Shown here: one piece after another, positions 1 to 64,000 of the stretch
How positions within the stretch are numbered: the stretch's first letter is position 1
How the letters are laid out: every line of letters begins with the position of its first letter
The notes under the pieces: model-generated
The model's database searches: none
Seen by the model: the letters and a program-made list of their open reading frames with translations, nothing else
What the model was told of the DNA's origin: nothing
Assembly (NCBI GenBank): GCA_014190575.1
Contig: BJGQ01000012.1
Span: 1-64,000 of the forward strand
Direction of reading: 5' to 3'
Source: Bacteroidota bacterium
GTDB taxonomy: Bacteria; Bacteroidota; Bacteroidia; Chitinophagales; UBA10324
DNA length: 64,000 nt
Translations under genes and position numbers: made by a program

Positions 1-665
1 ATATCGCGTAAAACTTTTATATCAGAAATCTGACCATCAGGATTTACCACAAATTGCAACACGACTTTTCCTTCAATATTATTTTCACGAGCTGCATTCG
101 GATACCTTATATTTTTATTAATGAATTCGGTCATTGCCTTTTCGCCACCCGGGAATTGAGGCATTTGTTCCACATACATGAATGGTTGTTGTTTCTCTTC
201 AACAACCGGAGGAGCAACATCGTTAAAATTTACATTGGCATTCGGGTCAACTTCTGTGGTTGGTCCAGGGTCAACTTTCTGTAATTCCTCAACCGGTGGT
301 GGAACATCTTCTTGTTTAACTTCTTCATCCGGTTTAATAACCGGAGGAGTAAATTTTATAGTTTTAGGTGGAGGCGGTGGAAGATTCGGTGGTGGAGGTG
401 GTGGGGTATTTTTATCTATCGGAGGTGGTTCTGATAATTCAGTATAAGAAATTTTCTTTTTACCGATTTCAACTTCAGCTGTTTTAAACATTGATAAAAT
501 ATAAGGAGTCGTAAATCCAACAACATAAAGTCCTAGCCCTATTAATAAAGCCAGCATTAAAAAGCGGTCATAGTTTTTTCGAAGCTCGTATGCACCATAC
601 GATTTATTTCTTCCTTCGAAAACCATGTCATCAAAACTAGCGGTTAAAAATTCTTTTGCTTCCAT
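1..665 (-). CDS. tonB: Energy transducer TonB (C-terminus cut by window edge)
   Basis: Periplasm-spanning protein that passes proton-motive-force energy from ExbB/ExbD to TonB-dependent outer-membrane receptors. Translating the minus strand from the ATG at 665 gives about 221 residues before the window edge. They comprise a cytoplasmic head with the Bacteroidota-typical KSYGAYELRKNYDRF, one membrane helix (about residues 26-50), a long proline-rich linker (PPPPPNLPPPPKT and further PP pairs, about 70-150), and the start of the TonB C-terminal fold with FPGGEKAMTEFI and NIRYPNAARE. It is last in the exbB-exbD-exbD-tonB run, 48 bases after the second exbD. The very end of the domain lies outside the window. 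The identification rests on motifs, architecture and context together. Confidence 0.93.
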   Translation of the reverse strand, partial: MEAKEFLTASFDDMVFEGRNKSYGAYELRKNYDRFLMLALLIGLGLYVVGFTTPYILSMFKTAEVEIGKKKISYTELSEPPPIDKNTPPPPPPNLPPPPPKTIKFTPPVIKPDEEVKQEDVPPPVEELQKVDPGPTTEVDPNANVNFNDVAPPVVEEKQQPFMYVEQMPQFPGGEKAMTEFINKNIRYPNAARENNIEGKVVLQFVVNPDGQISDIKVLRD

Positions 666-713
666 GATTTAAAAATTTAAGTAAAGAGTATGCTGCTTCA
701 TTATTTCCATAAA

Positions 714-1265
714 TTATTTTGGCAACATGTCTAATTCTTCTTGCGAAGGGTCCAGAATAGCATAAGATTTAATACCGGTAATCTTCATTTCGTCAAGCAT
801 ATTAACCAGGTTTTCATACTTGGAAGCATCAGTAGGTTTTATACCAATGTAAACTCCATTATAATTTCCATTTGCTTGCCATCCATTTGCCTTTTGTAAC
901 GCTAGAACTTCAGCATTCTTATCAATAATTATTTTTCGAACTTTATTAAAATAAGTAACCTCAACTGTTGGTTGGGTTTGACCATAGTAATAAAATATTC
1001 TGTCGTTCGAACCCAAAAGAATTGTCATTGCTTCCGACTCACGAATCTTTGACATCTGGGTTGAGTCTTTCACTTCTTTATCAGGCATAACTACTTGCAT
1101 AGCTTTTGGCTTCGACATAGTTGTAGTAAGAATGAAAAATGTAACCAACAAAAATCCAAGGTCAACCATTGGAGTCATGTCAATTCTGGTTGACATTTTT
1201 TTTGCACGAACACCTCCCCTCTTTTTCCCTTTATGCCCGTCGTCGCCACTTTGTAATTCAGCCAT
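714..1265 (-). CDS. exbD: ExbD/TolR-family biopolymer transport protein (second copy)
   Basis: Inner-membrane stator subunit of the TonB energising complex. It is 183 residues long, with a basic cytoplasmic N-terminus (GHKGKKRGGVRAKK), then MSTRIDMTPMVDLGFLLVTFFIL. This is the single ExbD membrane helix with the conserved proton-pathway aspartate at residue 35. A periplasmic domain follows that is longer than in E. coli ExbD (about 140 residues). It lies 12 bases after the other exbD copy and before tonB. Two diverged ExbD subunits in a row are usual in this phylum and probably form a heteromeric stator. A gliding or TolR role cannot be excluded, but the neighbouring tonB favours ExbD. Confidence 0.92.
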   Translation of the reverse strand: MAELQSGDDGHKGKKRGGVRAKKMSTRIDMTPMVDLGFLLVTFFILTTTMSKPKAMQVVMPDKEVKDSTQMSKIRESEAMTILLGSNDRIFYYYGQTQPTVEVTYFNKVRKIIIDKNAEVLALQKANGWQANGNYNGVYIGIKPTDASKYENLVNMLDEMKITGIKSYAILDPSQEELDMLPK

Positions 1266-1277
1266 TGTTGTGTCGTT

Positions 1278-1898
1278 TTATTTTATTGGTTCAACCGGCG
1301 CTGCTTCATCAGCAGTTATTAATCCAAACTTAGAAACTTTTCTATCAGCCAATGTTTTGAAAACATTTTTTACTGCAGGGTAATTTGATTTTGAATCACC
1401 CTTAATTAATATGACAGGGTTATTTCCTGCTATCCTGGCATTAACTAACCAAACACCTAATTCATTTGAAAGATTTTGAGAAGTATCAACAGGTATTCCA
1501 GGTTGCTCTACTTTCTTTCTTTCTTCAGGGCTCATATCCAAATAAGTTTTCATTCCACCCATTGGAATTCCTATGCTGCTTCCGGTTGCAAAAGCATTTT
1601 GTTCATCAGTGGTGAATGTGATGTTATATGATTCACCCATTTTTTGAATTAACGATTTTCTGAAATTCTGATTATCTAAATCAAAAAACAATCTGCTATC
1701 AGGTGCAATAGTGATAATTACTTTACCATGTTCAGGTGGATTTGAAACAGAAGTTGAACTCGGTGTTGAAACCTGAACAGGTTCGTCAGGACGAAACTGA
1801 GTGGTGAGAATGAAAAATGTAACCAGCAAAAAAGCCATGTCAACCATTGGCGTCATGTCAATGGAAACATTGCCTTTAGGCATTTTTATTTTTGACAT
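1278..1898 (-). CDS. exbD: ExbD/TolR-family biopolymer transport protein (first copy)
   Basis: First of two ExbD-like stator subunits, 206 residues. The N-terminus is short and basic. The membrane helix starts at about residue 14 (SIDMTPMVDMAFLLVTFFIL) and carries the conserved aspartate at residue 20. The periplasmic domain of about 165 residues is longer than standard ExbD and holds an insertion rich in polar residues (about 85-130). It starts 9 bases downstream of exbB, so the two are surely co-transcribed. The helix is nearly the same as in the next gene while the periplasmic parts differ, which suggests an old duplication with division of labour on the periplasmic side. Confidence 0.92.
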   Translation of the reverse strand: MSKIKMPKGNVSIDMTPMVDMAFLLVTFFILTTQFRPDEPVQVSTPSSTSVSNPPEHGKVIITIAPDSRLFFDLDNQNFRKSLIQKMGESYNITFTTDEQNAFATGSSIGIPMGGMKTYLDMSPEERKKVEQPGIPVDTSQNLSNELGVWLVNARIAGNNPVILIKGDSKSNYPAVKNVFKTLADRKVSKFGLITADEAAPVEPIK

Positions 1899-1907
1899 CG
1901 CCTTGGT

Positions 1908-2705
1908 TTAGTTAAAGCGTGAATCGAAAGTATTGGTAATACTGTAACCTGCCTCATCAATCATGTAAGTCAAAGAATCAATTTGATGAGAGAAAAAATT
2001 ATACGCTATGATAGACAATGCCGAGGTGATAATTCCAGTTGCAGTATTTACAAGCGCCTCAGATATACCAACAGAAAGAGCAACTGAATCCGCAGCACCC
2101 GACTGACCCATTGCAGCAAATGAGCGAATCATACCAAATACAGTTCCAATCAAACCTGCGAGGGTTCCGAGTGGAGCAATAGTAGCAATGAATGGTAAGT
2201 TCTGTTGCAACATAGGTAATTCAAGCGCAGTTGTTTCTTCAATTTCCTTTTGAATGGCTAAAACTTTTTGCTCATGAGTTAATGCTTTATTATCCATCAT
2301 CTCACGATATTTTCTCAAACCATTTTTAATTACATTGGCTACTGACCCTTGTTGTTTGTCGCATTCTGCTTCTGCAGCATCAATGTTGTTTTCTGTTAAA
2401 TGATATTGCACCTGGCGAACAAAGTTCACCACATTGCCCTTTCCTTTTGCTTTCATTAAAGTGAGTATGCGCTCAACAGAAAAAACCAATGTCATTAATA
2501 ACATGGTTAAAATAATCGGAACGAGAAATCCTCCCTTGTACATGATACCGAGAATGCTTCCACTCTTAGGTTTTTCACGCAACTCATCAACAAAGTTTGC
2601 TGAGTTTCCAAGAAAGAACTCGAATATGCAATACGATACTGCAAAACAAGCTAAGATTACAATTAGGGGGAAAAAAGTTGCTAGGCTATTATTTTTCTTC
2701 TGCAT
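1908..2705 (-). CDS. exbB: MotA/TolQ/ExbB proton channel family protein
   Basis: Pentamer-forming proton-channel subunit that surrounds ExbD and drives TonB. It has 265 residues and membrane segments at about residues 8-33, 58-80, 165-195 and 213-237. The last two carry the family core (LPFIATIAPLGTLAGLIGTV, then EALVNTATGIITSALSIIAY). The extra N-terminal helix is common in Bacteroidota ExbB. A cytoplasmic loop of about 80 residues lies between helices 2 and 3. It is the first gene of the operon, with a canonical promoter just upstream (2742-2771). A TolQ or MotA identity is unlikely given the two exbD genes and tonB that follow. Confidence 0.95.
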   Translation of the reverse strand: MQKKNNSLATFFPLIVILACFAVSYCIFEFFLGNSANFVDELREKPKSGSILGIMYKGGFLVPIILTMLLMTLVFSVERILTLMKAKGKGNVVNFVRQVQYHLTENNIDAAEAECDKQQGSVANVIKNGLRKYREMMDNKALTHEQKVLAIQKEIEETTALELPMLQQNLPFIATIAPLGTLAGLIGTVFGMIRSFAAMGQSGAADSVALSVGISEALVNTATGIITSALSIIAYNFFSHQIDSLTYMIDEAGYSITNTFDSRFN

Positions 2706-2741
2706 GTGGTTTTATTTGAATTTGATTTTTTATGAGGTTCG

Positions 2742-2771
2742 CAAATTTAGAATTAAAATCAAGCCGTCAAA
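2742..2771 (-). promoter_or_regulatory. Promoter of the exbB-exbD-exbD-tonB operon
   Basis: On the minus strand TTTG is followed after 18 bases by TAAATTTG, matching the Bacteroidota sigma-70 pattern (TTTG, about 19 bases, TAnnTTTG). The predicted start is near 2735, giving a leader of about 30 bases before the exbB ATG. Confidence 0.7.
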
Positions 2772-2920
2772 ACATTCTGAAAATTATTTAACAATCAGAA
2801 TTTTATTAATGGATTTGATAGATTAAACAAGTTTCACTATTATGATTTTTGATTGGAACGAAGAAAGTATTTGAAAAATATTTGTGAATTTTGTTTTTAC
2901 AAAATAATGACAATTAAAAA

Positions 2921-4297
2921 TCAAATGGAGGTGACAAGGCCCGGTAAAATTCCAAGTACGATGGTAGCAATTGATAGAAGAATGAGCAAAACAGTTTCTG
3001 TATTGTTCAACTGAATTATGTTATCTGTATGAGAATTTTTGAAGTAGGATTCAATTACCGGTTTGAAATAATAATAGATGCTGATAAATGAATTTACTAC
3101 TGCCAAACAAACCAACAAAACATAGCCACCTTCAATTGCAGAAGAGAATAAATAAAATTTTCCGAAAAAACCAGCTGTGATCGGAATTCCTGAAAGTGAT
3201 AACATACTTATGGCAGTAATAAATGCAAGCACTTTATTTTTTTGGGCCAAACCGGTGAACCCAATTGCTTCATCAGTACCAGTTTGCGTTTGAATAATGT
3301 GAATGATAATGAATGCCGCCATTGAGGATATGCCATAAGCAACTGAATAAAATAATATGGCACTTGCTCCCATATATGCAGGGGAAAGAAGCGCGAGTAA
3401 CATATATCCGGCGTGTGCAATGCTTGAATAAGCAAGCATTCGCTTCAAACTTTTTTGTTGCAATGCGGTGATGTTTCCGATGAACATGGTGATGATGGCT
3501 ACTACCATTATCACTCCGCTCCACTCACTTGATATTGGTGCAAAACACAATCGGAACAACCGATAGAATGCACCAAACGATGCAATCTTTCCAACAGTTG
3601 CAAAAAATGCAGTGATAATTGTCGGCGCACCCTGATATACATCAGGTGTCCAGAAATGGAATGGTGCAGCAGCAACTTTAAAAAGTAATCCAACTAAAAT
3701 TAATAGTACTCCACAAAGTAAAAGATAATTAGTGTTTGCGCTATTCAATTTTACAAATTCTGCAATGGCAGATAAATCAAATGAGGCAGTTGCTCCATAA
3801 ATTAATGCAATCCCAAAAAGTAAAAATCCGGTGGAGAAAGAACCCATCAGAAAATATTTCATTGCTGCTTCATTGCTACTGAGATCTTTCTTTTTTAAGC
3901 CTGCCAGTATGTAAAAACTGATTGAAAGAATTTCAACACCTAGAAACAACATAAGCAAATTGGTGAATGAAACCATAACTATTGCACCAGCAACTGAGAA
4001 CACAATTATTGAAAGCACTTCGGCAAGATGGTGGTCATTGTCGCCCATAAAGCGATTGTAAAAAATAATTAACACAGCAGCCAACACCATGCAAATAGCT
4101 CCAAATGCAACTGCATAATTATCCATCACCATCATGTGATGAAAAAAAGGTTGATTGGTATTCCATTCCAGAGAATTGAAAACAATTGCAGCAGCCAATC
4201 CAATAATGGAAAGCAGCGGAGTAATTTTTCGGTAATTGAAAATGCTTCCAAATAAATTTAAAATTCCTGTGATTGTAAGAGCGATTACTACATTCAT
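2921..4297 (-). CDS. nuoN: NADH-quinone oxidoreductase subunit N
   Basis: Antiporter-like membrane subunit of respiratory complex I, 458 residues, about 14 hydrophobic helices. It carries the family core around AAPFHFWTPDVYQGAPTI with the lysine and histidine residues of the central proton path (about residues 205-235), then LKRMLAYSSIAHAGYMLLAL. The start overlaps the nuoM stop by four bases, so translation is likely coupled. It is the last gene of a nuoL-nuoM-nuoN run. The length is slightly short of E. coli NuoN (485), which is normal for this phylum. I see no damage. Confidence 0.96.
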   Translation of the reverse strand: MNVVIALTITGILNLFGSIFNYRKITPLLSIIGLAAAIVFNSLEWNTNQPFFHHMMVMDNYAVAFGAICMVLAAVLIIFYNRFMGDNDHHLAEVLSIIVFSVAGAIVMVSFTNLLMLFLGVEILSISFYILAGLKKKDLSSNEAAMKYFLMGSFSTGFLLFGIALIYGATASFDLSAIAEFVKLNSANTNYLLLCGVLLILVGLLFKVAAAPFHFWTPDVYQGAPTIITAFFATVGKIASFGAFYRLFRLCFAPISSEWSGVIMVVAIITMFIGNITALQQKSLKRMLAYSSIAHAGYMLLALLSPAYMGASAILFYSVAYGISSMAAFIIIHIIQTQTGTDEAIGFTGLAQKNKVLAFITAISMLSLSGIPITAGFFGKFYLFSSAIEGGYVLLVCLAVVNSFISIYYYFKPVIESYFKNSHTDNIIQLNNTETVLLILLSIATIVLGILPGLVTSI

Positions 4298-5763
4298 AAA
4301 GTTGCTGTCATGTTAGAATGGTTAGCAATCAGGTTCAATAATTTTGTTACAGCAGGCGCTGAAAGATTCAACAACAGATTCGGAAATATTCCTAATACAA
4401 TTATCAATGCAATCAATTTGTAACTCATTATTGTTTCCATCATTGTCATTGATGAAATGCTCTTACTTGTTTCAGAAATTTCTCCGAAGAAAACATTTTT
4501 GTAAAGTCGCAACATATAAACTGCTCCAAGAATAATTGTTAGTCCGGCAAACAAGGCTGCATACATATTCCATTGGTAAACTCCCATTAATAATAAAAAT
4601 TCACCAACGAAACCATTTGTTAAAGGCAAGCCAACACTTCCCAACATCACGATTGCAAACACCACTGCAACTTTTTTATTCACTGATGCAATTCCACTGA
4701 ATTTATCCATCAATCGGGTACCGCTTCTTCTTTCAAATAAATCAATAAGAAAGAAAAGTGCAACTGCATTCACCCCGTGATTGAACATTTGAATCATGGC
4801 GCCTTGAATGCCCTGTATGTTCATTGAAAATATTCCGACAGCAATTAATCCCACATGCGCGAGTGATGAAAAAGCAATCAATGTTTTTAAATCGTTCTGG
4901 CGAATGGCTATCACACTTCCATAAATAATTCCACAAACACATAAAATAATTGCGAGCGTGTTCCAATGCGCAACAGCTTCAGGCGCTATTGGTAAAACGA
5001 AACGAATTAACCCATACAATCCCATCTTCAACATGATACCTGCAAGCAACATGGTTCCTGCTGTTGGTGCTGTGGTGTATGTTGATGGTTGCCAACTGTG
5101 AAATGGAAAGATTGGGATCTTAACAGCGAATGCTAAAAAGAATCCACAGAAAATCCAGGTCTGTTGTGTGGATGAAAGATTCAGTTTATAAAATTCTGTT
5201 ATTTCGAAAGAGTGATTACCCGGAGTTTGCAGGTACAAATAGATAATTGAAACAAGCATGAATAAACTCCCAGCCAATGTGTAAATGAAAAACTTGAGTG
5301 TGACGGCAATTCTGTTTTCACCTCCCCACAATCCACAGATAAAATAAATCGGAATGAGCGCTACTTCATAACTTACATAAAACAGAAATGAATCCATTGC
5401 AGTGAATGCTCCTAACATTCCGGCTTGCATTAAAAGTATTATTGCATAAAACACGCTTGAGTTCTCCGTTTCTTTTTGAAGAGAAGTGAGAATGATAAAT
5501 GGTGTTAAGAAAGTGGTAAGAAGAACCAGAATCAACGAGATGCCATCAATGCCTACATGAAAGTTTATGCCGAAAGATGAAATCCAGATGTGATTGAATT
5601 CATCGAAGTATCCGTTGAAGTGAAGATGAATGGCAACAATGATTGAAACCACTACCGACAAAATTGAACTCGTGAGTGCAACATATCCCGCTGTTTTTCC
5701 TTTCAGAAATAAAACAATTACCATGAAAACAATCGGAATAATCAGCAGCAGTAATGTATGCAT
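4294..5763 (-). CDS. nuoM: NADH-quinone oxidoreductase subunit M
   Basis: Second antiporter-like proton-pumping subunit of complex I, 489 residues and about 14 helices. Visible markers are the conserved glutamate in FYVSYEVALIPIYFICGLWG (about residue 132), the proton-path segment FPFHSWQPSTYTTAPTAGT with HSWQP, and LKTLIAFSSLAHVGLI. It sits one base after nuoL and overlaps nuoN by four bases, so the three form one transcription unit. The length agrees with NuoM of other Bacteroidota. The HSWQPSTYTTAPT signature favours M over L or N. Confidence 0.96.
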   Translation of the reverse strand: MHTLLLLIIPIVFMVIVLFLKGKTAGYVALTSSILSVVVSIIVAIHLHFNGYFDEFNHIWISSFGINFHVGIDGISLILVLLTTFLTPFIILTSLQKETENSSVFYAIILLMQAGMLGAFTAMDSFLFYVSYEVALIPIYFICGLWGGENRIAVTLKFFIYTLAGSLFMLVSIIYLYLQTPGNHSFEITEFYKLNLSSTQQTWIFCGFFLAFAVKIPIFPFHSWQPSTYTTAPTAGTMLLAGIMLKMGLYGLIRFVLPIAPEAVAHWNTLAIILCVCGIIYGSVIAIRQNDLKTLIAFSSLAHVGLIAVGIFSMNIQGIQGAMIQMFNHGVNAVALFFLIDLFERRSGTRLMDKFSGIASVNKKVAVVFAIVMLGSVGLPLTNGFVGEFLLLMGVYQWNMYAALFAGLTIILGAVYMLRLYKNVFFGEISETSKSISSMTMMETIMSYKLIALIIVLGIFPNLLLNLSAPAVTKLLNLIANHSNMTATL

Positions 5764-5764
5764 A

Positions 5765-7678
5765 TCAGAAGTTGATTGTGTTTACCAGTGAGAAAAACAA
5801 TATCGCCACAATTCCAATCACCATCACTAAAACATAAAAGCCAATGTTGCCGCTTTGCAGATTCTTTAACATCGAACTGAAAAAATAAACTGTTTGTCCG
5901 CCACCGTTCACTGCACCATCAATAACTTTTTTCTCTATTGAATGGAAAAAGAAATTGCTCATTCCGTTCAATGGCTTCACAATAATTCTATCATACAGTT
6001 CATCCACATAAAATTTGTGTAGCGAAAGTTTGTACCACAAACTCATTTTCGATTCGTCAATATTTTTTGCGATTTCATTTTTATGGTAGCGTGCCTTAAT
6101 AAACTGATAAATCAAAATGACTACTACCACTGATACAATCATCATTACATATTCAAACAAATGAGAAACTTCGTGCGATTGTATTCTGGTATTTACAACA
6201 AACACCGGTGAGAAATATTCACTCAGAAAATGTTTTCCGCCCAATGCTTCAGGTATTCCCAAGAAACCACCAACAGCAGAAAGCACCATCAATATCATTA
6301 ACGGAACTGTCATTGATTTAGGTGATTCGTGAATGTGTTCGAGTTGATGTTTGGTCCCGCGAAACTCACCGAAGAAAGTGAGGAAGAATAAACGAAACAT
6401 ATATGCAGCGGTAAGCACTGAAGTAACAGCAAGTATAAAAAACAAAAACATGGAATGAGAATAGGCAGCAGATAAAATTTCATCCTTTGAAAAGAAACCA
6501 GCGAATGGAGGAAAACCTGCAATGGCAAGTGTTGCAATTGCCATGGTCATGAATGTGATTGGTAAATGTTTTCGAAGCCCTCCCATCTTCCGCATGTTTT
6601 GTTCACCACTCATGGCATGAATTACACTTCCTGCACCAAGAAATAAAAGCGCTTTGAAAAATGCATGAGTCATTACATGAAACATGGCGCTTGAATATGC
6701 TGTGACTCCGAGCGCAACAAACATGTATCCCAATTGACTAACTGTTGAGTAAGCCAACACTTTTTTAATATCCGTTTGTGTCATGGCAATTATGCCAGCC
6801 ATCAATGCAGTGAGCGCACCAATGATGGCAACGAACTCGCTCGTAGATGGAGCAAGTGCATACATAATGTTTGAACGCGCAATCATGTAAATACCTGCAG
6901 TAACCATTGTAGCCGCATGTATGAGTGCACTCACAGGTGTAGGTCCCGCCATTGCATCGGGCAACCAGGTGAAGAGTGGTATCTGCGCACTCTTTCCCAT
7001 TGCTCCAATGAAAAGAAAAAGTGTAATGAGTGCGATAGTGGTATCACCTGAAGAAAAACTTCTTGCACTGTTAAACACCGTTGTGAAATCAGATGTACCG
7101 AAAGTTTTAAAAATTAAAAATATGCCAAGCAAAAATCCAAGGTCACCAATGCGGTTCATGATAAATGCTTTGTTTGCTGCAGCAGTGTAATCGTGATTCT
7201 TGTACCAGAAACCAATTAACAAATACGAACACAACCCCACTCCTTCCCAACCGATAAACAGGATTACATAATTTGCTCCAAGCACCAACACCAGCATGTT
7301 GAACATAAACAAATTCATGTAAGCAAAAAATTTTCCGAAGCCGGCATCATCGTGCATGTAGCCAGCTGAATAAATGTGAATGAGTAAACCAACTCCGGTA
7401 ATAATCAACATCATGATTATGCTCAGGCGGTCAACTAAAAATGAAAAATCGACCGAAATGTTTCCAGCAGTTATCCAAGTGAAATAAGTTTTTTGAACAG
7501 CTGCTCCACTGTGACCAAGATCTTCGTAAAAAATTCCGACGGCAATAATGAATGAAAGTAAAACAGAACCGCACCCAATAATAGTCGCGAGGTTTTTTGA
7601 TATTTTGCCGAAGCCTAAACCGTTAATTATGAAACCAATTAAGGGGAGCAACGGCACTAACCATACTAATTCTGTCAT
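5765..7678 (-). CDS. nuoL: NADH-quinone oxidoreductase subunit L
   Basis: Distal antiporter-like subunit of complex I with the long lateral helix, 637 residues. It shows the conserved glutamate in LFIGWEGVGLCSYLLIGFWY (about residue 145) and the lysine/histidine proton path in PLFTWLPDAMAGPTPVSALI. After the antiporter core there is a C-terminal amphipathic stretch (about 525-590) and a last membrane helix, as expected of NuoL. It is the first gene of the cluster: nuoA-nuoK are not next to it, and the upstream neighbour is the unrelated giant adhesin-like gene. Its own promoter is at 7698-7727. Confidence 0.96.
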   Translation of the reverse strand: MTELVWLVPLLPLIGFIINGLGFGKISKNLATIIGCGSVLLSFIIAVGIFYEDLGHSGAAVQKTYFTWITAGNISVDFSFLVDRLSIIMMLIITGVGLLIHIYSAGYMHDDAGFGKFFAYMNLFMFNMLVLVLGANYVILFIGWEGVGLCSYLLIGFWYKNHDYTAAANKAFIMNRIGDLGFLLGIFLIFKTFGTSDFTTVFNSARSFSSGDTTIALITLFLFIGAMGKSAQIPLFTWLPDAMAGPTPVSALIHAATMVTAGIYMIARSNIMYALAPSTSEFVAIIGALTALMAGIIAMTQTDIKKVLAYSTVSQLGYMFVALGVTAYSSAMFHVMTHAFFKALLFLGAGSVIHAMSGEQNMRKMGGLRKHLPITFMTMAIATLAIAGFPPFAGFFSKDEILSAAYSHSMFLFFILAVTSVLTAAYMFRLFFLTFFGEFRGTKHQLEHIHESPKSMTVPLMILMVLSAVGGFLGIPEALGGKHFLSEYFSPVFVVNTRIQSHEVSHLFEYVMMIVSVVVVILIYQFIKARYHKNEIAKNIDESKMSLWYKLSLHKFYVDELYDRIIVKPLNGMSNFFFHSIEKKVIDGAVNGGGQTVYFFSSMLKNLQSGNIGFYVLVMVIGIVAILFFSLVNTINF

Positions 7679-7697
7679 CCTGTTTTTTTGTGCGCGA

Positions 7698-7727
7698 CAA
7701 AACTAATAATACAGGTCACAGATGCAA
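7698..7727 (-). promoter_or_regulatory. Promoter of nuoL-nuoM-nuoN
   Basis: Minus-strand TTG, 19 bases, then TAGTTTTG: a full match to the Bacteroidota consensus. The last base of the TAnnTTTG element is about 20 bases upstream of the nuoL ATG at 7678, so the leader is very short. It shows that nuoLMN can be transcribed on its own. Confidence 0.7.
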
Positions 7728-7805
7728 TATGATTGAAAGCAGAAATTTATTTCAATAAATTATTTCAATACTCAGCGATAAACTTATTTACAAAATGAGA
7801 ATGTG

Positions 7806-10800
7806 TTATCGAATCAAAGTTACATTTCCTTTCTTCTTCAATTCAAAACCATTGGCGCATGTGCCTTGAATGTACCAAACATATACAGCAGGTGTACAAA
7901 GTTTTCCCTGCCAGGTTCCATCCCATCCATCATTCACATCATAAGTTTCAAAAACCATTTCGCCCCATCGATTAAAAACCCGGAAGGCTGTAACCTGGCT
8001 TAATCCATATGTTCTTATTTTGAATACATCATTCTTTCCATCAGCATTTGGTGTGAATGCATCAGGAACATACAATACATCATCACTGCAAGCGAGATTA
8101 ATTTTTACATAATCCTCAGCTTTGCATCCTAATGAATCGGTAACCGTTAATTTGTAAGTAATAGGAATATTAACATGTGAAGCAACCGGGAATTGACAGG
8201 TATTGCAATCTAAAAAAGTTGGTGGCTCCCAAAGAATTGTTCCGCCATTTGAGTAAGCGTTCAACTGGTAGGTTTGCCCGTAAATAATTTCTGCATCAGC
8301 ACCTGCGTAAATTATTGGCAACTGGTTTACATTAATCACTACGGTATCTGCTGAATTAAAACAAACACCATCAGTTGAATAAACTATGTAGGTTGTAGTA
8401 ACAATTGGAGCGGCTGTTGGGTTTGGAATACTTGCGTTATCCAATCCATCAACTGGTGTCCAGGAATAACTGTATCCGCCCGAAGCATTAAGTTGGATAA
8501 AATCATTTACACAAATCATTGCATCGGGAGAGGCAACAACCTGAAATGGCTTCATCAGTTTTACTGAAACAGTATCAGAAGCAGAACATCCCATACTATC
8601 GTATCCGAATAAAGTGTATGTTATAGAGTTGAGCGGAACGCAAACAGGAGATTGCAATGATGTATCGTTTAAGTAATCAGCTGGTGTCCAATAATAATAT
8701 ATTGCTCCAGTGCCTGAGAGATTAGTTGCATTAGGATAGCAAACCACTTTTGATGACCCTGCATCAACAACAGGCAATGCGTGAACAATCACATTCATCG
8801 TGTCATTTTTAAAACACCCAAACTGATTGCCAACAACCACAATAAATGAAGTTGTAACTGAAGGTGAAGCAATTGGATTTGCTATTGCAGGATTATTTAA
8901 AACACTGGCAGGTGACCATTGATAGGTTGTTCCACCACTTGCATTTAATTGTGCAGCGCTTCCAAGACAAATATTTTCATCTGTTCCTGCGACTGCAACT
9001 GGTAATGGATTGATATCGATGGTAACAGTTGTAGTGTCTTTGCAACCTGTAGCATTTGTTCCCACTATAGTATAGGTCATTGGTGATAACGGAGACGCGG
9101 TTACGATAGAACCTGTTGTAGCACTTAATCCTGTTGAAGGTGACCAGGTATAATCAATTGCTCCACTTGCTGTAATTGTAGTTGATAGTCCATCACAAAT
9201 AGTAGGTTGTAGTGCTGTTGCATATATAACAGGTACAGGGTTAATAGTGACAAGTGTTGTAACAGTTGCAGTACACCCGTTTGCGTCTGTTCCAATTACT
9301 GAATAAGCAGTATTAACAATTGGATTTACTGAAATAGCATTACCTAACGCATTGGTGGACCATAAATAATTTACTGCTCCGGTGACAACAAGAGTAGCAA
9401 AATCACCAGGACAAATAGATGGTGTGTTTGGAGAAATGCTAATCACAGGAAGCGAATAAATAGTAACAGGAATTATATTCTGTGCCTGACATCCATTCAA
9501 ATCAGTTCCGGTTATGCTGTAAGTGGTTGATGTGATTGGATTGGCCATTACTGTGTTTCCACTTGTTGCACTCAATCCCGTTGAAGGGCTCCATAAATAA
9601 TTGGTTGCGCCGGTTGCTGTTATTGTTGTTGATTGTCCGTTACAGAATGTTGAATCAACTGCTGTTACTCCAATGATTGGAAGTGGATGAATAATAACTG
9701 TTGATGTGGTTGCACCCGTGCATCCATTCAAATCTGTTCCTAAAATATTGTAAGTGATTGTTGCAGTTGGTGTCGCAATTACTGTTGCTCCATTTGTTGT
9801 ATTCAAATTTGTTGATGGACTCCATGCATAGGTACTTGCTCCTGTTACGGTGAGCGATGCTGAAAATCCTAAACACATGGCTGTGTCTAAACTTGTTACT
9901 GTCGGTAATGAATTTACATTCACATTCACTGTTGATGTTGCAGTGCATCCGTTCACATCGGTTCCTGTAACAGTATATGTAATGCTGGTTAAAGGTGTGG
10001 TTGTTACACTGTTTCCTGTCGATGATGATAATCCTGTTGATGGACTCCAGATATAAGTGGACGCTCCACTTGTTGTTAAAGTTGTAGATGAATTCAAACA
10101 AACCGATGGACTTGCTGTTGATGATATAACAGTTGGTAATTGATTCACTGTTATCGGAATTATATTCTGTGCCTGACATCCATTCAAATCAGTTCCGGTT
10201 ATGCTGTAAGTGGTTGATGTGATTGGATTGGCCATTACTGTGTTTCCACTTGTTGCACTCAATCCCGTTGAAGGGCTCCATAAATAATTGGTTGCGCCGG
10301 TTGCTGTTATTGTTGTTGATTGTCCGTTACAGAATGTTGAATCAACTGCTGTTACTCCAATGATTGGAAGTGGATGAATAATAACTGTTGATGTGGTTGC
10401 ACCCGTGCATCCATTCAAATCTGTTCCTAAAATATTGTAAGTGATTGTTGCAGTTGGTGTCGCAATTACTGTTGCTCCATTTGTTGTATTCAAATTTGTT
10501 GATGGACTCCATGCATAGGTACTTGCTCCTGTTACGGTGAGCGATGCTGAAAATCCTAAACACATGGCTGTATCAGAACTTGTAATAGTTGGTAGTGAAT
10601 CTACCAAAACAACTACATAGGCATTATCAACACATCCATTCGTATCAACTCCAACTACTGCGTATGTGGTTACTGAAAGTGGTGTTGCAAATACTGAACT
10701 TCCGGTTGAAGATGATAAAGTTGAAGTTGGATTCCAGGTATAAGTTGCTGCACCAGTAGCCGTTAGTGTTGCAGCTGAATTCAAACAAACAGTTGGGGAT

Positions 10801-13800
10801 GATGAATAAGCATGGACAATTGGAGGCTGATTAACAATTAAATTTGTATTGGCTGTTGCCGTGCATCCATTTGCATCGGTTCCAATGATGGTAAAAATTG
10901 TTGAGGCTGTTGGTATAGCAGTTACACTTGCTCCGGTTGAACTACTCAAATTATTTGCAGGTGACCAAAAATAACTTAATGCTCCGCTGGCAGTTAAAAT
11001 GGCAGTTCCCCCAGCACAAAACTCCGGTACATTTGAAACAAGGCTTAAAACAGGAGATGGAAATATTGTAACAATTATTTGATTGTTTGATGTGCATCCG
11101 TACGAACTTGTTCCGGTTACTGAATAAGTTGAGGTGAATGTTGGATTAGCGGTAACGATACTTCCCGTGCTATCGCTCAATCCAACGGTTGGTGACCACA
11201 GATATGATGATGCACCAGATGCTGTTAATGCTGTTGCCTCACCAATGCAAAGTTGTGGAGTTTGTTGAACAATTGTAACAACTGGCAACGGATTTACAAC
11301 AACAACAGAATTTACATTCGCTACACAACCAGTAGCGTCAATTGCATTAACTGTATAAGTGGTAGTTGTCAAAGGATTGGCAATAACTGTTGCTCCTGTT
11401 GAAGTGTTTAAACTAGCAGAAGGACTCCATGTATATGTGATTGCGCCGGCAACAACCAAGGTAGTTGTTTGTCCAACACAAATAGAAGGATTTGAACTTG
11501 AAATTGACAAAGCAGGGCCAGGTGATACAATTAAATTTAATGATGTGGTATCAGCGCAACCATTTCCATCAATACCAATCAAAGTATAGGTGGTTGAAAC
11601 AGATGGTGTTGCTATAACATTACTTCCGGTTGACGCTGATAAATTTATTGATGGGCTCCAGAAATAATTTAATGCGCCACTTCCACTTAAAGTTGCAGAT
11701 GATGAAGTGCACAGTATAGCTGAAGTCGGTGAAGCAGATATAATCGGGTTGGGATTAACATTGACCACAACATTTGAACTTGAACTGCAACCATTAGCTG
11801 CAAATCCTACCACGGTATAAGTTGTCGTAGAACTTAGCGTTGCATTTACCACGCTTCCGGTTGTTGCCGATAATCCTGTTGATGGACTCCATTTATAAGT
11901 TACTCCCCCAGTAGCAGTAAGCTGAACGGTTCCGCTCACACATAAATTTCCACTTGAGGAACAATTAATAACGGGCAAAGGCAACACGGTAACAGTTGAA
12001 TATGAATTTGCCACACAGCCAAATGAATCCATTGCTGTTACCAGATAACTTGTAGTAATGGTAGGCGATGCAATTACCGATGCACCGGTTGATGAATTTA
12101 AATTTGTTGTTGGGCTCCATGAATAAGTACTTGCACCCGAAGCATTCAAAACTGCGTTATCACCAAAACAGATTGTTGAATTGGAACTTGCAATACTTAT
12201 TGATGGTCCCGGTGAAACAAAAAGGTCCAATGAAAATGTGTCAGCACATCCATTTGCATCAATTCCAATTACTGTATAGGTTGTTGAAGAGGCTGGGTTT
12301 GCAAGAATAGAGCTACCTGTTGAAGATGAAAGACCTGCTGAAGGACTCCAGAAATAATTTAATGCACCGCTCGCTACAAGATTTGCATTTGATCCAATAC
12401 ATAAAACGGTAAAAGCAGGAGTTGCAGATATTATTGGTGGTGTGTAAACATCAACTTGCACATTTGATATAGCCGTGCACCCATTCACATCTGTACCCAG
12501 AACTGTGTAAGTTGTATTTCCAACCGGGGAACTTGTAACAGAAGTTCCGGTTGTTGTATTCAATCCAGTTGAAGGCGACCATGAATATGTTGAAGCTCCT
12601 GAAGCAGTTAGAATTGCATTTTGTGTTAAACAAATATTGCCGCTCGAAGATGCGTTTACTATTGGAAGCGGACTAACTATTACATTTCCAACTGCTGTAT
12701 CAGTGCAACTTCCGAAAAAACCAATTACTGTATAAGCTGTATTTGCTGTTGGACTAACTGTTAGAGAACTTCCTGTTGCTCCATTTGACCACTGATAAAC
12801 CGGAACGCCAAAGGCAGTGAGTGTTGCAGGTTGTCCGGAACAAACAGCCATACTGCTTACTGCAATAACAGGATTTGGCACTGATATAATTGGAATACTT
12901 GCCTGACCGCTACATCCATTTGCATCAGTCGCAAAGACAGTATAGGTAATATTTGCTAAAGGAAGTGAAGTAACATTTGAACCTGTGGATGTATTAAGAT
13001 AAGTTGATGGACTCCATGTATAATTTGTTCCTCCTATTGCATGTATTATTGATGAATGTCCATAACAAATACTGTCGTCAACAGCCGTAACTGTAATCAC
13101 AAGATTCGGAGCAATATTGACAACTGCTGTCGCAGTGCCAGAACAACCATTTGCATTAAATGCAGTTACTGTATAAGTTGTATTTAAAGAAGGTGACGCC
13201 TGAACCGTTGCCCCGGTCGTAGCATTTAATCCTGTTGATGGACTCCAGGTATAGGTTGTACCTCCGCTCGCATGTATTGTTACAAATGAGGCTGAACAGA
13301 TTGTGCTTGCAGGCGCATCAACAATAATGTCTGGAATTACAACAGTATGAGCTATAGTTCCGGAACAGCCTGCAACAGTAGAAACATCAAGTGTAACTGT
13401 ATAAGTACCGGGCCCCGGGAAAGTATGAACAGGATTATTTTGTGCTCCACTTAAAATCGGAGAACCATCACCGAAATTCCATGAATAATTTGTAGCAACA
13501 CCATTAAGAATTACTGTTGAATCTAAAAACAAAACGGTATTTAAATCACAATTTACCTGATAACCAAAATCAGGTGTAACTAATGTAGGTTCTACTATCG
13601 TAGATATGTTTGCAACACAACCAGTAACTGAAGTTAAAGCACAGGTATAAACAGACCCTACTACCGGATTATTAACTGTGATGGTTTGAGTAGTTGCTCC
13701 ACCCGGCATCCATAAATACCCAAATCCTGGAGGGGCGGTAAGAGTCACTTGATTTTGTCCAACACAGTATTGCGTTAAAACTTGAAGCGGACCACAATAA

Positions 13801-14588
13801 GCATCAATGTATGCGTAGCCAAAATGACCTCCTAAAGCACAATCTCCAACCTGAAATTCTATGGTTATTGATTGATTCAAATACGCTGTCAAATCAATTC
13901 CAACAGTTGTCCAATCTCTGTAGTGTACAACAGAAGCAGAAGTTGTAATTCCCGGTAGAAACCCTGCAACATTTGAATCAGCAACCACCATGTAGTGACC
14001 ACATAAAGCATTGGGAACATAATTTCCGCCGGCATCAAGAACCTTTATTTCAAATCGTGGTTTTTCATTTTGTGAGTGCGGTGTTACATTCCATTTTGGA
14101 TCTTCAAGCACAACAGCATAACTGTAAACAAATAATTCAGATGCAGGTGTTACAGTAAAAGTATATTTAACCATTTCAGATTTAGAACCGGGAAATGGAC
14201 CTGGATTATTTTGAGCATAAAATGAATTTTGCCAGGCTCCTAACCTTGCCGAAAAATTTCCGCCTAAAGGAGAAACTTCCACTAAGTTATTTAAAGTGTT
14301 TGGATCAGTTATCGGAGTAGTAATGGTAAATCTCGGAGGCGTTAATCCACCTGAATTCATAAACTGATTTAAAATAATAGGGCAACAACCTCCTGGGTTA
14401 TTTCCTGAGTTTCCATTAGGGGTGCCTGTTCCGCCTTGCCAATTGCTGAAGTCTCCGTTTTCAAAATTTGAGTTTGTGCAATTAGTAGTTTGAGCAGATG
14501 CACTAAAATATCCGAATAATAAAACAAATAAAACTTTGAATAAAAACTTTGATTTAACAAGCATTCCTTCCTTGTAAAGTCTATTCAT
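7806..14588 (-). CDS. Giant repetitive cell-surface protein with PKD domain, ~23 Ig-like repeats and T9SS type B sorting domain
   Basis: A 2260-residue exported protein. A Sec signal peptide ends near residue 33 (hydrophobic core then SASAQ); the start could also be the Met at residue 9. Residues about 35-270 form an N-terminal beta-rich domain of unknown function, about 345-420 a PKD domain (NYSWNFGDGSP, PGTYTVTLDV), and about 421-2165 some 23 Ig-like repeats of about 76 residues. The repeats share C.G....L.ASGA..Y.WSPST.L, TTYTV.GTD.NGC and a closing LP. The last 90 residues are a type B CTD (VPDAFTPNADGKNDVFKI, FNRWGEMVFE, GWDGTW). This predicts T9SS export and surface attachment or release, with an adhesin or SprB-like role possible. 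Paired cysteines per repeat may form disulfides. The ligand is unknown. Confidence 0.93.
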   Translation of the reverse strand: MNRLYKEGMLVKSKFLFKVLFVLLFGYFSASAQTTNCTNSNFENGDFSNWQGGTGTPNGNSGNNPGGCCPIILNQFMNSGGLTPPRFTITTPITDPNTLNNLVEVSPLGGNFSARLGAWQNSFYAQNNPGPFPGSKSEMVKYTFTVTPASELFVYSYAVVLEDPKWNVTPHSQNEKPRFEIKVLDAGGNYVPNALCGHYMVVADSNVAGFLPGITTSASVVHYRDWTTVGIDLTAYLNQSITIEFQVGDCALGGHFGYAYIDAYCGPLQVLTQYCVGQNQVTLTAPPGFGYLWMPGGATTQTITVNNPVVGSVYTCALTSVTGCVANISTIVEPTLVTPDFGYQVNCDLNTVLFLDSTVILNGVATNYSWNFGDGSPILSGAQNNPVHTFPGPGTYTVTLDVSTVAGCSGTIAHTVVIPDIIVDAPASTICSASFVTIHASGGTTYTWSPSTGLNATTGATVQASPSLNTTYTVTAFNANGCSGTATAVVNIAPNLVITVTAVDDSICYGHSSIIHAIGGTNYTWSPSTYLNTSTGSNVTSLPLANITYTVFATDANGCSGQASIPIISVPNPVIAVSSMAVCSGQPATLTAFGVPVYQWSNGATGSSLTVSPTANTAYTVIGFFGSCTDTAVGNVIVSPLPIVNASSSGNICLTQNAILTASGASTYSWSPSTGLNTTTGTSVTSSPVGNTTYTVLGTDVNGCTAISNVQVDVYTPPIISATPAFTVLCIGSNANLVASGALNYFWSPSAGLSSSTGSSILANPASSTTYTVIGIDANGCADTFSLDLFVSPGPSISIASSNSTICFGDNAVLNASGASTYSWSPTTNLNSSTGASVIASPTITTSYLVTAMDSFGCVANSYSTVTVLPLPVINCSSSGNLCVSGTVQLTATGGVTYKWSPSTGLSATTGSVVNATLSSTTTYTVVGFAANGCSSSSNVVVNVNPNPIISASPTSAILCTSSSATLSGSGALNYFWSPSINLSASTGSNVIATPSVSTTYTLIGIDGNGCADTTSLNLIVSPGPALSISSSNPSICVGQTTTLVVAGAITYTWSPSASLNTSTGATVIANPLTTTTYTVNAIDATGCVANVNSVVVVNPLPVVTIVQQTPQLCIGEATALTASGASSYLWSPTVGLSDSTGSIVTANPTFTSTYSVTGTSSYGCTSNNQIIVTIFPSPVLSLVSNVPEFCAGGTAILTASGALSYFWSPANNLSSSTGASVTAIPTASTIFTIIGTDANGCTATANTNLIVNQPPIVHAYSSSPTVCLNSAATLTATGAATYTWNPTSTLSSSTGSSVFATPLSVTTYAVVGVDTNGCVDNAYVVVLVDSLPTITSSDTAMCLGFSASLTVTGASTYAWSPSTNLNTTNGATVIATPTATITYNILGTDLNGCTGATTSTVIIHPLPIIGVTAVDSTFCNGQSTTITATGATNYLWSPSTGLSATSGNTVMANPITSTTYSITGTDLNGCQAQNIIPITVNQLPTVISSTASPSVCLNSSTTLTTSGASTYIWSPSTGLSSSTGNSVTTTPLTSITYTVTGTDVNGCTATSTVNVNVNSLPTVTSLDTAMCLGFSASLTVTGASTYAWSPSTNLNTTNGATVIATPTATITYNILGTDLNGCTGATTSTVIIHPLPIIGVTAVDSTFCNGQSTTITATGATNYLWSPSTGLSATSGNTVMANPITSTTYSITGTDLNGCQAQNIIPVTIYSLPVISISPNTPSICPGDFATLVVTGAVNYLWSTNALGNAISVNPIVNTAYSVIGTDANGCTATVTTLVTINPVPVIYATALQPTICDGLSTTITASGAIDYTWSPSTGLSATTGSIVTASPLSPMTYTIVGTNATGCKDTTTVTIDINPLPVAVAGTDENICLGSAAQLNASGGTTYQWSPASVLNNPAIANPIASPSVTTSFIVVVGNQFGCFKNDTMNVIVHALPVVDAGSSKVVCYPNATNLSGTGAIYYYWTPADYLNDTSLQSPVCVPLNSITYTLFGYDSMGCSASDTVSVKLMKPFQVVASPDAMICVNDFIQLNASGGYSYSWTPVDGLDNASIPNPTAAPIVTTTYIVYSTDGVCFNSADTVVINVNQLPIIYAGADAEIIYGQTYQLNAYSNGGTILWEPPTFLDCNTCQFPVASHVNIPITYKLTVTDSLGCKAEDYVKINLACSDDVLYVPDAFTPNADGKNDVFKIRTYGLSQVTAFRVFNRWGEMVFETYDVNDGWDGTWQGKLCTPAVYVWYIQGTCANGFELKKKGNVTLIR
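9469..9884 (-). repeat. Exact 416-base internal repeat, copy 2 (in gene order)
   Basis: Identical by eye, with no mismatch found, to 10156-10571, at an offset of 687 bases (229 codons, three Ig-like repeats). It encodes residues about 1569-1707 of the giant protein. The boundaries are sharp: sequence diverges at once on both sides. Confidence 0.95.
10156..10571 (-). repeat. Exact 416-base internal repeat, copy 1 (in gene order)
   Basis: Partner of 9469-9884, encoding residues about 1340-1478 (two Ig-like repeats starting at DTAMCLGFSASL). The lack of silent differences implies recent duplication or gene conversion. It could also be an assembly-sensitive spot. Confidence 0.95.
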
Positions 14589-14900
14589 GAGACTTAAATT
14601 TAAGATGAACCTGTTGTTTAAAATCTTTCTTCATTTCAACACTGTAATGGAACTTTGTAGTGCGTTTTACGAATGGTTTCAATTAAGTTTCACTAATGTA
14701 GAATTGCTATATATCAGCAAGAAATAAAACAGGCTGAACAGGTATATAAGATAGTTCTATTTAGTAATAATACCTTTCGTTGTATTAGTAATTCTGAAAT
14801 AGAAAAAAGATGTTTAAAATTTATTTGATTATAAATTTTATAAAAATCCGTTTTGAATTATCAATTTATTCCATCTAATCATTTTTAGTTTTGCCTTTCA
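14589..14900. promoter_or_regulatory. Divergent intergenic region between the giant gene and ribD
   Basis: An AT-rich stretch of 312 bases with no convincing ORF. On the plus strand TAGTTTTG at 14886-14893 fits the TAnnTTTG box and ends 8 bases before the ribD ATG, predicting an almost leaderless mRNA. No good TTG element lies at the right distance. On the minus strand TAAATTTA near 14595 is a weak candidate for the giant gene. Nothing else is visible. Confidence 0.4.
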
Positions 14901-15950
14901 ATGATTGATTCACAAAAAATTTTTATGCAACGGTGTATTGATTTGGCAAAATCAGGATTTGGCAATGTTGCGCCCAATCCTATGGTTGGTGCAGTTCTCG
15001 TTCATGATGGAAAAATAATCGGCGAAGGTTATCATTATGAATTCGGAAAAGCTCATGCCGAAGTGAATGCAATTAATGATGCGGAAAAAAATTATCCTGA
15101 ACTTATTTCTTCAGCAGAATTATATGTGAATCTTGAACCTTGCTCACACTATGGAAAAACTCCACCGTGTGCCGATTTAATTATTTCCAAAGGAATTAAG
15201 AAAGTTTTTATTTCGAACCAGGATCCAAATCCAATGGTATCCGGAAGAGGAATTGGAAAATTAAACGCAGCAGGTATTGAAGTTGTAACTGATATTTTAC
15301 CGGAAGTGGGAAGAAAACTCAACAGGCGGTTTTTCACTTTTCATGAGAAGAAAAGACCATTCATAATTTTAAAATGGGCGCAAACGGCTGATGGTTTTAT
15401 CGCTCCGGTTTCAAAAGAAAAATTTCAGATTTCAGGAGCACAATCACAAGAGTTGGTGCACAAATGGCGGAGCGAAGAGCAATCAATTTTAGTTGGAAAA
15501 GAAACTGCACTCTATGATAATCCGCAATTGAATGTAAGATTATGGGAAGGCAAAGATCCAATACGAATTGTGATTGATTCCAAACTTTTGCTTCCTGAAA
15601 GTTTGAATTTGTTCAATCATGAAATTGAAACCATTATTTTCAATTCAATAAAAACTGAGGAGCAAAAAAATATATCTTTTGTAAAATTGAATTTCAAAAC
15701 TCCCATTCTGAATCAATTGCTCTCCCATTTGTATTCAAAAAATATTCAATCAATTATTATTGAAGGTGGAACAACCACTTTACAAAAATTCATTGACGAA
15801 AATTTGTGGGATGAGGCACGAATATTTACAGCTCCGAAAAAATTAATTTATGGAATTAAAGCTCCTGTTATTTTATTTGAAAATTTTAATACCGAAATTA
15901 TTTCTGTTGGAGGCGATGAATTAAAAATTATAAATAATTTTCTTGAATAA
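14901..15950 (+). CDS. ribD: Bifunctional riboflavin biosynthesis protein RibD
   Basis: Carries out two successive steps of riboflavin synthesis in the cytoplasm: deamination of the diaminopyrimidine made by GTP cyclohydrolase II, then NADPH-dependent reduction of the ribosyl group. It has 349 residues. Residues 1-145 are the zinc deaminase domain, with ligands in AHAEVNAI (H52, with catalytic E54) and PCSHYGKTPPC (C81, C90). Residues 150-349 are the reductase domain (RPFIILKWAQTADGFIA, IIIEGGTTTLQKFI). The length is usual for the fused enzyme. It stands alone, and no other rib gene is in the window. A TAGTTTTG box ends 8 bases before the ATG. Confidence 0.95.
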   Translation: MIDSQKIFMQRCIDLAKSGFGNVAPNPMVGAVLVHDGKIIGEGYHYEFGKAHAEVNAINDAEKNYPELISSAELYVNLEPCSHYGKTPPCADLIISKGIKKVFISNQDPNPMVSGRGIGKLNAAGIEVVTDILPEVGRKLNRRFFTFHEKKRPFIILKWAQTADGFIAPVSKEKFQISGAQSQELVHKWRSEEQSILVGKETALYDNPQLNVRLWEGKDPIRIVIDSKLLLPESLNLFNHEIETIIFNSIKTEEQKNISFVKLNFKTPILNQLLSHLYSKNIQSIIIEGGTTTLQKFIDENLWDEARIFTAPKKLIYGIKAPVILFENFNTEIISVGGDELKIINNFLE

Positions 15951-16042
15951 ATATTTTCCGTTTCAGCGGGGTATTCCGAAGGAGACGATACTTTGTATTT
16001 CGATGACCGTCATTTCTCAAGTAAAGTTGTTTGTACATCTTT

Positions 16043-16094
16043 CCCCTTGCCCGTTTCTCCCGCCGCCAGTGGATTGAGCGGTGTGGGACAAGGG
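16043..16094. repeat. GC-rich stem-loop, possible REP-like repeat
   Basis: CCCTTGCCC at 16044-16052 pairs with GGGACAAGGG at 16085-16094 (one bulged A), enclosing a GC-rich loop with further CCGC/GCGG pairing. This block is far richer in GC than the region around it and lies in the 187-base space between ribD and the T9SS pseudogene. The short ORFs across it have no protein-like features. Whether it recurs in the genome cannot be told here. Confidence 0.45.
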
Positions 16095-16137
16095 AGCTCT
16101 TGCGCTCTTTGGCTTGTTGTCTATTTCATCTCTATTT

Positions 16138-17453
16138 TTATTCCTTCACAAACTTACCAACTGCTATATCTCCGTTTTTAAATTCTACTCGCAACAAGTA
16201 CATGCCGCTTGCTAAATTGCTTACATCTATATCTGTGGTGTTAGTGCTTGCCTGAAATACTTTTCTTCCTGTAATATCCATTACCACTATTTTTTCTGCT
16301 GGTTGCTTACTGCTGGTTGTTAATTTTTCACTTACAGGGTTAGGATAAATCTTAACACTATTTTGAATATCTATTTCATTTATTCCATTACCTACATCCA
16401 ACAATCTTGCAATACGAAAGCACAGTGTATTACCTGAATTATCAAACCCTCCACCTGCATATAATATATTTTGGAAAACTTCTTCATCGAGATCGCCACC
16501 GGCAAATGCAGTATCTACTCCAGATACATTCGAACCATCATAGTAAAATAGAAAAGGGTTTGTAGGACTTTTTACTATTAATTTATTATTGACTGAAATT
16601 ATTTTAAATCCTTCGCCTGGATAATTTGTTCCATGCCAGGTAGTATCATCCCAATAAGCAAGATAAGTATTTATACCACACACTTTTTCAAATTGCCCTG
16701 TTATGTATAATTTATTGTTATATACTTCCATATCATGAACATCAGCTGCTGAATGATTGCCACTTATTTTGTCGGTTCCAAAACTTCCGGCGCTTGAACA
16801 CAGATTGCTCCATGTTGCTCCATCCCAGGAAGCAATGTTCCAAGCATCTATCCCCCGGCAAAGTCAAAGGTACCCCCAGCAAATAATTTCCCATTATAAA
16901 TTTCTAAACTCATAACAATATGTGAACTTCCTGTAATACCGCTACCCAATGTATCCCATTGAATACCATTCCATTTTGCAATATGATTGCCTGTTCCATT
17001 AATGTTACTAAAATACCCTCCTGCTATTAAATCATTGTTAAATATGGCAAGGCATAAAACTTCACTTGAACTATTGCCGATTGTACTCCATTGAAGAGTA
17101 GAAAAGTTAAATTCCTCAATCCGGTCATCTTTTCCTAAAATTAAATTTCCATTATACATAATTGCACAATTTGTATATGAAAGAATTGAAGCGTTAAAAA
17201 TCCCAGGGAATGGTATCCAGTTTGTGCCATCAAATCCAACTGCATAAGCACTTGAAACTCCACCGCCACCCTCAAATATACCTAACAACCATAGCGTATT
17301 ATGAAATGTATCATTTACTAAAAAACTAACCTGGCAATTATTAAAAGTAGAATCAATGCAATCAATACCAGGAACAATGGGTCTCCATTGGTAATTCTGC
17401 GCATTACAATTAAATGCGATATTCAATAAAACAAATGTTAGAATGGTTTTCAT
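16138..17453 (-). pseudogene. Frameshifted T9SS type A sorting-domain protein with kelch-like repeats
   Basis: Two ORFs (N-terminal 16848-17453, C-terminal 16138-16731) belong to one secreted protein of about 439 residues. The N-part has a signal peptide (LLNIAFNCNAQ) and propeller-like repeats (YNGKLFAGGTF, NDLIAGGYFSN). It stops right after FDFAGG at the TAG at 16848-16850. Adding one base to the C run at 16852-16856 restores the frame: it continues GIDAWNIASWDG and joins the downstream ORF, which ends in a type A sorting domain (KIYPNPVSEKL, LASGMYLLRVEF, VGKFVKE). So it is one frameshift in a homopolymer. It may be a true pseudogene, a phase-variable gene or a sequencing slip. A related broken copy follows at 17885-18466. 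Confidence 0.8.
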
Positions 17454-17456
17454 AAT

Positions 17457-17870
17457 CTATTCGTTTATAGAGATTACAGTTGAATGAAAATCAGAATTGC
17501 TTGTTCGCAAATTTACTATATACATTCCTGGTGCAGGTAAAACTATTTTTCTATTCCAGTTATTGTTTTTCGGCAATTCAACTTTTTCATCAAAAACTAC
17601 CTGACCGGCAAGATTACTAACTGTGATAATCCCTTCTTCTTCAATTTCGCTGAAACCTGTAAGCATAAACCATCCGTTTGTCGGGTTGGGATAAATATAA
17701 ACTGAATTTTTAACAGATGAATTTACATCGGGTTCTTCCAGACGCCACCATGCCGGATGCACAATTATTTCGCTGCGACTGCAACACCCAAAATTTGTAT
17801 TGGTGTTTGTATAGGATATTGAATTGAGGTAGTAAACACCCTCGGAGGCTGTTACTTTTATTAATGTCAT
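17457..17870 (-). CDS. T9SS type A sorting-domain fragment, probably 5'-truncated
   Basis: 137 residues, of which the last 80 are a complete type A sorting domain (VYIYPNPTNGWFML, VSNLAGQVVFDEKV, APGMYIVNLRTS). The first 50 residues look like the end of an Ig/PKD-like repeat (ASEGVYYLNSISY). There is no signal peptide, and T9SS cargo needs one to cross the inner membrane, so as it stands the product should not be exported. Upstream it is in the same frame as the preceding broken gene, separated only by that gene's stop codon at 17885-17887. It is most likely the remnant of a larger cargo gene cut by rearrangement. It lies 3 bases before the next pseudogene. Confidence 0.6.
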   Translation of the reverse strand: MTLIKVTASEGVYYLNSISYTNTNTNFGCCSRSEIIVHPAWWRLEEPDVNSSVKNSVYIYPNPTNGWFMLTGFSEIEEEGIITVSNLAGQVVFDEKVELPKNNNWNRKIVLPAPGMYIVNLRTSNSDFHSTVISINE

Positions 17871-17884
17871 AACATTGAGTGTTC

Positions 17885-18466
17885 ACACCTTCACAAATTT
17901 CACTACCATGCTTGCTCCACTTTCGCTTTGTAATTGCAACAGGTAAACACCTGCATTTAATATAGCTACATCAATTGTAGTTGTTGTATTGGAAGTATTT
18001 ACCGTAAGCAACTCTCTGCCAAGTATATCTTTTATGATTACTTGAACCGGACTGAAATTAACATTTGTCTCAATGTTAATTTCTTATTGTGCAGGGTTTG
18101 GATAAATCTTAACACCATTTTCAATATCTATTTCATTTACTCCATTTCCAATATCAACCAATCTTGCTATTCTGAAAGCGAGAGTAGCTCCAGAATTATC
18201 ACCCCCCCACCCGCATACAAGGTATTTTGAAAAACTGCTTCATCATTATCTCCTCCAGCAAATCCAGTATCAACTCCAGTTGTTGTTACATTATTAGAGT
18301 AAAAAAGAAAGGGTCCTGCGGGGCTTCTTACAATTAACCTATCATTTACAACAATTAAGTTATTACCTTCTCCGCCATAGCTTGTTGTATGCCATGTAGT
18401 ATCATCCCAGTAAGCAAGGTAGCAATTGATGTTGCATACTTTTTCAAATTTCTGATCTTGTTGGTC
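17885..18466 (-). pseudogene. Degraded paralogue of the T9SS type A protein at 16138-17453
   Basis: Translating the minus strand by eye gives a continuous match to the C-terminal half of the neighbouring gene: KFEKVCNINCYLAYWDDTTW, GVDTGFAGGDNDEAVFQNTL, then after a frameshift FRIARLVDIGNGVNEIDI and VKIYPNPAQ. The frame breaks in a run of seven C at 18202-18208. A TAA stop at 18084-18086 interrupts the sorting domain, which otherwise runs on to its normal end (VYLLQLQSESGASMVVKFVKV). Similarity stops near 18466, so the 5' half is missing. It thus has three lesions: truncation, frameshift and nonsense. It is clearly non-functional unless sequencing errors are involved, and the nonsense codon argues against errors alone. 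Confidence 0.85.
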
Positions 18467-18508
18467 TTACCCATTTTCATCACTCAACAAATATAACACG
18501 CTCACGCC

Positions 18509-18533
18509 CGTGTGTGGTGTTTTCACCAACACG
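18509..18533. terminator. Terminator-like hairpin in the DedA upstream region
   Basis: CGTGT(G)TGGTG and CACCAACACG form a 10-pair stem with one bulge and a TTTT loop, followed on the plus strand by ATTTTT. No plus-strand gene ends nearby, so it may be a leftover of the decayed cluster or an attenuator for the DedA gene. The rest of 18467-18667 shows nothing else. Confidence 0.35.
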
Positions 18534-18667
18534 ATTTTTAGTGTTCATAAATTTTCATCTCTCATTTTATCACTTACCAAATTCAACTTTCATTTTCCGT
18601 CTTCTGATTTATTGTAATTTTTATTCTCCATTAAAACTAAAAAGCTACATTGCCTTCCGATTTTACG

Positions 18668-19345
18668 ATGGACGAAATCAGGCAATTCATTCAGCAGATA
18701 CAAAATGATCCGGGATCAATTTTTAACCCCGAAGCTGTAATTCGTTACGGTGGCATTACTATTTTATGCCTCACCATTTTTGCTGAAACAGGTTTGTTCT
18801 TTTGTTTTTTCTTCCCCGGTGATTCATTGGTGTTTACTGCCGGAGTGCTCACTTCAACCGGAACGCTTCCTTATCACTGGAGCATTGTTTTAATTCTCAT
18901 GATTGTATCAGCAATCATTGGAAATATTGTTGGCTACTGGTTTGGAAAAAGAACAGGAGGTTTATTGATGAAGAGAAAAGACACTATTTTTTTCAGGAAA
19001 GAATATGTAACAACCGCCGAAACTTTTTATGGTCGATATGGTGGAATGGCGTTGGTGCTTGGTCGGTTTCTGCCAATCATAAGAACCTTTGCACCCATTG
19101 TTGCCGGCGTAATTGATTTGCCATTCAAACGGTTTTTCTTTTACAGTTCATTTGGCGCCATTCTCTGGGTGCTGCCCTTAGGCGGTGCAGGATATCTTTT
19201 AGGCACCATTCCGTTTGTACAAACTAATTTGGGATACATCATTATCGCAATGGTTATCGGAATTACAAGTCCGGTAATTTATAAAGTGATTAAAGAAAAC
19301 AGCAAGAAGAAAAAATTGAAACAGAATTCTGAAACAGAAAATTAA
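18668..19345 (+). CDS. DedA family membrane protein
   Basis: Polytopic inner-membrane protein of the DedA (VTT/SNARE-associated) superfamily, whose members include undecaprenyl-phosphate and phospholipid flippases. From the ATG it has 225 residues; a TTG six codons earlier (18650) is a weaker alternative start. Visible family features are a re-entrant loop near residue 40-65 (AETGLFFCFFFPGDSLVFTA), the central GKRTG, and GRFLPIIRTFAPIVAGV (about 130-147) with the conserved arginines and proline. Two C-terminal helices and a lysine-rich tail follow. It is monocistronic, 61 bases before the aminopeptidase gene. The substrate cannot be told from sequence. Confidence 0.9.
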   Translation: MDEIRQFIQQIQNDPGSIFNPEAVIRYGGITILCLTIFAETGLFFCFFFPGDSLVFTAGVLTSTGTLPYHWSIVLILMIVSAIIGNIVGYWFGKRTGGLLMKRKDTIFFRKEYVTTAETFYGRYGGMALVLGRFLPIIRTFAPIVAGVIDLPFKRFFFYSSFGAILWVLPLGGAGYLLGTIPFVQTNLGYIIIAMVIGITSPVIYKVIKENSKKKKLKQNSETEN

Positions 19346-19406
19346 TCCATCAATAATTGTTTCACTTCATCTGTTATTTTTGAAGCCCTGATTTAAAAAC
19401 ATAAAA

Positions 19407-21263
19407 ATGTTTTTTCTAAAAAATTTAAAATCATTATTCCTGTTAATCATGACTACTCTTACTTCTGCTCCAATTTTGGCTCTCGATCCGCACAGCTTTG
19501 CCAGGATTGATGAAGCTGTTGTTCAAAAATTATATCTTGATATTAAAGTAGATTTTTCCCGGAAAATTATTTCCGGAAAAGCGCAATGGACCATTAAAAA
19601 AGGTGCAGATGCAACGGCTATTCATTTCGATACAAAAGGATTAACCATTCAAAAAGTAACGCTCAACGAAGACCCGACGGCTATTAATTTCTCATGGGGG
19701 ATTGATGATGTAATTCTCGGTCACGAATTAATTATTCCGTTAAAAGCAACTACTGTTTCTGTTTCAATTTATTATTCCACTTCGCCTGATGCGGCAGCGT
19801 GTCAGTGGTTGGAGTCATCACAAACCGCTGGAAAAAAATTGCCCTTTCTTTTCACACAATGCCAGGCAATTCTCGGTCGCAGTTTGTATCCATGTCAGGA
19901 TAGCCCCGGCATTCGGTTTACCTACGAGGCCGATGTGCAGGTACCAACTGATATGCTCGCGTTGATGAGTGCTGAAAATCCTACACAAAAAAACGCAACT
20001 GGAAAATATCATTTCAGAATGACCAATCCCATACCATCGTACCTGATGGCCTTGGCGGTTGGCGATATACAATTTCAATCATTAGGTGAAAGAACAGGAG
20101 TTTATGCCGAACCTTCCATGCTCGAAAAATCGGCTTATGAATTTGCCGATATGCAAAAGATGCTTGAAGCCGCTGAGAAACTATATGGCCCTTATCGCTG
20201 GGGTAAATACGATGTTTTGGTTTTGCCTCCGAGTTTTCCTTTCGGTGGAATGGAAAATCCCCGATTAACTTTTGCTACTCCAACAATTCTTGCAGGTGAT
20301 CGCTCATTGGTTTCATTGGTATCGCACGAACTTGCTCATAGCTGGAGTGGTAACCTGGTGACCAATGCAAATTGGAACGATTTCTGGCTCAACGAAGGTT
20401 TCACTGTTTATTTTGAAAGAAGAATTACTGAGGCATTGTATGGAAAAGATTTCGCTGATATGGAAGCCTATCTCGGAATGGAAGATTTGAAAGAGACATT
20501 AAAAGATTTTGAAAATACACCAGATGCAACTTGCCTGAAATTAAAACTCGATGGCAAAGATCCTGATGATGGAATGAACAGCATAGCGTACGAAAAAGGT
20601 TATGCGCTTTTGCTATTGATTGAAAAAACAATTGGTCGAGATGCACTGGATGCTTTTCTGCGCAAGTATTTTGATACGCATGCATTTCAAACAATGAACA
20701 CCGAGCAATTTATCAGTTACATTGAACAGGATTTGTTCAGCAAATTTCCGGGCGCTGAGGAAAAAATAAAATTGAATGATTGGATTTACAAACCCGGCTT
20801 ACCTGCAAATTGTCCGGTAATTGTGAGCGAAAAATTTATTGAAGCCGATAGAGAATATCAGAAATGGATGGATGGAGCTCCGGCAAAAAATCTTAATACA
20901 GGCGATTGGACAACTCAACAATGGTTAAATTTTATTGATAAACTTCCTACGGTAATTTCCAATGAAAGAATGATTGAATTAGATGCTGCATTCAAATTCT
21001 CAGTAAGTGGAAATGCTGAAATTGCTGATGCCTGGTTTTTACAAAGTTTGATTCACAACTATTCTCCTGCTTATATTTACATGGAAAAATTTCTGATAGA
21101 AGTTGGTCGTCGTAAATTTTTGATGCCTCTTTACAAGGAGATGATAAAATCAGCAGCAGGTAAAGAATTAGCAATGAAAATTTACAAACAAGCTCGACCA
21201 AATTATCATTTCGTTGCCCGACAAAGTGTGGATGAAATGCTTGGATGGCACGAAGGACTTTAA
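19407..21263 (+). CDS. Secreted M1-family zinc aminopeptidase (leukotriene A4 hydrolase-like)
   Basis: Zinc metallopeptidase, 618 residues, with an N-terminal signal peptide (basic start, hydrophobic core, cleavage near residue 26), so it acts in the periplasm or outside. Order: M1 N-terminal beta domain (about 35-225); exopeptidase motif GGMENP (about 277-282); the zinc site HELAHSW (about 307-313) with the second glutamate in WLNEGFTVYFE; and a helical C-terminal domain (about 480-618) like that of leukotriene A4 hydrolase. All catalytic residues are present. The likely role is trimming N-terminal residues from imported peptides. No epoxide-hydrolase activity should be assumed. Confidence 0.92.
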   Translation: MFFLKNLKSLFLLIMTTLTSAPILALDPHSFARIDEAVVQKLYLDIKVDFSRKIISGKAQWTIKKGADATAIHFDTKGLTIQKVTLNEDPTAINFSWGIDDVILGHELIIPLKATTVSVSIYYSTSPDAAACQWLESSQTAGKKLPFLFTQCQAILGRSLYPCQDSPGIRFTYEADVQVPTDMLALMSAENPTQKNATGKYHFRMTNPIPSYLMALAVGDIQFQSLGERTGVYAEPSMLEKSAYEFADMQKMLEAAEKLYGPYRWGKYDVLVLPPSFPFGGMENPRLTFATPTILAGDRSLVSLVSHELAHSWSGNLVTNANWNDFWLNEGFTVYFERRITEALYGKDFADMEAYLGMEDLKETLKDFENTPDATCLKLKLDGKDPDDGMNSIAYEKGYALLLLIEKTIGRDALDAFLRKYFDTHAFQTMNTEQFISYIEQDLFSKFPGAEEKIKLNDWIYKPGLPANCPVIVSEKFIEADREYQKWMDGAPAKNLNTGDWTTQQWLNFIDKLPTVISNERMIELDAAFKFSVSGNAEIADAWFLQSLIHNYSPAYIYMEKFLIEVGRRKFLMPLYKEMIKSAAGKELAMKIYKQARPNYHFVARQSVDEMLGWHEGL

Positions 21264-21330
21264 ACCGTTGAATAGTGAATTTGAATTGTGAATAGTGAAA
21301 AAATAAATTTCTCTGAAACACGAAAATAAA

Positions 21331-22926
21331 ATGCTCTCAAAAATTCTTATAGTTGATGATGAGCCCGATTTAGAAGAACTCATCCGGCAAAAATTCAGAC
21401 GAAAGATTGCTTCCGGAGAATATCAGTTTGAGTTTGCGCACAATGGAATTCAAGCACTTGATAAATTAAATAATGATGAAGGTCAGTATTCATTGGTCTT
21501 TACCGATATTAATATGCCTGAGATGGATGGCCTGGCATTGTTATCAAAAATAAACGAACTTGATCCTGCTTTTAAAACCATTGTGGTATCTGCTTATGGT
21601 GATATGGATAACATTCGTACTGCCATGAATCGCGGGGCTTTTGATTTTCTAACAAAGCCAATTGATTTTACTGATTTTGAAACCACACTGACCAAAAGTG
21701 TTCTTGAATACAACAAAATTATTGAAGGCATTAACGCCAAAGAACATTTAATAAATGCCCGTTTAGAAAAGGAACGCGCTGAACAATCAGAAAAATTCAA
21801 GCAACAGTTTTTATCAAACATGAGTCATGAAATCCGAACTCCGCTGAATGCGATTAAAGGAATGACTTTAATGTTGCTGAAAGAAAATCTGGAAACCAAT
21901 CAGCAACGAAATCTTGAAATCATTCGCAAGTCAACCGATAATTTAATTGTAATTATCAATGATATTCTGGACATGAGTAAAATTGAAGCTGGAAAATTAG
22001 AGTTGGAAAAAATCGACTTCTCTCCTGCTGAAACCATTCAAAATGTTTTTGAATTATTGCGATTTAAAGCCGACGAAAAAAAATTAAATTTTTATGTAAA
22101 AACTTCAGATGATTTACCGGAAGCATTAATTGGTGATGCAGTTCGGTTAGGTCAGGTGATGATGAATCTTGCCGGTAACTCTATAAAATTTACTGAATCT
22201 GGCAGTGTGACTGTTGAAGCAAAAGTGGTTTCTATTGAAAATAATATTGCCAATGTAGAATTCAGCGTGAGTGATACCGGTATTGGAATGACTCCTGAAC
22301 AATTGGAAAAAGTATTCGAAAGTTTTTCTCAGGCATCAAAAGAAACATATCGCAAATTTGGTGGTACAGGTTTAGGTCTCACCATTTCAAAATCTTTAGT
22401 TGAGTTAATGGGTGGTCATCTATCAGTAAAAAGCAAGTATGGAGAAGGAACAACATTTTATTTTGTTGCACCCTTCCAGATTGGTGATGTTGCAAAATTA
22501 GAAAGCAATACTAGAGGGAATGTTGAAGTGCCTGTAATTAAAAACATCAGCATTTTATTATTCGAAGATAATTTGTTTAACCAGATTGCCGCCGAACAAA
22601 TTTTAAATTCTGCAATTGAAGGATTGAAAATTGACATTGCCGACAACGGTTTAATTGGATACGAAAAATTATTAACCAACGATTATGATGTGGTGCTGAT
22701 GGATATTCAAATGCCTGAGTTAGATGGATATCAAACCACAGTAAAAATCAGAACAGAACTGGAAGGCACTCGAAAAAATATACCCATCATGGCAATGACT
22801 GCAAATGCGTTGAAAGAAGAAACAAAAAAATGCATGGAGGTTGGAATGGATGATTTTATTACCAAACCATTTGAACCAAACGATTTATTAATTAAGATCA
22901 GTAAACTACTTAATAAAAAAAGATAA
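21331..22926 (+). CDS. Hybrid sensor kinase: receiver - histidine kinase - receiver
   Basis: Cytosolic 531-residue phosphorelay protein. Residues 1-125 are a receiver (VDDEP acid pocket, phospho-acceptor D59 in FTDINMPEMDG, conserved K in FLTKPID). A short coiled coil follows (130-155), then HisKA with H166 in SNMSHEIRTPLNAI, HATPase with DTGIGM and GGTGLGLTI (about 270-395), and a second receiver with D458 in LMDIQMPELDG. There are no membrane helices and no PAS or other sensor domain, so input must come through the first receiver or a partner. It is followed 6 bases later by an Hpt gene and then by a membrane-anchored receiver, giving all parts of a multistep relay. Confidence 0.95.
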   Translation: MLSKILIVDDEPDLEELIRQKFRRKIASGEYQFEFAHNGIQALDKLNNDEGQYSLVFTDINMPEMDGLALLSKINELDPAFKTIVVSAYGDMDNIRTAMNRGAFDFLTKPIDFTDFETTLTKSVLEYNKIIEGINAKEHLINARLEKERAEQSEKFKQQFLSNMSHEIRTPLNAIKGMTLMLLKENLETNQQRNLEIIRKSTDNLIVIINDILDMSKIEAGKLELEKIDFSPAETIQNVFELLRFKADEKKLNFYVKTSDDLPEALIGDAVRLGQVMMNLAGNSIKFTESGSVTVEAKVVSIENNIANVEFSVSDTGIGMTPEQLEKVFESFSQASKETYRKFGGTGLGLTISKSLVELMGGHLSVKSKYGEGTTFYFVAPFQIGDVAKLESNTRGNVEVPVIKNISILLFEDNLFNQIAAEQILNSAIEGLKIDIADNGLIGYEKLLTNDYDVVLMDIQMPELDGYQTTVKIRTELEGTRKNIPIMAMTANALKEETKKCMEVGMDDFITKPFEPNDLLIKISKLLNKKR

Positions 22927-22932
22927 CCAATA

Positions 22933-23283
22933 ATGGAAGACACGAAAGTAAGTGACTTAACTTTTTTAAAACAATTTTCATCAGGTAATACGGCAATGAT
23001 GAAAAAATTAATCGGCGTATTTTTTAATACTGCACAAGATGCCATTGTAAAAATCCAGGGATTTATTGAAGAAAAGAATTGGGAGCGCGTTGGTTCCATT
23101 GCTCATCAGTTGAAGCCACAATGTTCTTACATGGGAATAAAATCCGCTGAACCCATTATCATTCAAATTGAAGAAGCAAAGCATACTGATGGCTCTGCTA
23201 TCCCTGCTTTGTTTGAATCGCTAAAAGCAATAATGGAAAAAGCGATGCTTGAATTAAAAGAAGAAACAGATAAACTTGCTTAA
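22933..23283 (+). CDS. Hpt domain protein (histidine phosphotransfer)
   Basis: Single-domain protein of 116 residues that carries phosphate between receivers. It is a four-helix bundle with the phospho-histidine at H58 in SIAHQLKPQCSYMGI, matching the Hpt pattern H-x-LK-x5-G. It begins 6 bases after the hybrid kinase, so it almost surely accepts phosphate from that protein's second receiver (D458). Its outlet could be the membrane-bound receiver that follows. There are no other domains and no membrane segment. Confidence 0.9.
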   Translation: MEDTKVSDLTFLKQFSSGNTAMMKKLIGVFFNTAQDAIVKIQGFIEEKNWERVGSIAHQLKPQCSYMGIKSAEPIIIQIEEAKHTDGSAIPALFESLKAIMEKAMLELKEETDKLA

Positions 23284-23318
23284 TCACTACATTTAACCCC
23301 TAAATAAATTATTCACTC

Positions 23319-23837
23319 ATGGCCGCACTAAAAAAAATATTTTTGGTTGACGATGATCACAACTACAACGAAATGTTGAAAATGCATCTCAGTTCAAAAT
23401 TCAACCTTGAAATTTTAACATTTTCTACGGGAGAAGATTGCATTCGGAACATTGATTTAAGCCCGGATTACATTGTTCTTGATTACAATTTAAATTCTGT
23501 AAAAACCGAAGCCGCCAATGGAATTGATATTCTGAAAAAAATAAAAGAACTTAAACCAGAAGTTTATGTCTTGTTCTTATCAGGTCAAGATAAAATAGAA
23601 GTTGCAGTTGATACTATAAAATATGGAGCATACGATTATGTAGTAAAAAATCAATCAAGTTTTTTGCGAATTGAAAACTGCTTGGTTAATATTCATAAAA
23701 ACATTCGCTTACAATATTTAGCGCGTGCTTACCGCTTTGCAACTTTCTTTCTCGGCGGAATCTTAATTGCCATAATCATACTCGCCATTCTTTTAAAAAT
23801 ATTCGGCATTTCTGCAATTAATCCAGGATGGGTTTAA
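23319..23837 (+). CDS. Response-regulator receiver with C-terminal membrane anchor
   Basis: 172 residues. Residues 1-125 form a receiver: acid pocket LVDDDHN (D10, D11), phospho-acceptor D55 in YIVLDYNLN, the conserved serine in LFLSGQ, and K in YVVKNQ. The loop after D55 is longer than usual (NSVKTEAANG in place of MPxxxG). Residues about 140-165 are one strong membrane helix (FFLGGILIAIIILAILLKIF), followed by a tail of about 10 residues. There is no DNA-binding or enzyme domain. Membrane-tethered receivers without another output are unusual. It lies 35 bases after the Hpt gene, so it is probably the relay's end point or phosphate sink at the membrane. Confidence 0.9.
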   Translation: MAALKKIFLVDDDHNYNEMLKMHLSSKFNLEILTFSTGEDCIRNIDLSPDYIVLDYNLNSVKTEAANGIDILKKIKELKPEVYVLFLSGQDKIEVAVDTIKYGAYDYVVKNQSSFLRIENCLVNIHKNIRLQYLARAYRFATFFLGGILIAIIILAILLKIFGISAINPGWV

Positions 23838-23931
23838 TTAATTTTTCCTGACCTTGTTTTTTTTCTGTGTACTTAAAGCTGTGAAGCCAGAGAACAAAGC
23901 ATAATTAAAAAACAGAACACGATAATTACTT

Positions 23932-24483
23932 TTACTTCTTCCAACATACATATACTAATGCAGGTGGAACATTTATAGGTGCAAATTTTACTTCCACTCT
24001 GTCAAACATTCGTTTAAATCGACCAAGCGTTGAAGGAGAATATTGAAACTGAATCATTGCTTTTCCGGTTTTTAATATGGCATAAGAGCCGGCTAATATT
24101 CTTGTAACAGTATTGTTTGGAATAATTGCAAGCGGTAAGGATGATACCACATAATCAGGTGAACCCAAATGATGTTCTGCTAAAACAAGCGATGCTTTTT
24201 CGGCGGGGCAATTAAAAACAGTTAATCGTTTGTCATCAATTTTATGGAGCGCTTCCATAAAATTATTATTGATTTCAAAAACAATCAGTTTTGCATCGGG
24301 TTGCATTTTTTTTAATAATGCCCTTGTAATATTTCCTGTTCCGGGACCATATTCAATTATCAATTTTGCCTGAGAAAAATCAATAGGTTTAACCATTTGA
24401 TGAATCAGGTATTTTGAACTCGGCCATACTGCGCCAACTTGCTTGTTATCTAAAAACTGACCGAGAAATTGAAAATGCTTCAA
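23932..24483 (-). CDS. Class I SAM-dependent methyltransferase (PmtA/KsgA-like fold)
   Basis: 183 residues with a Rossmann methyltransferase core: motif I IIEYGPGTGNITRALL (about 41-56), acidic loop VFEINNNF, and the PDYVVSSLPLAIIP segment resembling the NPPY-like motif of phospholipid N-methyltransferases and rRNA dimethylases. The N-terminus (LGQFLDNKQVGAVWPSSKYL) is typical of the bacterial PmtA-like group. The substrate is therefore probably a lipid head group or a small molecule, but this is inference. It lies 12 bases after folE on the same strand, so it may be co-transcribed with the pterin genes, which leaves a pterin-linked role open. Confidence 0.75.
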   Translation of the reverse strand: MKHFQFLGQFLDNKQVGAVWPSSKYLIHQMVKPIDFSQAKLIIEYGPGTGNITRALLKKMQPDAKLIVFEINNNFMEALHKIDDKRLTVFNCPAEKASLVLAEHHLGSPDYVVSSLPLAIIPNNTVTRILAGSYAILKTGKAMIQFQYSPSTLGRFKRMFDRVEVKFAPINVPPALVYVCWKK

Positions 24484-24495
24484 ATCATTTATCGT

Positions 24496-25137
24496 TTACG
24501 AAATTAAATTAGCTGATATCAATCTTATAAATTCTGCGCGAGTAGTGTTCTCTTCAAATACACCTTTAAATGCACTGGTGGTTGCCACACTGTTTTGTTT
24601 TTGAACCCCACGCATCATCATACACAAATGTTTTGCTTCAATAACTACAGCAACACCCAATGGTTTTAATGTGCTGTCAATGCAATTTAAAATTTCATGA
24701 GTGAGTCGTTCCTGCACCTGCAATCGTCGTGAATAGGCATCCACTATTCTTCCTATTTTACTAAGGCCAACAATGTATCCGTTCGGTATGTAGGCAACAT
24801 GTGCCCGTCCAAAGAATGGCAACAAATGATGTTCGCACATACTGTAAACTTCTATGTCTTTAACAATTACCATTTCACTGTAATTTTCTTTAAATAAAGC
24901 TGAACGCAAAATTTGCTCAGGATCCAATTGATTTCCGTGAGTAAGAAATTGCATAGCTTTAGCAGCACGCAAAGGAGTCTTCAATAATCCTTCGCGACTA
25001 ACATCTTCGCCAACTCCTGAAAGTATGGAAGAATAATTTCCGGTAAGATGTTCAGTTGTTTCTCCGTCGAACATTTCATTCTTGGAGTAGCGGGTAATTT
25101 TCTTTTTCGGCATAATTTGTTTTGCGAAGTAAGTCAA
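24496..25137 (-). CDS. folE: GTP cyclohydrolase I
   Basis: Converts GTP to 7,8-dihydroneopterin triphosphate, the entry to folate, queuosine and biopterin synthesis. It has 213 residues (about 205 if translation starts at the Met in position 9). The zinc site and catalytic residues are seen in [19 protein letters not shown] and in [10 protein letters not shown] (cysteine and histidine ligands), with the QERLTHEI helix between them. The length is usual for type I enzymes. It starts two bases after the PTPS-like gene stops, so the two are translated from one message and probably act in sequence. Confidence 0.96.
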
Positions 25138-25139
25138 TT

Positions 25140-25553
25140 TTATTCACCAAAATACTCGGTGTAAATATTATCTGTTTCCCAGAGTTTTACGCAATGCAGT
25201 TTACATTCTGAAATGTATGGCTCTAACATTTTCCAAATTTCAATGGAAAGGTTTTCAGTGGTAGGAAATTTATCTTTCATTTCAGGTACATCAAGATTCA
25301 GGTTTTTATGGTCGAGTTTGTTCAACACTTGATCCTTAATAATCAAACTCAACTCTTTCACATTCATGATGAAACCAGTTTCGGGATTTGGGTTTCCCTT
25401 TACAGTTACATACAAATCATAATTATGGCCATGCCAGTTTTTATTAGCGCACTTGCCAAATACATCCTTGTTTTTTTCTTCGCTCCATTTTGGATTAACT
25501 ACCTGATGCGCAGCATTAAAATGTTCTTTTCGTGTGAGGTAAACCACAATCAA
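25140..25553 (-). CDS. 6-pyruvoyltetrahydropterin synthase / QueD family enzyme
   Basis: 137 residues. It acts on the FolE product, giving either 6-carboxytetrahydropterin (queuosine route) or 6-pyruvoyltetrahydropterin (biopterin route). Zinc ligands are H15 (NAAH) and the pair in HGHNY; the catalytic cysteine is in [14 protein letters not shown]; the late glutamate is in [11 protein letters not shown]. The spacing Cys-x5-HGHNY is that of animal PTPS, while E. coli QueD has Cys-x3-HGH. The pairing with folE fits both routes. queC, queE or a sepiapterin reductase would decide, and none is in the window. I therefore leave the symbol blank. Confidence 0.88.
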
Positions 25554-25591
25554 TTTTTTTGCGAAGATAATTGTGAATGATCAAATGTGAG

Positions 25592-25623
25592 TTGAAAGAA
25601 TACTATTAAAGACTTTAGATTTG
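25592..25623 (+). promoter_or_regulatory. Promoter of mqnB-mqnD
   Basis: TTG at 25592-25594, 21 bases, then TAGATTTG at 25616-25623. The ATG of mqnB begins at 25628, four bases after the box, so the mRNA is predicted to start at or next to the start codon (leaderless). Confidence 0.6.
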
Positions 25624-25627
25624 GCGC

Positions 25628-26293
25628 ATGAATATTTTGCTGGTCGCAGCTACAACGGAAGAACTGAATCCATTTTTTGAAAAGTATAATTTAGTTGTCG
25701 AAGGAAACTTTTTCACATTCAATATTTCAAATCATTCATTTACAATTTTAATAACCGGTGTTGGAATGGTGGCTGCAACTTTTCATCTCACCAAATTTTT
25801 GTCAGCAAATCATTCTTATGATTTAGCAATCAATGCAGGAATTGCAGGAGCATTTTCTTCGGATATGAAAATTGGGGATGTGGTAAATGTTATTGATGAA
25901 ATGTTTGGAGATATTGGTGCAGAAGATGGCGAAGATTTTATTTCAATCCTGGAATTGGGATTTGTAAAAGAGAATGAGTTTCCATTTTTAAATGGAAAAC
26001 TGAAAAGCGAATTTGCTAATGATAATGAGTTGAAAAAAGTTTCAGGATTAACTGTTAATACTTCGCATGGAAATACTTCAAGCATTGAAAAAGTGAAAAA
26101 GAAATTCAATGCCGATGTCGAAAGCATGGAAGGTGCAGCATTTGCTTTTTGTTGCGCACAGTTTAAAATTCAATGGATAGAAATTCGAAGCATTTCAAAC
26201 TACATTGAACGCAGAGATAAAAGCAAGTGGAATATTCCAGTTGCCATAAATAATCTGAATGATTGGTTGATGAATTTTATTGAAACACTATGA
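25628..26293 (+). CDS. mqnB: Futalosine hydrolase
   Basis: Removes hypoxanthine from futalosine to give dehypoxanthine futalosine in the alternative menaquinone pathway. It has 221 residues of the nucleoside phosphorylase fold: MNILLVAATTEEL at the N-terminus, ITGVGMVAATFHL, INAGIAGAF, and the purine/ribose motif DVESMEGAAFAF (about 160-171). Its neighbour mqnD, which it overlaps by four bases, makes the assignment secure against the related MTA/SAH nucleosidase. Presence of the futalosine route, and not the classical Men pathway, is implied. mqnA, mqnC and mqnE are elsewhere. Confidence 0.93.
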   Translation: MNILLVAATTEELNPFFEKYNLVVEGNFFTFNISNHSFTILITGVGMVAATFHLTKFLSANHSYDLAINAGIAGAFSSDMKIGDVVNVIDEMFGDIGAEDGEDFISILELGFVKENEFPFLNGKLKSEFANDNELKKVSGLTVNTSHGNTSSIEKVKKKFNADVESMEGAAFAFCCAQFKIQWIEIRSISNYIERRDKSKWNIPVAINNLNDWLMNFIETL

Positions 26294-27090
26294 ATAAAAT
26301 AAAACTCGGGTTAAGCCCATGCCCCAACGATACTTTTATTTTTTTTGGAATGCTGCACAACAAAGTTGATTGTGAAGGAATGCAATTTGAACCCGTGTTT
26401 GCCGATGTGGAATCGCTGAATGAAAAAGCTTTTAATTCCGAATTATCAATTACCAAACTTTCATTTCATGCTTGGTTGTTCTTGCAGGAAAAATATTTAC
26501 TTCTTGATTCCGGTGCTGCTTTAGGAAATGGTTGCGGTCCAATTTTAATTTCAAAAAATGAATTGAATGATGAAGAATTAAAAACGGCAAATGTTGCCAT
26601 TCCCGGTAAGAACACCACTGCACATTTATTACTGAAAATATTTTATCCATTTATTCAAAATAAAACAGAAATGGTTTTTTCAGCAATAGAAAACGCATTA
26701 TTGAATGAAGAAATTGCAGCCGGAGTTATCATTCACGAAAATCGTTTTACCTATCAGTCAAAGGGTTTAAAAAAGATTTGTGATTTAGGTGAGCGATGGG
26801 AAACCGAAACCCACTCTCCTATTCCGCTCGGCGGAATTTTTACTCGAACTTCTGAAGGAAATAAATTTCATGATTCCATCAACAGAATTATTAAACGAAG
26901 TGTTGAATATGCCTGGCTTCATCAACCAGAGACCATGCAGTTCGTAAAATTATTTTCTCAGGAAATGAGTGAAGCAGTGATGATTCAACACATTAATTTG
27001 TATGTAAATGACTTTACACTTTCGTTAGGGGCAGAAGGAAATAAAGCAATTGCTATTCTTAAAAATAAATTCAACACATTTTTAGTTTAG
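26290..27090 (+). CDS. mqnD: 1,4-dihydroxy-6-naphthoate synthase
   Basis: Cleaves cyclic dehypoxanthine futalosine to 1,4-dihydroxy-6-naphthoate, a late step of futalosine-dependent menaquinone synthesis. It has 266 residues with a periplasmic-binding-protein-like fold. The N-terminal signature KIKLGLSPCPNDTFIF is diagnostic, and a conserved histidine appears in NTTAHLLLKIF. The start codon overlaps the mqnB stop (ATGA), indicating translational coupling. The menaquinone made would feed the complex I and terminal oxidase functions hinted at by nuoLMN and ccoI in this window. Confidence 0.95.
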   Translation: MNKIKLGLSPCPNDTFIFFGMLHNKVDCEGMQFEPVFADVESLNEKAFNSELSITKLSFHAWLFLQEKYLLLDSGAALGNGCGPILISKNELNDEELKTANVAIPGKNTTAHLLLKIFYPFIQNKTEMVFSAIENALLNEEIAAGVIIHENRFTYQSKGLKKICDLGERWETETHSPIPLGGIFTRTSEGNKFHDSINRIIKRSVEYAWLHQPETMQFVKLFSQEMSEAVMIQHINLYVNDFTLSLGAEGNKAIAILKNKFNTFLV

Positions 27091-27120
27091 GAATATTGTT
27101 AAAATTAATTTAACTAAACT
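27084..27120. terminator. Possible bidirectional terminator between mqnD and ccoI
   Basis: AGTTTAG at 27084-27090 pairs with CTAAACT at 27114-27120, with an inner TTAAA/TTTAA pairing, across the 19-base gap where the two genes converge. It overlaps both coding ends. The stem is AT-only in large part, so it is weak. Confidence 0.35.
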
Positions 27121-29508
27121 TTTGCCTTCTTGCAACGATGTAAACAAAAATGTAAGAAAGTATTATTACTGTAAACGCCGAAATCGGCATCAGTATCGCA
27201 GCAACTAATGGTGACAAGGTTCCCTGTACGGCAAACGAAATACCGATAATGTTGTAAGCAAGAGAAACAATAAATATTCCCTTGATAATATTTAAACCTG
27301 AACGGGTGAATTTCAAAACTTCTGGCAAGCGATCAACAATTTTTCCATCCATTATTACATCTGATGCAGGAGTGAATTGTGTGATTTTATCGGTGATAGA
27401 TATTCCGGCATCTGCTTGCTGCAAAGCACCCGCATCGTTTAATCCATCACCGGCCATTACTACTTTTTTTCCTTGATCTTGCAATTGTTTTATGAATTGC
27501 AATTTTTCATTTGGCGATTGATTGAAATGCAATTCATCTGTTTGAAAAAATTCAGAAAGAAATTTTTTATCGCCATCATTATCACCTGATAAAAGAAAAA
27601 GTGAAAATCTGTTTCTTAAATTTTTCATCAAACCGTTCAATCCATTTCGATATGCTTGCTTGAATGAAAAATACCCCAACACTTCATTTTCTATCTGAAT
27701 AAAAACCGTTTGATTGTTAATGAGATTTCTGTTTTCTGCTCCCACAAAAGTTGCAGAACCTAGTTTAATTTTTTTTCCTTCAATCAATCCTTCAATTCCT
27801 TTTCCGGGAGTTTCAACAAAATCACGAACTTTTTTCAGTCCGAAATTTTTCAAACTTTCATACATGGTTCTGCTGAGCGGATGCGATGATTGGTACGCGA
27901 GCGATGCAATCATTGATTTTTGATTCGATGTTAATTCATCACCTACAAAATTCAAATCCGATTCATCCTGCAACGAAAGTGTTCCGGTTTTATCAAAAAC
28001 TATTGTATCACAATTAGCCAATGTTTCAATTACCGCTGTGTTCTTTACATAGAAACCAATGCGGCCAAGGAAACGAACTACATGTCCCATTGTAAACGGA
28101 ACTGTAATGGCTAAGGCACATGGACATGCGATAATTAAAACCGCGGTCAATGCCTGCATGGCAGTTTTTATATTTTTCGGATACCAGTAAAGAAATGCGG
28201 TAACAGCAATTAAAATAATTACGATGGTGAAATATTTTGAAATAGTATCAGCCAATCTTGAAATATTTTCATTTTTCTTTTTGGTGAATGCATCATTATT
28301 CCACAAGCGAGTGAGATAACTCTGCGATACAGTTTGCGAAACTTCCAATTCAATGGCCGAACCCTTTTGTCGCCCGCCGGCATATATAGTATCACCTTTC
28401 ATTTTCAAAACGGGTGCTGATTCTCCGGTAACAAAACTGAAATCAATGGAAGCATGCGGGCTCAGTAAAATTGCATCAGCAGGAATAACTTCTTCGCTGT
28501 GAATAATAATTTTATCAGTTGGTTTTAGCTTGCTGACAGCAATAGAAATTTCTCCTTCCTTATTTTTCAATTGAACAGCAAGCGGGAAGTACGATTTGTA
28601 ATCGCGCTCAAACGAAAGTGTTTCATAAGTTTTATTCTGAAAATATCTTCCCAACAATAAAAAGAAAATCAATCCACTCATTGAATCAAAATAGCCGGCA
28701 CCTGTGTGCGAAAGGATTTCATAACTGCTTCGAACCATCATGGCTAAAATTCCCAATGCAATTGGCAAATCAATATTGAAATATTTTTCACGCAATCCTT
28801 TAAATGCATTCACGAAATAATCCTGCGCTCCATAAACAGCAACAGGTATTGCCAATGCCAAATTCAGGTAACCGAAAATATTTTTCCATGAAGCAGACAA
28901 ACCATTTTCACCTGCAAGGTATTCAGGAAAGGAAAGCAACATGATATTACCAAAAGCAAATCCGGTTAATCCAATCTGGTAAATGAGTTTGTTGGATAAT
29001 TTGATATTTGCTTTTCCCTCCAATGCATTCATATTCAACTCAGGTTCGTAACCCAACCGAACCATCAACTCCACCACTTCACGCAATGAAGTTACACGAT
29101 GCTTGAAATTTATAGTGACTTCCTTTTTCAGAAAATTCACTTCGCTTTTCATCACTCCGTTGTTAAGTGAATGCAATCGTTCCAATAAATAAATACATGA
29201 ACTGCAATGAATTCTCGGAATAGAAAACTGAACAACCGTAGTATCGTTATCTCTGAAACGATATAAATGTTTCGTTACTGTTTCATCTTCTAAAAAAAAA
29301 ACCGTCCGCCCGATGACGCTTTAATTTTATTTCCTGATTGCTCGTTGAGCGAATAATACGAACACAAATTGTTTTCATCCAACAATTCAAAAACCAATTT
29401 GCAGCCTTCGCAACAAAAATCTTTTTCGTTAAAACGAATGGGTTCACCATAACATTCATCGCCACAATGAAAGCAATTTTTTATTTGAACCTTTTGAACG
29501 GAGAGCAT
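27110..29508 (-). CDS. ccoI: CcoI/FixI-type copper-translocating P-type ATPase, frame broken at a run of ten T
   Basis: Delivers copper for cbb3-type cytochrome oxidase assembly. The sequence holds two pieces. Piece one is a 72-residue N-terminal cysteine cluster (CFHCGDECYGEP, FCCEGCKLVFELL; 29290-29508). Piece two, from about 29290 down, is an HMA domain (IPRIHCSSCIYLLERL) and a full ATPase core with ACPCAL, FDKTGT, SSHPLSR and GDGLNDAG. They join in frame only if the coding-strand T10 run (29292-29301) is read as 8 or 11 T. The whole protein would be about 799 residues, normal for CcoI. The annotated long ORF (691 residues from a TTG at 29185) would lack the HMA CxxC. It may be a sequencing slip, a mutation, or a gene rescued by transcriptional slippage. 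Confidence 0.85.
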
Positions 29509-29539
29509 TAAAAATAATTTTGCTCAAAAATGAAAATGA

Positions 29540-29567
29540 TTTGTCAGTTAATATATGATTTTTGTCA
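29540..29567. promoter_or_regulatory. Direct repeat TTTGTCA, two copies 21 bases apart
   Basis: TTTGTCA occurs at 29540-29546 and 29561-29567 in the 154-base gap between divergent ccoI and the Crp/Fnr regulator. The 21-base step is two helical turns. It could be a binding site shared by both genes; no canonical FNR palindrome was found. Speculative. Confidence 0.25.
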
Positions 29568-29662
29568 ATGGTAAATCAATTTAATAGATTCACTTTGCCA
29601 CTATTAATTGTAATTAACAAACAATTCAGATTTCCATTTCATAAAAAACAATCAAAAATAAA

Positions 29663-30289
29663 TTGAGCACCATAACCACCACACTTCCCAACTTTCAATT
29701 CTCATCAGTCTTTAAAGAAAACCTGGAGAAATTCGGAACACTAAAAACCTTCAATGAAGGCGATGTTATACTTGAAGCAAATGCAAACATCCGCTCCATT
29801 CCGTTTGTAAAAACAGGCAGCATGCGTGTGATGCGAACCGATGAAGATGGCCATGAAATATTATTGTACTACATCAAAGCCGGCGAAAGCTGCATCATGT
29901 CGTTCCTTGGTGGCATGCATCACGAAACAAGCAAAGTGCGTGCGGTGGCTGATGAAGATGTGGAAGTGATTTTGCTTCCGATTGAAAAACTAAACACCTT
30001 ATTAAGTGAATCATCGGAAATGCTCGATTACATTTTCCGCTTGTATCACAAGCGATTTGAAGAGTTGTTAGAAGTAGTGAATGCCATTGCATTTAAAAAA
30101 ATGGATGAGCGCATTTTAAATTATTTAGAAGAGAAAAAAAAGATAACCGGTTCAAACGAAATAAACATTACACACCAGCAATTATCAGAGGAATTGGGAA
30201 CTGCCCGTGTGGTTGTTTCGCGTTTATTGAAACAGATGGAACTGAACGGAACAGTTATACTATTCCGCAATAAAATTCTGCTTGTGTAA
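29663..30289 (+). CDS. Crp/Fnr family transcriptional regulator
   Basis: 208 residues from a TTG start; no earlier or nearby ATG keeps the domain whole. Residues about 20-120 form a cyclic-nucleotide-binding-like beta barrel (NEGDVILEANANIRSIPFV, GHEILLYYIKAGESCIM). After the dimer helix, residues about 150-208 form a winged helix (THQQLSEELGTARVVVSRLLKQME). There is no N-terminal FNR cysteine cluster. Single cysteines such as the one in GESCIM could sense redox or sulfur, but that is inference. It leads a cluster of rhodanese and persulfide dioxygenase genes and is divergent from ccoI, so it probably regulates one or both. Confidence 0.92.
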   Translation: MSTITTTLPNFQFSSVFKENLEKFGTLKTFNEGDVILEANANIRSIPFVKTGSMRVMRTDEDGHEILLYYIKAGESCIMSFLGGMHHETSKVRAVADEDVEVILLPIEKLNTLLSESSEMLDYIFRLYHKRFEELLEVVNAIAFKKMDERILNYLEEKKKITGSNEINITHQQLSEELGTARVVVSRLLKQMELNGTVILFRNKILLV

Positions 30290-30351
30290 CATTAGTTGCC
30301 AACTGCTGTTTTTCACTGATTGAAATTTGCATTACTAAAAAATCAATCACA

Positions 30352-30561
30352 ATGAAAACAAACATGGGAACAGTTGACCGCATCTTCAGATTACTGATTG
30401 CTGTCGTAATTGCAATTCTTTACATGGCTAATCAAATTACAGGAACAACCGCAATCATTCTTTTAATTCTTGCCGGAGTTTTTATACTCACAAGTGTTAT
30501 AAGTTTTTGCCCGTTGTACTTACCATTCGGTTTAAGTACAAAAAAGAAAACTGATCAATAA
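30352..30561 (+). CDS. DUF2892 (YgaP-like transmembrane domain) protein
   Basis: Small inner-membrane protein of 69 residues. The N-terminal motif NMGTVDRIFRLLIAVVIA and a second helix ending in FCPLYLPFGLST are the DUF2892 hallmark. In E. coli YgaP this domain is fused to a rhodanese; here it is a separate gene directly followed by rhodanese genes, which supports a shared sulfane-sulfur or cyanide/thiol role at the membrane. The conserved cysteine in FCPLY faces one end of helix 2. Function is unproven. Confidence 0.88.
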   Translation: MKTNMGTVDRIFRLLIAVVIAILYMANQITGTTAIILLILAGVFILTSVISFCPLYLPFGLSTKKKTDQ

Positions 30562-30602
30562 GCAATCTTCGTAATTTCTCAATTTAAAATCTGAATATAA
30601 AA

Positions 30603-30896
30603 ATGGATTTAAAGTCAATTAATAATTCGTTTGTTGTGGATGTGCGAACTACAGGTGAATTTTCAATGGGACATGTGATTGGTTCCATCAACATTCCACT
30701 CAATGAACTTGCTGACAGAATGGAAGAACTGAAAGCCATGAACGGAAAAATAATTTTGTGTTGCGCATCCGGCAACAGAAGCGGACAGGCGCATCGTTAC
30801 TTACTTCAAAACGGATTTACTGAAATTCACAACGGTGGTTCGTGGATGGATGTGGAATATGAATTTTTTAATCAAACAAATAACAACCGAGCATGA
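30603..30896 (+). CDS. Single-domain rhodanese (sulfurtransferase)
   Basis: 97 residues forming one rhodanese domain. DVRTTGEFSMGHVIGSINIP is the CH2A-type start, the active-site loop is CCASGNRSGQAHRYL with the catalytic cysteine, and HNGGSWMDV is near the end. It carries sulfane sulfur as a persulfide on the active cysteine. The second cysteine next to it is shared with the following gene. No signal peptide, so it is cytosolic. Its stop overlaps the start of the next rhodanese by four bases. Confidence 0.92.
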   Translation: MDLKSINNSFVVDVRTTGEFSMGHVIGSINIPLNELADRMEELKAMNGKIILCCASGNRSGQAHRYLLQNGFTEIHNGGSWMDVEYEFFNQTNNNRA

Positions 30897-31207
30897 TCGC
30901 AACAATAAAAAACTTATTGGGCTTCGGCCCCAAAGCAGATTTCGAAAAACTGATGAATGAAGGAGCAGTGATTTTAGATGTTCGCACTAAAGCGGAATAT
31001 GCAGGTGGCCATGTGAAAGGTTCATTGAACATTCCGCTGAATAATTTGCAAAGCAATTTATCGAAACTGAAAAAAGACAAACCGGTAATTACCTGTTGCG
31101 CTTCCGGAATGAGAAGTGGTTCGGCAAAAAGTATTTTAAAATCAGAAGGGTTTAAAGAAGTACACAATGGCGGAAGCTGGATGAATCTCAGGAAATTTTC
31201 GAAATGA
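30893..31207 (+). CDS. Single-domain rhodanese (sulfurtransferase), second copy
   Basis: 104 residues and clearly a paralogue of the preceding gene (DVRTKAEYAGGHVKGSLNIP, CCASGMRSGSAKSIL, HNGGSWMNL), with an extra N-terminal strand (KNLLGFGPKADFEKLMNEGA). The catalytic cysteine is intact. Start and stop overlap with the upstream copy shows translational coupling. Tandem duplicates of this kind may pass sulfur between partners such as the persulfide dioxygenase downstream. Cytosolic. Confidence 0.92.
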   Translation: MIATIKNLLGFGPKADFEKLMNEGAVILDVRTKAEYAGGHVKGSLNIPLNNLQSNLSKLKKDKPVITCCASGMRSGSAKSILKSEGFKEVHNGGSWMNLRKFSK

Positions 31208-31297
31208 TTTTTATCACATGATTAGAGCTGATTGATTAAAATATTTGTGTCTGCTGATTCTTCCACAGTAATTTTTATTCAAAAAAAAATAGTTCCC

Positions 31298-32692
31298 ATG
31301 TTCATCAAACAACTTTATACCAATTGCCTTGCTGAGGCTGCATACTACATTGAATCAAATGGTGAAGCCGCAGTGGTTGACCCCATTCGTGAAACCGAAC
31401 CATACATTCAACTTGCTGAAGAGCGAGGTGCAAAAATCAAGTACATTTTCGAAACGCATTTTCATGCTGACTTTGTTAGTGGGCATATTGATTTAGCAAA
31501 AAAAACCGGAGCAAAAATAATTTTCGGCCCCGGTGCACAGGCGAAATTCGAAATCTATAATGCTGCTGATGGAGAGGTTTTTCCTTTAGGAAAAATTTCT
31601 ATACAAGCAATTCACACTCCCGGCCATACACCTGAAAGTACAAGTTACTTAGTGCTTGATGTTAATGGAAACGAGAACAGCATTTTTACAGGTGATGCAC
31701 TTTTTGTTGGTGATGTTGGCCGCCCTGATTTGCTGGATGGTGTTATTATTTCGAAAGAAGAGCAATCGAATACATTGTATGACACACTCAACAATAAAAT
31801 AAAAACTTTGCCTGATCATGTGATTGTTTATCCCGGACATGGCCCCGGAAGCATGTGTGGCAAGAGCATTGGCAAAGAAACCGAAAGTACGATTGGAAAA
31901 GAAAAACTGACTAACTACGCACTGCAGCCAATGAGCCGCGAAGAATTTATGAAAGTGATATTAGCAGACCAGATTCCTGCACCAAAATATTTTGTGAAGA
32001 ATGCAATCATCAACCGAAGTGGTTATGAAAACATTGATGCAGTAATGAAACGCAACGGTCGCGCATTGAATGCTGATGAAGTAAAAAAAGAAATGGCGAA
32101 TGGCGCGCTGATTATTGACGCACGCAAAGCAGATGATTTTGAAAAGGGATTTATAAAAAATTCCATCAACATCGGCATGGATGATTCGTTTGCCGTTTGG
32201 GCCGGAACTTTGATAGACATTAATCAGCGAATAGTAATTGTTGCTGATGAAGACAGAGCGAAAGAAGCGATACTTCGATTGGCAAGAGTGGGAATGGAAA
32301 ATGTCGCGGGATTTTTAAGCGGTGGAATTAAGAGTTGGGAATACGCAGGCGAACCGATTGAAAAAATTGAAACGATAAGCGCAGAAGAATTTGCACATCA
32401 ATACAAAGAAGGTCGCGGAGTTGTTTTGGATGTTCGCCGTGTTGCAGAATTTAATTCAGGTCACTTGCACGAGGCCAATAACATTCCGTTGCGCGATCTG
32501 GAAAACAGATTGAGTGAATTGAATGACGAAGCTGAATTTCTGATTCACTGCGCCGGTGGTTATCGCTCGATGATTGCTGCTTCCATAATGAAGAAACATG
32601 GCTTTAACCGAATTATAAATGTGCGTGGTGGTTTTAATAAAATAAAAGAAACAGGATTGGCGATTGAGAAAGCGGTGATGCCTGTTGCATAA
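31298..32692 (+). CDS. CstB-like persulfide dioxygenase fused to two rhodanese domains
   Basis: From the ATG at 31298 it has 464 residues; a TTG start at 31232 would add an unlikely tail. Residues 1-235 are a metallo-beta-lactamase-fold dioxygenase with metal ligands in THFHADFVSGH, HTPGHTPES, TGDALFVGDVGRPDL and YPGHGPGS. Residues about 265-360 are a rhodanese-like domain whose active-site loop (VADEDRA) lacks cysteine. Residues about 370-460 are a rhodanese with the cysteine in HCAGGYRS. This order (dioxygenase, dead rhodanese, live rhodanese) is that of staphylococcal CstB, which turns persulfides into thiosulfate. It is last in the sulfur cluster. No sulfide:quinone reductase is in the window. 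Confidence 0.9.
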   Translation: MFIKQLYTNCLAEAAYYIESNGEAAVVDPIRETEPYIQLAEERGAKIKYIFETHFHADFVSGHIDLAKKTGAKIIFGPGAQAKFEIYNAADGEVFPLGKISIQAIHTPGHTPESTSYLVLDVNGNENSIFTGDALFVGDVGRPDLLDGVIISKEEQSNTLYDTLNNKIKTLPDHVIVYPGHGPGSMCGKSIGKETESTIGKEKLTNYALQPMSREEFMKVILADQIPAPKYFVKNAIINRSGYENIDAVMKRNGRALNADEVKKEMANGALIIDARKADDFEKGFIKNSINIGMDDSFAVWAGTLIDINQRIVIVADEDRAKEAILRLARVGMENVAGFLSGGIKSWEYAGEPIEKIETISAEEFAHQYKEGRGVVLDVRRVAEFNSGHLHEANNIPLRDLENRLSELNDEAEFLIHCAGGYRSMIAASIMKKHGFNRIINVRGGFNKIKETGLAIEKAVMPVA

Positions 32693-32724
32693 TTTTTTTA
32701 GTTAGTCACGAAAATTATTCCGGA

Positions 32725-32946
32725 AAAAAATCCCGAAGGGATGAAATGATAGTATCATCAATCACAATCAAAAATTCAAAGCCCTGTTAGTGTGATATGA
32801 TTATTTCAGATTACCAAGAAATCATGTCACCCCTTCAGGGTTTATTTCTTTCACTTAATTTTTTTCAACAATCATTTCATCCCTTCAGGATTTATTTTAC
32901 ACAACTTATTATTCTACAATCATTTCATCCCTTCGTGATTTTTTTT
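32725..32946. repeat. Short CATCCCTTC repeats, three direct and one inverted
   Basis: Copies of a unit near CAATCATTTCATCCCTTC followed by RKGATTT lie at about 32819-32847 (variant), 32868-32898 and 32917-32946, with an inverted copy at 32725-32750. Direct copies are spaced by about 49 bases. They fill the 303-base gap between convergent genes. The inverted copy could pair with any direct copy to make a stem of more than 15 bases, which may end transcription from both sides. Confidence 0.75.
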
Positions 32947-32995
32947 GTCTCACCATTTGTCCTGACACATCAAAATATTATTTCACTTTATGTTT

Positions 32996-33691
32996 TTAAA
33001 AAGCAATTCCAACATTAAAATTCATTCCGATGGGAAAGCCAGGCATGCCTACGGAATATAAATCTGTATTGTAGTAAGCGTAAGGTTGCTTGTAAACTGT
33101 TCCATGAATGGTTTCTTCAGGTTTAAAAGAATATTTTTCAGCAACAGCAGCTTTTAACCCAATAGAAATATCAATAGGAACACGATTGGCAATTAACCAT
33201 TGTCCGCCTAAATCGATTGAGCCAACATAAATTCCGAATTTGTGTTCTACCATTTTTGAATCTATCGCGTGTTGATAACCAAATGAATCGTTTTGCATTA
33301 ACGAATATTCAACAGACTTGCTGCAATAGTGCATTGTAAATTTCGGTTGAAAATAAATTCCGGTGGGCGCCTTCCCGAGTGGATACCAACGAAGAAATGC
33401 ATTTGCTCCTCCAACTTTGTTGACAGCAAATCCATTGTCCCACTGCTTGTAAGTAAAGTATCCGCCAACACCAACTGAGATTTCATTTTTCAATACCCGT
33501 TCGTACTGAAATTTTATTTTGTTGAATAAACTGAATGGCGCAATGGAAAGTAATTTTTTCGGCAGGATTTTTTTCGCTGTTATTATTTTATGATTTGCAG
33601 AATCCGGAACAGAAATAAAAAGTGATTGAGCGTTTGAATTCAGTAGCATTGAAAACAGGATTGAAATTGCAAGGGTGGAAATTTTTTTCAT
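32996..33691 (-). CDS. Uncharacterised outer-membrane beta-barrel protein
   Basis: 231 residues with a signal peptide (MKKISTLAISILFSMLLNSNAQ, cleavage after NAQ). The rest alternates polar and aromatic or hydrophobic residues in strand-like blocks (ISVGVGGYFTYKQW, ANAFLRWYPLGKAP, GIYFQPKFTMHY, FPIGMNFNVGIAF), ending in phenylalanine as barrel proteins do. It resembles the DUF3575-like small barrels of Bacteroidota, though I do not recognise a named family with certainty. It lies 76 bases after the CsgG-like gene on the same strand and may be co-transcribed with it. Confidence 0.65.
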   Translation of the reverse strand: MKKISTLAISILFSMLLNSNAQSLFISVPDSANHKIITAKKILPKKLLSIAPFSLFNKIKFQYERVLKNEISVGVGGYFTYKQWDNGFAVNKVGGANAFLRWYPLGKAPTGIYFQPKFTMHYCSKSVEYSLMQNDSFGYQHAIDSKMVEHKFGIYVGSIDLGGQWLIANRVPIDISIGLKAAVAEKYSFKPEETIHGTVYKQPYAYYNTDLYSVGMPGFPIGMNFNVGIAF

Positions 33692-33767
33692 GATTGTTGT
33701 TTTTGCAGATGAAAAATTTACTGATGCAGCAACAATTTTTTTCGCTGCATCAGTAATTGTTTCTTAC

Positions 33768-34895
33768 TTATTTCTTATTCGGGTTTTTACGAACATTGAA
33801 TCCGATTGACATACCATAATGCCATCCTTCTTTGAGTGGAACCACATAGACATTAACAGGGATATTCAAATATCCGGAACGAAAAGTTTTTCCAAGTGCC
33901 CACACCCAACCTGATGTGAATCGTAAATCGCCACGCTTATCGGCCCGGTCAACATACTTTGGAGTGAATCCAACTAAAGTAGTATCATTCGGATTGTAAT
34001 CATTCTCCAGATGCCATGGTTTTGTGTGGTCGTTGTTTTCGTAGTAACCTGATGCAACTTTATTTACTGAGATAGAAGGACCGAAACCAAATTCCCATCC
34101 GTGCTTGTTATCTCTGAAACCATTCATGAACACTACCGACGGAACAAATAATTGCTGTTCCAATCCATTTACCATAAACAGCATTTCAAACAGTGCATTA
34201 AAATTTCCAACACTCAAATAACTTTTTTCACTCTGGTAACCGAAACTCGACATTACCGGATAACCATCGTAGCCTCCTGTTTCAGAACCATCCATCAGTC
34301 TTCTTCCAATGTCGCCTGTTACATAAGAAACTCCCATGCGTGGACCCGAATTTTTTATTGATGTGGTTGGTGTACTTGCGCCGCTTTCGTAAAAAACCAA
34401 TGTGTTTAATAATATCTGGTCAACTGGTAATCCAAGTAAACTCTTTACTGATACCTGCATCATGTTCTGAATTTGCTCGGGCATGTTCATGTATTCTTTT
34501 ACATCTGATTTTTCAACCGCTTCGGTTTGCACATCAATCATTTTAAGTGTCACAATTATTTTTTCGCCAAATACTTCAACAGCACCTGTCAGCATTTTAT
34601 CTGCTTTCAGAATTTGTCCGGCGCGAATGAGGCACTGCTTGCTGAAACATTCTTTTGGAAAAGCAGTGTCGGCAGCATGCAACACTTCTTTTATTTCATA
34701 CTTGTCAATCATGATGTACTGATTGGTTTTTTCCATTTCCAATCGTGCAACATCTGCAATTGCATATCCATCAAACTGACTGCCCTTGGTGTCGAGGCTG
34801 ATGACTGCAACAGACTTTTTTAATTGTGCGTTTGCCTGTTTGTTAATTGAAATCAGAACAAGCAACAGTGCGAAGAGTGTGATTTTGTTTTTCAT
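33768..34895 (-). CDS. Secreted protein with CsgG/LpoB-like N-terminal domain and beta-rich C-terminal half
   Basis: 375 residues. Signal peptide to about residue 23 (SINKQANAQ). Residues about 25-160 look like the alpha/beta domain found in CsgG, LpoB and related envelope proteins (KSVAVISLDTKG, ADVARLEMEKTNQYIMIDKYEI, ADKMLTGAVEVFGEKIIVTLKMID). Residues about 185-375 are beta-rich and may be a small barrel (WEFGFGPSISVNKVA, FTSGWVWALGKTF, GMSIGFNVRKN). It is exported to the periplasm or outer membrane. There is no lipobox, unlike CsgG. Function unknown; the downstream barrel protein is a likely partner. Confidence 0.65.
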   Translation of the reverse strand: MKNKITLFALLLVLISINKQANAQLKKSVAVISLDTKGSQFDGYAIADVARLEMEKTNQYIMIDKYEIKEVLHAADTAFPKECFSKQCLIRAGQILKADKMLTGAVEVFGEKIIVTLKMIDVQTEAVEKSDVKEYMNMPEQIQNMMQVSVKSLLGLPVDQILLNTLVFYESGASTPTTSIKNSGPRMGVSYVTGDIGRRLMDGSETGGYDGYPVMSSFGYQSEKSYLSVGNFNALFEMLFMVNGLEQQLFVPSVVFMNGFRDNKHGWEFGFGPSISVNKVASGYYENNDHTKPWHLENDYNPNDTTLVGFTPKYVDRADKRGDLRFTSGWVWALGKTFRSGYLNIPVNVYVVPLKEGWHYGMSIGFNVRKNPNKK

Positions 34896-35003
34896 TGTTT
34901 TAATTTTTTAAAGGGTTATTGTTTTTTGACAACGCAAACCTATAGGTGCATTTACCTGCACCGCTTGACATATGTCAAGAAATAAAAAACATAGAATTTT
35001 CAT

Positions 35004-35043
35004 TAAAAAAAAAGATGCCATCGTGTTTGAGTGATGGCATCTT
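35004..35043 (-). terminator. Intrinsic terminator downstream of miaE (distal)
   Basis: AAGATGCCATC (35012-35022) and GATGGCATCTT (35033-35043) form a perfect 11-pair stem with a 10-base loop. On the minus strand it is followed by about nine T, the layout of a rho-independent terminator for the miaE message. Confidence 0.85.
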
Positions 35044-35052
35044 CAATTATTT

Positions 35053-35095
35053 TAAAAAAATGAAGTTCCGCTTTTTAATAAAAGTGAAACTTCAT
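35053..35095 (-). terminator. Intrinsic terminator downstream of miaE (proximal)
   Basis: ATGAAGTT and AACTTCAT close a stem extended inward by CTTTT/AAAAG with two mismatches. On the minus strand it is followed by seven T. It lies 86 bases after the miaE stop, with a second, stronger terminator close behind. Confidence 0.75.
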
Positions 35096-35180
35096 TTACG
35101 AACTAAAACTCTTCATTCAAAATTCGTTAATCATCTGTTCGATATTCAATATTTTTTCTCAATAATAAATTTTTCATTCC

Positions 35181-35762
35181 CTAATGCATCCTGTCTCCTC
35201 TCACTTCCAACCCTGCAATAATATTTTTTTCTATTTCTAAAAATTCATTCCATCGCGTTTTTACTTTTTCTTCCGGAAAGTATTTTTTGGCGAGTGAAAT
35301 AAATAACCGGTAGTGCCCTGCTTCCGATTCCATAAAGCCACGATAAAATGTTCGCATGGTTTCATCGTCCAATCCTTCGCTTAATAATTTAAACCGCTCG
35401 CAGCTTCGTGCTTCAATCAGTGCACTGATTAAAAGTTTATCGAGCATTCGTTCTTCGGGCGCAATGTTTTTTCGTTCGTTCTGAAAAAGCTGATTTACAT
35501 ATTCATCTTTTCGCTGCCTGCCCAATTTCAGATTTCTTTTTTTCAACTCAGCTAACACCTGACGGAAGTGACCCCACTCTTCTGTAACAATTGGAGCGAG
35601 TTCATCCACCAACTCAACACGCTCCGGATACGATTGAATTAAACTGATGCAGGTGCTCGATGCTTTTTGTTCGCAGTACGCATGGTCGGTTAGTACTTCT
35701 TCCAAACTTTTTTCAGCAAGATTTACCCATCGCGGGTCGGTTGGTAATTTTAGTCCGAGCAT
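35181..35762 (-). CDS. miaE: tRNA-(ms2io6A)-hydroxylase MiaE family
   Basis: Non-haem diiron monooxygenase-like protein of 193 residues with a ferritin-type helix bundle. In Salmonella MiaE hydroxylates the isopentenyl group of ms2i6A37 in tRNA. Iron-ligand motifs are seen in EEVLTDHAYCEQKA (first E-xx-H), TEEWGHFRQVL (about 62-72) and ESEAGHYRLF (about 147-156). The N-terminus LGLKLPTDPRWVNLAE is typical. Monocistronic, closed by two tandem terminators. Its presence implies MiaA and MiaB elsewhere in the genome. Confidence 0.92.
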   Translation of the reverse strand: MLGLKLPTDPRWVNLAEKSLEEVLTDHAYCEQKASSTCISLIQSYPERVELVDELAPIVTEEWGHFRQVLAELKKRNLKLGRQRKDEYVNQLFQNERKNIAPEERMLDKLLISALIEARSCERFKLLSEGLDDETMRTFYRGFMESEAGHYRLFISLAKKYFPEEKVKTRWNEFLEIEKNIIAGLEVRGDRMH

Positions 35763-35863
35763 TTTAGTTAGTGTTTAACTGTTAGCTTTTAGGTGTTAGC
35801 GATTTTCAATTCTATTCATTTTCCATTGCTGATTCAGTAAATAGCTAAAAGCAAATAGCTATT

Positions 35864-38191
35864 TTAAAAAGGATATCCGATTGCAATATTTAGTATCAAG
35901 TTATTTTTTCTCCAAAGCGAATTGGCAAAATCTATTTTATTAAAAACCCATCGTTCGGTTTCAGGCAGCGTGGGATTGCGCAGTGGCATTGCAATATCAC
36001 CACGAAAAATAAAATAACTGAAATCCAATCTTAAACCTGCTCCGGCTCCTATGGCAATCTCCGTATAAAAACGGGCGGCATCAAAATTTGCTCCTTCGTT
36101 CTCCGGATTTTTTTTCAGCATCCATATATTTCCGGCATCAGTAAAAAGGGCTCCCTTCAAAACTCCAATGATGTGAAAACGATATTCCAGATTTCCTTCC
36201 AGTTTAATATCGCCGGTCTGATTATAAAATCCATTTGACTGGCTGGAAGCAGAGGAACCCGGACCCAACGAACGAATGCGCCACGCACGAATATCATTCG
36301 GTCCACCAACTGAGAACTGTCGTATGTAGGGCAGAACTGATGAATTTGAAAATGGCAAACCAATTCCTGAAAAAAAGTGAGCCACCAGGTTTCGATACTT
36401 ACTGAACTGCCAGTAATATTTATAATCAAATTCTAAGCGAAGAAAATTGCTATAAGGAATATTTAAAATCAACGCTTGGTTTGTTGTTGTATCGCGGCTA
36501 AATTTCACCAAATGACTTCCATCATTTAACACCCAAAGAATACCTCCGGCCAACTCAAACCCGGTTCGCATTACAAAGAAATTTTTCAATTTTTCATAAT
36601 CTTGATTTGAATAAGTGAAAGTGTAATTGCATCCTGTGATTAACTGATCAGAAAAAGTTTGTTTCAATAAAAAATCCGAATTCAATCGTGCACGAAACGA
36701 ATCGCTTTGTATAATGGGTCTCGTATAGGTGAGCGAAATTCCAGGTTGGTGTCGCTTTAATTCTTTAACCGGTTCACGAAAATCATAACCGAAACTGAAG
36801 TTCTGGTTGTAGAGTGAATAAATTCCAGTTTGAAATAATGCACTTGTAGTAAATGAAATGTTTGTACGCTGCTCTGAATAGCGCGAAACTTTTTTATACA
36901 AAACAGGAAATAAAACCCTTGGAACCGAAAAACTTAAACTGCTACTTGCATTAAAAAGCAAACTATCAATTTTAGCTACAGGAAATTCAACACCACCAAT
37001 TGCATTAAACGATAATCGAGTAGCGTCCTTACTTAAATTTCTATTCAGGTATGTAAGTGATAGGGAATTGCCCAGGTTGTTTTCAATGTTAGCGGCTTTA
37101 ATTTCCGGTGAAATACTGCTGACTTTGAAAGGTGTCAATCTGATATTGCAATCCAAAGAATCCTTGCCAACTTGTTGATATTGCACACTAATAAATTTAT
37201 AAGTTCCTAAATCAGAAATTCGATGTATGGTGAAATCATTTTTCTTTATTGAATAACTTTCACCGGGTGTAATAAACACTACACGGTACAATCGCCTTGG
37301 ATTCAACACATTTTTTTCAGAAATGAATTTTAGATTTTTATATTCAATGGTATCAATAGCATGAATGGAATCGGTAACAATTGGGTTATATGACTGATTT
37401 ATAAAAACATGTCGAATGTAATATGGTTGTTGCACTCCTGAACTATCATTTTCATCAATGTGCACACTCACATGTGCCCCATGATTTATAATTGGTGTAT
37501 CAACTACATAATAAATTTCATCAGCACTAAACCGATATAACCCGCGGTTCTGTAAATCTTTTTTTATGCGCTTGCGCTCCTCTTCCATTTTTTCAAAGTC
37601 AAGTGGAGAACCAACTTTTATAACAGTATTTTTCGATGATTCCATCATTAATGAAGTTACCGTCTGATTTCCTTTAACATATTCGATTGTGTCAATTGTG
37701 TAAAGTGTATCAGCATGAACATCGTAATACGCTGAAGCTTTTCGTCCATTAATTTTATAATGACCTGAAACAGTTGCATCCAGATATCCTTTTGTATGAA
37801 GGTACTCTTCCATCAAGTTGGAAGAATAGAAAAGCATCATTGAATCAAAAATCACGGGCGCTTCACCAATGTGCGATTGCATCCAGTAACTCAATCCTTT
37901 TAATTTCTTTGTATGAAAAATATTATAAACCCACAGGTTCAGTTTAAATAATCCAAGCGTGGTTTTGTTAGGTTTTTGTTTGGCGAATAATAAGAGGGAA
38001 GATGAAAGTGAATTATTATTTTCTATGTTCTTCTTAATTTTTTTCCAATCAACTTTATCTTTTAAAATAATTTTATTGCTGTTCAATAAATATTTTCCGG
38101 AAGGAATTTTACGGGTTGAAATGCACGATGTAAATGCAACAGAAAAAATTGCCAGAAAAATGATACTTATACTTGCCCTGTAAATCCGCAT
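35864..38191 (-). CDS. tamL: TamL-like BamA/TamA-family outer-membrane lipoprotein
   Basis: 775 residues. A lipoprotein signal (LAIFSVAFTSC, lipidated Cys at about 23) is followed by POTRA-like segments (about 125-350; VDTPIINHGAHVSVHI, GESYSIKKNDFTI) and a C-terminal 16-strand barrel of Omp85 type. The family motifs near the end are RAWRIRSLGPGS (the VRGF-like element), EYRF, LFTDAGNIW and AGAGLRLDFSYFIFRGDIA. The N-terminal lipid anchor on a TamA/BamA homologue is the Bacteroidota TamL type, thought to work with TamB in outer-membrane assembly. No tamB is adjacent. Its ATG is 2 bases from the divergent SpoU gene. Confidence 0.88.
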   Translation of the reverse strand: MRIYRASISIIFLAIFSVAFTSCISTRKIPSGKYLLNSNKIILKDKVDWKKIKKNIENNNSLSSSLLLFAKQKPNKTTLGLFKLNLWVYNIFHTKKLKGLSYWMQSHIGEAPVIFDSMMLFYSSNLMEEYLHTKGYLDATVSGHYKINGRKASAYYDVHADTLYTIDTIEYVKGNQTVTSLMMESSKNTVIKVGSPLDFEKMEEERKRIKKDLQNRGLYRFSADEIYYVVDTPIINHGAHVSVHIDENDSSGVQQPYYIRHVFINQSYNPIVTDSIHAIDTIEYKNLKFISEKNVLNPRRLYRVVFITPGESYSIKKNDFTIHRISDLGTYKFISVQYQQVGKDSLDCNIRLTPFKVSSISPEIKAANIENNLGNSLSLTYLNRNLSKDATRLSFNAIGGVEFPVAKIDSLLFNASSSLSFSVPRVLFPVLYKKVSRYSEQRTNISFTTSALFQTGIYSLYNQNFSFGYDFREPVKELKRHQPGISLTYTRPIIQSDSFRARLNSDFLLKQTFSDQLITGCNYTFTYSNQDYEKLKNFFVMRTGFELAGGILWVLNDGSHLVKFSRDTTTNQALILNIPYSNFLRLEFDYKYYWQFSKYRNLVAHFFSGIGLPFSNSSVLPYIRQFSVGGPNDIRAWRIRSLGPGSSASSQSNGFYNQTGDIKLEGNLEYRFHIIGVLKGALFTDAGNIWMLKKNPENEGANFDAARFYTEIAIGAGAGLRLDFSYFIFRGDIAMPLRNPTLPETERWVFNKIDFANSLWRKNNLILNIAIGYPF

Positions 38192-38193
38192 GA

Positions 38194-38952
38194 ATGTTTT
38201 CTAAACCGCTTGAAAAGTACATTAATTCATTAAGAGTCAAAAAATTCCGTGAAGAACACCGGTGCTTTGTTGCAGAAGGGGAAAAAGTAGTGAGTGAAAT
38301 TTTACCCTCTTCATTTACAGTTGATAAAATTCTTTTCACTGATAAATTGAAAGATAAAGGAATGATTATGGGCAAAATTGCTCAGGAACATATGGTAGTG
38401 GTTGAAGAATATGAAATGAAAAAAATTTCGGAACTACAAAACCCGCCAACTGTTTTAGCACTCGTTCATATTCCTGAATATAAAATTGATATCAGCCAAC
38501 TGACAAAGGGTTTGCATTTAGTACTGGACGGAATTCAGGATCCCGGAAATATGGGAACCATCATTCGCATTGCCGATTGGTTTGGAATTGAAAACATTTT
38601 TTGTTCCATTAATTGTGTGGATGCTTATAACCCGAAAGTGATACAAGCAAGTATGGGTTCTATTGTGAGAGTTAAAGTTTTTGAAAAAAATATTGTTGAA
38701 GTTTTAACTGAAAGTCAGTTGCCCAAAATTATAACAACGATGGAAAGTGAAACAACTATTTATAAAAATGATTTTTCAGAAAACGCAATGATTGTAATTG
38801 GAAGTGAAGGCAAGGGAGTTTCAGAAGAAGTTAAAATGCTTTGTACCAATCAAATTTCAATTCCGAAATTCGGAAAAGCTGAATCGTTGAATGCCGCAGT
38901 TGCTACGGGAATTATTTGTGCTGCGCTTTCTGAAAAAAGATTTCGGAAATAG
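38194..38952 (+). CDS. TrmH/SpoU family RNA 2'-O-methyltransferase
   Basis: SAM-dependent methylation of ribose in tRNA or rRNA; 252 residues. Residues 1-90 are a substrate-binding domain (FSKPLEKYINSLRVKKFREE, FVAEGEKVVSEIL). Residues 100-250 are the SpoU trefoil-knot domain: motif 1 LDGIQDPGNMGTIIRIADWF (with the catalytic Arg/Asn), motif 2 IVIGSEGKGVS, and motif 3 ISIPKFGKAESLNAAVATGI. All three are intact. Which RNA it modifies cannot be told. It starts 2 bases from divergent tamL. Confidence 0.93.
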   Translation: MFSKPLEKYINSLRVKKFREEHRCFVAEGEKVVSEILPSSFTVDKILFTDKLKDKGMIMGKIAQEHMVVVEEYEMKKISELQNPPTVLALVHIPEYKIDISQLTKGLHLVLDGIQDPGNMGTIIRIADWFGIENIFCSINCVDAYNPKVIQASMGSIVRVKVFEKNIVEVLTESQLPKIITTMESETTIYKNDFSENAMIVIGSEGKGVSEEVKMLCTNQISIPKFGKAESLNAAVATGIICAALSEKRFRK

Positions 38953-38985
38953 AAATCCAAACCGCTGAACCGTTTCGTAGTTTAT

Positions 38986-39726
38986 ATGTTCTCAATAAAA
39001 CAAACTATGAAATCCAAAATTCATGAATACCTATTAAAAAAAATTATTTCAATTAATAAAAAATCATTCAGTAAAATTCTTTTAGCCTTATTAAGTATCA
39101 CACAATTTTCGTGTGCGCAACAAACCGAAACGAACACAAAAGCTATGTACGAAAAAGTAAAATTTGAATCGGAACAAAAAAATCCGAATGCTACAATAGA
39201 TACAGCAACATTCGGAATGGGATGTTTTTGGTGCAGCGAAGCAATCTTTCTTCAACTCACCGGGGTGCAATCAGTTACATCAGGATATTCGGGCGGACAG
39301 GTTGCAAATCCAACATATAAAGAAGTGTGCAGCGGTTTGACCGGACATGCTGAAGTGGTGCAGGTTGCATACAATCCATCTGTTGTTAGTTATGATGAAT
39401 TGCTTCATGCATTCTGGCTCGCCCACGACCCTACAACATTAAACCGACAAGGGGCAGATGCAGGAACACAGTATCGCTCTGTTATTTTTTATCACAACGA
39501 CTTTCAAAAATCATTAGCTGAGAAATACAAAAAAGAATTGGATGCATCAGGTGCATTCTCCGCTCCTATTGTGACTGAGATTTCAGTTTTCAAAGCTTTT
39601 TATAAAGCCGAAAATTATCATCAGGATTATTATAATCTGAATGGAAGCGCTCCGTATTGCCAGATTGTAATTGCTCCGAAAGTGGAAAAATTTAGAAAAG
39701 TATTTGAAGGGAAATTGAAACAATAA
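38986..39726 (+). CDS. msrA: Peptide methionine-(S)-S-oxide reductase, exported lipoprotein form
   Basis: Repairs oxidised methionine in proteins. It has 246 residues, or 239 from the Met at position 8. A long N-terminal lead ends in a lipobox-like LLSITQFSC (Cys near residue 43), so the enzyme is probably a lipoprotein in the periplasm. The catalytic domain has GMGCFWCSEAIF (active cysteine and second cysteine), GYSGGQVANPTYKEVCSGLTGHAEVV and HDPTTLNRQGADAGTQYRS. The resolving arrangement near the C-terminus (HQDYYNLNGSAPYC) is typical. It lacks the MsrB fusion. It is 33 bases after the SpoU gene. Confidence 0.94.
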   Translation: MFSIKQTMKSKIHEYLLKKIISINKKSFSKILLALLSITQFSCAQQTETNTKAMYEKVKFESEQKNPNATIDTATFGMGCFWCSEAIFLQLTGVQSVTSGYSGGQVANPTYKEVCSGLTGHAEVVQVAYNPSVVSYDELLHAFWLAHDPTTLNRQGADAGTQYRSVIFYHNDFQKSLAEKYKKELDASGAFSAPIVTEISVFKAFYKAENYHQDYYNLNGSAPYCQIVIAPKVEKFRKVFEGKLKQ

Positions 39727-39781
39727 ACAATAAGCAATTTGCAAAAGCAATTATAAAAAAAACAAGAACTTTCTTTTCCAT

Positions 39782-41467
39782 TCAGGTTCTGTACACCGGA
39801 ATTTCATTAAATTCTTTCGCTTGGTTTTCATTCAGCAGAAAATCTTTCACAGCCATAAGCATTGCTTTGTGTGATATAAATAATTCGCGATTATAATTTA
39901 TAACCGTAGTGATATCCAATTCAGGAAGCGTAACTGATTTTGCTGCTTTATAAAATTCATGAAGTTTACTGCTGAAATTATCTTCCACTTTTTTGAATAA
40001 AATCTGCAACAACTTAAATACTTCTGCTTCATTCCCATTCATTAATTTATCAATATGCTCGTACAAATCTTTTGTTTCATTCCTTGTGTGAAGAAAAAAA
40101 TCGTACTTAATTGTTTTGGATGATTGTTTCAGGTTGTAAATATTCTGAGCAATATCATGAATGCATTTTGTTGAAAGCATACAACTTCTTACTGATGAAA
40201 TAAGCTTGTCAATTTCCTGCGTTTGTTTTTCATTTCTTTCTTCGCCAAGTATGCGAATGTAGAATGATTGAATTTCTCCTTGCTGTTGTTTCAGGAAATT
40301 ATATTTTTCTTCAGTGGTTTTTGAATTGAATTTTTTTTGATGGTTAATTAATTCGAAGTCGGTGTTCCGTTTTAAAACTGCTGAATCAATTTCAATTAAT
40401 TCCAGGTTAAATTTCATGGAGTTATTTAAAAAATATTCAACTTCTTTTTTAAGCAAATCCATTGCGGTTCCCGGTTCTTCCAGACTAACATTGCTGGTAA
40501 ATGCCGCAGCAGAATTATCAGCTTCTTTAAATCTTCCTTCTAAAATTTTTGCAAACCGGTTCAGCACAGGAAAGAAAAGCACAATAGAAAAAAGATTAAT
40601 GAGACTCTGAAACAAAACCAATCCCATCAATTTATCGGTTATATGAAACACATTTATTATCAGCCATAAAATCTGCTTAAGAAAAATAAATGCTATAAGA
40701 GTTGTGAAAATATTAAACAGAAAATTTCCAAAAGCCACTTGCTTCTTCGCGCTGTTTCCACCAACAGAACCCATTAACAATTTAATAGTTGTTCCTACCT
40801 CGGAACCAATAACCATTGCAGCAGCATCCGGAAAAGTTACCGCTCCTGCATTGAGTGCGCTTAAAGTAATGGCTATTGTAGCTGAACTCGATTGTATCAA
40901 TGTGGTAATTACAAAACCAATTATCAGAAAAATAATAAGTGAAACATCAGCATATTTGGTAAAGTCAAATTCATTTACCTGCGCTTCAACTGCAACTTTC
41001 ATAAATGAGATGCCCATAAAAAGCAATCCGAATCCCATTAAGAAATAACTGAAATATTTTACTGATTTATTCTTCCCGAAAAGAGTCAGTACCAATCCCG
41101 CAATTCCAACAGCAGGAAAAGCAAATGAGTCAATATTGAATTTGAAACCGAGTGTGGCAACTACCCAACTATTTAAAGTGGTTCCGAGGTTGGCACCGAG
41201 AATAACTGCAAGTGCATTTTTCATTGTGAGAACTCCCGCACCAACAAATGATAACACCATTAACGATACCAATGAACTGCTTTGCAATAAACCTGTAACA
41301 ATTGCTCCGCCGAATATTGCTTTGATTTTACTTTTTGTAAATCGCTGCAAAAACATTTTGAAGGTGCGACCTGCCAGATTCCTGATTGCAGTTTCAATCA
41401 GGTACATGGCATACAGAAACAATCCAACTCCGCCAATCAGTTTTAATATGTTACTTAGAATTTCCAT
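39782..41467 (-). CDS. Na/Pi cotransporter family protein with PhoU-like C-terminal domain
   Basis: 561 residues. Residues 1-300 contain eight or nine membrane helices with the two inverted repeats of the Na/Pi-II family (LLQSSSLVSLMVLSFVGAGV with GANLGTTLNSW; TLIQSSSATIAITLSALNAG with GSEVGTTIKLL). Residues about 330-550 are a helical cytoplasmic PhoU-like domain. It is thought to move phosphate with sodium; some homologues act in phosphate efflux or signalling. No pst or phoR genes are nearby. It is followed by a spacing of 202 bases to purB, in which I see no clear element. Confidence 0.92.
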   Translation of the reverse strand: MEILSNILKLIGGVGLFLYAMYLIETAIRNLAGRTFKMFLQRFTKSKIKAIFGGAIVTGLLQSSSLVSLMVLSFVGAGVLTMKNALAVILGANLGTTLNSWVVATLGFKFNIDSFAFPAVGIAGLVLTLFGKNKSVKYFSYFLMGFGLLFMGISFMKVAVEAQVNEFDFTKYADVSLIIFLIIGFVITTLIQSSSATIAITLSALNAGAVTFPDAAAMVIGSEVGTTIKLLMGSVGGNSAKKQVAFGNFLFNIFTTLIAFIFLKQILWLIINVFHITDKLMGLVLFQSLINLFSIVLFFPVLNRFAKILEGRFKEADNSAAAFTSNVSLEEPGTAMDLLKKEVEYFLNNSMKFNLELIEIDSAVLKRNTDFELINHQKKFNSKTTEEKYNFLKQQQGEIQSFYIRILGEERNEKQTQEIDKLISSVRSCMLSTKCIHDIAQNIYNLKQSSKTIKYDFFLHTRNETKDLYEHIDKLMNGNEAEVFKLLQILFKKVEDNFSSKLHEFYKAAKSVTLPELDITTVINYNRELFISHKAMLMAVKDFLLNENQAKEFNEIPVYRT

Positions 41468-41669
41468 TTAATATTTATAAAATGCAATTTACATTGGACA
41501 GTAAAAATAAAATCAACTGCAACTAAATTGTATGATTTAATTCAGTTTGGAATTTTAACAGAATTCATTTTAAATTATTTTGAACTATTCAATTGATAAA
41601 TTCTAAGGTTATAAAAACTGAATTGCCAACTTACTGTTATTTTAGTCGCCTCATTTTAAACTCTGCACA

Positions 41670-43013
41670 TTGAATTCATTAAAAGCAATTTCACCTGTTG
41701 ATGGAAGATACTTCCGGCAGACTGAACCACTCACAAATTATTTTTCGGAATATGCATTGATTCGTTATCGAATTTTTGTGGAGGTGGAATATTTTATTGC
41801 GCTGTGCGAAATTCCTTTACCACAACTTTCATCCATTGACAAAAAACATTTTGAATCGCTTCGGAATATTTACAGAAATTTTGTTGAAGCAGATGCAACC
41901 GCAATAAAAGAAATAGAAAAAACTACCAATCACGATGTGAAAGCGGTTGAATATTTTATTAAAAATAAGTTCGAGCAATTGGGATTAAGCAAGTACAAAG
42001 AGTTTATTCATTTCGGTTTAACTTCTCAGGATATAAATAATACCGCCATTCCGATTTCAATAAAGGAAGCTATGCAGCAAGTGCTGCTTCCGGCTTTGGC
42101 GAATGTGATTGATATATTAAAAACAAAAAGTGATGATTGGAAAGAAGTAGTAATACTCGCACGAACTCACGGGCAACCTGCAACTCCTACCCTGTTAGGA
42201 AAAGAATTATATGTATTTGTTCAGCGCTTGATAGAACAGAAAGACCAGTTGATTGCAATAAAACATTCATCAAAATTCGGCGGTGCAACCGGAAATATGA
42301 ATGCACATTATGTATCGTATCCAAAAATTGACTGGCATACCTGGGCTGATAAATTTGTCAATGAAAATCTGGGGTTGCATCGCTCCTATCCTACTACTCA
42401 GATAGAACATTATGATAATATAGCTGCACAGTTTGATGCATGGAAAAGAATCAACACCATTCTGCTTGATTTGTGTCGCGATATGTGGAGTTATGTTTCA
42501 ATGGATTATTTTAAACAGGAAATAAAAAAGGGAGAAATTGGTTCTTCAGCCATGCCTCATAAAGTAAACCCTATTGATTTTGAAAATGCTGAGGGCAATC
42601 TTGGAATATCAAGCGCGCTTGCTGAACACTTTGCCGCTAAACTTCCCATCTCAAGATTGCAGCGCGATTTAACAGACAGTACTGTATTAAGAAATATAGG
42701 AGTTCCATTTGCGCACACACTTATTGCATTAAAGTCAATTGAAAAAGGTTTGAATAAAATTTTATTGAACAAAGAAAAAATTGACAGTGACTTAGAAAAC
42801 AACTGGGCTGTTGTGGCTGAAGCCATCCAAACTGTTTTAAGAAGCGAACTGTTTCCTGAGCCGTATGAAAAACTAAAAGAATTGACACGCAAAGGTGAGC
42901 GCATCACTCAAAAAGAAATTCAATTGTTTATTGATTCATTGGAAGTGAATGATGATGTGAAAAATAAGTTGAAAGCAATCACTCCGTTTAATTATTTCGG
43001 AAAATTTATTTGA
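41670..43013 (+). CDS. purB: Adenylosuccinate lyase
   Basis: Catalyses two fumarate-releasing steps in purine synthesis (to AICAR and to AMP). It has 447 residues and begins with TTG; aligning LKAISPVDGRYFRQ with the family N-terminus supports this start, and no ATG fits. Signature motifs are FGLTSQDINNTAIP, ARTHGQPATPTLLGKE, and the flexible signature loop GSSAMPHKVNPIDFENAEGN (about 288-307) carrying the catalytic serine. The length matches the short E. coli-type enzyme. It is followed 27 bases later by a membrane protein gene on the same strand. Confidence 0.96.
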   Translation: MNSLKAISPVDGRYFRQTEPLTNYFSEYALIRYRIFVEVEYFIALCEIPLPQLSSIDKKHFESLRNIYRNFVEADATAIKEIEKTTNHDVKAVEYFIKNKFEQLGLSKYKEFIHFGLTSQDINNTAIPISIKEAMQQVLLPALANVIDILKTKSDDWKEVVILARTHGQPATPTLLGKELYVFVQRLIEQKDQLIAIKHSSKFGGATGNMNAHYVSYPKIDWHTWADKFVNENLGLHRSYPTTQIEHYDNIAAQFDAWKRINTILLDLCRDMWSYVSMDYFKQEIKKGEIGSSAMPHKVNPIDFENAEGNLGISSALAEHFAAKLPISRLQRDLTDSTVLRNIGVPFAHTLIALKSIEKGLNKILLNKEKIDSDLENNWAVVAEAIQTVLRSELFPEPYEKLKELTRKGERITQKEIQLFIDSLEVNDDVKNKLKAITPFNYFGKFI

Positions 43014-43040
43014 TAATATTTCTCATCAACAAGTCATTCT

Positions 43041-44777
43041 GTGAGTAAAAAACAACCTGCTGAAACTGTTAAGAAAAAAAATACCAGACAAATTAATCTG
43101 GATGAGCCTTGGTATGTGCGATATGCAATTCCAACTCTTGCATTATTAATATTCGCAGTTTATACCCGCAGCATTTCATTGGGATATACTTATTTAGATG
43201 ACACCGTTTTCATGTTTGATAAAGGACCTGAAAACGAACACTTCTCCAATATTTTCAAAGCATTTTTTGAAGGAACATTTGGTGTGAAGGATGTTTACTA
43301 CCGCCCGCTGTTCAGAATTACTTTCATAGTGGAACGACAGTTTTTGTTTTTATTTCCGAAAGAAGATTTTGCGGTTGATGCCATGCGGCTGGCACATTTC
43401 ATTGAAATCATATTGCACATTATCAGTGTTTCATTGCTGTTTAAATTGTTGCAGAAATTTTCTTTCAGCAAATCTTCTGCATTTATGTGGAGCGCTGTTT
43501 ATGCTGTGCATCCGGTTTTAACAATGGCAGTTGCCTGGATTCCTGGGAGAAATGATTTGATGCTTTCCATTTTCCTGATTTCGTTCTTCCTTAATTTCTT
43601 TAATTATCTGGAAACACAAAAAAGAAAACACCTTATCTGGCAATTTATTTTTTTAATGCTTGCATTGCTTACAAAAGAATCAGGAGTGTTTATTCCGTTT
43701 GCTGCTGTGTTTTATCTTTTGCTTTTCAATAAGAAAAATTTGCTGAGTAAAAACATGTTATTGATTTATTCAGTCTGGATGGTTGAATTAATTGGTTGGT
43801 TTTTTCTCAGGAATAATATTATTGACCCGAAACAAATGAATCAGTCTTTCAATGAAACTATATCAACTGCCATTGAACGGGTGCCGGGATTGATTCAATA
43901 CCTTGGAAAAATATTTCTTCCAGTCAACCTAACTGTTTATCCAACAATTGCCGATACAAGTTATCTGTTTGGATTAATTGCTATCATAGTTTTAATTATT
44001 CTGATTGCTTTAAATAAAAATCGAAACTGGAAGATGATATTATTCGGATTGGGATGGTTTGTGCTTTTTATTTTTCCATTCTTTTTTGTTCCGAAAAAAA
44101 TTAACGACGCGCTTTACGAACACCGTTTATACATTCCAATGTTTGGAATGATTTTAATTTCAAGGGAAGCGCTTCCGCTCATTGAAAAGTTTATTTCGGA
44201 TTTTTACAAGTACATAATTGTCACCCTTGTTATTTTATTTTCAATTTCAACTATTAATTACATGCAATATTTTAACGATGAAATTTCTTATTACACTAAA
44301 GCTGTGAAAGATTCTCCGAGTTCTGCTTATGCAACAAAAATGTTAGGCGTGCGGTTGGTTTATAAATCACGAGAGGAGGAAGCGATTCCATATTTCAAAA
44401 AATCTTTTGAAATGGATACTACTCAAATGTACACGAGGTATTTTCTGGCTAAATTGATTTATGAAAAGCAAGGTAATTATACAGAAGCAAAAAGATTATT
44501 GAAGGACGAAATAAAATTGTCGCCAACATTTACTGAAAATTATTTTGACCTTGCCTTTATTGCTTACAAGGAAAATGATTTTACTGCATTGATTTATAAC
44601 CTGAAAAAAGTGATTGAATTATTACCGGATGATAAAATGTCGAACAACAATTTATTAAAAGCATACCTTGATACAAAAAATAAAAAAGAAGCTACCCGAC
44701 AAATTGATTACATGCGTTCAAAAGGAATTTTTATTGATCAGGGAACTTTGAATGCTGTTTATCAATTACCGGATTAA
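43041..44777 (+). CDS. Multi-pass membrane protein with C-terminal TPRs (GT-C glycosyltransferase-like)
   Basis: 578 residues, GTG start. There are about 10-11 membrane helices between residues 27 and 400, and three or four TPR-like helix pairs from about 420 to 570 (AIPYFKKSFEMDTTQMYTRY, AKRLLKDEIKLSPTFTENYF). The first loop carries an aspartate pair (GYTYLDDTVFMF) at the place where GT-C enzymes such as protein mannosyltransferases hold their catalytic acid, and YRPLFRITF follows, as in TMTC-type proteins. Probable role: glycosyl transfer from a polyprenyl-linked sugar on the periplasmic face. The acceptor is unknown. Fused TPRs also occur in the larger protein at 52449-55289. Confidence 0.75.
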   Translation: MSKKQPAETVKKKNTRQINLDEPWYVRYAIPTLALLIFAVYTRSISLGYTYLDDTVFMFDKGPENEHFSNIFKAFFEGTFGVKDVYYRPLFRITFIVERQFLFLFPKEDFAVDAMRLAHFIEIILHIISVSLLFKLLQKFSFSKSSAFMWSAVYAVHPVLTMAVAWIPGRNDLMLSIFLISFFLNFFNYLETQKRKHLIWQFIFLMLALLTKESGVFIPFAAVFYLLLFNKKNLLSKNMLLIYSVWMVELIGWFFLRNNIIDPKQMNQSFNETISTAIERVPGLIQYLGKIFLPVNLTVYPTIADTSYLFGLIAIIVLIILIALNKNRNWKMILFGLGWFVLFIFPFFFVPKKINDALYEHRLYIPMFGMILISREALPLIEKFISDFYKYIIVTLVILFSISTINYMQYFNDEISYYTKAVKDSPSSAYATKMLGVRLVYKSREEEAIPYFKKSFEMDTTQMYTRYFLAKLIYEKQGNYTEAKRLLKDEIKLSPTFTENYFDLAFIAYKENDFTALIYNLKKVIELLPDDKMSNNNLLKAYLDTKNKKEATRQIDYMRSKGIFIDQGTLNAVYQLPD

Positions 44778-44830
44778 ACAAACTACTTGATATTTATTGC
44801 AAGAATTAATCTGATTGTTTTAAAAAAAAG

Positions 44831-44861
44831 AAAAACCGCCTCGACTGCTCTCGGCGGTTTT
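44831..44861. terminator. Bidirectional intrinsic terminator
   Basis: AAAACCGCC (44832-44840) and GGCGGTTTT (44853-44861) form a 9-pair stem with a 12-base loop between convergent genes. The minus strand continues with TTTTTCTTTTTTTT, so it serves hsp20 best. The plus side has only a short T run. Confidence 0.85.
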
Positions 44862-44887
44862 CCCTCAACCTAAAACCTAACCCTCAC

Positions 44888-45325
44888 TTATGAGATCGTA
44901 ATTTTCTTCGGGCCTTCTTTTTTTGCTTCTTCTTTTTTCGGAAGCGTAAGTTTTAAAATACCATCGGTATATTCAGCTGAAATGCTTTCAACATTTATTG
45001 TTTCGGGTAAAGTGAATGTGCGCTTGAATGATGTGAGTTTAAATTCGCGACGAGTGTAGTTTTCTGTTTCTTCATTCACTTCTTGTTTTTGTTCTGATGA
45101 AACTTCCAGTAAATTTCCTTCAATGTGAATATTGAAATCTTCTTTTTTGCGACCTGGGGCACTGAACTCCAATGAATAATTCTCCTTTGTTTCGATCACA
45201 TTAACAGCGGGGAAATTTCTTCCTTCTTTAAAGTAGGAAGGATTGGGTTGAAGGAAATCACTGAAGTAATCTTCGAATGATTTTGCACCGGGAAATTTGT
45301 TTGATTTTAAATTTAAGTAAGTCAT
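44888..45325 (-). CDS. Small heat-shock protein, Hsp20/alpha-crystallin family
   Basis: ATP-independent holdase chaperone that binds unfolding proteins; 145 residues. The alpha-crystallin domain spans about 38-130 (FPAVNVIETKENYSLEFSAP, GNLLEVSSEQKQE, FKRTFTLPETI, AEYTDGILKLTLPK with the GxLxLxxPK signature). The C-terminal tail has ITIS in place of the usual I-x-I/V anchor, close enough for oligomer contacts. The N-terminal arm is short (about 35 residues). Monocistronic, ended by the shared terminator at 44831-44861. No clear heat-shock operator (CIRCE) is seen upstream. Confidence 0.94.
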   Translation of the reverse strand: MTYLNLKSNKFPGAKSFEDYFSDFLQPNPSYFKEGRNFPAVNVIETKENYSLEFSAPGRKKEDFNIHIEGNLLEVSSEQKQEVNEETENYTRREFKLTSFKRTFTLPETINVESISAEYTDGILKLTLPKKEEAKKEGPKKITIS

Positions 45326-45527
45326 GTTGTTTGTTTTTTGTTTTATGGCTCCCTTATTCTCAATCGCTGTTCCACTTCATAATTTCTGACAGAATATTCA
45401 TTTCCTATTATATCAACAGACTTTGTGGCTTGAAACGATGTTTTTTTCTGAAAATAATTCCGAATTATTTCAATTTAAATTTCCTGTTTTATTTCAATTG
45501 ACTAATTCAAAAAGAAAAATCAAACAA

Positions 45528-45560
45528 TTGTTGGCGGTTTTGCGTGTTTGTATATCTTTG
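45528..45560 (+). promoter_or_regulatory. Promoter of rpsF-rpsR-rplI
   Basis: TTGTTG at 45528-45533, 19 bases, then TATCTTTG at 45553-45560: a full consensus promoter. The predicted start is near 45566, leaving a leader of about 28 bases with no room for a structured S6:S18 control element. Confidence 0.8.
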
Positions 45561-45593
45561 CCGTCCCCTAAAAAAAATCATACCTAATAATTC

Positions 45594-45977
45594 ATGATTA
45601 ACAACTACGAAACCGTCATCATCTTCTCACCAATTTTGGGCGAAGACGACTTGAATAAAGCGGTTAAAAAGTACAAGAAACTCCTTCAGGACCATGACGC
45701 TACAATCGTCGAGGAGCGCAATTGGGGACTTAAGCAATTAGCTTATCCTATTATGGCCAAATCAAATGGCATCTACTACATCATTGAGTTCAAGGTAGAT
45801 ACTCAGGCGATTGCCAAATTAGAAGTGGAATACAAACGCGACGAAAGCATTCTTCGGTTTTTAACCACTACTTTGGATAAGTATGGCATTGAGTACAATG
45901 AAAAGCGCAGAGCTGGCCTGGTTGGAAAAGAGAGAAAGAACAGAGCATCATCATCCACTCAAACCACCGAAGCATAA
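45594..45977 (+). CDS. rpsF: 30S ribosomal protein S6
   Basis: Small-subunit platform protein that pairs with S18; 127 residues. Family features are NNYETVIIFSPILGEDDLNK at the start, the conserved RNWGLKQLAYPIMAKSNGIY strand, and ESILRFLTTTLDKYGIEYN. The C-terminal tail of about 25 residues is basic and then low complexity (ASSSTQTTEA), as in many Bacteroidota. It is first of the rpsF-rpsR-rplI operon and lies 3 bases before rpsR. The GC content of this gene is visibly higher and codons are more uniform than in its neighbours, as expected for a highly expressed gene. Confidence 0.97.
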   Translation: MINNYETVIIFSPILGEDDLNKAVKKYKKLLQDHDATIVEERNWGLKQLAYPIMAKSNGIYYIIEFKVDTQAIAKLEVEYKRDESILRFLTTTLDKYGIEYNEKRRAGLVGKERKNRASSSTQTTEA

Positions 45978-45980
45978 ATC

Positions 45981-46259
45981 ATGGCCTTTCCAAAAGCAAA
46001 GGGAAAAGATATTAAATATCTTGCCACCCAGAAACAGTTAGTACGCCCGAAGAAATACTGTCGTTTTAAAAAATACGGAATCAAATACATTGATTACAAA
46101 GAGACAGAATTTTTGATGAATTTTTTGAACGAGCAAGGAAAAATTCTTCCTCGCCGCCTCACAGGAAACAGTTTGAAATATCAACGCAAAGTAACTCAGG
46201 CTATTAAACGCGCCCGTCAACTTGCCTTGTTGCCTTATGTAACTGACCTTTTTAAATAG
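45981..46259 (+). CDS. rpsR: 30S ribosomal protein S18
   Basis: 92 residues. It shows the S18 core [24 protein letters not shown], the [34 protein letters not shown] motif region, and the characteristic end LPYVTDL. The first cysteine alone remains of the zinc-type C+ motif, so this is a zinc-independent form. It lies 3 bases after rpsF and 8 bases before rplI. Binds S6 and 16S rRNA in the platform. Confidence 0.97.
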
Positions 46260-46267
46260 ACGAAACA

Positions 46268-46714
46268 ATGGAATTAATACTCACTCAGGATGTAGCAAAA
46301 CTTGGTAAAGAAGGAGAAATGGTAAAGGTGCGTGCCGGTTACGGTCGCAATTTTTTAATTCCTCAGCGTCTTGCCGTGGTTGCTTCAGGTTCAGCAAGAA
46401 AGGACTTTGAAGAAAAAATAAAACAGGAAGGTCGTCGTGAACAAAAGATGCTTCAGGAAATTAATAAGTATGTTGAGACTTTGAAAAGCACTATGTTTAA
46501 AGTTGGGGTAAAAGCAGGTACAAGCGGTAAATTATTTGGTACTGTTACTACACATCAATTGGCTGCTTCTATAAAAGCGCAAAAAAACATTAACATTGAC
46601 AGGAAGAAAATCACCATTCCGGAAGAAGTTAAAACAATAGGAACTTACACTGCTAATGTTGATTTGCATAAAGATGTAAGTGTGACAATAAATTTTGAAG
46701 TAATAGCCGAGTAG
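46268..46714 (+). CDS. rplI: 50S ribosomal protein L9
   Basis: 148 residues. The N-terminal domain MELILTQDVAKLGKEGEMVK with VRAGYGRNFLIPQRLAV is the L9 signature; a central long helix (about 42-75) leads to the C-terminal RNA-binding domain (KLFGTVTTHQLAASIKAQ, RKKITIPEEVKTIGTY). It binds 23S rRNA near the L1 stalk and affects reading-frame maintenance. Last gene of the operon, closed by an intrinsic terminator 19 bases further on. Confidence 0.97.
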   Translation: MELILTQDVAKLGKEGEMVKVRAGYGRNFLIPQRLAVVASGSARKDFEEKIKQEGRREQKMLQEINKYVETLKSTMFKVGVKAGTSGKLFGTVTTHQLAASIKAQKNINIDRKKITIPEEVKTIGTYTANVDLHKDVSVTINFEVIAE

Positions 46715-46733
46715 GTTTTGGTCAAATAAATTT

Positions 46734-46768
46734 TGCTCCGTGAATTCATTTTCTCGGAGCATTTTTTT
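46734..46768 (+). terminator. Intrinsic terminator of rpsF-rpsR-rplI
   Basis: TGCTCCG (46734-46740) and CGGAGCA (46755-46761) form a 7-pair stem with a 14-base loop followed at once by seven T (46762-46768). Confidence 0.88.
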
Positions 46769-46790
46769 GCCTGAAATAAAGTGCATGTTA

Positions 46791-46821
46791 TTTGCGTCGC
46801 AGGTGCATATTGATATATTTG
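46791..46821 (+). promoter_or_regulatory. Promoter of the tRNA gene
   Basis: TTTG at 46791-46794, 19 bases or fewer, then TATATTTG at 46814-46821, a near-perfect Bacteroidota promoter ending 29 bases before the mature tRNA. It starts only 22 bases after the rplI terminator T run. Confidence 0.8.
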
Positions 46822-46850
46822 CGCCTCGAAATTTTTGAAAGAATAAATTT

Positions 46851-46924
<74 letters not shown>

Positions 46925-47093
46925 CTTTTTTAAAAGTTATTTGTTCATTGGTTGATTAGTTAAATGGTTCAAATTTTCAATTATTTAATTTGTTGATTCC
47001 TTAAAACCAACAGTCATTTACTTTATGAATTTGAATTCAGATTCTGTATTACAAATAGCTTATTACAATTAACAATTCAACTTCCCTTTCACA

Positions 47094-48284
47094 ATGCAAA
47101 TTGCTAATAGAGTATCAGAACTGAGCGAATCTGAAACATTGCAGATGGCCAAACTCAGTCGTGAGTTAAAAGCACAGGGAAAAGACATTATTGATTTGAG
47201 TTTGGGTGAACCCGATTTTGACACTCCAGCATTTATAAAAGATGCCGCCAAGAAAGCTTTAGATGATGGGTTTACTAAGTATTCGCCTGTTGCAGGTTTT
47301 CTTGATTTACGAAAAGCAATTGCAGAAAAATTTAAGCGCGATAATCAACTTTATTTTTCACCAGAACAAATTGTAGTTTCTACAGGTGCTAAACAATCGA
47401 TTGCGAATGCAGTTCTTGCTTTAATTAATCCTGGTGATGAAGTAATTGTTCCGTCTCCTTACTGGGTAAGTTATAGAGAGATGGTAAAAATGGCGGGAGG
47501 CAAATTAGTAAAAGTGAACACTCAACTTTCAAACGAATTTAAATTAACAGGGGAAGAATTAGCGTCAGCTATAACATCAAAAAGCAAACTTTTTATTTTC
47601 TCTTCACCTTGTAATCCAACCGGTGCCGTTTATTCAAAAGAAGAATTACATCAATTGGCTTTGGTACTTTCAAAGTATCCTGAAATAGTAGTGATAAGTG
47701 ATGAGATATATGAATACATTAATTTTATTGGTAAGCACGAATCAATTGCACAGTTTGAAGAATTAAAAGACCGTGTTGTTATTGTTAATGGTTGTTCCAA
47801 AGGATATGCAATGACCGGTTGGCGATTAGGATACATAGCTGCACCAATAGAAATTGCAAAAGCTTGTGAAAAAATTCAAGGACAGTTTACATCGGGAACA
47901 AATTCAATTGCACAACGAGCAGCGCTTGCGGCCATTTGCGGAAGTTTGGCCGATACAATTTCAATGTGCGAGGCTTTTAACAGAAGAAGAAAATTGGTGA
48001 AAGGATTATTAACTGAAATTCCAGGCATAAAATGTAATAATCCTGAAGGGGCATTTTATTTCTTTCCCGACTTAAGTTTTTATTTTGGCAAGAAGTACAA
48101 GCATTATGAAATAAAAAATGCTGATGACCTTTGTATGTTTTTATTATATGAAGGCAATGTTTCAATAGTAACAGGCAGTGCATTTGGTGATGAAAATTGC
48201 GCCCGTATTTCGTATGCAACTTCTGATGAAAAATTAACTACTGCAATTAAGCGAATTCAAAACACTTTGCTTTTGCTAAACTAA
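47094..48284 (+). CDS. Pyridoxal-phosphate aminotransferase, aspartate aminotransferase type (class I)
   Basis: Transfers amino groups, probably between aspartate and 2-oxoglutarate; 396 residues. Fold-type I features are IDLSLGEPDFDTPAFIKDAA, TGAKQSIANAVLAL, PSPYWVSYREM, FSSPCNPTGAVYS, VVISDEIYEYI, the PLP lysine in NGCSKGYAMTGWRLGYIAAP (about residue 236), and the substrate arginine in CARISYATS near the end. The AspC subgroup Ib (as in Thermus) fits best. A broader substrate range, such as aromatic or prephenate transamination, is possible. Monocistronic. Confidence 0.92.
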   Translation: MQIANRVSELSESETLQMAKLSRELKAQGKDIIDLSLGEPDFDTPAFIKDAAKKALDDGFTKYSPVAGFLDLRKAIAEKFKRDNQLYFSPEQIVVSTGAKQSIANAVLALINPGDEVIVPSPYWVSYREMVKMAGGKLVKVNTQLSNEFKLTGEELASAITSKSKLFIFSSPCNPTGAVYSKEELHQLALVLSKYPEIVVISDEIYEYINFIGKHESIAQFEELKDRVVIVNGCSKGYAMTGWRLGYIAAPIEIAKACEKIQGQFTSGTNSIAQRAALAAICGSLADTISMCEAFNRRRKLVKGLLTEIPGIKCNNPEGAFYFFPDLSFYFGKKYKHYEIKNADDLCMFLLYEGNVSIVTGSAFGDENCARISYATSDEKLTTAIKRIQNTLLLLN

Positions 48285-48361
48285 ATTATCTTTAAGAACA
48301 AAACTTATTCATTCGTTCTATTCTCTTCATTGATGATTCTTTACATTAGCCCCTTGTATTC

Positions 48362-49351
48362 ATGAAGCATCTAGAAAAGTTAATTAATTCAAAATTTTCA
48401 AAGTTGCGCATAGCAGTAATTGGCGATGTGATGCTGGACAGATATCTATATGGAAGTGTGGATAGAATATCCCCTGAAGCTCCTGTTCCGGTAGTAAATA
48501 TTCAAAAGAAAGAAGATCGACCTGGAGGAGCCGCGAATGTTGCTATAAATTTGAAATCAATAGGTGTAACTCCGGTATTATTTTCAGTAATTGGAAAAGA
48601 TGAAGCTGGAAAAAAACTATTTCACCTTTTAAGCAATTCAGGAATTGATACCTCGAATATTATTTCCAGTAAGCTGAGAATCACCACTTCAAAAACGAGA
48701 GTACTTAGCAAAAATCATCAAATGATAAGGTTTGATGAAGAAGTACAGAATGATATATCAGATAGTGAAGCTGATTCTTTATTCACAATAATTACGAAGC
48801 AAATTCAATCAAAAAAATTTGACGCGGTTATTTTTGAGGATTACAACAAAGGAGTTTTAATTGATTCGTTGATTGAAGTTTTAATGGATCTTTTTTCTAT
48901 TAAAAAGATTCCGGTACTGGTTGACCCGAAGAAGAAGAATTTTTTTGCTTACGATGGAGTTACCGTTTTTAAACCTAACCTTAGAGAAGCAAGGGAAGCA
49001 TTGGGAAAAAACTTTGGGATTTCTTTAAAAGAATTAAATGAAGCTCACAATGAACTAACGAAAAATCTTTCTTATAAATATACACTCATCACTCTCGGAG
49101 AAAATGGTGCATATATAAATGATGGAACAAGCGGGAAAATTATTCCTGCTCAAATCCGTAATGTGTCAGATGTAAGCGGCGCAGGTGATACAGTGATTGC
49201 AGTAATGGCTGCAGCTATAGCATCTGGAGCAAATGCATTCGATGCAGCATTGCTATCAAACTTAGCGGGAGGAATTGTATGTGAAAAAGCCGGAGTAGTT
49301 TCAATTGAGAAACAAAGATTATTAAGTGAGTTAAAAGAAATTCAGTATTGA
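48362..49351 (+). CDS. hldA: D-glycero-beta-D-manno-heptose-7-phosphate kinase (HldA/RfaE1)
   Basis: Phosphorylates heptose 7-phosphate at C1 on the way to ADP-heptose for lipopolysaccharide; 329 residues of the ribokinase/PfkB fold. Features: VIGDVMLDRYLYGSVDRISP, the substrate motif RPGGAANVAINLKSIG, FEDYNKGVL, VDPKKKNFFAYDG, and the catalytic DVSGAGDTVIAVMA near 270. Only the kinase half of bifunctional HldE is present. The adenylyltransferase half (RfaE2) is not in the window. Its stop overlaps the TTG start of the ABC exporter gene, linking it to envelope glycan export. PfkB sugar kinases of other specificity are less likely. Confidence 0.9.
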   Translation: MKHLEKLINSKFSKLRIAVIGDVMLDRYLYGSVDRISPEAPVPVVNIQKKEDRPGGAANVAINLKSIGVTPVLFSVIGKDEAGKKLFHLLSNSGIDTSNIISSKLRITTSKTRVLSKNHQMIRFDEEVQNDISDSEADSLFTIITKQIQSKKFDAVIFEDYNKGVLIDSLIEVLMDLFSIKKIPVLVDPKKKNFFAYDGVTVFKPNLREAREALGKNFGISLKELNEAHNELTKNLSYKYTLITLGENGAYINDGTSGKIIPAQIRNVSDVSGAGDTVIAVMAAAIASGANAFDAALLSNLAGGIVCEKAGVVSIEKQRLLSELKEIQY

Positions 49352-51159
49352 AAAAGAGGTGGCGCGCAAATATTATAGTAAATAGTGTCGTTAATATTTA
49401 TCGACTACTAACCCCTAAGCAACGGAAAAAATCATTCGTTATGCTTGGTTTAATTTTTTTGCTTGGGCTTTTAGATGTGTTTGGCCTGGCATCTATTTTA
49501 CCAATCATTTACCTCACCACAAAAACAGATTTAATTTTCACTAACAACATTTTACACTCAACTTATCTATTCTTAAATTTTACTTCACCCAATCGTTTCA
49601 TCCTTTTTATTTTTTTTATTGTTGTTATTTTATTTTCTATTAAAAATTTTATTGCAGTCCTGATCAATTATTCTCAAATAAAATTTTCATATGAAGTTGC
49701 AGCAAATATTACAATGAGAAAATTACTTCAGTTTTATAATAAAAGCATCACAGAAATTGTTTCATCAAATAGTTCTGTTTTTGCTATGAATATTGCTGCT
49801 TCCCCAACTGAATTATCAAGCAGTCTGATGGTGCCGATTTTTTCATTTTTTTCTGAATTTATTATTGTAATACTTATTGTGGTTGCCATTTCACTGTTTG
49901 ATTTCAAATTGCTCGTATTACTTTCTGTCATTTTAATTCCGGCAGGATTAATTTTTTACAGGGCCATCAGAAACAAAACTCATTTAATGGGTTTGCAAAA
50001 AAACGAATCAAGATACTATGCCTATCAATATTTGTATCAAATTATTCATGGATACATTGATGTGATATTGATGAACAAAACCACTCATTATTCCAAAAAA
50101 TTTATTGATAAAAACAAAGATCTCAATCATTCATTGGTGCAGTTAACTTTATACGAAACCATTCCAAATAGATTTATTGAAGTTATTGCACTCATTGCAA
50201 TCTTTTTGATTTTTACCTATTCAGTTTTGCTAAACAAAGTTGATTCAGGTTTCATAGCTTTTCTAGCAGTTTTCGTAACTTCAGCTTATCGAATATTACC
50301 CTCATTTAACCGAATCATAATTTCTGTTGTTCGAATAAAATCCAATCAGGTAGTATTCGATATTTTAAAAGATATTCCCGCTGATATTTCAGGAACAGCT
50401 GCATTATTGAGCGAAGAAATCGACAATCCACAGAAACCAAAATTTGAAAATTCAATAGAATTAAAAAATATCGGTTATAAATATTTTGAAAATCAAAAAC
50501 AAGCATTATCAAATATTTCAGTTCAAATAAAAAAAGGAGATATTGTTGGTTTTATTGGAACTTCCGGTTCAGGAAAAACTACCCTATTTAATATTCTTCT
50601 AAGATTACTAATAGAACAGGAAGGAGAACTTTTAATTGATGGAAAATTGCTAGACGAGAATTTACTAATTGGTTGGCGTAAAATGATCGGATATGTTCGT
50701 CAGGATTATTTTTTAATTGATGCAACTTTTGCTGAGAACATTGCATTTGGAATTTCAAGAGAAAATATCAACGAACAAAAATTAAATGAATGTATAAAAC
50801 TTGCATCTCTCGAAGAATTCTTAAAATCATTGCCTATTGGAATTGATACCCAAATTGGTGAAAAGGGAAGCAAACTTTCCGGAGGACAAAAACAACGAAT
50901 TGCCATTGCACGGTCGTTGTATCATGATTCAGAAATAATCTTATTTGATGAAGCCACCAGTGCATTGGATCATGATACCGAAAATGAAATTATTGAAACA
51001 ATCAATAATTTATTTGTTCAGAAAAAAACAATGTTAATGATTGCACACCGCTATACAACACTTAGAAAGTGCAATAAGATTTATGAATTAAAAAACGGAA
51101 AAATTTTCGCCATTCATACATATGATGAATTGGTGAAACAACGAATTCAAGTTAATTAA
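49348..51159 (+). CDS. ABC transporter, fused permease and ATP-binding protein (lipid/glycan exporter type)
   Basis: 603 residues, TTG start overlapping the hldA stop by four bases. Residues 25-330 are six membrane helices of an exporter domain. Residues 350-600 are the nucleotide-binding domain with Walker A GTSGSGKTTLFN, Q-loop VRQDYFLIDATFAENI, signature KLSGGQKQRIAIARSL, Walker B EIILFDEATSALD and the switch histidine in MLMIAHRYTTL. It resembles MsbA/PglK-type exporters that flip lipid-linked glycans. The company of hldA and of glycosyltransferase genes supports such a cargo, but the substrate is not fixed by sequence. Confidence 0.9.
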   Translation: MKKRWRANIIVNSVVNIYRLLTPKQRKKSFVMLGLIFLLGLLDVFGLASILPIIYLTTKTDLIFTNNILHSTYLFLNFTSPNRFILFIFFIVVILFSIKNFIAVLINYSQIKFSYEVAANITMRKLLQFYNKSITEIVSSNSSVFAMNIAASPTELSSSLMVPIFSFFSEFIIVILIVVAISLFDFKLLVLLSVILIPAGLIFYRAIRNKTHLMGLQKNESRYYAYQYLYQIIHGYIDVILMNKTTHYSKKFIDKNKDLNHSLVQLTLYETIPNRFIEVIALIAIFLIFTYSVLLNKVDSGFIAFLAVFVTSAYRILPSFNRIIISVVRIKSNQVVFDILKDIPADISGTAALLSEEIDNPQKPKFENSIELKNIGYKYFENQKQALSNISVQIKKGDIVGFIGTSGSGKTTLFNILLRLLIEQEGELLIDGKLLDENLLIGWRKMIGYVRQDYFLIDATFAENIAFGISRENINEQKLNECIKLASLEEFLKSLPIGIDTQIGEKGSKLSGGQKQRIAIARSLYHDSEIILFDEATSALDHDTENEIIETINNLFVQKKTMLMIAHRYTTLRKCNKIYELKNGKIFAIHTYDELVKQRIQVN

Positions 51160-51185
51160 TTATTTCTTTTTGATTCAATTTTCCA

Positions 51186-51692
51186 ATGAGAAAAATCGGA
51201 TTGCTTTCTGATACACATGGCTTCATTGATGAAAATATTATCAGCCATTTTAAAGATTGTGATGAAGTATGGCATGCCGGCGATTTTGGAGCTGATGTGA
51301 ATGAAACTTTGGAAAAACATTTTTTTGTTCGTGGAGTTTATGGAAACATTGACGGGCAAAAAATAAGAACAAAGTATTCTGAGCATGCAAAATTTAATGT
51401 CGAAGGATTAAATATATGGATCACCCACATTGGTGGTTATCCAGGAAATTACGACTGGAAAATTCGAAGCGCATTACAAAACGATCCTCCGGGATTATTC
51501 ATCTGCGGTCACTCTCATATTTTAAAAGTTATGCCCGATAAAAAACTAAACTTGTTACACATCAATCCAGGTGCAGCAGGTAAAAGTGGTTTTCACATTA
51601 TGCGAACCATGGTAAGATTTCAAATAGAAAACGGCGTAATTAAAAATTTAGAAGTTATAGAACTTGGAAAACGCGGAGCGATTGAGCAATAA
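51186..51692 (+). CDS. YfcE-type metallophosphoesterase
   Basis: 168 residues of the calcineurin-like phosphoesterase fold. All metal ligands are visible: SDTHGF (D-x-H), VWHAGDFG (GD), VYGNIDG (GN), WITHIGGYPG (H), ICGHSHI (GHxH), NPGAAG. Members hydrolyse phosphodiesters in vitro, and their physiological substrate is usually unknown. It lies 26 bases after the ABC exporter gene on the same strand and may belong to the same unit. Cytosolic. Confidence 0.93.
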   Translation: MRKIGLLSDTHGFIDENIISHFKDCDEVWHAGDFGADVNETLEKHFFVRGVYGNIDGQKIRTKYSEHAKFNVEGLNIWITHIGGYPGNYDWKIRSALQNDPPGLFICGHSHILKVMPDKKLNLLHINPGAAGKSGFHIMRTMVRFQIENGVIKNLEVIELGKRGAIEQ

Positions 51693-51785
51693 TTATCTGA
51701 ATAAATATTTTCATTGCTAATCAATTTTAATATGAATGGTGGTGTTATTTTGCTTTAAATAAATTTAGCAACCGATTTTTTGTTT

Positions 51786-52319
51786 ATGATTGCACCATCA
51801 ACGCAAACGGATCCCATTGATAAACTACTAACTAAAATTATGATAGAAGCTGAACAAGAATTGCTACCTATTAAGTATGCTTCTTTTTTTCAAAGAACCA
51901 TTGCCAGGTTAGTTGATATGGGGTTCATAACAGGGTTGGCAATTGGTACAGGATACCTCGCCTTCAATTTCATCAGACAAAACACTCCAGACGAAGCTGC
52001 ATATATTATTGATGGATTGAAACAAGCACTACCGGCTTTCGGAATCATGTTATGGGTTACACTTTATTCTCCCTTGATGGAAAGTACTGGCGGTACAATT
52101 GGAAAAAGAATAATGGGAATTAAAATGGCAAACGATGATGCGGAAAATAAAAGTCCTCGATTCTTAACTTGCGCTGCGCGTGCATGGGTTTACCTGGTAT
52201 TTATTATGCTCTTAGTTATTCCTGCAATTGCCAGTTGTATATTCGTTTTATTCAACGATAAGAATATGACTTTTCATGACAAAATGTTTAACATGGTTTG
52301 CGTGAATTATAGAAAATAA
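51786..52319 (+). CDS. RDD family membrane protein
   Basis: 177 residues from the ATG (a TTG two codons earlier also opens the frame). After a polar N-terminus, ASFFQRTIARLVDMGFITGL holds the RDD-like Arg/Asp motif at the first helix. Two or three further helices follow, with TGGTIGKRIMGIKM between helices 2 and 3 and HDKMFNMVCV at the end, both typical of RDD proteins. They are proposed to be ion or sodium/proton antiporters in some species, but function here is unknown. It starts 93 bases after the phosphoesterase. Confidence 0.88.
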   Translation: MIAPSTQTDPIDKLLTKIMIEAEQELLPIKYASFFQRTIARLVDMGFITGLAIGTGYLAFNFIRQNTPDEAAYIIDGLKQALPAFGIMLWVTLYSPLMESTGGTIGKRIMGIKMANDDAENKSPRFLTCAARAWVYLVFIMLLVIPAIASCIFVLFNDKNMTFHDKMFNMVCVNYRK

Positions 52320-52448
52320 TTTAAGGATTATTTATTTCCGAATTGATTGCTCCTTAATCTGTCTTCAAATTTTTATTTAACGATTATTGAATAATTCAAT
52401 TCTTCAAATCAAAAGTTACATTTGTTCGCAACCGATAAGGAACTTTAA

Positions 52449-55289
52449 ATGGCTGAAATAAAAACAATAACAACTACTCTGCTTCAGAAAATTTCATTGG
52501 TCATTCCGTGTTATAATGAATCGGCAAGAGTGGCGCAAATGCTTGAAGGCCTTCGTGATTTTTCACGCAACTGGAAAAAAGATTTTGAAATAATTGTTGT
52601 TGATGACGGATGCAAGGATGATACTTCATTGTTGATTGAACAAAGCGATTTATTTAAAGAACTTTCAGTACAAGGAAAATTCAAATTAATAAAACCTGGA
52701 AAAAATCAAGGGAAAGGATTTGCTTTGAAAGAAGGTGTGATGCAGGCTTCAGGCTCTCATGTTCTCACATTAGATGCTGATATGAGTACACGACCAACCG
52801 AAATCAACAATTGGTTAGCCACTCACAAACTTTCTTCCAATGAAATATTAATAGGCTCGCGCGAATTAAAAACTTCCAAAGTCACTGAACGCAAATCGCG
52901 CAACTTCATTGGTAAAATTTTTAATTTAAGTGTTCGGTTTTTTACGCCGCTGAAAAGTCACGATACACAATGCGGATTCAAGTTATATCCAACTGCTGTT
53001 GCAAAAAATTTATTCAGTAAACTCTCGACTTCAGGTTGGGCGCATGATGTTGAGCTATTGTATCACGCACAACTCGATGGAGTGAAAATTATTGAAATGC
53101 CTGTTACCTGGAAAGCAATGGAAGGCAGCAAAATTTCTGTTGGTGTTGATGGTATAAAAATGTTTTTGCAGGTGATGTGGCTGTCACTAAGAATGAAATT
53201 CAATTGGTTTTTCGTTACACCATTTTCTGAAATGAAAAATGCAGAACTCAATAAAAAAAATCAGCCATTCTTTCGTTTTCTGTTTGCAACGCTATGTATA
53301 TTTTTATTTTTTCTAATGACCACAGTAAGTTTTCATTATGGAATTACCGGTGACGATTTAGATCAGAAAGTTTATGGCGAAAAGGTTTTGAATTTTTATA
53401 CTTCATTCGGAAAAGATACTTCGTGCTTGAATCTGAAAGTAGGTAACAAGGAAAACTTGTATCTCTATGGTGGTTTGTTCAGTATGATTTCTGCTGCTGC
53501 AAATCGCTACATAGGTGGTTTGGATGAATATGACATGCGCCACCTGATAAATGCAATCGCAGGATTTTTCGCTATATTATTTACCGGATTGCTTGCACGA
53601 AGATTAGGTAACTGGCTCACCGGATCTCTCGCCATCGTTTTACTTGCATCGTGGCCGCAATTTTTCGGACAAAGCATGAACAACCCGAAGGATATTCCAT
53701 TTGCCCTTACTTACATTCTTACTATTTATTTTTTAGTGAAACTGGTAATGGAACTTCCGCGACCATCAACTCGTACTTGGGTTATGAGTGCCGTGAGTAT
53801 AGCACTTGCAATAAATATTCGTGTTGGGGGATTATTATTGATTGGAATGTTGTTCGTGTTTGTTTTTGGCACCTACATTATTAACTCTGAAAAAAGAAAA
53901 CTGATCAATAAAACAAGCTCAATCTCTTATTTATTAAAGCGATTAATTTTCGTTGCAATCGCAGGATACTTTGGTGGTTTATTATTCTGGCCTTATGGAT
54001 TAATGGGGCCAATGAGTAATCCGCTTATTGCGCTGAAAGAACAAACCAATTTCGCCATGGGCATCGGATTGTTATTTGATGGAAAGCCGATGTCGTCAAA
54101 AGAAATTCCGTGGTACTATATTCCTAAATTGCTGGAGATTACAACTCCTCTTGTAGTGTTATTTGCTGCAATTGCACAATGTGTTTTATGGTATTTCTCA
54201 CGAAAGAAATTTTTGTCCACTCTAACTATACTAATTTCATTCGCAATACTTTTCCCTTGGGCATATGCTGCATACAATCATTCACCATTGTACGATGGAT
54301 TGCGGCAGTTTCTATTCTTAATTCCTTTGATTGCTGTACTCGCTTCATTAACCTGGACTTTTTTAATTACTGGAATGAATCAGAAAATAATTTCTTACAT
54401 CGCAATAGTTGCATTTGCAATTGGGATTGCATTTCCGCTTCGTTTTGCATTTGTAAATCATCCGAACGAATATGTTTACTTCAATGAAATCATTGGAGGG
54501 ATAAAGGGTGCTTACGGAAAATTCGATACCGATTATTACATGAACAGTGTTCGCAAAACTTCTAACTGGTTTAAACAAACTGATATGTTTAAGAATGCTA
54601 CCAAGGAGAAAAAAATCTTACTCGCAACTAATGCGGTTGACCCTGTAAATTGGTACTTCAGAAATGATACCGACAAAGTAAAAATCGTTTACACAAAGTG
54701 GAACAGTGGCAGTGCAAAAACACGCAGTGCGCGTGATTGGGATTATGGAATTTATTTCTCTCGCGATGTTGACCCCGGAATGTTAATCGCCGGCACTTGG
54801 CCATCTGATAAAGCAATTTATAAAAATTCTGCCGATGGTGTACCGTTATCATGTGTTATTGAACGAAAAAACAAATCTGATTACTATGGTTATCAGGAAA
54901 TGCAACGCGACAGTTTGAAAAAAGCCGAATACCTATTTGAAGATGCATTAAAATACAATCCTCAAAACGAAGAAGTAGTTGGTTGGATGGTTCAAGTGAA
55001 ACTTAGTTTGAAAAAAAATAAAGAAGCGTTGAACTACGCGCAACAATTATTAGCGCTTAATCCCCAAAGCGATATGAGTTACATGATGGTTGGCGTTTGC
55101 TATGCCTACACCGGGGATTTATCAAATTCAGAAATGAGTTTGTTAAAAGCAGTTGAATTAAGTCCCATGAATTATCAGGCATATCAATTACTTGCACAAC
55201 TTTATCAACAAAAAGGAGATAAATCTACGGCACAGAGTTATATGAATAAATCGCAGGAGATCAAACAACAATTGCAGGAACAACAATAA
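52449..55289 (+). CDS. Three-part fusion: Alg5-like GT2 glycosyltransferase, GT-C membrane domain, TPR tail
   Basis: 946 residues. Residues 10-245 are a GT2 domain: LVIPCYNESARVAQML, VVDDGCKDDTS, DxD in TLDADMSTRP, GSRELKTSKVTERKSRNFIG and SHDTQCGFKLYP, the last diagnostic of the Alg5/polyprenyl-phosphate-glucose synthase group. Residues about 275-685 hold about 10-11 membrane helices of GT-C/ArnT-PMT type (aspartate pair in GITGDDLDQKV, then PKDIPFALTYI and NIRVGGLLL). Residues 810-940 are TPR repeats (YLFEDALKYNPQNEEVVGWM). Inference: one chain may make a polyprenyl-phosphate sugar and use it on the other membrane face. A TACATTTG box lies at 52417-52424 with no good partner. The methyltransferase gene follows after 8 bases. 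Confidence 0.88.
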   Translation: MAEIKTITTTLLQKISLVIPCYNESARVAQMLEGLRDFSRNWKKDFEIIVVDDGCKDDTSLLIEQSDLFKELSVQGKFKLIKPGKNQGKGFALKEGVMQASGSHVLTLDADMSTRPTEINNWLATHKLSSNEILIGSRELKTSKVTERKSRNFIGKIFNLSVRFFTPLKSHDTQCGFKLYPTAVAKNLFSKLSTSGWAHDVELLYHAQLDGVKIIEMPVTWKAMEGSKISVGVDGIKMFLQVMWLSLRMKFNWFFVTPFSEMKNAELNKKNQPFFRFLFATLCIFLFFLMTTVSFHYGITGDDLDQKVYGEKVLNFYTSFGKDTSCLNLKVGNKENLYLYGGLFSMISAAANRYIGGLDEYDMRHLINAIAGFFAILFTGLLARRLGNWLTGSLAIVLLASWPQFFGQSMNNPKDIPFALTYILTIYFLVKLVMELPRPSTRTWVMSAVSIALAINIRVGGLLLIGMLFVFVFGTYIINSEKRKLINKTSSISYLLKRLIFVAIAGYFGGLLFWPYGLMGPMSNPLIALKEQTNFAMGIGLLFDGKPMSSKEIPWYYIPKLLEITTPLVVLFAAIAQCVLWYFSRKKFLSTLTILISFAILFPWAYAAYNHSPLYDGLRQFLFLIPLIAVLASLTWTFLITGMNQKIISYIAIVAFAIGIAFPLRFAFVNHPNEYVYFNEIIGGIKGAYGKFDTDYYMNSVRKTSNWFKQTDMFKNATKEKKILLATNAVDPVNWYFRNDTDKVKIVYTKWNSGSAKTRSARDWDYGIYFSRDVDPGMLIAGTWPSDKAIYKNSADGVPLSCVIERKNKSDYYGYQEMQRDSLKKAEYLFEDALKYNPQNEEVVGWMVQVKLSLKKNKEALNYAQQLLALNPQSDMSYMMVGVCYAYTGDLSNSEMSLLKAVELSPMNYQAYQLLAQLYQQKGDKSTAQSYMNKSQEIKQQLQEQQ

Positions 55290-55297
55290 CGATAATT

Positions 55298-56020
55298 ATG
55301 GATTTAAAAGAACTGGAATCAGGAGTCAATCCGAATACGCATTGGTATTATCAATCGAAGAAATGGCCGTTGGTTCGTTTTGTGAAAAAGATTTTTCATG
55401 AACAAAAAAGAAAAGTTGTTTTAGTTGATGTGGGTTCAGGCTCTGGGTTTTTTATGTTTGAATTATTAAAGCTCATGCCGGAGATGATTGATAAAGTGTG
55501 GCTCGTTGATATTAATTACACTGAAGCTGAAGTAAAAGAGACCATTGGACAACAAGTTGAAAAAACAATCAACCTCCCTCCTATTATTGAAAATGCAGTA
55601 GTTGTAATGATGGATGTGCTTGAACACATTGAAGATGATTTTGCAATATTGAATGAAATAAAAAAACGCTGTGTTGGAAAAAATTATTTCTTCATCACTG
55701 TTCCTGCCTTTATGGATTTGTGGAGCGGACATGATGTGTATCTCGGTCACTATCGCCGCTATACTTCTAAAACTTTAAACTCATTATTAACGAATGCAAA
55801 ATTTTCGAAGTATAAAATTTTCTATCTCTTCGCCGGTATTTTTCCAATGGTGTGGAGCATTCGTAAGCTGACTAAAAAAAGTAAGGAAACGCAAAGCAAC
55901 ATGAAACCATCGCACCCGATTGTGAACTCAGTTCTTCGGGCTTACAATTCGTTTGAAATGAATTTCAGTCGCATGAATAGATTGTTTGGTGTGACATGCA
56001 CGGCTGAGGGAGAAATTTAA
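55298..56020 (+). CDS. Class I SAM-dependent methyltransferase
   Basis: 240 residues with the Rossmann core: motif I LVDVGSGSGFFMFELLKLMP (about 41-60), VWLVDINYTEAE (acidic loop), VVMMDVLEHIEDDFAIL (motif II, UbiE/BioC-like DVLEHI), and FITVPAFMDLWSGHDVYLGHYRRYTSKTL. That last segment, P-x-LWSxHD with HYRRY, is common to methyltransferases beside polyprenyl-phosphate glycosyltransferases. It lies 8 bases after the GT2/GT-C/TPR fusion, so the two are one unit. The probable substrate is a lipid-linked sugar or glycan end, by context only. Confidence 0.87.
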   Translation: MDLKELESGVNPNTHWYYQSKKWPLVRFVKKIFHEQKRKVVLVDVGSGSGFFMFELLKLMPEMIDKVWLVDINYTEAEVKETIGQQVEKTINLPPIIENAVVVMMDVLEHIEDDFAILNEIKKRCVGKNYFFITVPAFMDLWSGHDVYLGHYRRYTSKTLNSLLTNAKFSKYKIFYLFAGIFPMVWSIRKLTKKSKETQSNMKPSHPIVNSVLRAYNSFEMNFSRMNRLFGVTCTAEGEI

Positions 56021-56112
56021 ATCGATTTGATAATTTGGTGATTTGATAATGAATAAGAAATTTCGCGACAATTAATTTTTAAATTTTCTTCTTTAATTTT
56101 TAATTTAAATAA

Positions 56113-56781
56113 ATGAAATCCCTTCATCCAAAAACACTTTCCTTTCTTTCGCAGTTAAAAAAGAACAACAACAAACCTTGGTTCGATAAACACAAACCTG
56201 AGTTTGATGAAATAAGAATTCAGTTCACAGAGTTCATTGAAGAATTATTGATTGCAATGAAAAAAGCAGACACGCAAATCGGTACTGATTTAAAAGCGAA
56301 GGATTGCGTGTTCCGTATTTACCGTGATGTTCGATTCGGAAAAGATAAAACTCCGTACAAGATTCATATTGCAGCGGCTTTTGGTCGCGAAGGACGAAGA
56401 GGAAAATATGCCGGCTACTACATTCACATTGAACCCGGAGGAAAAAATTTTATGGGTGGTGGAGTTTGGATGCCCGAAGCACCTGAACTGAAAAAAGTTC
56501 GCCAGGAAATTGATTACAACCTGAAAGATTTTAAAAAGATAACGGAAGCAAAAAGTTTCAAAAAAACTTTCGGAGAACTGGATGGCGAGAAAATGAAAAC
56601 CATTCCGAAAGATTATGATGCCAGCAATCCGGCAATAGAAATTCTGAAACACAAAAGTTTTTTATACGGATGCGAGCTGGATGATAAAACTGTTCTCTCT
56701 CCTTCATTCCTGAAAAAATCTGTTTCGGTTTTCACTGAGTTGTCGCCGTTCATTCAATTTCTGAATCGGGCGATGGATTGA
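56113..56781 (+). CDS. DUF2461 domain-containing protein
   Basis: 222 residues, nearly all in one DUF2461 domain: FLSQLKKNNNKPWFDKHKPEFD at the start, then FRIYRDVRFGKDKTPYKIHI, AGYYIHIEPGGKNFMGGGVW and the basic C-terminal half ending in ELSPFIQFLNRAMD. It is a widespread cytosolic family with no proven function. It stands between the methyltransferase and the hicBA pair, with its own 92-base upstream gap. I can add no role from context. Confidence 0.92.
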   Translation: MKSLHPKTLSFLSQLKKNNNKPWFDKHKPEFDEIRIQFTEFIEELLIAMKKADTQIGTDLKAKDCVFRIYRDVRFGKDKTPYKIHIAAAFGREGRRGKYAGYYIHIEPGGKNFMGGGVWMPEAPELKKVRQEIDYNLKDFKKITEAKSFKKTFGELDGEKMKTIPKDYDASNPAIEILKHKSFLYGCELDDKTVLSPSFLKKSVSVFTELSPFIQFLNRAMD

Positions 56782-56848
56782 TTTTTTAAATCTGCAACTA
56801 AAATTCAAAACAGAATTATCGTATCTTTGAATTCAAACAATAAGTAAA

Positions 56849-57058
56849 ATGACTTTAAAAAATATTGTCTGGAAAGAAGGGAAATATTTTGTGGCTCAAT
56901 GCCTCAATGTTGAAGTCTCCAGTTTTGGAAAGACTAAAAACGAAGCTTTAAAAAATCTGGATGAAGCCCTTGAATTATATTTTGAAGATGGAAATGTAAA
57001 AAAACCATTGAAAGTATTGCAGGCAGAAGTTGTTTCGATGAGGGTTAAGTATGCCTAA
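56849..57058 (+). CDS. hicB: HicB-family antitoxin (short form)
   Basis: 69 residues with the HicB partial-RNase-H fold: VWKEGKYFVAQCLNVEVSSFGKTKNEALKNLDEALELYFED. This binds and blocks HicA. It lacks the C-terminal HTH or ribbon-helix-helix DNA-binding part found in longer HicB, so it may not repress its own promoter. It precedes and overlaps hicA by eight bases, the reverse of the E. coli hicA-hicB order. Confidence 0.88.
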   Translation: MTLKNIVWKEGKYFVAQCLNVEVSSFGKTKNEALKNLDEALELYFEDGNVKKPLKVLQAEVVSMRVKYA

Positions 57059-57260
57059 ACTCTATTCATCAGCTTTTATAATTAAAATCCTTTTAAAACA
57101 TGGTTTCGTTTTTATTTCACAAAAAGGAAGTCATGCAAAATATAGGAAGATAGGAACTCAAACGCTTACTGTAATTATTCCAACTCCAAGAAAAGAAATT
57201 CCTTACGGAACATTTAAATCAATCCTGAAGCAATCGAAACTCAACGAAGAAGATTTCTGA
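57051..57260 (+). CDS. hicA: HicA-family toxin (mRNA interferase)
   Basis: 69 residues with the double-stranded RNA-binding-like HicA fold. KILLKHGFVFISQKGSHAKYRK contains the catalytic histidine in GSHAKYR, followed by VIIPTPRKEIPYGTFKSILKQ. It cleaves mRNA and is held inactive by HicB. All hallmark residues are present, so the toxin looks intact. The overlap with hicB couples their translation. Such pairs move between genomes, but no mobile-element remains are seen around it. Confidence 0.9.
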   Translation: MPKLYSSAFIIKILLKHGFVFISQKGSHAKYRKIGTQTLTVIIPTPRKEIPYGTFKSILKQSKLNEEDF

Positions 57261-57324
57261 AACCAGAAATTATTTTTTTTCTTTAAAATTTTTCCACAAT
57301 TCATTCACCAATCAATAGCAGGGT

Positions 57325-57332
57325 TATATTTG
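57325..57332 (+). promoter_or_regulatory. Probable -7 element of dnaX
   Basis: TATATTTG ends 7 bases before the dnaX ATG at 57340, so the message would start at or next to the start codon. No convincing TTTG element is found 17-23 bases further up. Confidence 0.4.
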
Positions 57333-57339
57333 TTTCCGG

Positions 57340-59109
57340 ATGGAGAATTTCATTGTATCGGCGCGTAAGTACAGACCAGCAAGGTTCGAAGATGTTATTG
57401 GTCAACCACAGGTAACACAAACGCTTAAGAATGCAATCCGCAACAATCAGTTGGCGCAGGCATTTTTGTTTTGCGGTCCGCGCGGAGTGGGTAAAACAAC
57501 CTGCGCGAGAATTCTGGCTAAAGTTATTAACTGCGAAAATATTTCGAAAGATATTGAAGCATGTAACGAATGCGAGAGTTGTAAATCATTTAATCAGAAT
57601 GCAACTTTCAATGTGCATGAGCTAGATGCTGCATCGAACAATAGTGTGGAAGATATTCGTGCTCTTATAGAGCAGGTTCGGTATGCACCGCAAACCGGAA
57701 AGAAAAAAATATACATCATTGATGAGGTTCACATGCTTTCGAATCAGGCATTCAATGCCTTTCTGAAAACACTGGAAGAACCACCACCTTACGCCATTTT
57801 TATTTTAGCAACTACTGAGAAACACAAAATCATTCCAACTATTTTATCGCGTTGTCAGATTTTTGATTTCAGCAGAATAAGAACCGAAGACACAGCAGAT
57901 TATTTAGCCAACATTGCGAAGAAGGAAGAAATAAAATCTGAAACAGATGCGCTGCACATCATCGCACAAAAATCGGATGGTGCGTTGCGCGATGCACTCA
58001 GCATATTCGACCGCATCAGCGTTTTCACTGGAGGAAATATTACTTATCAATCGGTTCTTACTAATCTGAATATTCTCGATTACGATTATTTCTTTCGCTT
58101 CACCGATTATTTTTTGCAGGAAAGTGTTACAGATTGCCTGCTCACATACAGTGAAATTTTAGCGAACGGATTTGAAGGCGATAATTTTTTAAGCGGACTT
58201 GCTTCGCACATTCGTAGCTTGCTCGTGAGTAAGGATAAAGTGACTTTGCAGTTGCTCGAAACTTCAGCCAACCTTCGCAATCGTTATTCAGAACAATCGG
58301 CTTACACACCGGTTTCTTTTTTATTGAATGGACTGAATATTATTAACGAAGCCGAAATTCAATATCGCACCAGTCGTAATAAAAGATTGTGTGTGGAATT
58401 AGCAATGATGAAATTGTGCTACTTGTTTCGCACAGTGAAATTTGTTCAATCGAGCGAACAGGTTGTGGAGAGTAAAAAAAAAACTGACGGCACAACTTTA
58501 AAAGTTGAACCAACTCAATCAGCTTCATCAACCATAACAACTGTAACAGAAAAAGAAGAGAAATATAAAACTGTTACACCAACAGCAAGCACAACTACAA
58601 AACCAACTTTCACCGGAGCAGCCCGAAAAGGATTTAAACTTCCGACTCTGAATGATATTAAGGCAACAGTTGAGCAGGAGAAACCGGAAGAAGTTGCCAT
58701 TAAAAATGGAACTGAAAAATTTATCGGCGATGAGTTGGATGAAGACAAATTAAAATTCGCTTTCAGTAAATATTTAGAAAAACTACAAGCGGAAAAGAAT
58801 TTTTCCGTTTCAGAAATTCTGAAAATTTATCCCCCATTCTTAGAGAACTCAAGAGTGGTAATGATTATTGTCGGAACACAAAGTCACTATCAATTGCTTA
58901 CCGATGAGCGCGAAGCAATGGTTAATTTTTTGAAACAACAATTGCAGAAAAATAAAATTGACCTCACTGTAAGAGTGGATGCAGAGCGAGCAAAAGTTGA
59001 TAACAAGAAAAGACCCTATACACCAACTGAAAAGTTTGAACACATGGCAAAGAAAAATCCGCTCCTTCGTCAGTTAAAAGATGAATTAAAATTGGAAGCG
59101 GATTTCTGA
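57340..59109 (+). CDS. dnaX: DNA polymerase III subunit gamma/tau
   Basis: Clamp-loader ATPase that also ties the replisome together; 589 residues. Residues 1-365 are domains I-III: RPARFEDVIGQPQVTQTLKN, Walker A FCGPRGVGKTTCAR, zinc module (CENISKDIEACNECESC), Walker B YIIDEVHMLS, sensor and SRC motif TILSRCQIFDF. Residues about 380-470 are a Ser/Thr-rich linker, and 475-589 the tau-specific C-terminus. At residues 379-381 the KKK codons sit in a run of ten A (58474-58483). Gaining one A ends translation after one residue (TGA), and losing one ends it after five (TAA). Either gives a gamma-like protein of 382 or 386 residues, exactly domains I-III. Confidence 0.97.
   Translation: MENFIVSARKYRPARFEDVIGQPQVTQTLKNAIRNNQLAQAFLFCGPRGVGKTTCARILAKVINCENISKDIEACNECESCKSFNQNATFNVHELDAASNNSVEDIRALIEQVRYAPQTGKKKIYIIDEVHMLSNQAFNAFLKTLEEPPPYAIFILATTEKHKIIPTILSRCQIFDFSRIRTEDTADYLANIAKKEEIKSETDALHIIAQKSDGALRDALSIFDRISVFTGGNITYQSVLTNLNILDYDYFFRFTDYFLQESVTDCLLTYSEILANGFEGDNFLSGLASHIRSLLVSKDKVTLQLLETSANLRNRYSEQSAYTPVSFLLNGLNIINEAEIQYRTSRNKRLCVELAMMKLCYLFRTVKFVQSSEQVVESKKKTDGTTLKVEPTQSASSTITTVTEKEEKYKTVTPTASTTTKPTFTGAARKGFKLPTLNDIKATVEQEKPEEVAIKNGTEKFIGDELDEDKLKFAFSKYLEKLQAEKNFSVSEILKIYPPFLENSRVVMIIVGTQSHYQLLTDEREAMVNFLKQQLQKNKIDLTVRVDAERAKVDNKKRPYTPTEKFEHMAKKNPLLRQLKDELKLEADF
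58474..58483 (+). promoter_or_regulatory. A10 slippage tract in dnaX
   Basis: Ten A in a row just after the domain III coding region. Both shifted frames stop within 1-5 codons. CAACT/AGTTG (58493-58507) may form a small hairpin 10 bases downstream. The layout matches Thermus dnaX, where slippage on a run of nine A makes gamma. Confidence 0.6.
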
Positions 59110-59163
59110 TTGGTTATTCCTTTTTGCAATTATTTTTGACACCCAAATTCAATTAAACAATTT

Positions 59164-60438
59164 ATGGCTGAAGTAATTCGAATGCCCCGCATGAGCGATA
59201 CGATGACTGAAGGAGTGATTGTGGCGTGGCACAAAAAAGTTGGTGATAAAGTAAAGAGCGGCGACCTGATGGCTGAAATAGAAACCGATAAAGCCGTGAT
59301 GGAATTCGAAAGTTTTCAGGATGGAGTGTTGCTGTATATCGGTGCAGAAAAAGGTGCGGCTGTTCCGGTTGATTCAGTGATTGCTGTGCTTGGTAAAGAA
59401 GGTGAAGATTATAAAGCAGCATTAGCTGTTGCAGGTTCTGCTCCTGTTGCAGATAAGCCAGTTGAAGCTCCAAAAACAGAAACGACAAAAGCAGAAACAG
59501 CAGTTGCACCAACTGTAACAGTTCCTGTTGTAACTCCTGTTACTGCTCCGTCAAAAGAAACGGTTGCGGCTGTTACACCAAGTAACGGAAGAATTAAAGC
59601 ATCACCGCTTGCAAAAAAAATCGCGGCTGATTCAGGAGTAAATATTTCACAAGTATTAGGTAGTGGTGATGACGGCAGAATTATCAAAAAAGACATTGAA
59701 GCATATCTCTCTTCCGGAAAATCAAAAGGCGCTCAGCCATTTGTGAATGGTAAGGAAAGTTTTGAAGATGTTCCGCTTTCGCAAATGCGTAAAACCATTG
59801 CGCGCCGTTTAACAGAAAGCAAATTCAGCGCTCCGCATTTTTATCTTAAGATGGATATTGTGATGGATAAATCAATGGATGTTCGCAAACAGATGAATGA
59901 TTATCTCGGCGAAAAAATTTCCATCAATGATTTCGTTATAAAAGCGTCTGCAATGGCTTTGCGCGAAAACCCTAATGTGAATTCATCTTTCCTCGGTGAT
60001 AAAATCCGTTACAACCATCACATACATATTGGAATGGCTGTGGCAGTTGAAGAAGGGTTGCTTGTTCCTGTTATAAAATTTGCTGACCAAAAATCTTTCA
60101 GTCAGATTTCGGCGGAGGCAAAAGCATTTGGTGCAAGAGCAAAAGAGAAAAAATTACAACCTGTTGATTGGGAAGGGAACACTTTCACGATTTCCAATTT
60201 AGGGATGATGGATATTGATGATTTCACTGCGATAATTAATCCACCTGATGCGTGCATACTGGCAGTTGGAAAAATAAAAACTATTCCTGCGTTCGATGAG
60301 AAGGGAAATGTAAAGCCAACAAATGTGATGACTGTTACACTGAGTTGCGACCACCGCGTTGTAGATGGAGCGAAGGGCGCAAAATTTTTGCAGTCACTCA
60401 AAAAGTTCCTGGAGAACCCGGTGACAATGTTGGTTTAA
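59164..60438 (+). CDS. pdhC: Dihydrolipoamide acyltransferase, E2 of the pyruvate dehydrogenase complex
   Basis: Moves the acetyl group from E1 to CoA on a lipoyl arm; 424 residues. One lipoyl domain (1-80) has the lipoylated lysine in EIETDKAVMEF (about residue 43). An Ala/Pro/Thr/Val-rich hinge follows (about 92-138), then the E3-binding domain (about 140-178; KASPLAKKIAADSGVNI, GSGDDGRIIKKDIEAYL) and the catalytic domain (195-424) with RRLTESKFSAPHFYL and the active-site CDHRVVDGAKGAKFL. Features favour the pyruvate complex over 2-oxoglutarate. E1 and E3 genes are not adjacent. It begins 54 bases after dnaX. Confidence 0.92.
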   Translation: MAEVIRMPRMSDTMTEGVIVAWHKKVGDKVKSGDLMAEIETDKAVMEFESFQDGVLLYIGAEKGAAVPVDSVIAVLGKEGEDYKAALAVAGSAPVADKPVEAPKTETTKAETAVAPTVTVPVVTPVTAPSKETVAAVTPSNGRIKASPLAKKIAADSGVNISQVLGSGDDGRIIKKDIEAYLSSGKSKGAQPFVNGKESFEDVPLSQMRKTIARRLTESKFSAPHFYLKMDIVMDKSMDVRKQMNDYLGEKISINDFVIKASAMALRENPNVNSSFLGDKIRYNHHIHIGMAVAVEEGLLVPVIKFADQKSFSQISAEAKAFGARAKEKKLQPVDWEGNTFTISNLGMMDIDDFTAIINPPDACILAVGKIKTIPAFDEKGNVKPTNVMTVTLSCDHRVVDGAKGAKFLQSLKKFLENPVTMLV

Positions 60439-60461
60439 AATACAGAACTATCAGTAACCGA

Positions 60462-60758
60462 TTAATTCAACACAACTTCTTTAATACAGCAAACGGGAAT
60501 ACTGATTCCGCCTTTCAGAATAATGTTGTTATCGGTTGCCGCCCAGATAGTGGTTATCACTTCCTTAATTCCTTCTTCAGTGACAAAAACAATTTTGGCT
60601 TTCGTATAAAAATTGTGAGACATCTGTGCTGCTCTCTGCAACGACAATTTTCTCTGCATGCAAGCTTCAATGCAATCCAACACTTCAGAATTGATACATC
60701 GAAGGTTTGGAATTATTTCTCTTGCAATGCGTTCAGGGTTTGTAGAAATATCCATCAA
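60462..60758 (-). CDS. Small uncharacterised protein
   Basis: 98 residues, not recognised. No signal peptide or membrane helix. The N-terminal half is helical (NPERIAREIIPNLRCINSEV, DCIEACMQRKLSLQRAAQ) and the C-terminal half strand-rich (KAKIVFVTEEGIKEVITTIW, GGISIPVCCIKEVVLN), with five cysteines. The C-terminal half resembles the compact beta folds of small RNA- or ligand-binding proteins, but I would not name one. It is oriented against both neighbours, which supports it being a real gene. Confidence 0.6.
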   Translation of the reverse strand: MMDISTNPERIAREIIPNLRCINSEVLDCIEACMQRKLSLQRAAQMSHNFYTKAKIVFVTEEGIKEVITTIWAATDNNIILKGGISIPVCCIKEVVLN

Positions 60759-60874
60759 ATTGAAAAATGGGTTTTGGTTCGTGGTTCTTTACGCTTTCAG
60801 TTTTTGGTAAGTTATCATCAGTTATGGTTAAATTAAAAGATTAAAATGGCTACCCCTTTACTTAATTCGTCAAT

Positions 60875-61240
60875 ATGACTTCAAAACACACTTTGGTTCT
60901 TGGTGCTTCAACAAATCCGGAGCGGTATTCATTTCTCGCAGCTAATAAATTAGTGAGTCACAATCACCCGATAACCTTGGTTGGAAATAAAAATGGAAAT
61001 GTTAGCGGCTCTCCGATTCTTCATTCGATTCCCAAAGATTTAAAAGTTAATACTGTTACAGTTTATCTTGGTGCGAAAAATCAAATCGGATATTATGATG
61101 ATTTGATTCGATTGAAACCGAAGCGGATAATTTTTAATCCCGGTGCTGAAAATCCTGAATTGGAAAAACTAGCAACTGAAAATGGTATTGAAGTGGAGAA
61201 AGCTTGTACTTTAGTTTTATTATCTATTGGTCAATATTGA
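60875..61240 (+). CDS. CoA-binding domain protein (Rossmann fold)
   Basis: 121 residues making a single CoA_binding_2 domain: TLVLGASTNPERYSFLAANK with the glycine-poor nucleotide loop, VGNKNGNVSGSPILHSI, and RIIFNPGAENPELEKLATENGIEVEKACTLVLL at the end. It resembles the CoA-binding part of succinyl-CoA synthetase-like proteins and YccU. The role is unknown; regulation by CoA or protein CoAlation has been suggested for relatives. Cytosolic and monocistronic. Confidence 0.9.
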   Translation: MTSKHTLVLGASTNPERYSFLAANKLVSHNHPITLVGNKNGNVSGSPILHSIPKDLKVNTVTVYLGAKNQIGYYDDLIRLKPKRIIFNPGAENPELEKLATENGIEVEKACTLVLLSIGQY

Positions 61241-61351
61241 CTTTAGTTCGGGGTTGGTGGCTCGCAGATGGTAGTTTCATACTCAATTAAATTTCTTTCT
61301 AAAATATTTTATGGAAATTCGCATTCTTCATTCTCTAATCAAAAACTTTTT

Positions 61352-62992
61352 ATGATTCAAAAAATAATTCTTGGTGTTGCGTTGATTGTAATTTCTGTTT
61401 CAACGCAGGCGCAAAAAAAAGTGGAAGCAAAATCAGATGTAAAATCAGCAACCGTTTATTTATCAGGTGCTGAATTGAACCGGACAGCGAGTGTAACACT
61501 TGCCGCTGGAAATTCGGATGTGGTATTCACGGGTTTACCAACTAATCTGAATCAACAAACAATCAATATTTCTTCAGATGATAAATTGATTATTCAGTCG
61601 GTCCAATTCAAATTGAATTACATGGACCAGAAAGAACTTTCGGCTGAAACAAAAATGTGGAGCGATTCACTGGAGTCGGTTGATTTGGATTTGGAAAAAA
61701 TCAGCAAGCAAAAAGAATTAATTCTGATGCAGCAGGCAATGCTCGACGATAATAAAAAAACCACAGGAGCAAACACAGGTTTGAATTTCGATGCGATGAA
61801 ACAGTACTACGATTTCATGACCGATAAAGAATGGGGATTGAAAGTTCAGTGGATGGATGCTGAGCATAAAGAAAAAAAACTAAATGAAATTAAAACACGA
61901 TTGAATCAGCAGCTTTATGATTTCCAGCAAAAAAAATCTGCCCCATCGGGGGAGATTTGGGTTCAGGTAACTTCTGATAAAGCAATCACTTCAAAATTTT
62001 ACATCACATACTTAGTGAACAATGCTGGCTGGACTCCTGAATACGATGTCCGTGCTGATAAAGTAAATGCACCAATCACACTCAACTACAAAGCTGCCAT
62101 CTGGCAAACAACAGGCGAGGATTGGAAAGATATAAAACTCAAACTCTCCACAGGAAATCCAACAGCGGGTGCAGCAGGACCTGTATTTGCAACCTGGTTT
62201 ATGGATTATTATTATGGAAATTATTCTGTTACAAAAGATGAAGAAGATTACAATGGCAAGATGAATAGAAATGCGCCATCAGCTCCAATGCAATTGCAGG
62301 AAGTAGTTGTAACAGGTGCAGATAAAAAATATAAAGAGAGCGAAACAACTGCCTCTTATACCAATGTTACACAGTCCACTCTTTCTACTGAGTTTGATAT
62401 AAAATTAGCTTCAACTATTCCATCCGGTTCCGATGTGCATCGGGTGAACATTGGTGATTATGCAATGGATGCTTCGTATGATTACTACTCGATTCCACGA
62501 TTGGATAAAGATGTGTTTCTGAATGCCCACATTGCTGATTGGGAGAAACTGAATTTGCTGGATGGTTCGGCAAATGTGTTTTTTCAGGGAGCTTATGTGG
62601 GACAGAGTTACATCAATGCGAATCAAACAAACGATACTTTAGAGTTGTCGTTGGGTCGTGATAAAAATGTAATTCTCACCCGCGAAAAATTAAAAGACTT
62701 TACAAAAGAGAAATTCATTGGCGGAAAATATCGTCAGAGTGTTACTTATGAAATCAAAGTCAAGAACACTGAACCAACTGAAATCAGTTTAGATGTGATT
62801 GAACAGGTTCCCATCTCAGCAAATGCTGAAATAAAAATTACGCTTGATGATGCAGGTGGAGCAGCATACAATGTTGAAACAGGAAAACTTTTATGGAAAC
62901 AAAAATTATCACCGGGAGAAGAAAAGAAAATGCAATTTTCTATTACCGTAGAATTTCCTGAATCGAAAAAAGTTTATTGTCCAAAGTTTTAG
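61352..62992 (+). CDS. MuiA-like protein with DUF4139 domain, exported
   Basis: 546 residues from the ATG at 61352, chosen because a signal peptide follows at once (IILGVALIVISVSTQAQ). An upstream in-frame ATG at 61268 would bury it. Residues 25-125 match the DUF4140 N-terminal strands (SATVYLSGAELNRTASVTLA, TGLPTNLNQQTINI). A short coiled coil follows, then DUF4139 (about 200-546; YLVNNAGWTPEYDVRADK, LNYKAAIWQTTGEDWKDIKL, LSPGEEKKMQFSITVEFPE). An inserted loop near 325 reads LQEVVVTGADKKY, like the start of TonB-receptor plugs. Family members are linked to mucoidy inhibition in name only; the function is open. Confidence 0.88.
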   Translation: MIQKIILGVALIVISVSTQAQKKVEAKSDVKSATVYLSGAELNRTASVTLAAGNSDVVFTGLPTNLNQQTINISSDDKLIIQSVQFKLNYMDQKELSAETKMWSDSLESVDLDLEKISKQKELILMQQAMLDDNKKTTGANTGLNFDAMKQYYDFMTDKEWGLKVQWMDAEHKEKKLNEIKTRLNQQLYDFQQKKSAPSGEIWVQVTSDKAITSKFYITYLVNNAGWTPEYDVRADKVNAPITLNYKAAIWQTTGEDWKDIKLKLSTGNPTAGAAGPVFATWFMDYYYGNYSVTKDEEDYNGKMNRNAPSAPMQLQEVVVTGADKKYKESETTASYTNVTQSTLSTEFDIKLASTIPSGSDVHRVNIGDYAMDASYDYYSIPRLDKDVFLNAHIADWEKLNLLDGSANVFFQGAYVGQSYINANQTNDTLELSLGRDKNVILTREKLKDFTKEKFIGGKYRQSVTYEIKVKNTEPTEISLDVIEQVPISANAEIKITLDDAGGAAYNVETGKLLWKQKLSPGEEKKMQFSITVEFPESKKVYCPKF

Positions 62993-63020
62993 AATCGAAA
63001 AAAATTCCTTAGACAAAAAT

Positions 63021-63662
63021 TTAAAAATTCACTCCTGCATGAATGCCGAAATCAAAAGGCATATATGCTTTTGTATAGTTGTAATTGTCATGCGGAATAA
63101 ATCTGTAAGTTGAATTGAGTCCAGCAATTAATCGGTTTTTATAAATTTTAAAATGAGCTTTCAATTTTAATGCTGCTCCTAATCTGTGAATGGAAGTATC
63201 GTAGTTAAAAATAATATCGTCAAATGGCATTAAGTCGGTTTCCAAATTATCATTCGTTCCCCACATAAATGAAAGTTGAGGAAGAACCGAAATTTCAAAA
63301 TACTTTTTATTCAAAATCGGAAAAAGTGTTCCAGCTTCTACAAATTGATAGTTTCTTCTTTCAATAATATTGTCAGCTTTATATTCTGATTTATTTACAG
63401 GAACAAAAGAGGGCAATCTTCTATGAAGATTTATCCATCTTGAATAAGAAAAATTCACATTGTATTTCTTATAGAAAGTTTTATTTATTGTTGTTGTAAA
63501 TTGATATGTGTTAAATCGAATTTTACTATTATTAAAAGAAGTTAAAGAAGTCAATGAAGAAAAAACAGAAACTCCACAATGATATTCTGATTGACACTTT
63601 CCAGAAAAACCTAAGAACAAAATTTGAAAAGAAATAAAAAGAATAAGAGTAATTTTTTTCAT
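63021..63662 (-). CDS. Uncharacterised outer-membrane beta-barrel protein
   Basis: 213 residues with a signal peptide (LILFISFQILFLGFSGKCQ). The mature part alternates polar and aromatic residues in strand-sized blocks (YQFTTTINKTFYKKYNVNFSYS, YQFVEAGTLFPIL, FEISVLPQLSFMW, LGAALKLKAHFKI) and ends in PFDFGIHAGVNF with a terminal phenylalanine. This fits a porin-like small barrel without an assigned family. It lies 61 bases after the gene cut by the window edge and may be co-transcribed. Confidence 0.65.
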   Translation of the reverse strand: MKKITLILFISFQILFLGFSGKCQSEYHCGVSVFSSLTSLTSFNNSKIRFNTYQFTTTINKTFYKKYNVNFSYSRWINLHRRLPSFVPVNKSEYKADNIIERRNYQFVEAGTLFPILNKKYFEISVLPQLSFMWGTNDNLETDLMPFDDIIFNYDTSIHRLGAALKLKAHFKIYKNRLIAGLNSTYRFIPHDNYNYTKAYMPFDFGIHAGVNF

Positions 63663-63722
63663 GTCAGTGATTTTAGTTTTTCAAATCTAACAATTTTTCA
63701 CCCTTCCCGCTTAGTTCTTCCC

Positions 63723-64000
63723 TCACTTAATCATCACTCCTCTTTTATTCATCAGCGGAATCTGCGTGAAATTTTCTAAGTTGATACTTTCAGTGACGAA
63801 TACATATTTCTTATCGAACATTTTTCCATTCTGCCAGAAGCTTATCCAGAATTCGTTGTTGAGTGCGAATAATCTTTTTTCTATTAACTCAACTTTTACA
63901 AATTCATTACTCGCCACTTTGTCGAAGAACTGACGAAAAGTTGAAGTCTTAACTTTCTTTCCATCCAAATCTCCGTAACCTGTTGAAGCTACAATCACTC
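63723..64000 (-). CDS. Uncharacterised protein, C-terminal part only
   Basis: The frame is open to the window edge, so the start lies outside. About 92 residues are visible: TGYGDLDGKKVKTSTFRQFF, FVKVELIEKRLFALNNEFWI, then FTQIPLMNKRGVMIK at the end. No motif is recognised. The GTG at 63998 could be a start, but a longer gene is more likely. Neighbouring barrel protein is on the same strand. Confidence 0.5.
   Translation of the reverse strand, partial: VIVASTGYGDLDGKKVKTSTFRQFFDKVASNEFVKVELIEKRLFALNNEFWISFWQNGKMFDKKYVFVTESINLENFTQIPLMNKRGVMIK

Follow-up and report, generated by a model that had tools for sequence, protein, structure and literature searches.

Accounts of two-step glycosylation across membranes normally involve separate proteins and leave the hand-over of the lipid-linked sugar unassigned. 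In the stretch of DNA analysed here (the window: positions 1 to 64,000 of contig BJGQ01000012.1, assembly GCA_014190575.1, a member of the Chitinophagales), one gene appears to encode both enzymes, and a methyltransferase gene follows it. A first-pass annotation proposed that the encoded chain makes a lipid-linked sugar and also spends it, and that the resulting glycan is capped or methylated. Does the protein unite donor synthesis and donor use, and at which stage does the methyltransferase act?

Overall architecture of the fused protein

The fused gene (52449..55289; all features described here lie on the + strand) begins with ATG, runs for 946 codons without interruption and ends with TAA at 55287-55289. 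The ORF list and Pfam place GT2, GT-C and TPR segments in one 946-residue protein with a methyltransferase next to it, as first described, and the 8-base gap before the methyltransferase gene is exact (the TAA ends at 55289 and the next ATG is at 55298). The AlphaFold model of the protein has a pLDDT of 88.7 and a pTM of 0.86. The single chain appears to combine a GT2 of the polyprenyl-phosphate-sugar-synthase type, an 11-helix GT-C and a TPR tail. In 29 genomes the reading frame gives this same three-part chain and the GT2 in it is intact, which rules out an assembly join or chance read-through as its origin. Because the chain is open in these genomes and its active-site residues are conserved, the fused ORF is real and not an artefact.

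The GT2 domain resembles polyprenyl-phosphate sugar synthases

The GT2 domain spans residues 12-264 (52482..53240) and, in the secondary structure of the model, closes with a 34-residue helix (residues 231-264). Its assignment is based on Glycos_transf_2 (PF00535, residues 16-189, E 3.1e-20) and on the VIA-align match of the model to DPM synthase 5mlz (Z 24.4, rmsd 2.6, 227 aligned residues, 25% identity). The GT-A fold of the DPMS/ArnC/GtrB kind is further indicated by Z scores of 22.0 to 9bhe (ArnC) and 20.1 to 9nyd. The window GT2 shares with DPM synthase, Alg5 and GtrB both this fold (5mlz) and the DxD site noticed in the first pass. The site is D109-A-D111 (52773..52781), with both Asp residues present in 35 of 35 intact GT2 domains. 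The DTQCGFKLY motif (residues 172-180, 52962..52988), which we take to resemble that of eukaryotic Alg5, is conserved in the intact domains as well, and D172, Q174, C175, G176, F177 and K178 are kept in all 35. GtrB and ArnC carry membrane helices of their own; judging from the model, the GT-C part would stand in their place in the window protein.

The GT-C part and the predicted periplasmic domains

The membrane part (residues 273-670, 53265..54458) has 11 predicted transmembrane helices and matches PMT_2 (residues 365-502, E 9.9e-9) and PMT (339-503, E 2.2e-6). Its model has the conserved GT-C_A membrane fold, with VIA-align Z scores of 19 to 26 to ALG12, ArnT, STT3 and Pmt4 chains (ALG12 9s6t, 26.0; ArnT 5f15, 24.8; Pmt4 9i5l, 23.7). 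The GT-C profile gave no match to PDB sequences up to E 10, and the assignment therefore rests on fold and Pfam, to which the loop charges described below add. TMTC and TMEM260 structures are absent among the 50 VIA-align matches listed, which carries no weight against a likeness to them. Kinship between the GT-C and a TMEM260-like neighbour was also considered and none was detected (hhalign E 0.028, probability 1.8%).

The first periplasmic loop contains D302 (53352..53354), the acidic residue typical of GT-C enzymes at this position and the expected catalytic residue; the adjacent residue 303 is Asp in 26 and Glu in 46 of 72 GT-C sequences. An NPKD motif (residues 412-415, 53682..53693) lies at the start of TM4, with N412 invariant and K414 kept in 69/72, and R458 (53820..53822) is located in the TM5-TM6 interval. 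Mutation of the catalytic residues across homologues, which would speak against the first-pass reading, was not seen: D302, D415 and R458 are retained in all 72 sequences.

A predicted periplasmic mixed α/β domain follows in the model (residues 671-809, 54459..54875). It bears a conserved YFN...GG...DYY pattern, and N679 and D695 are present in 71 of 71 readable sequences. The TPR tail (residues 810-945, 54876..55283), also predicted to be periplasmic, forms helical hairpins in the model and matches Pfam TPR families between residues 821 and 941 (best E 6.4e-10). The tail occurs also in relatives that have no GT2 and is part of the GT-C module; it may select the acceptor, as the first-pass annotation proposed. 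Averaged over 30 sequences, the mean net charge of loops assigned to the cytosol is +1.1 to +2.6, compared with -5.1 to +1.0 for those assigned to the periplasm. By prediction from the model and the positive-inside rule, the GT2 site is cytosolic and the GT-C site and the TPRs are periplasmic, which bears out the expectation that the two active sites face opposite sides.

Fusion, splitting and decay among relatives

The GT-C was detected at E <= 1e-30 in 160 of 396 genomes of the order, and the intact GT2-GT-C-TPR fusion recurs in at least 29 of these 396. The same profile and threshold found the GT-C in only 8 of 395 genomes across the phylum, which is not the phylum-wide presence of a general Bacteroidota O-glycosylation transferase.

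GT2 and GT-C are separate neighbouring genes at 6 loci, and at 24 of 71 loci the GT-C stands without a GT2 of this subtype, as does a GT-C paralogue in the window's own genome. At a cut-off of >= 289 bits, the GT2 subtype was found in all tested genomes with an intact fusion (4/4) or split genes (3/3), in 1/7 with a degenerate or unrecognised N-terminus, and in none of the 21 with a lone GT-C. Since many GT-C relatives lack this GT2, the GT-C can obtain its donor by another route, and the fused GT2 might serve other enzymes.

At some related loci, the active site of the fused GT2 is lost and the GT-C is intact. In the L036/L037 pair the N-terminal part has 36% identity versus 71% for the GT-C, and in L105/L106 the values are 83% versus 96%; the two parts diverge to a similar extent across 20 hand-picked intact pairs (mean difference -2 points). 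Two independent decays appear well placed in the tree: L105-L108 and L110 each branch from within the intact fusions. There may be up to four. The number is given as two to four because the underlying tree was run in quick mode, with SH-aLRT support only, and carried long-branch warnings. L115-L117 are labelled C_degenerate in this tree and in the 71-locus neighbour counts; a degenerate GT2 at their N-terminus is not supported (profile comparison E 0.13), and they served as the negative control for the tests of degenerate fused GT2 domains. At the sequence level, the fusion thus appears optional, with the same parts also found as separate neighbours and the GT2 part decayed more than once.

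The adjacent methyltransferase

The gene after the fused gene (55298..56020) encodes a 240-residue class I SAM methyltransferase, identified from Methyltransf_23 (PF13489, E 1.4e-7), its model (pLDDT 81.9) and its conserved position. An orthologue (49-94% identity) lies immediately downstream at 17 of the 27 intact-fusion loci with a readable flank, the window included. Methyltransferase genes occur within two genes at 42 of 71 GT-C loci and, per position, at 44/268 for ±1/±2 versus 4/475 for ±3 to ±8, counted with a profile that was built from such neighbours and favours near positions. Eight of the 29 intact-fusion loci have no methyltransferase within two genes, among them L032, which is cut by a contig end. 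In L115, L116 and L117, GT2 and methyltransferase form one protein adjoining the GT-C gene. At L035 a stop/start overlap, TAATG, was observed and counted in favour of the preferred explanation.

The fold names no substrate: the Z scores of CmoM, an unnamed type 12 methyltransferase, METTL6 and RebM differ by no more than 2 units. The N-terminus, judged by eye, is not hydrophobic. Given this N-terminus and the GT2-methyltransferase fusions in three relatives, the methyl group is better explained as being added in the cytosol, to the sugar or to the lipid-linked donor, than as a cap put on after transfer. The idea of a capped or methylated glycan is supported by the conserved link to a methyltransferase and gains in precision. 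The stage at which Bacteroidota glycans are methylated is described as unknown in a 2025 review (PMC12871550), a question to which the link with the methyltransferase suggests a testable answer.

Comparison with known two-step systems

In the GtrA-GtrB-GtrX (Gtr(type), GtrC), GtlA/GtcA/GtlB and CsbB/GtcA/YfhO systems, a GT2 on the cytosolic side produces a C55-P-sugar, which an extracytoplasmic glycosyltransferase then passes on (PMC7389260). The window protein would follow the same two-step plan as these Gtr and three-component teichoic acid systems. However, their synthase and transferase are separate and a GtrA-type flippase belongs to the set, whereas the window protein holds both enzymes in one chain with an added TPR tail. 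A flippase, which the first-pass annotation had suggested looking for nearby, was not found linked to the fused gene, and the GtrA-type component of the three-component sets is thus missing from this locus; the genome's single GtrA homologue lies on another contig. Among 14 tested genomes, 9 have a GtrA homologue and 5 have none.

ArnC and ArnT match the two halves of the window protein (9bhe, Z 22.0; 5f15, Z 24.8). They are separate proteins, and the acceptor of ArnT is lipid A. ArnT is not known to carry a TPR tail.

The animal O-mannosyltransferases TMTC1-4, as outlined in PMC7801869, have 11 TM helices, a cytosolic N-terminus, a first lumenal loop with a DD motif and lumenal C-terminal TPRs. 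The window protein resembles them in these features, with helix number, internal N-terminus and extracytoplasmic TPR tail known by prediction. The DUF1736 segment described for TMTCs in that paper has no counterpart among the Pfam families of the window protein at E <= 1, and no fused GT2 is described there for TMTC1-4. A donor synthase joined to another membrane part has precedents in Mycobacterium tuberculosis Ppm1 (PMC3485146) and, by annotation, in bifunctional GT2/GtrA proteins, but in both the partner differs from the GT-C that uses the donor. No description of a GT2-GT-C fusion was found in the open-licence PMC literature, judged by titles and the starts of abstracts.

Proposed mechanism and alternatives

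The window protein is fairly likely to be a fused version of the Gtr-type two-enzyme system (GtrB plus Gtr(type)/GtrC), performing two-step glycosylation across the membrane. The N-terminal GT2, as its fold and conserved residues suggest, would transfer sugar from a nucleotide sugar to polyprenyl phosphate on the cytosolic face. The neighbouring cytosolic methyltransferase probably methylates the sugar before or just after lipid loading, and the donor is probably a lipid-linked sugar that received its methyl group in the cytosol. A flippase encoded away from the locus may turn this donor over, and the GT-C, with D302, would move the sugar to a periplasmic acceptor, which could be a protein bound by the TPR tail or else a glycan of the envelope. 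The fusion would couple donor making to donor spending. The proposal of one chain that makes and spends a lipid-linked sugar is thus supported by the fused folds, the opposite-face sites and the invariant GT-C residues; the fusion is not required for the persistence of the GT-C, which is found where the fused GT2 is degenerate and in the 21 lone-GT-C genomes.

This persistence speaks for a mere anchoring or co-expression role of the fusion, with the GT2 supplying a general polyprenyl-phosphate sugar pool and the GT-C using another donor: the GT-C stays conserved after the fused GT2 has decayed in several lineages and is alone at 24/71 loci. We consider such a role unlikely, as the GT2 subtype hardly occurs except in fusion with the GT-C or next to it, and the split genes are still neighbours at 6 loci. 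The degenerate GT2 of some relatives could instead have been kept to dock a live GT2 encoded separately, as a pseudo-glycosyltransferase scaffold that would make the fusion a matter of complex building. Separate GT2 genes do directly adjoin the degenerate fusions in L037, L038 and L110. However, L049 and L105-L108 have no GT2 gene within three genes, and the domain drifts fast once its active site is lost, as the identities above indicate, making this the least probable of the alternatives.

With the coupled mechanism retained, the acceptor may belong to the envelope glycans (LPS or exopolysaccharide), as it does in Gtr or ArnT systems, with the TPR tail binding a partner protein instead of the acceptor. 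This possibility, which competes only with the protein-acceptor branch, falls slightly short of an even prospect. Upstream of the fused gene lie a heptose-7-phosphate-kinase-like gene (TIGR02198, 339.4 bits versus a cut-off of 345), whose family recurs at 11 of 31 loci, and a gene for an ABC exporter most similar to PglK/MsbA. In the same neighbourhood comparison, however, the upstream genes do not recur at the loci of other families, and a GT-C with lumenal TPRs is the plan of TMTC1-4, which PMC7801869 links to protein O-mannosylation. More tentatively, and rather doubtfully, GT2, methyltransferase and GT-C could make up a single pathway that uses a polyprenyl-phosphate-linked O-methyl sugar as donor, with the methyl group added at the donor stage in the cytosol. 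The TPR-bearing GT-C would then place a pre-methylated sugar on periplasmic proteins. The parts would have been fused in two ways (GT2-GT-C and GT2-methyltransferase), and the fused synthase would have decayed repeatedly, presumably when another synthase took over.

A single chain with active sites on opposite faces provides a defined object for measuring donor hand-over, flipping and use, and the repeated fusion, splitting and decay supply natural controls.

Scans for sigma-70 promoters and terminators gave no more matches than shuffled sequences. None of the 54 matching plasmid records spans 80% of the fused-protein query in one place. A match on a Deinococcus plasmid, annotated as a dolichyl-phosphate beta-glucosyltransferase, has 35.9% identity over residues 16-230 of the fused protein.

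Domain structure and predicted topology of the fused protein

The fused gene (52449-55289, 946 codons) encodes a GT2 domain (residues 16-189), a PMT_2/PMT region (339-503) and TPRs (821-941), as matched by Pfam. It ends 8 bases before a second gene (55298-56020, 240 codons), the product of which matches Methyltransf_23. The AlphaFold2 model of the fused protein, built on a 30-row alignment of relatives, has a pLDDT of 88.7 and a pTM of 0.86. In VIA-align 2 comparisons, residues 10-250 align with dolichyl phosphate mannose synthase (5mlz; Z 24.4, rmsd 2.6, 227 aligned, 25% identity), and the remainder of the chain aligns with the GT-C enzymes ALG12 (9s6t; Z 26.0, 426 aligned, rmsd 5.2), ArnT (5f15; Z 24.8, 405 aligned, rmsd 6.4) and Pmt4 (9i5l; Z 23.7, 378 aligned, rmsd 3.6). 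Eleven membrane helices are predicted from the secondary structure of the model. Across 30 sequences, the mean net charge is +1.07 to +2.57 in cytosol-assigned loops and -5.13 to +1.0 in periplasm-assigned loops, and the segment that joins GT2 to TM1 is neutral (+0.13). From these charges, the GT2 domain is predicted to lie inside, with D302, D415 and the TPR tail outside. The two sites, placed by topology rather than by distance, would thus face opposite sides of the membrane, in agreement with the first-pass annotation.

D302, P403, N412, D415, R458, P515 and R619 are invariant in 30 aligned relatives and in 72 GT-C sequences. Residue 303 is Asp in 26 and Glu in 46 of these, and W514 is Trp in 70. 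In line with the one-chain reading, the GT-C part shows no loss of its expected catalytic residue: D302, like D415 and R458, is constant in all 72. Likewise, D53, K89, D109, D111, R138, D172, Q174-K178 and W197-D200 are kept in 35/35 intact GT2 domains (29 fused and 6 separate).

Distribution of the GT-C and of the fusion

A GT-C profile (E <= 1e-30) matches 8/395 genomes sampled across the phylum and 160/396 sampled across the order. The 71 loci examined leave out the long-frame genome G740 and sample the shorter frames; the genome of the window also encodes an unfused GT-C paralogue (G000:C16:12481-14082, 644 aa, 33% identity over the GT-C part), which brings the tree to 72. The intact three-part fusion occurs in at least 29 of the 396 order genomes, with one locus per genome (29/71 loci). 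GT2 and GT-C are separate same-strand neighbours at 6/71 loci, the N-terminal extension is degenerate or unrecognisable at 12/71, and the GT-C-TPR stands alone at 24/71.

In a scan of 35 whole genomes with the GT2 profile, the GT2 subtype (>= 289 bits) was found in 4/4 intact-fusion genomes, 3/3 split genomes and 1/7 genomes with a degenerate or unrecognised N-terminus, in which (G771) the match is a separate gene with another GT-C copy ~4 kb away. It was found in 0/21 lone-GT-C genomes, where the best matches reach ~116 bits or less. By these counts, the subtype goes together with this GT-C, whereas the GT-C can persist without it.

Decay of the fused GT2

The DxD and DTQCGF motifs are lost at nine loci around GT-C genes of related genomes (L036-L038, L049, L105-L108 and L110). 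GT2 ancestry of the N-terminus is recovered by profile comparison in L036-L038 (E 2.2e-13) and L105/L106/L108 (E 6.3e-22); L110 retains a Pfam GT2 match (7.3e-14), and L049 is assigned on a weak match (1.2e-4). No GT2 ancestry was found for the N-terminus in L115-L117. L105-L108 and L110 are placed among intact fusions on the GT-C tree. In 20 hand-chosen intact pairs, GT2 and GT-C change alike (the difference averages -2 points and spans -17 to +7). Within degenerate groups, the identities of N-terminus/GT-C are 36/71, 37/73, 80/95, 83/96 (twice) and 98/100, and pairs with an unrecognised N-terminus give 21/70 and 23/40. As the N-terminus is more diverged than the GT-C in degenerate pairs and not in intact pairs, the fused GT2 decays once inactive while the GT-C retains its residues.

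Separate GT2 genes directly adjoin three degenerate fusions (L037:11044-11778, L038:11044-11778 and L110:9541-10284). A neighbour of another (L036:3922-5016) matches the Pfam STELLO glycosyltransferase (E 3.7e-10), a family named from plants.

Association with methyltransferases

At 17/27 intact-fusion loci, counting the window and omitting L032 and L099 at contig ends, the next gene downstream is a same-strand orthologue of the window methyltransferase (49-94% identical); no such orthologue lies within three genes on either side of a lone GT-C (0/24). Other methyltransferase families (Pfam) take its place downstream in L047, L057, L113, L130 and L131, and upstream in L046, L054, L056, L058, L099, L121, L135 and L138. 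With a profile made from 21 such neighbours, an origin that biases near-position counts upward, a methyltransferase is found within two genes at 42/71 GT-C loci (21/29 intact, 6/6 split, 4/12 degenerate or unrecognised, 11/24 alone), and 44/268 positions match at ±1/±2 versus 4/475 at ±3 to ±8. In L035, the stop and start of adjoining genes overlap as TAATG. A GT2-methyltransferase fusion lies directly upstream of the GT-C-TPR gene in L115 (4591-6129), L116 (4737-6269) and L117 (9271-10752, with a weak methyltransferase match of 2.9e-4).

The model of the window methyltransferase has a class I fold, which does not name the substrate. Because no hydrophobic N-terminus is seen by eye, this enzyme should work in the cytosol, which, together with the GT2-methyltransferase fusions, suggests that methylation takes place while the sugar is nucleotide-bound or lipid-linked.

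Relation to known glycosylation systems

In PMC7389260 and PMC3485146, GT2 enzymes and their GT-C partners are as a rule separate proteins, and no GT2-GT-C fusion was found in the literature searched, judged by titles and starts of abstracts. TMTC1-4 combine a GT-C with TPRs in the lumen (PMC7801869). We file the fused protein as a new version of the Gtr-type system, predicted to work like GtrB (the donor synthase) plus GtrC (the transferase). A flippase belongs to the Gtr set, whereas no linked flippase gene was found at the fused locus; with no flippase in its set, the fused system falls outside strict Gtr membership.

A TMEM260-like gene (PF11028) lies directly downstream of the GT-C in L049, L055, L056 and L122-L124, and three genes away in L054 and L058. 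The term DUF2723, the older name of PF11028, was not found in the literature searched. The family is a candidate for the oligosaccharyltransferase of Bacteroidota O-glycosylation, an enzyme still undiscovered according to a 2025 review (PMC12871550).

The TMEM260-like protein (~1000 aa) occurs in 56/60 related genomes, namely the window's own (G000:C13:10617-11144) and 55 further ones; among 14 control genomes, it was found only in Bacteroides ihuae.

Genomic setting of the fused gene

The contig that carries the window, C12, belongs to a 3.19 Mb genome in 91 contigs; by record labels, the named relatives are mostly Chitinophagaceae, Chitinophaga, Chitinophagales or Bacteroidetes metagenome-assembled genomes. 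Upstream of the fused gene are a heptose-7-phosphate-kinase-like gene, an ABC exporter, a phosphodiesterase and an RDD gene, a set common to loci within the genus; the kinase gene is directly upstream at five further loci (L034, L039 and L041-L043). The Bacteroidota -7 promoter box is TAnnTTTG, and TACATTTG at 52417-52424, 24 bases before the start codon of the fused gene, fits this box and may provide the gene with its own promoter.
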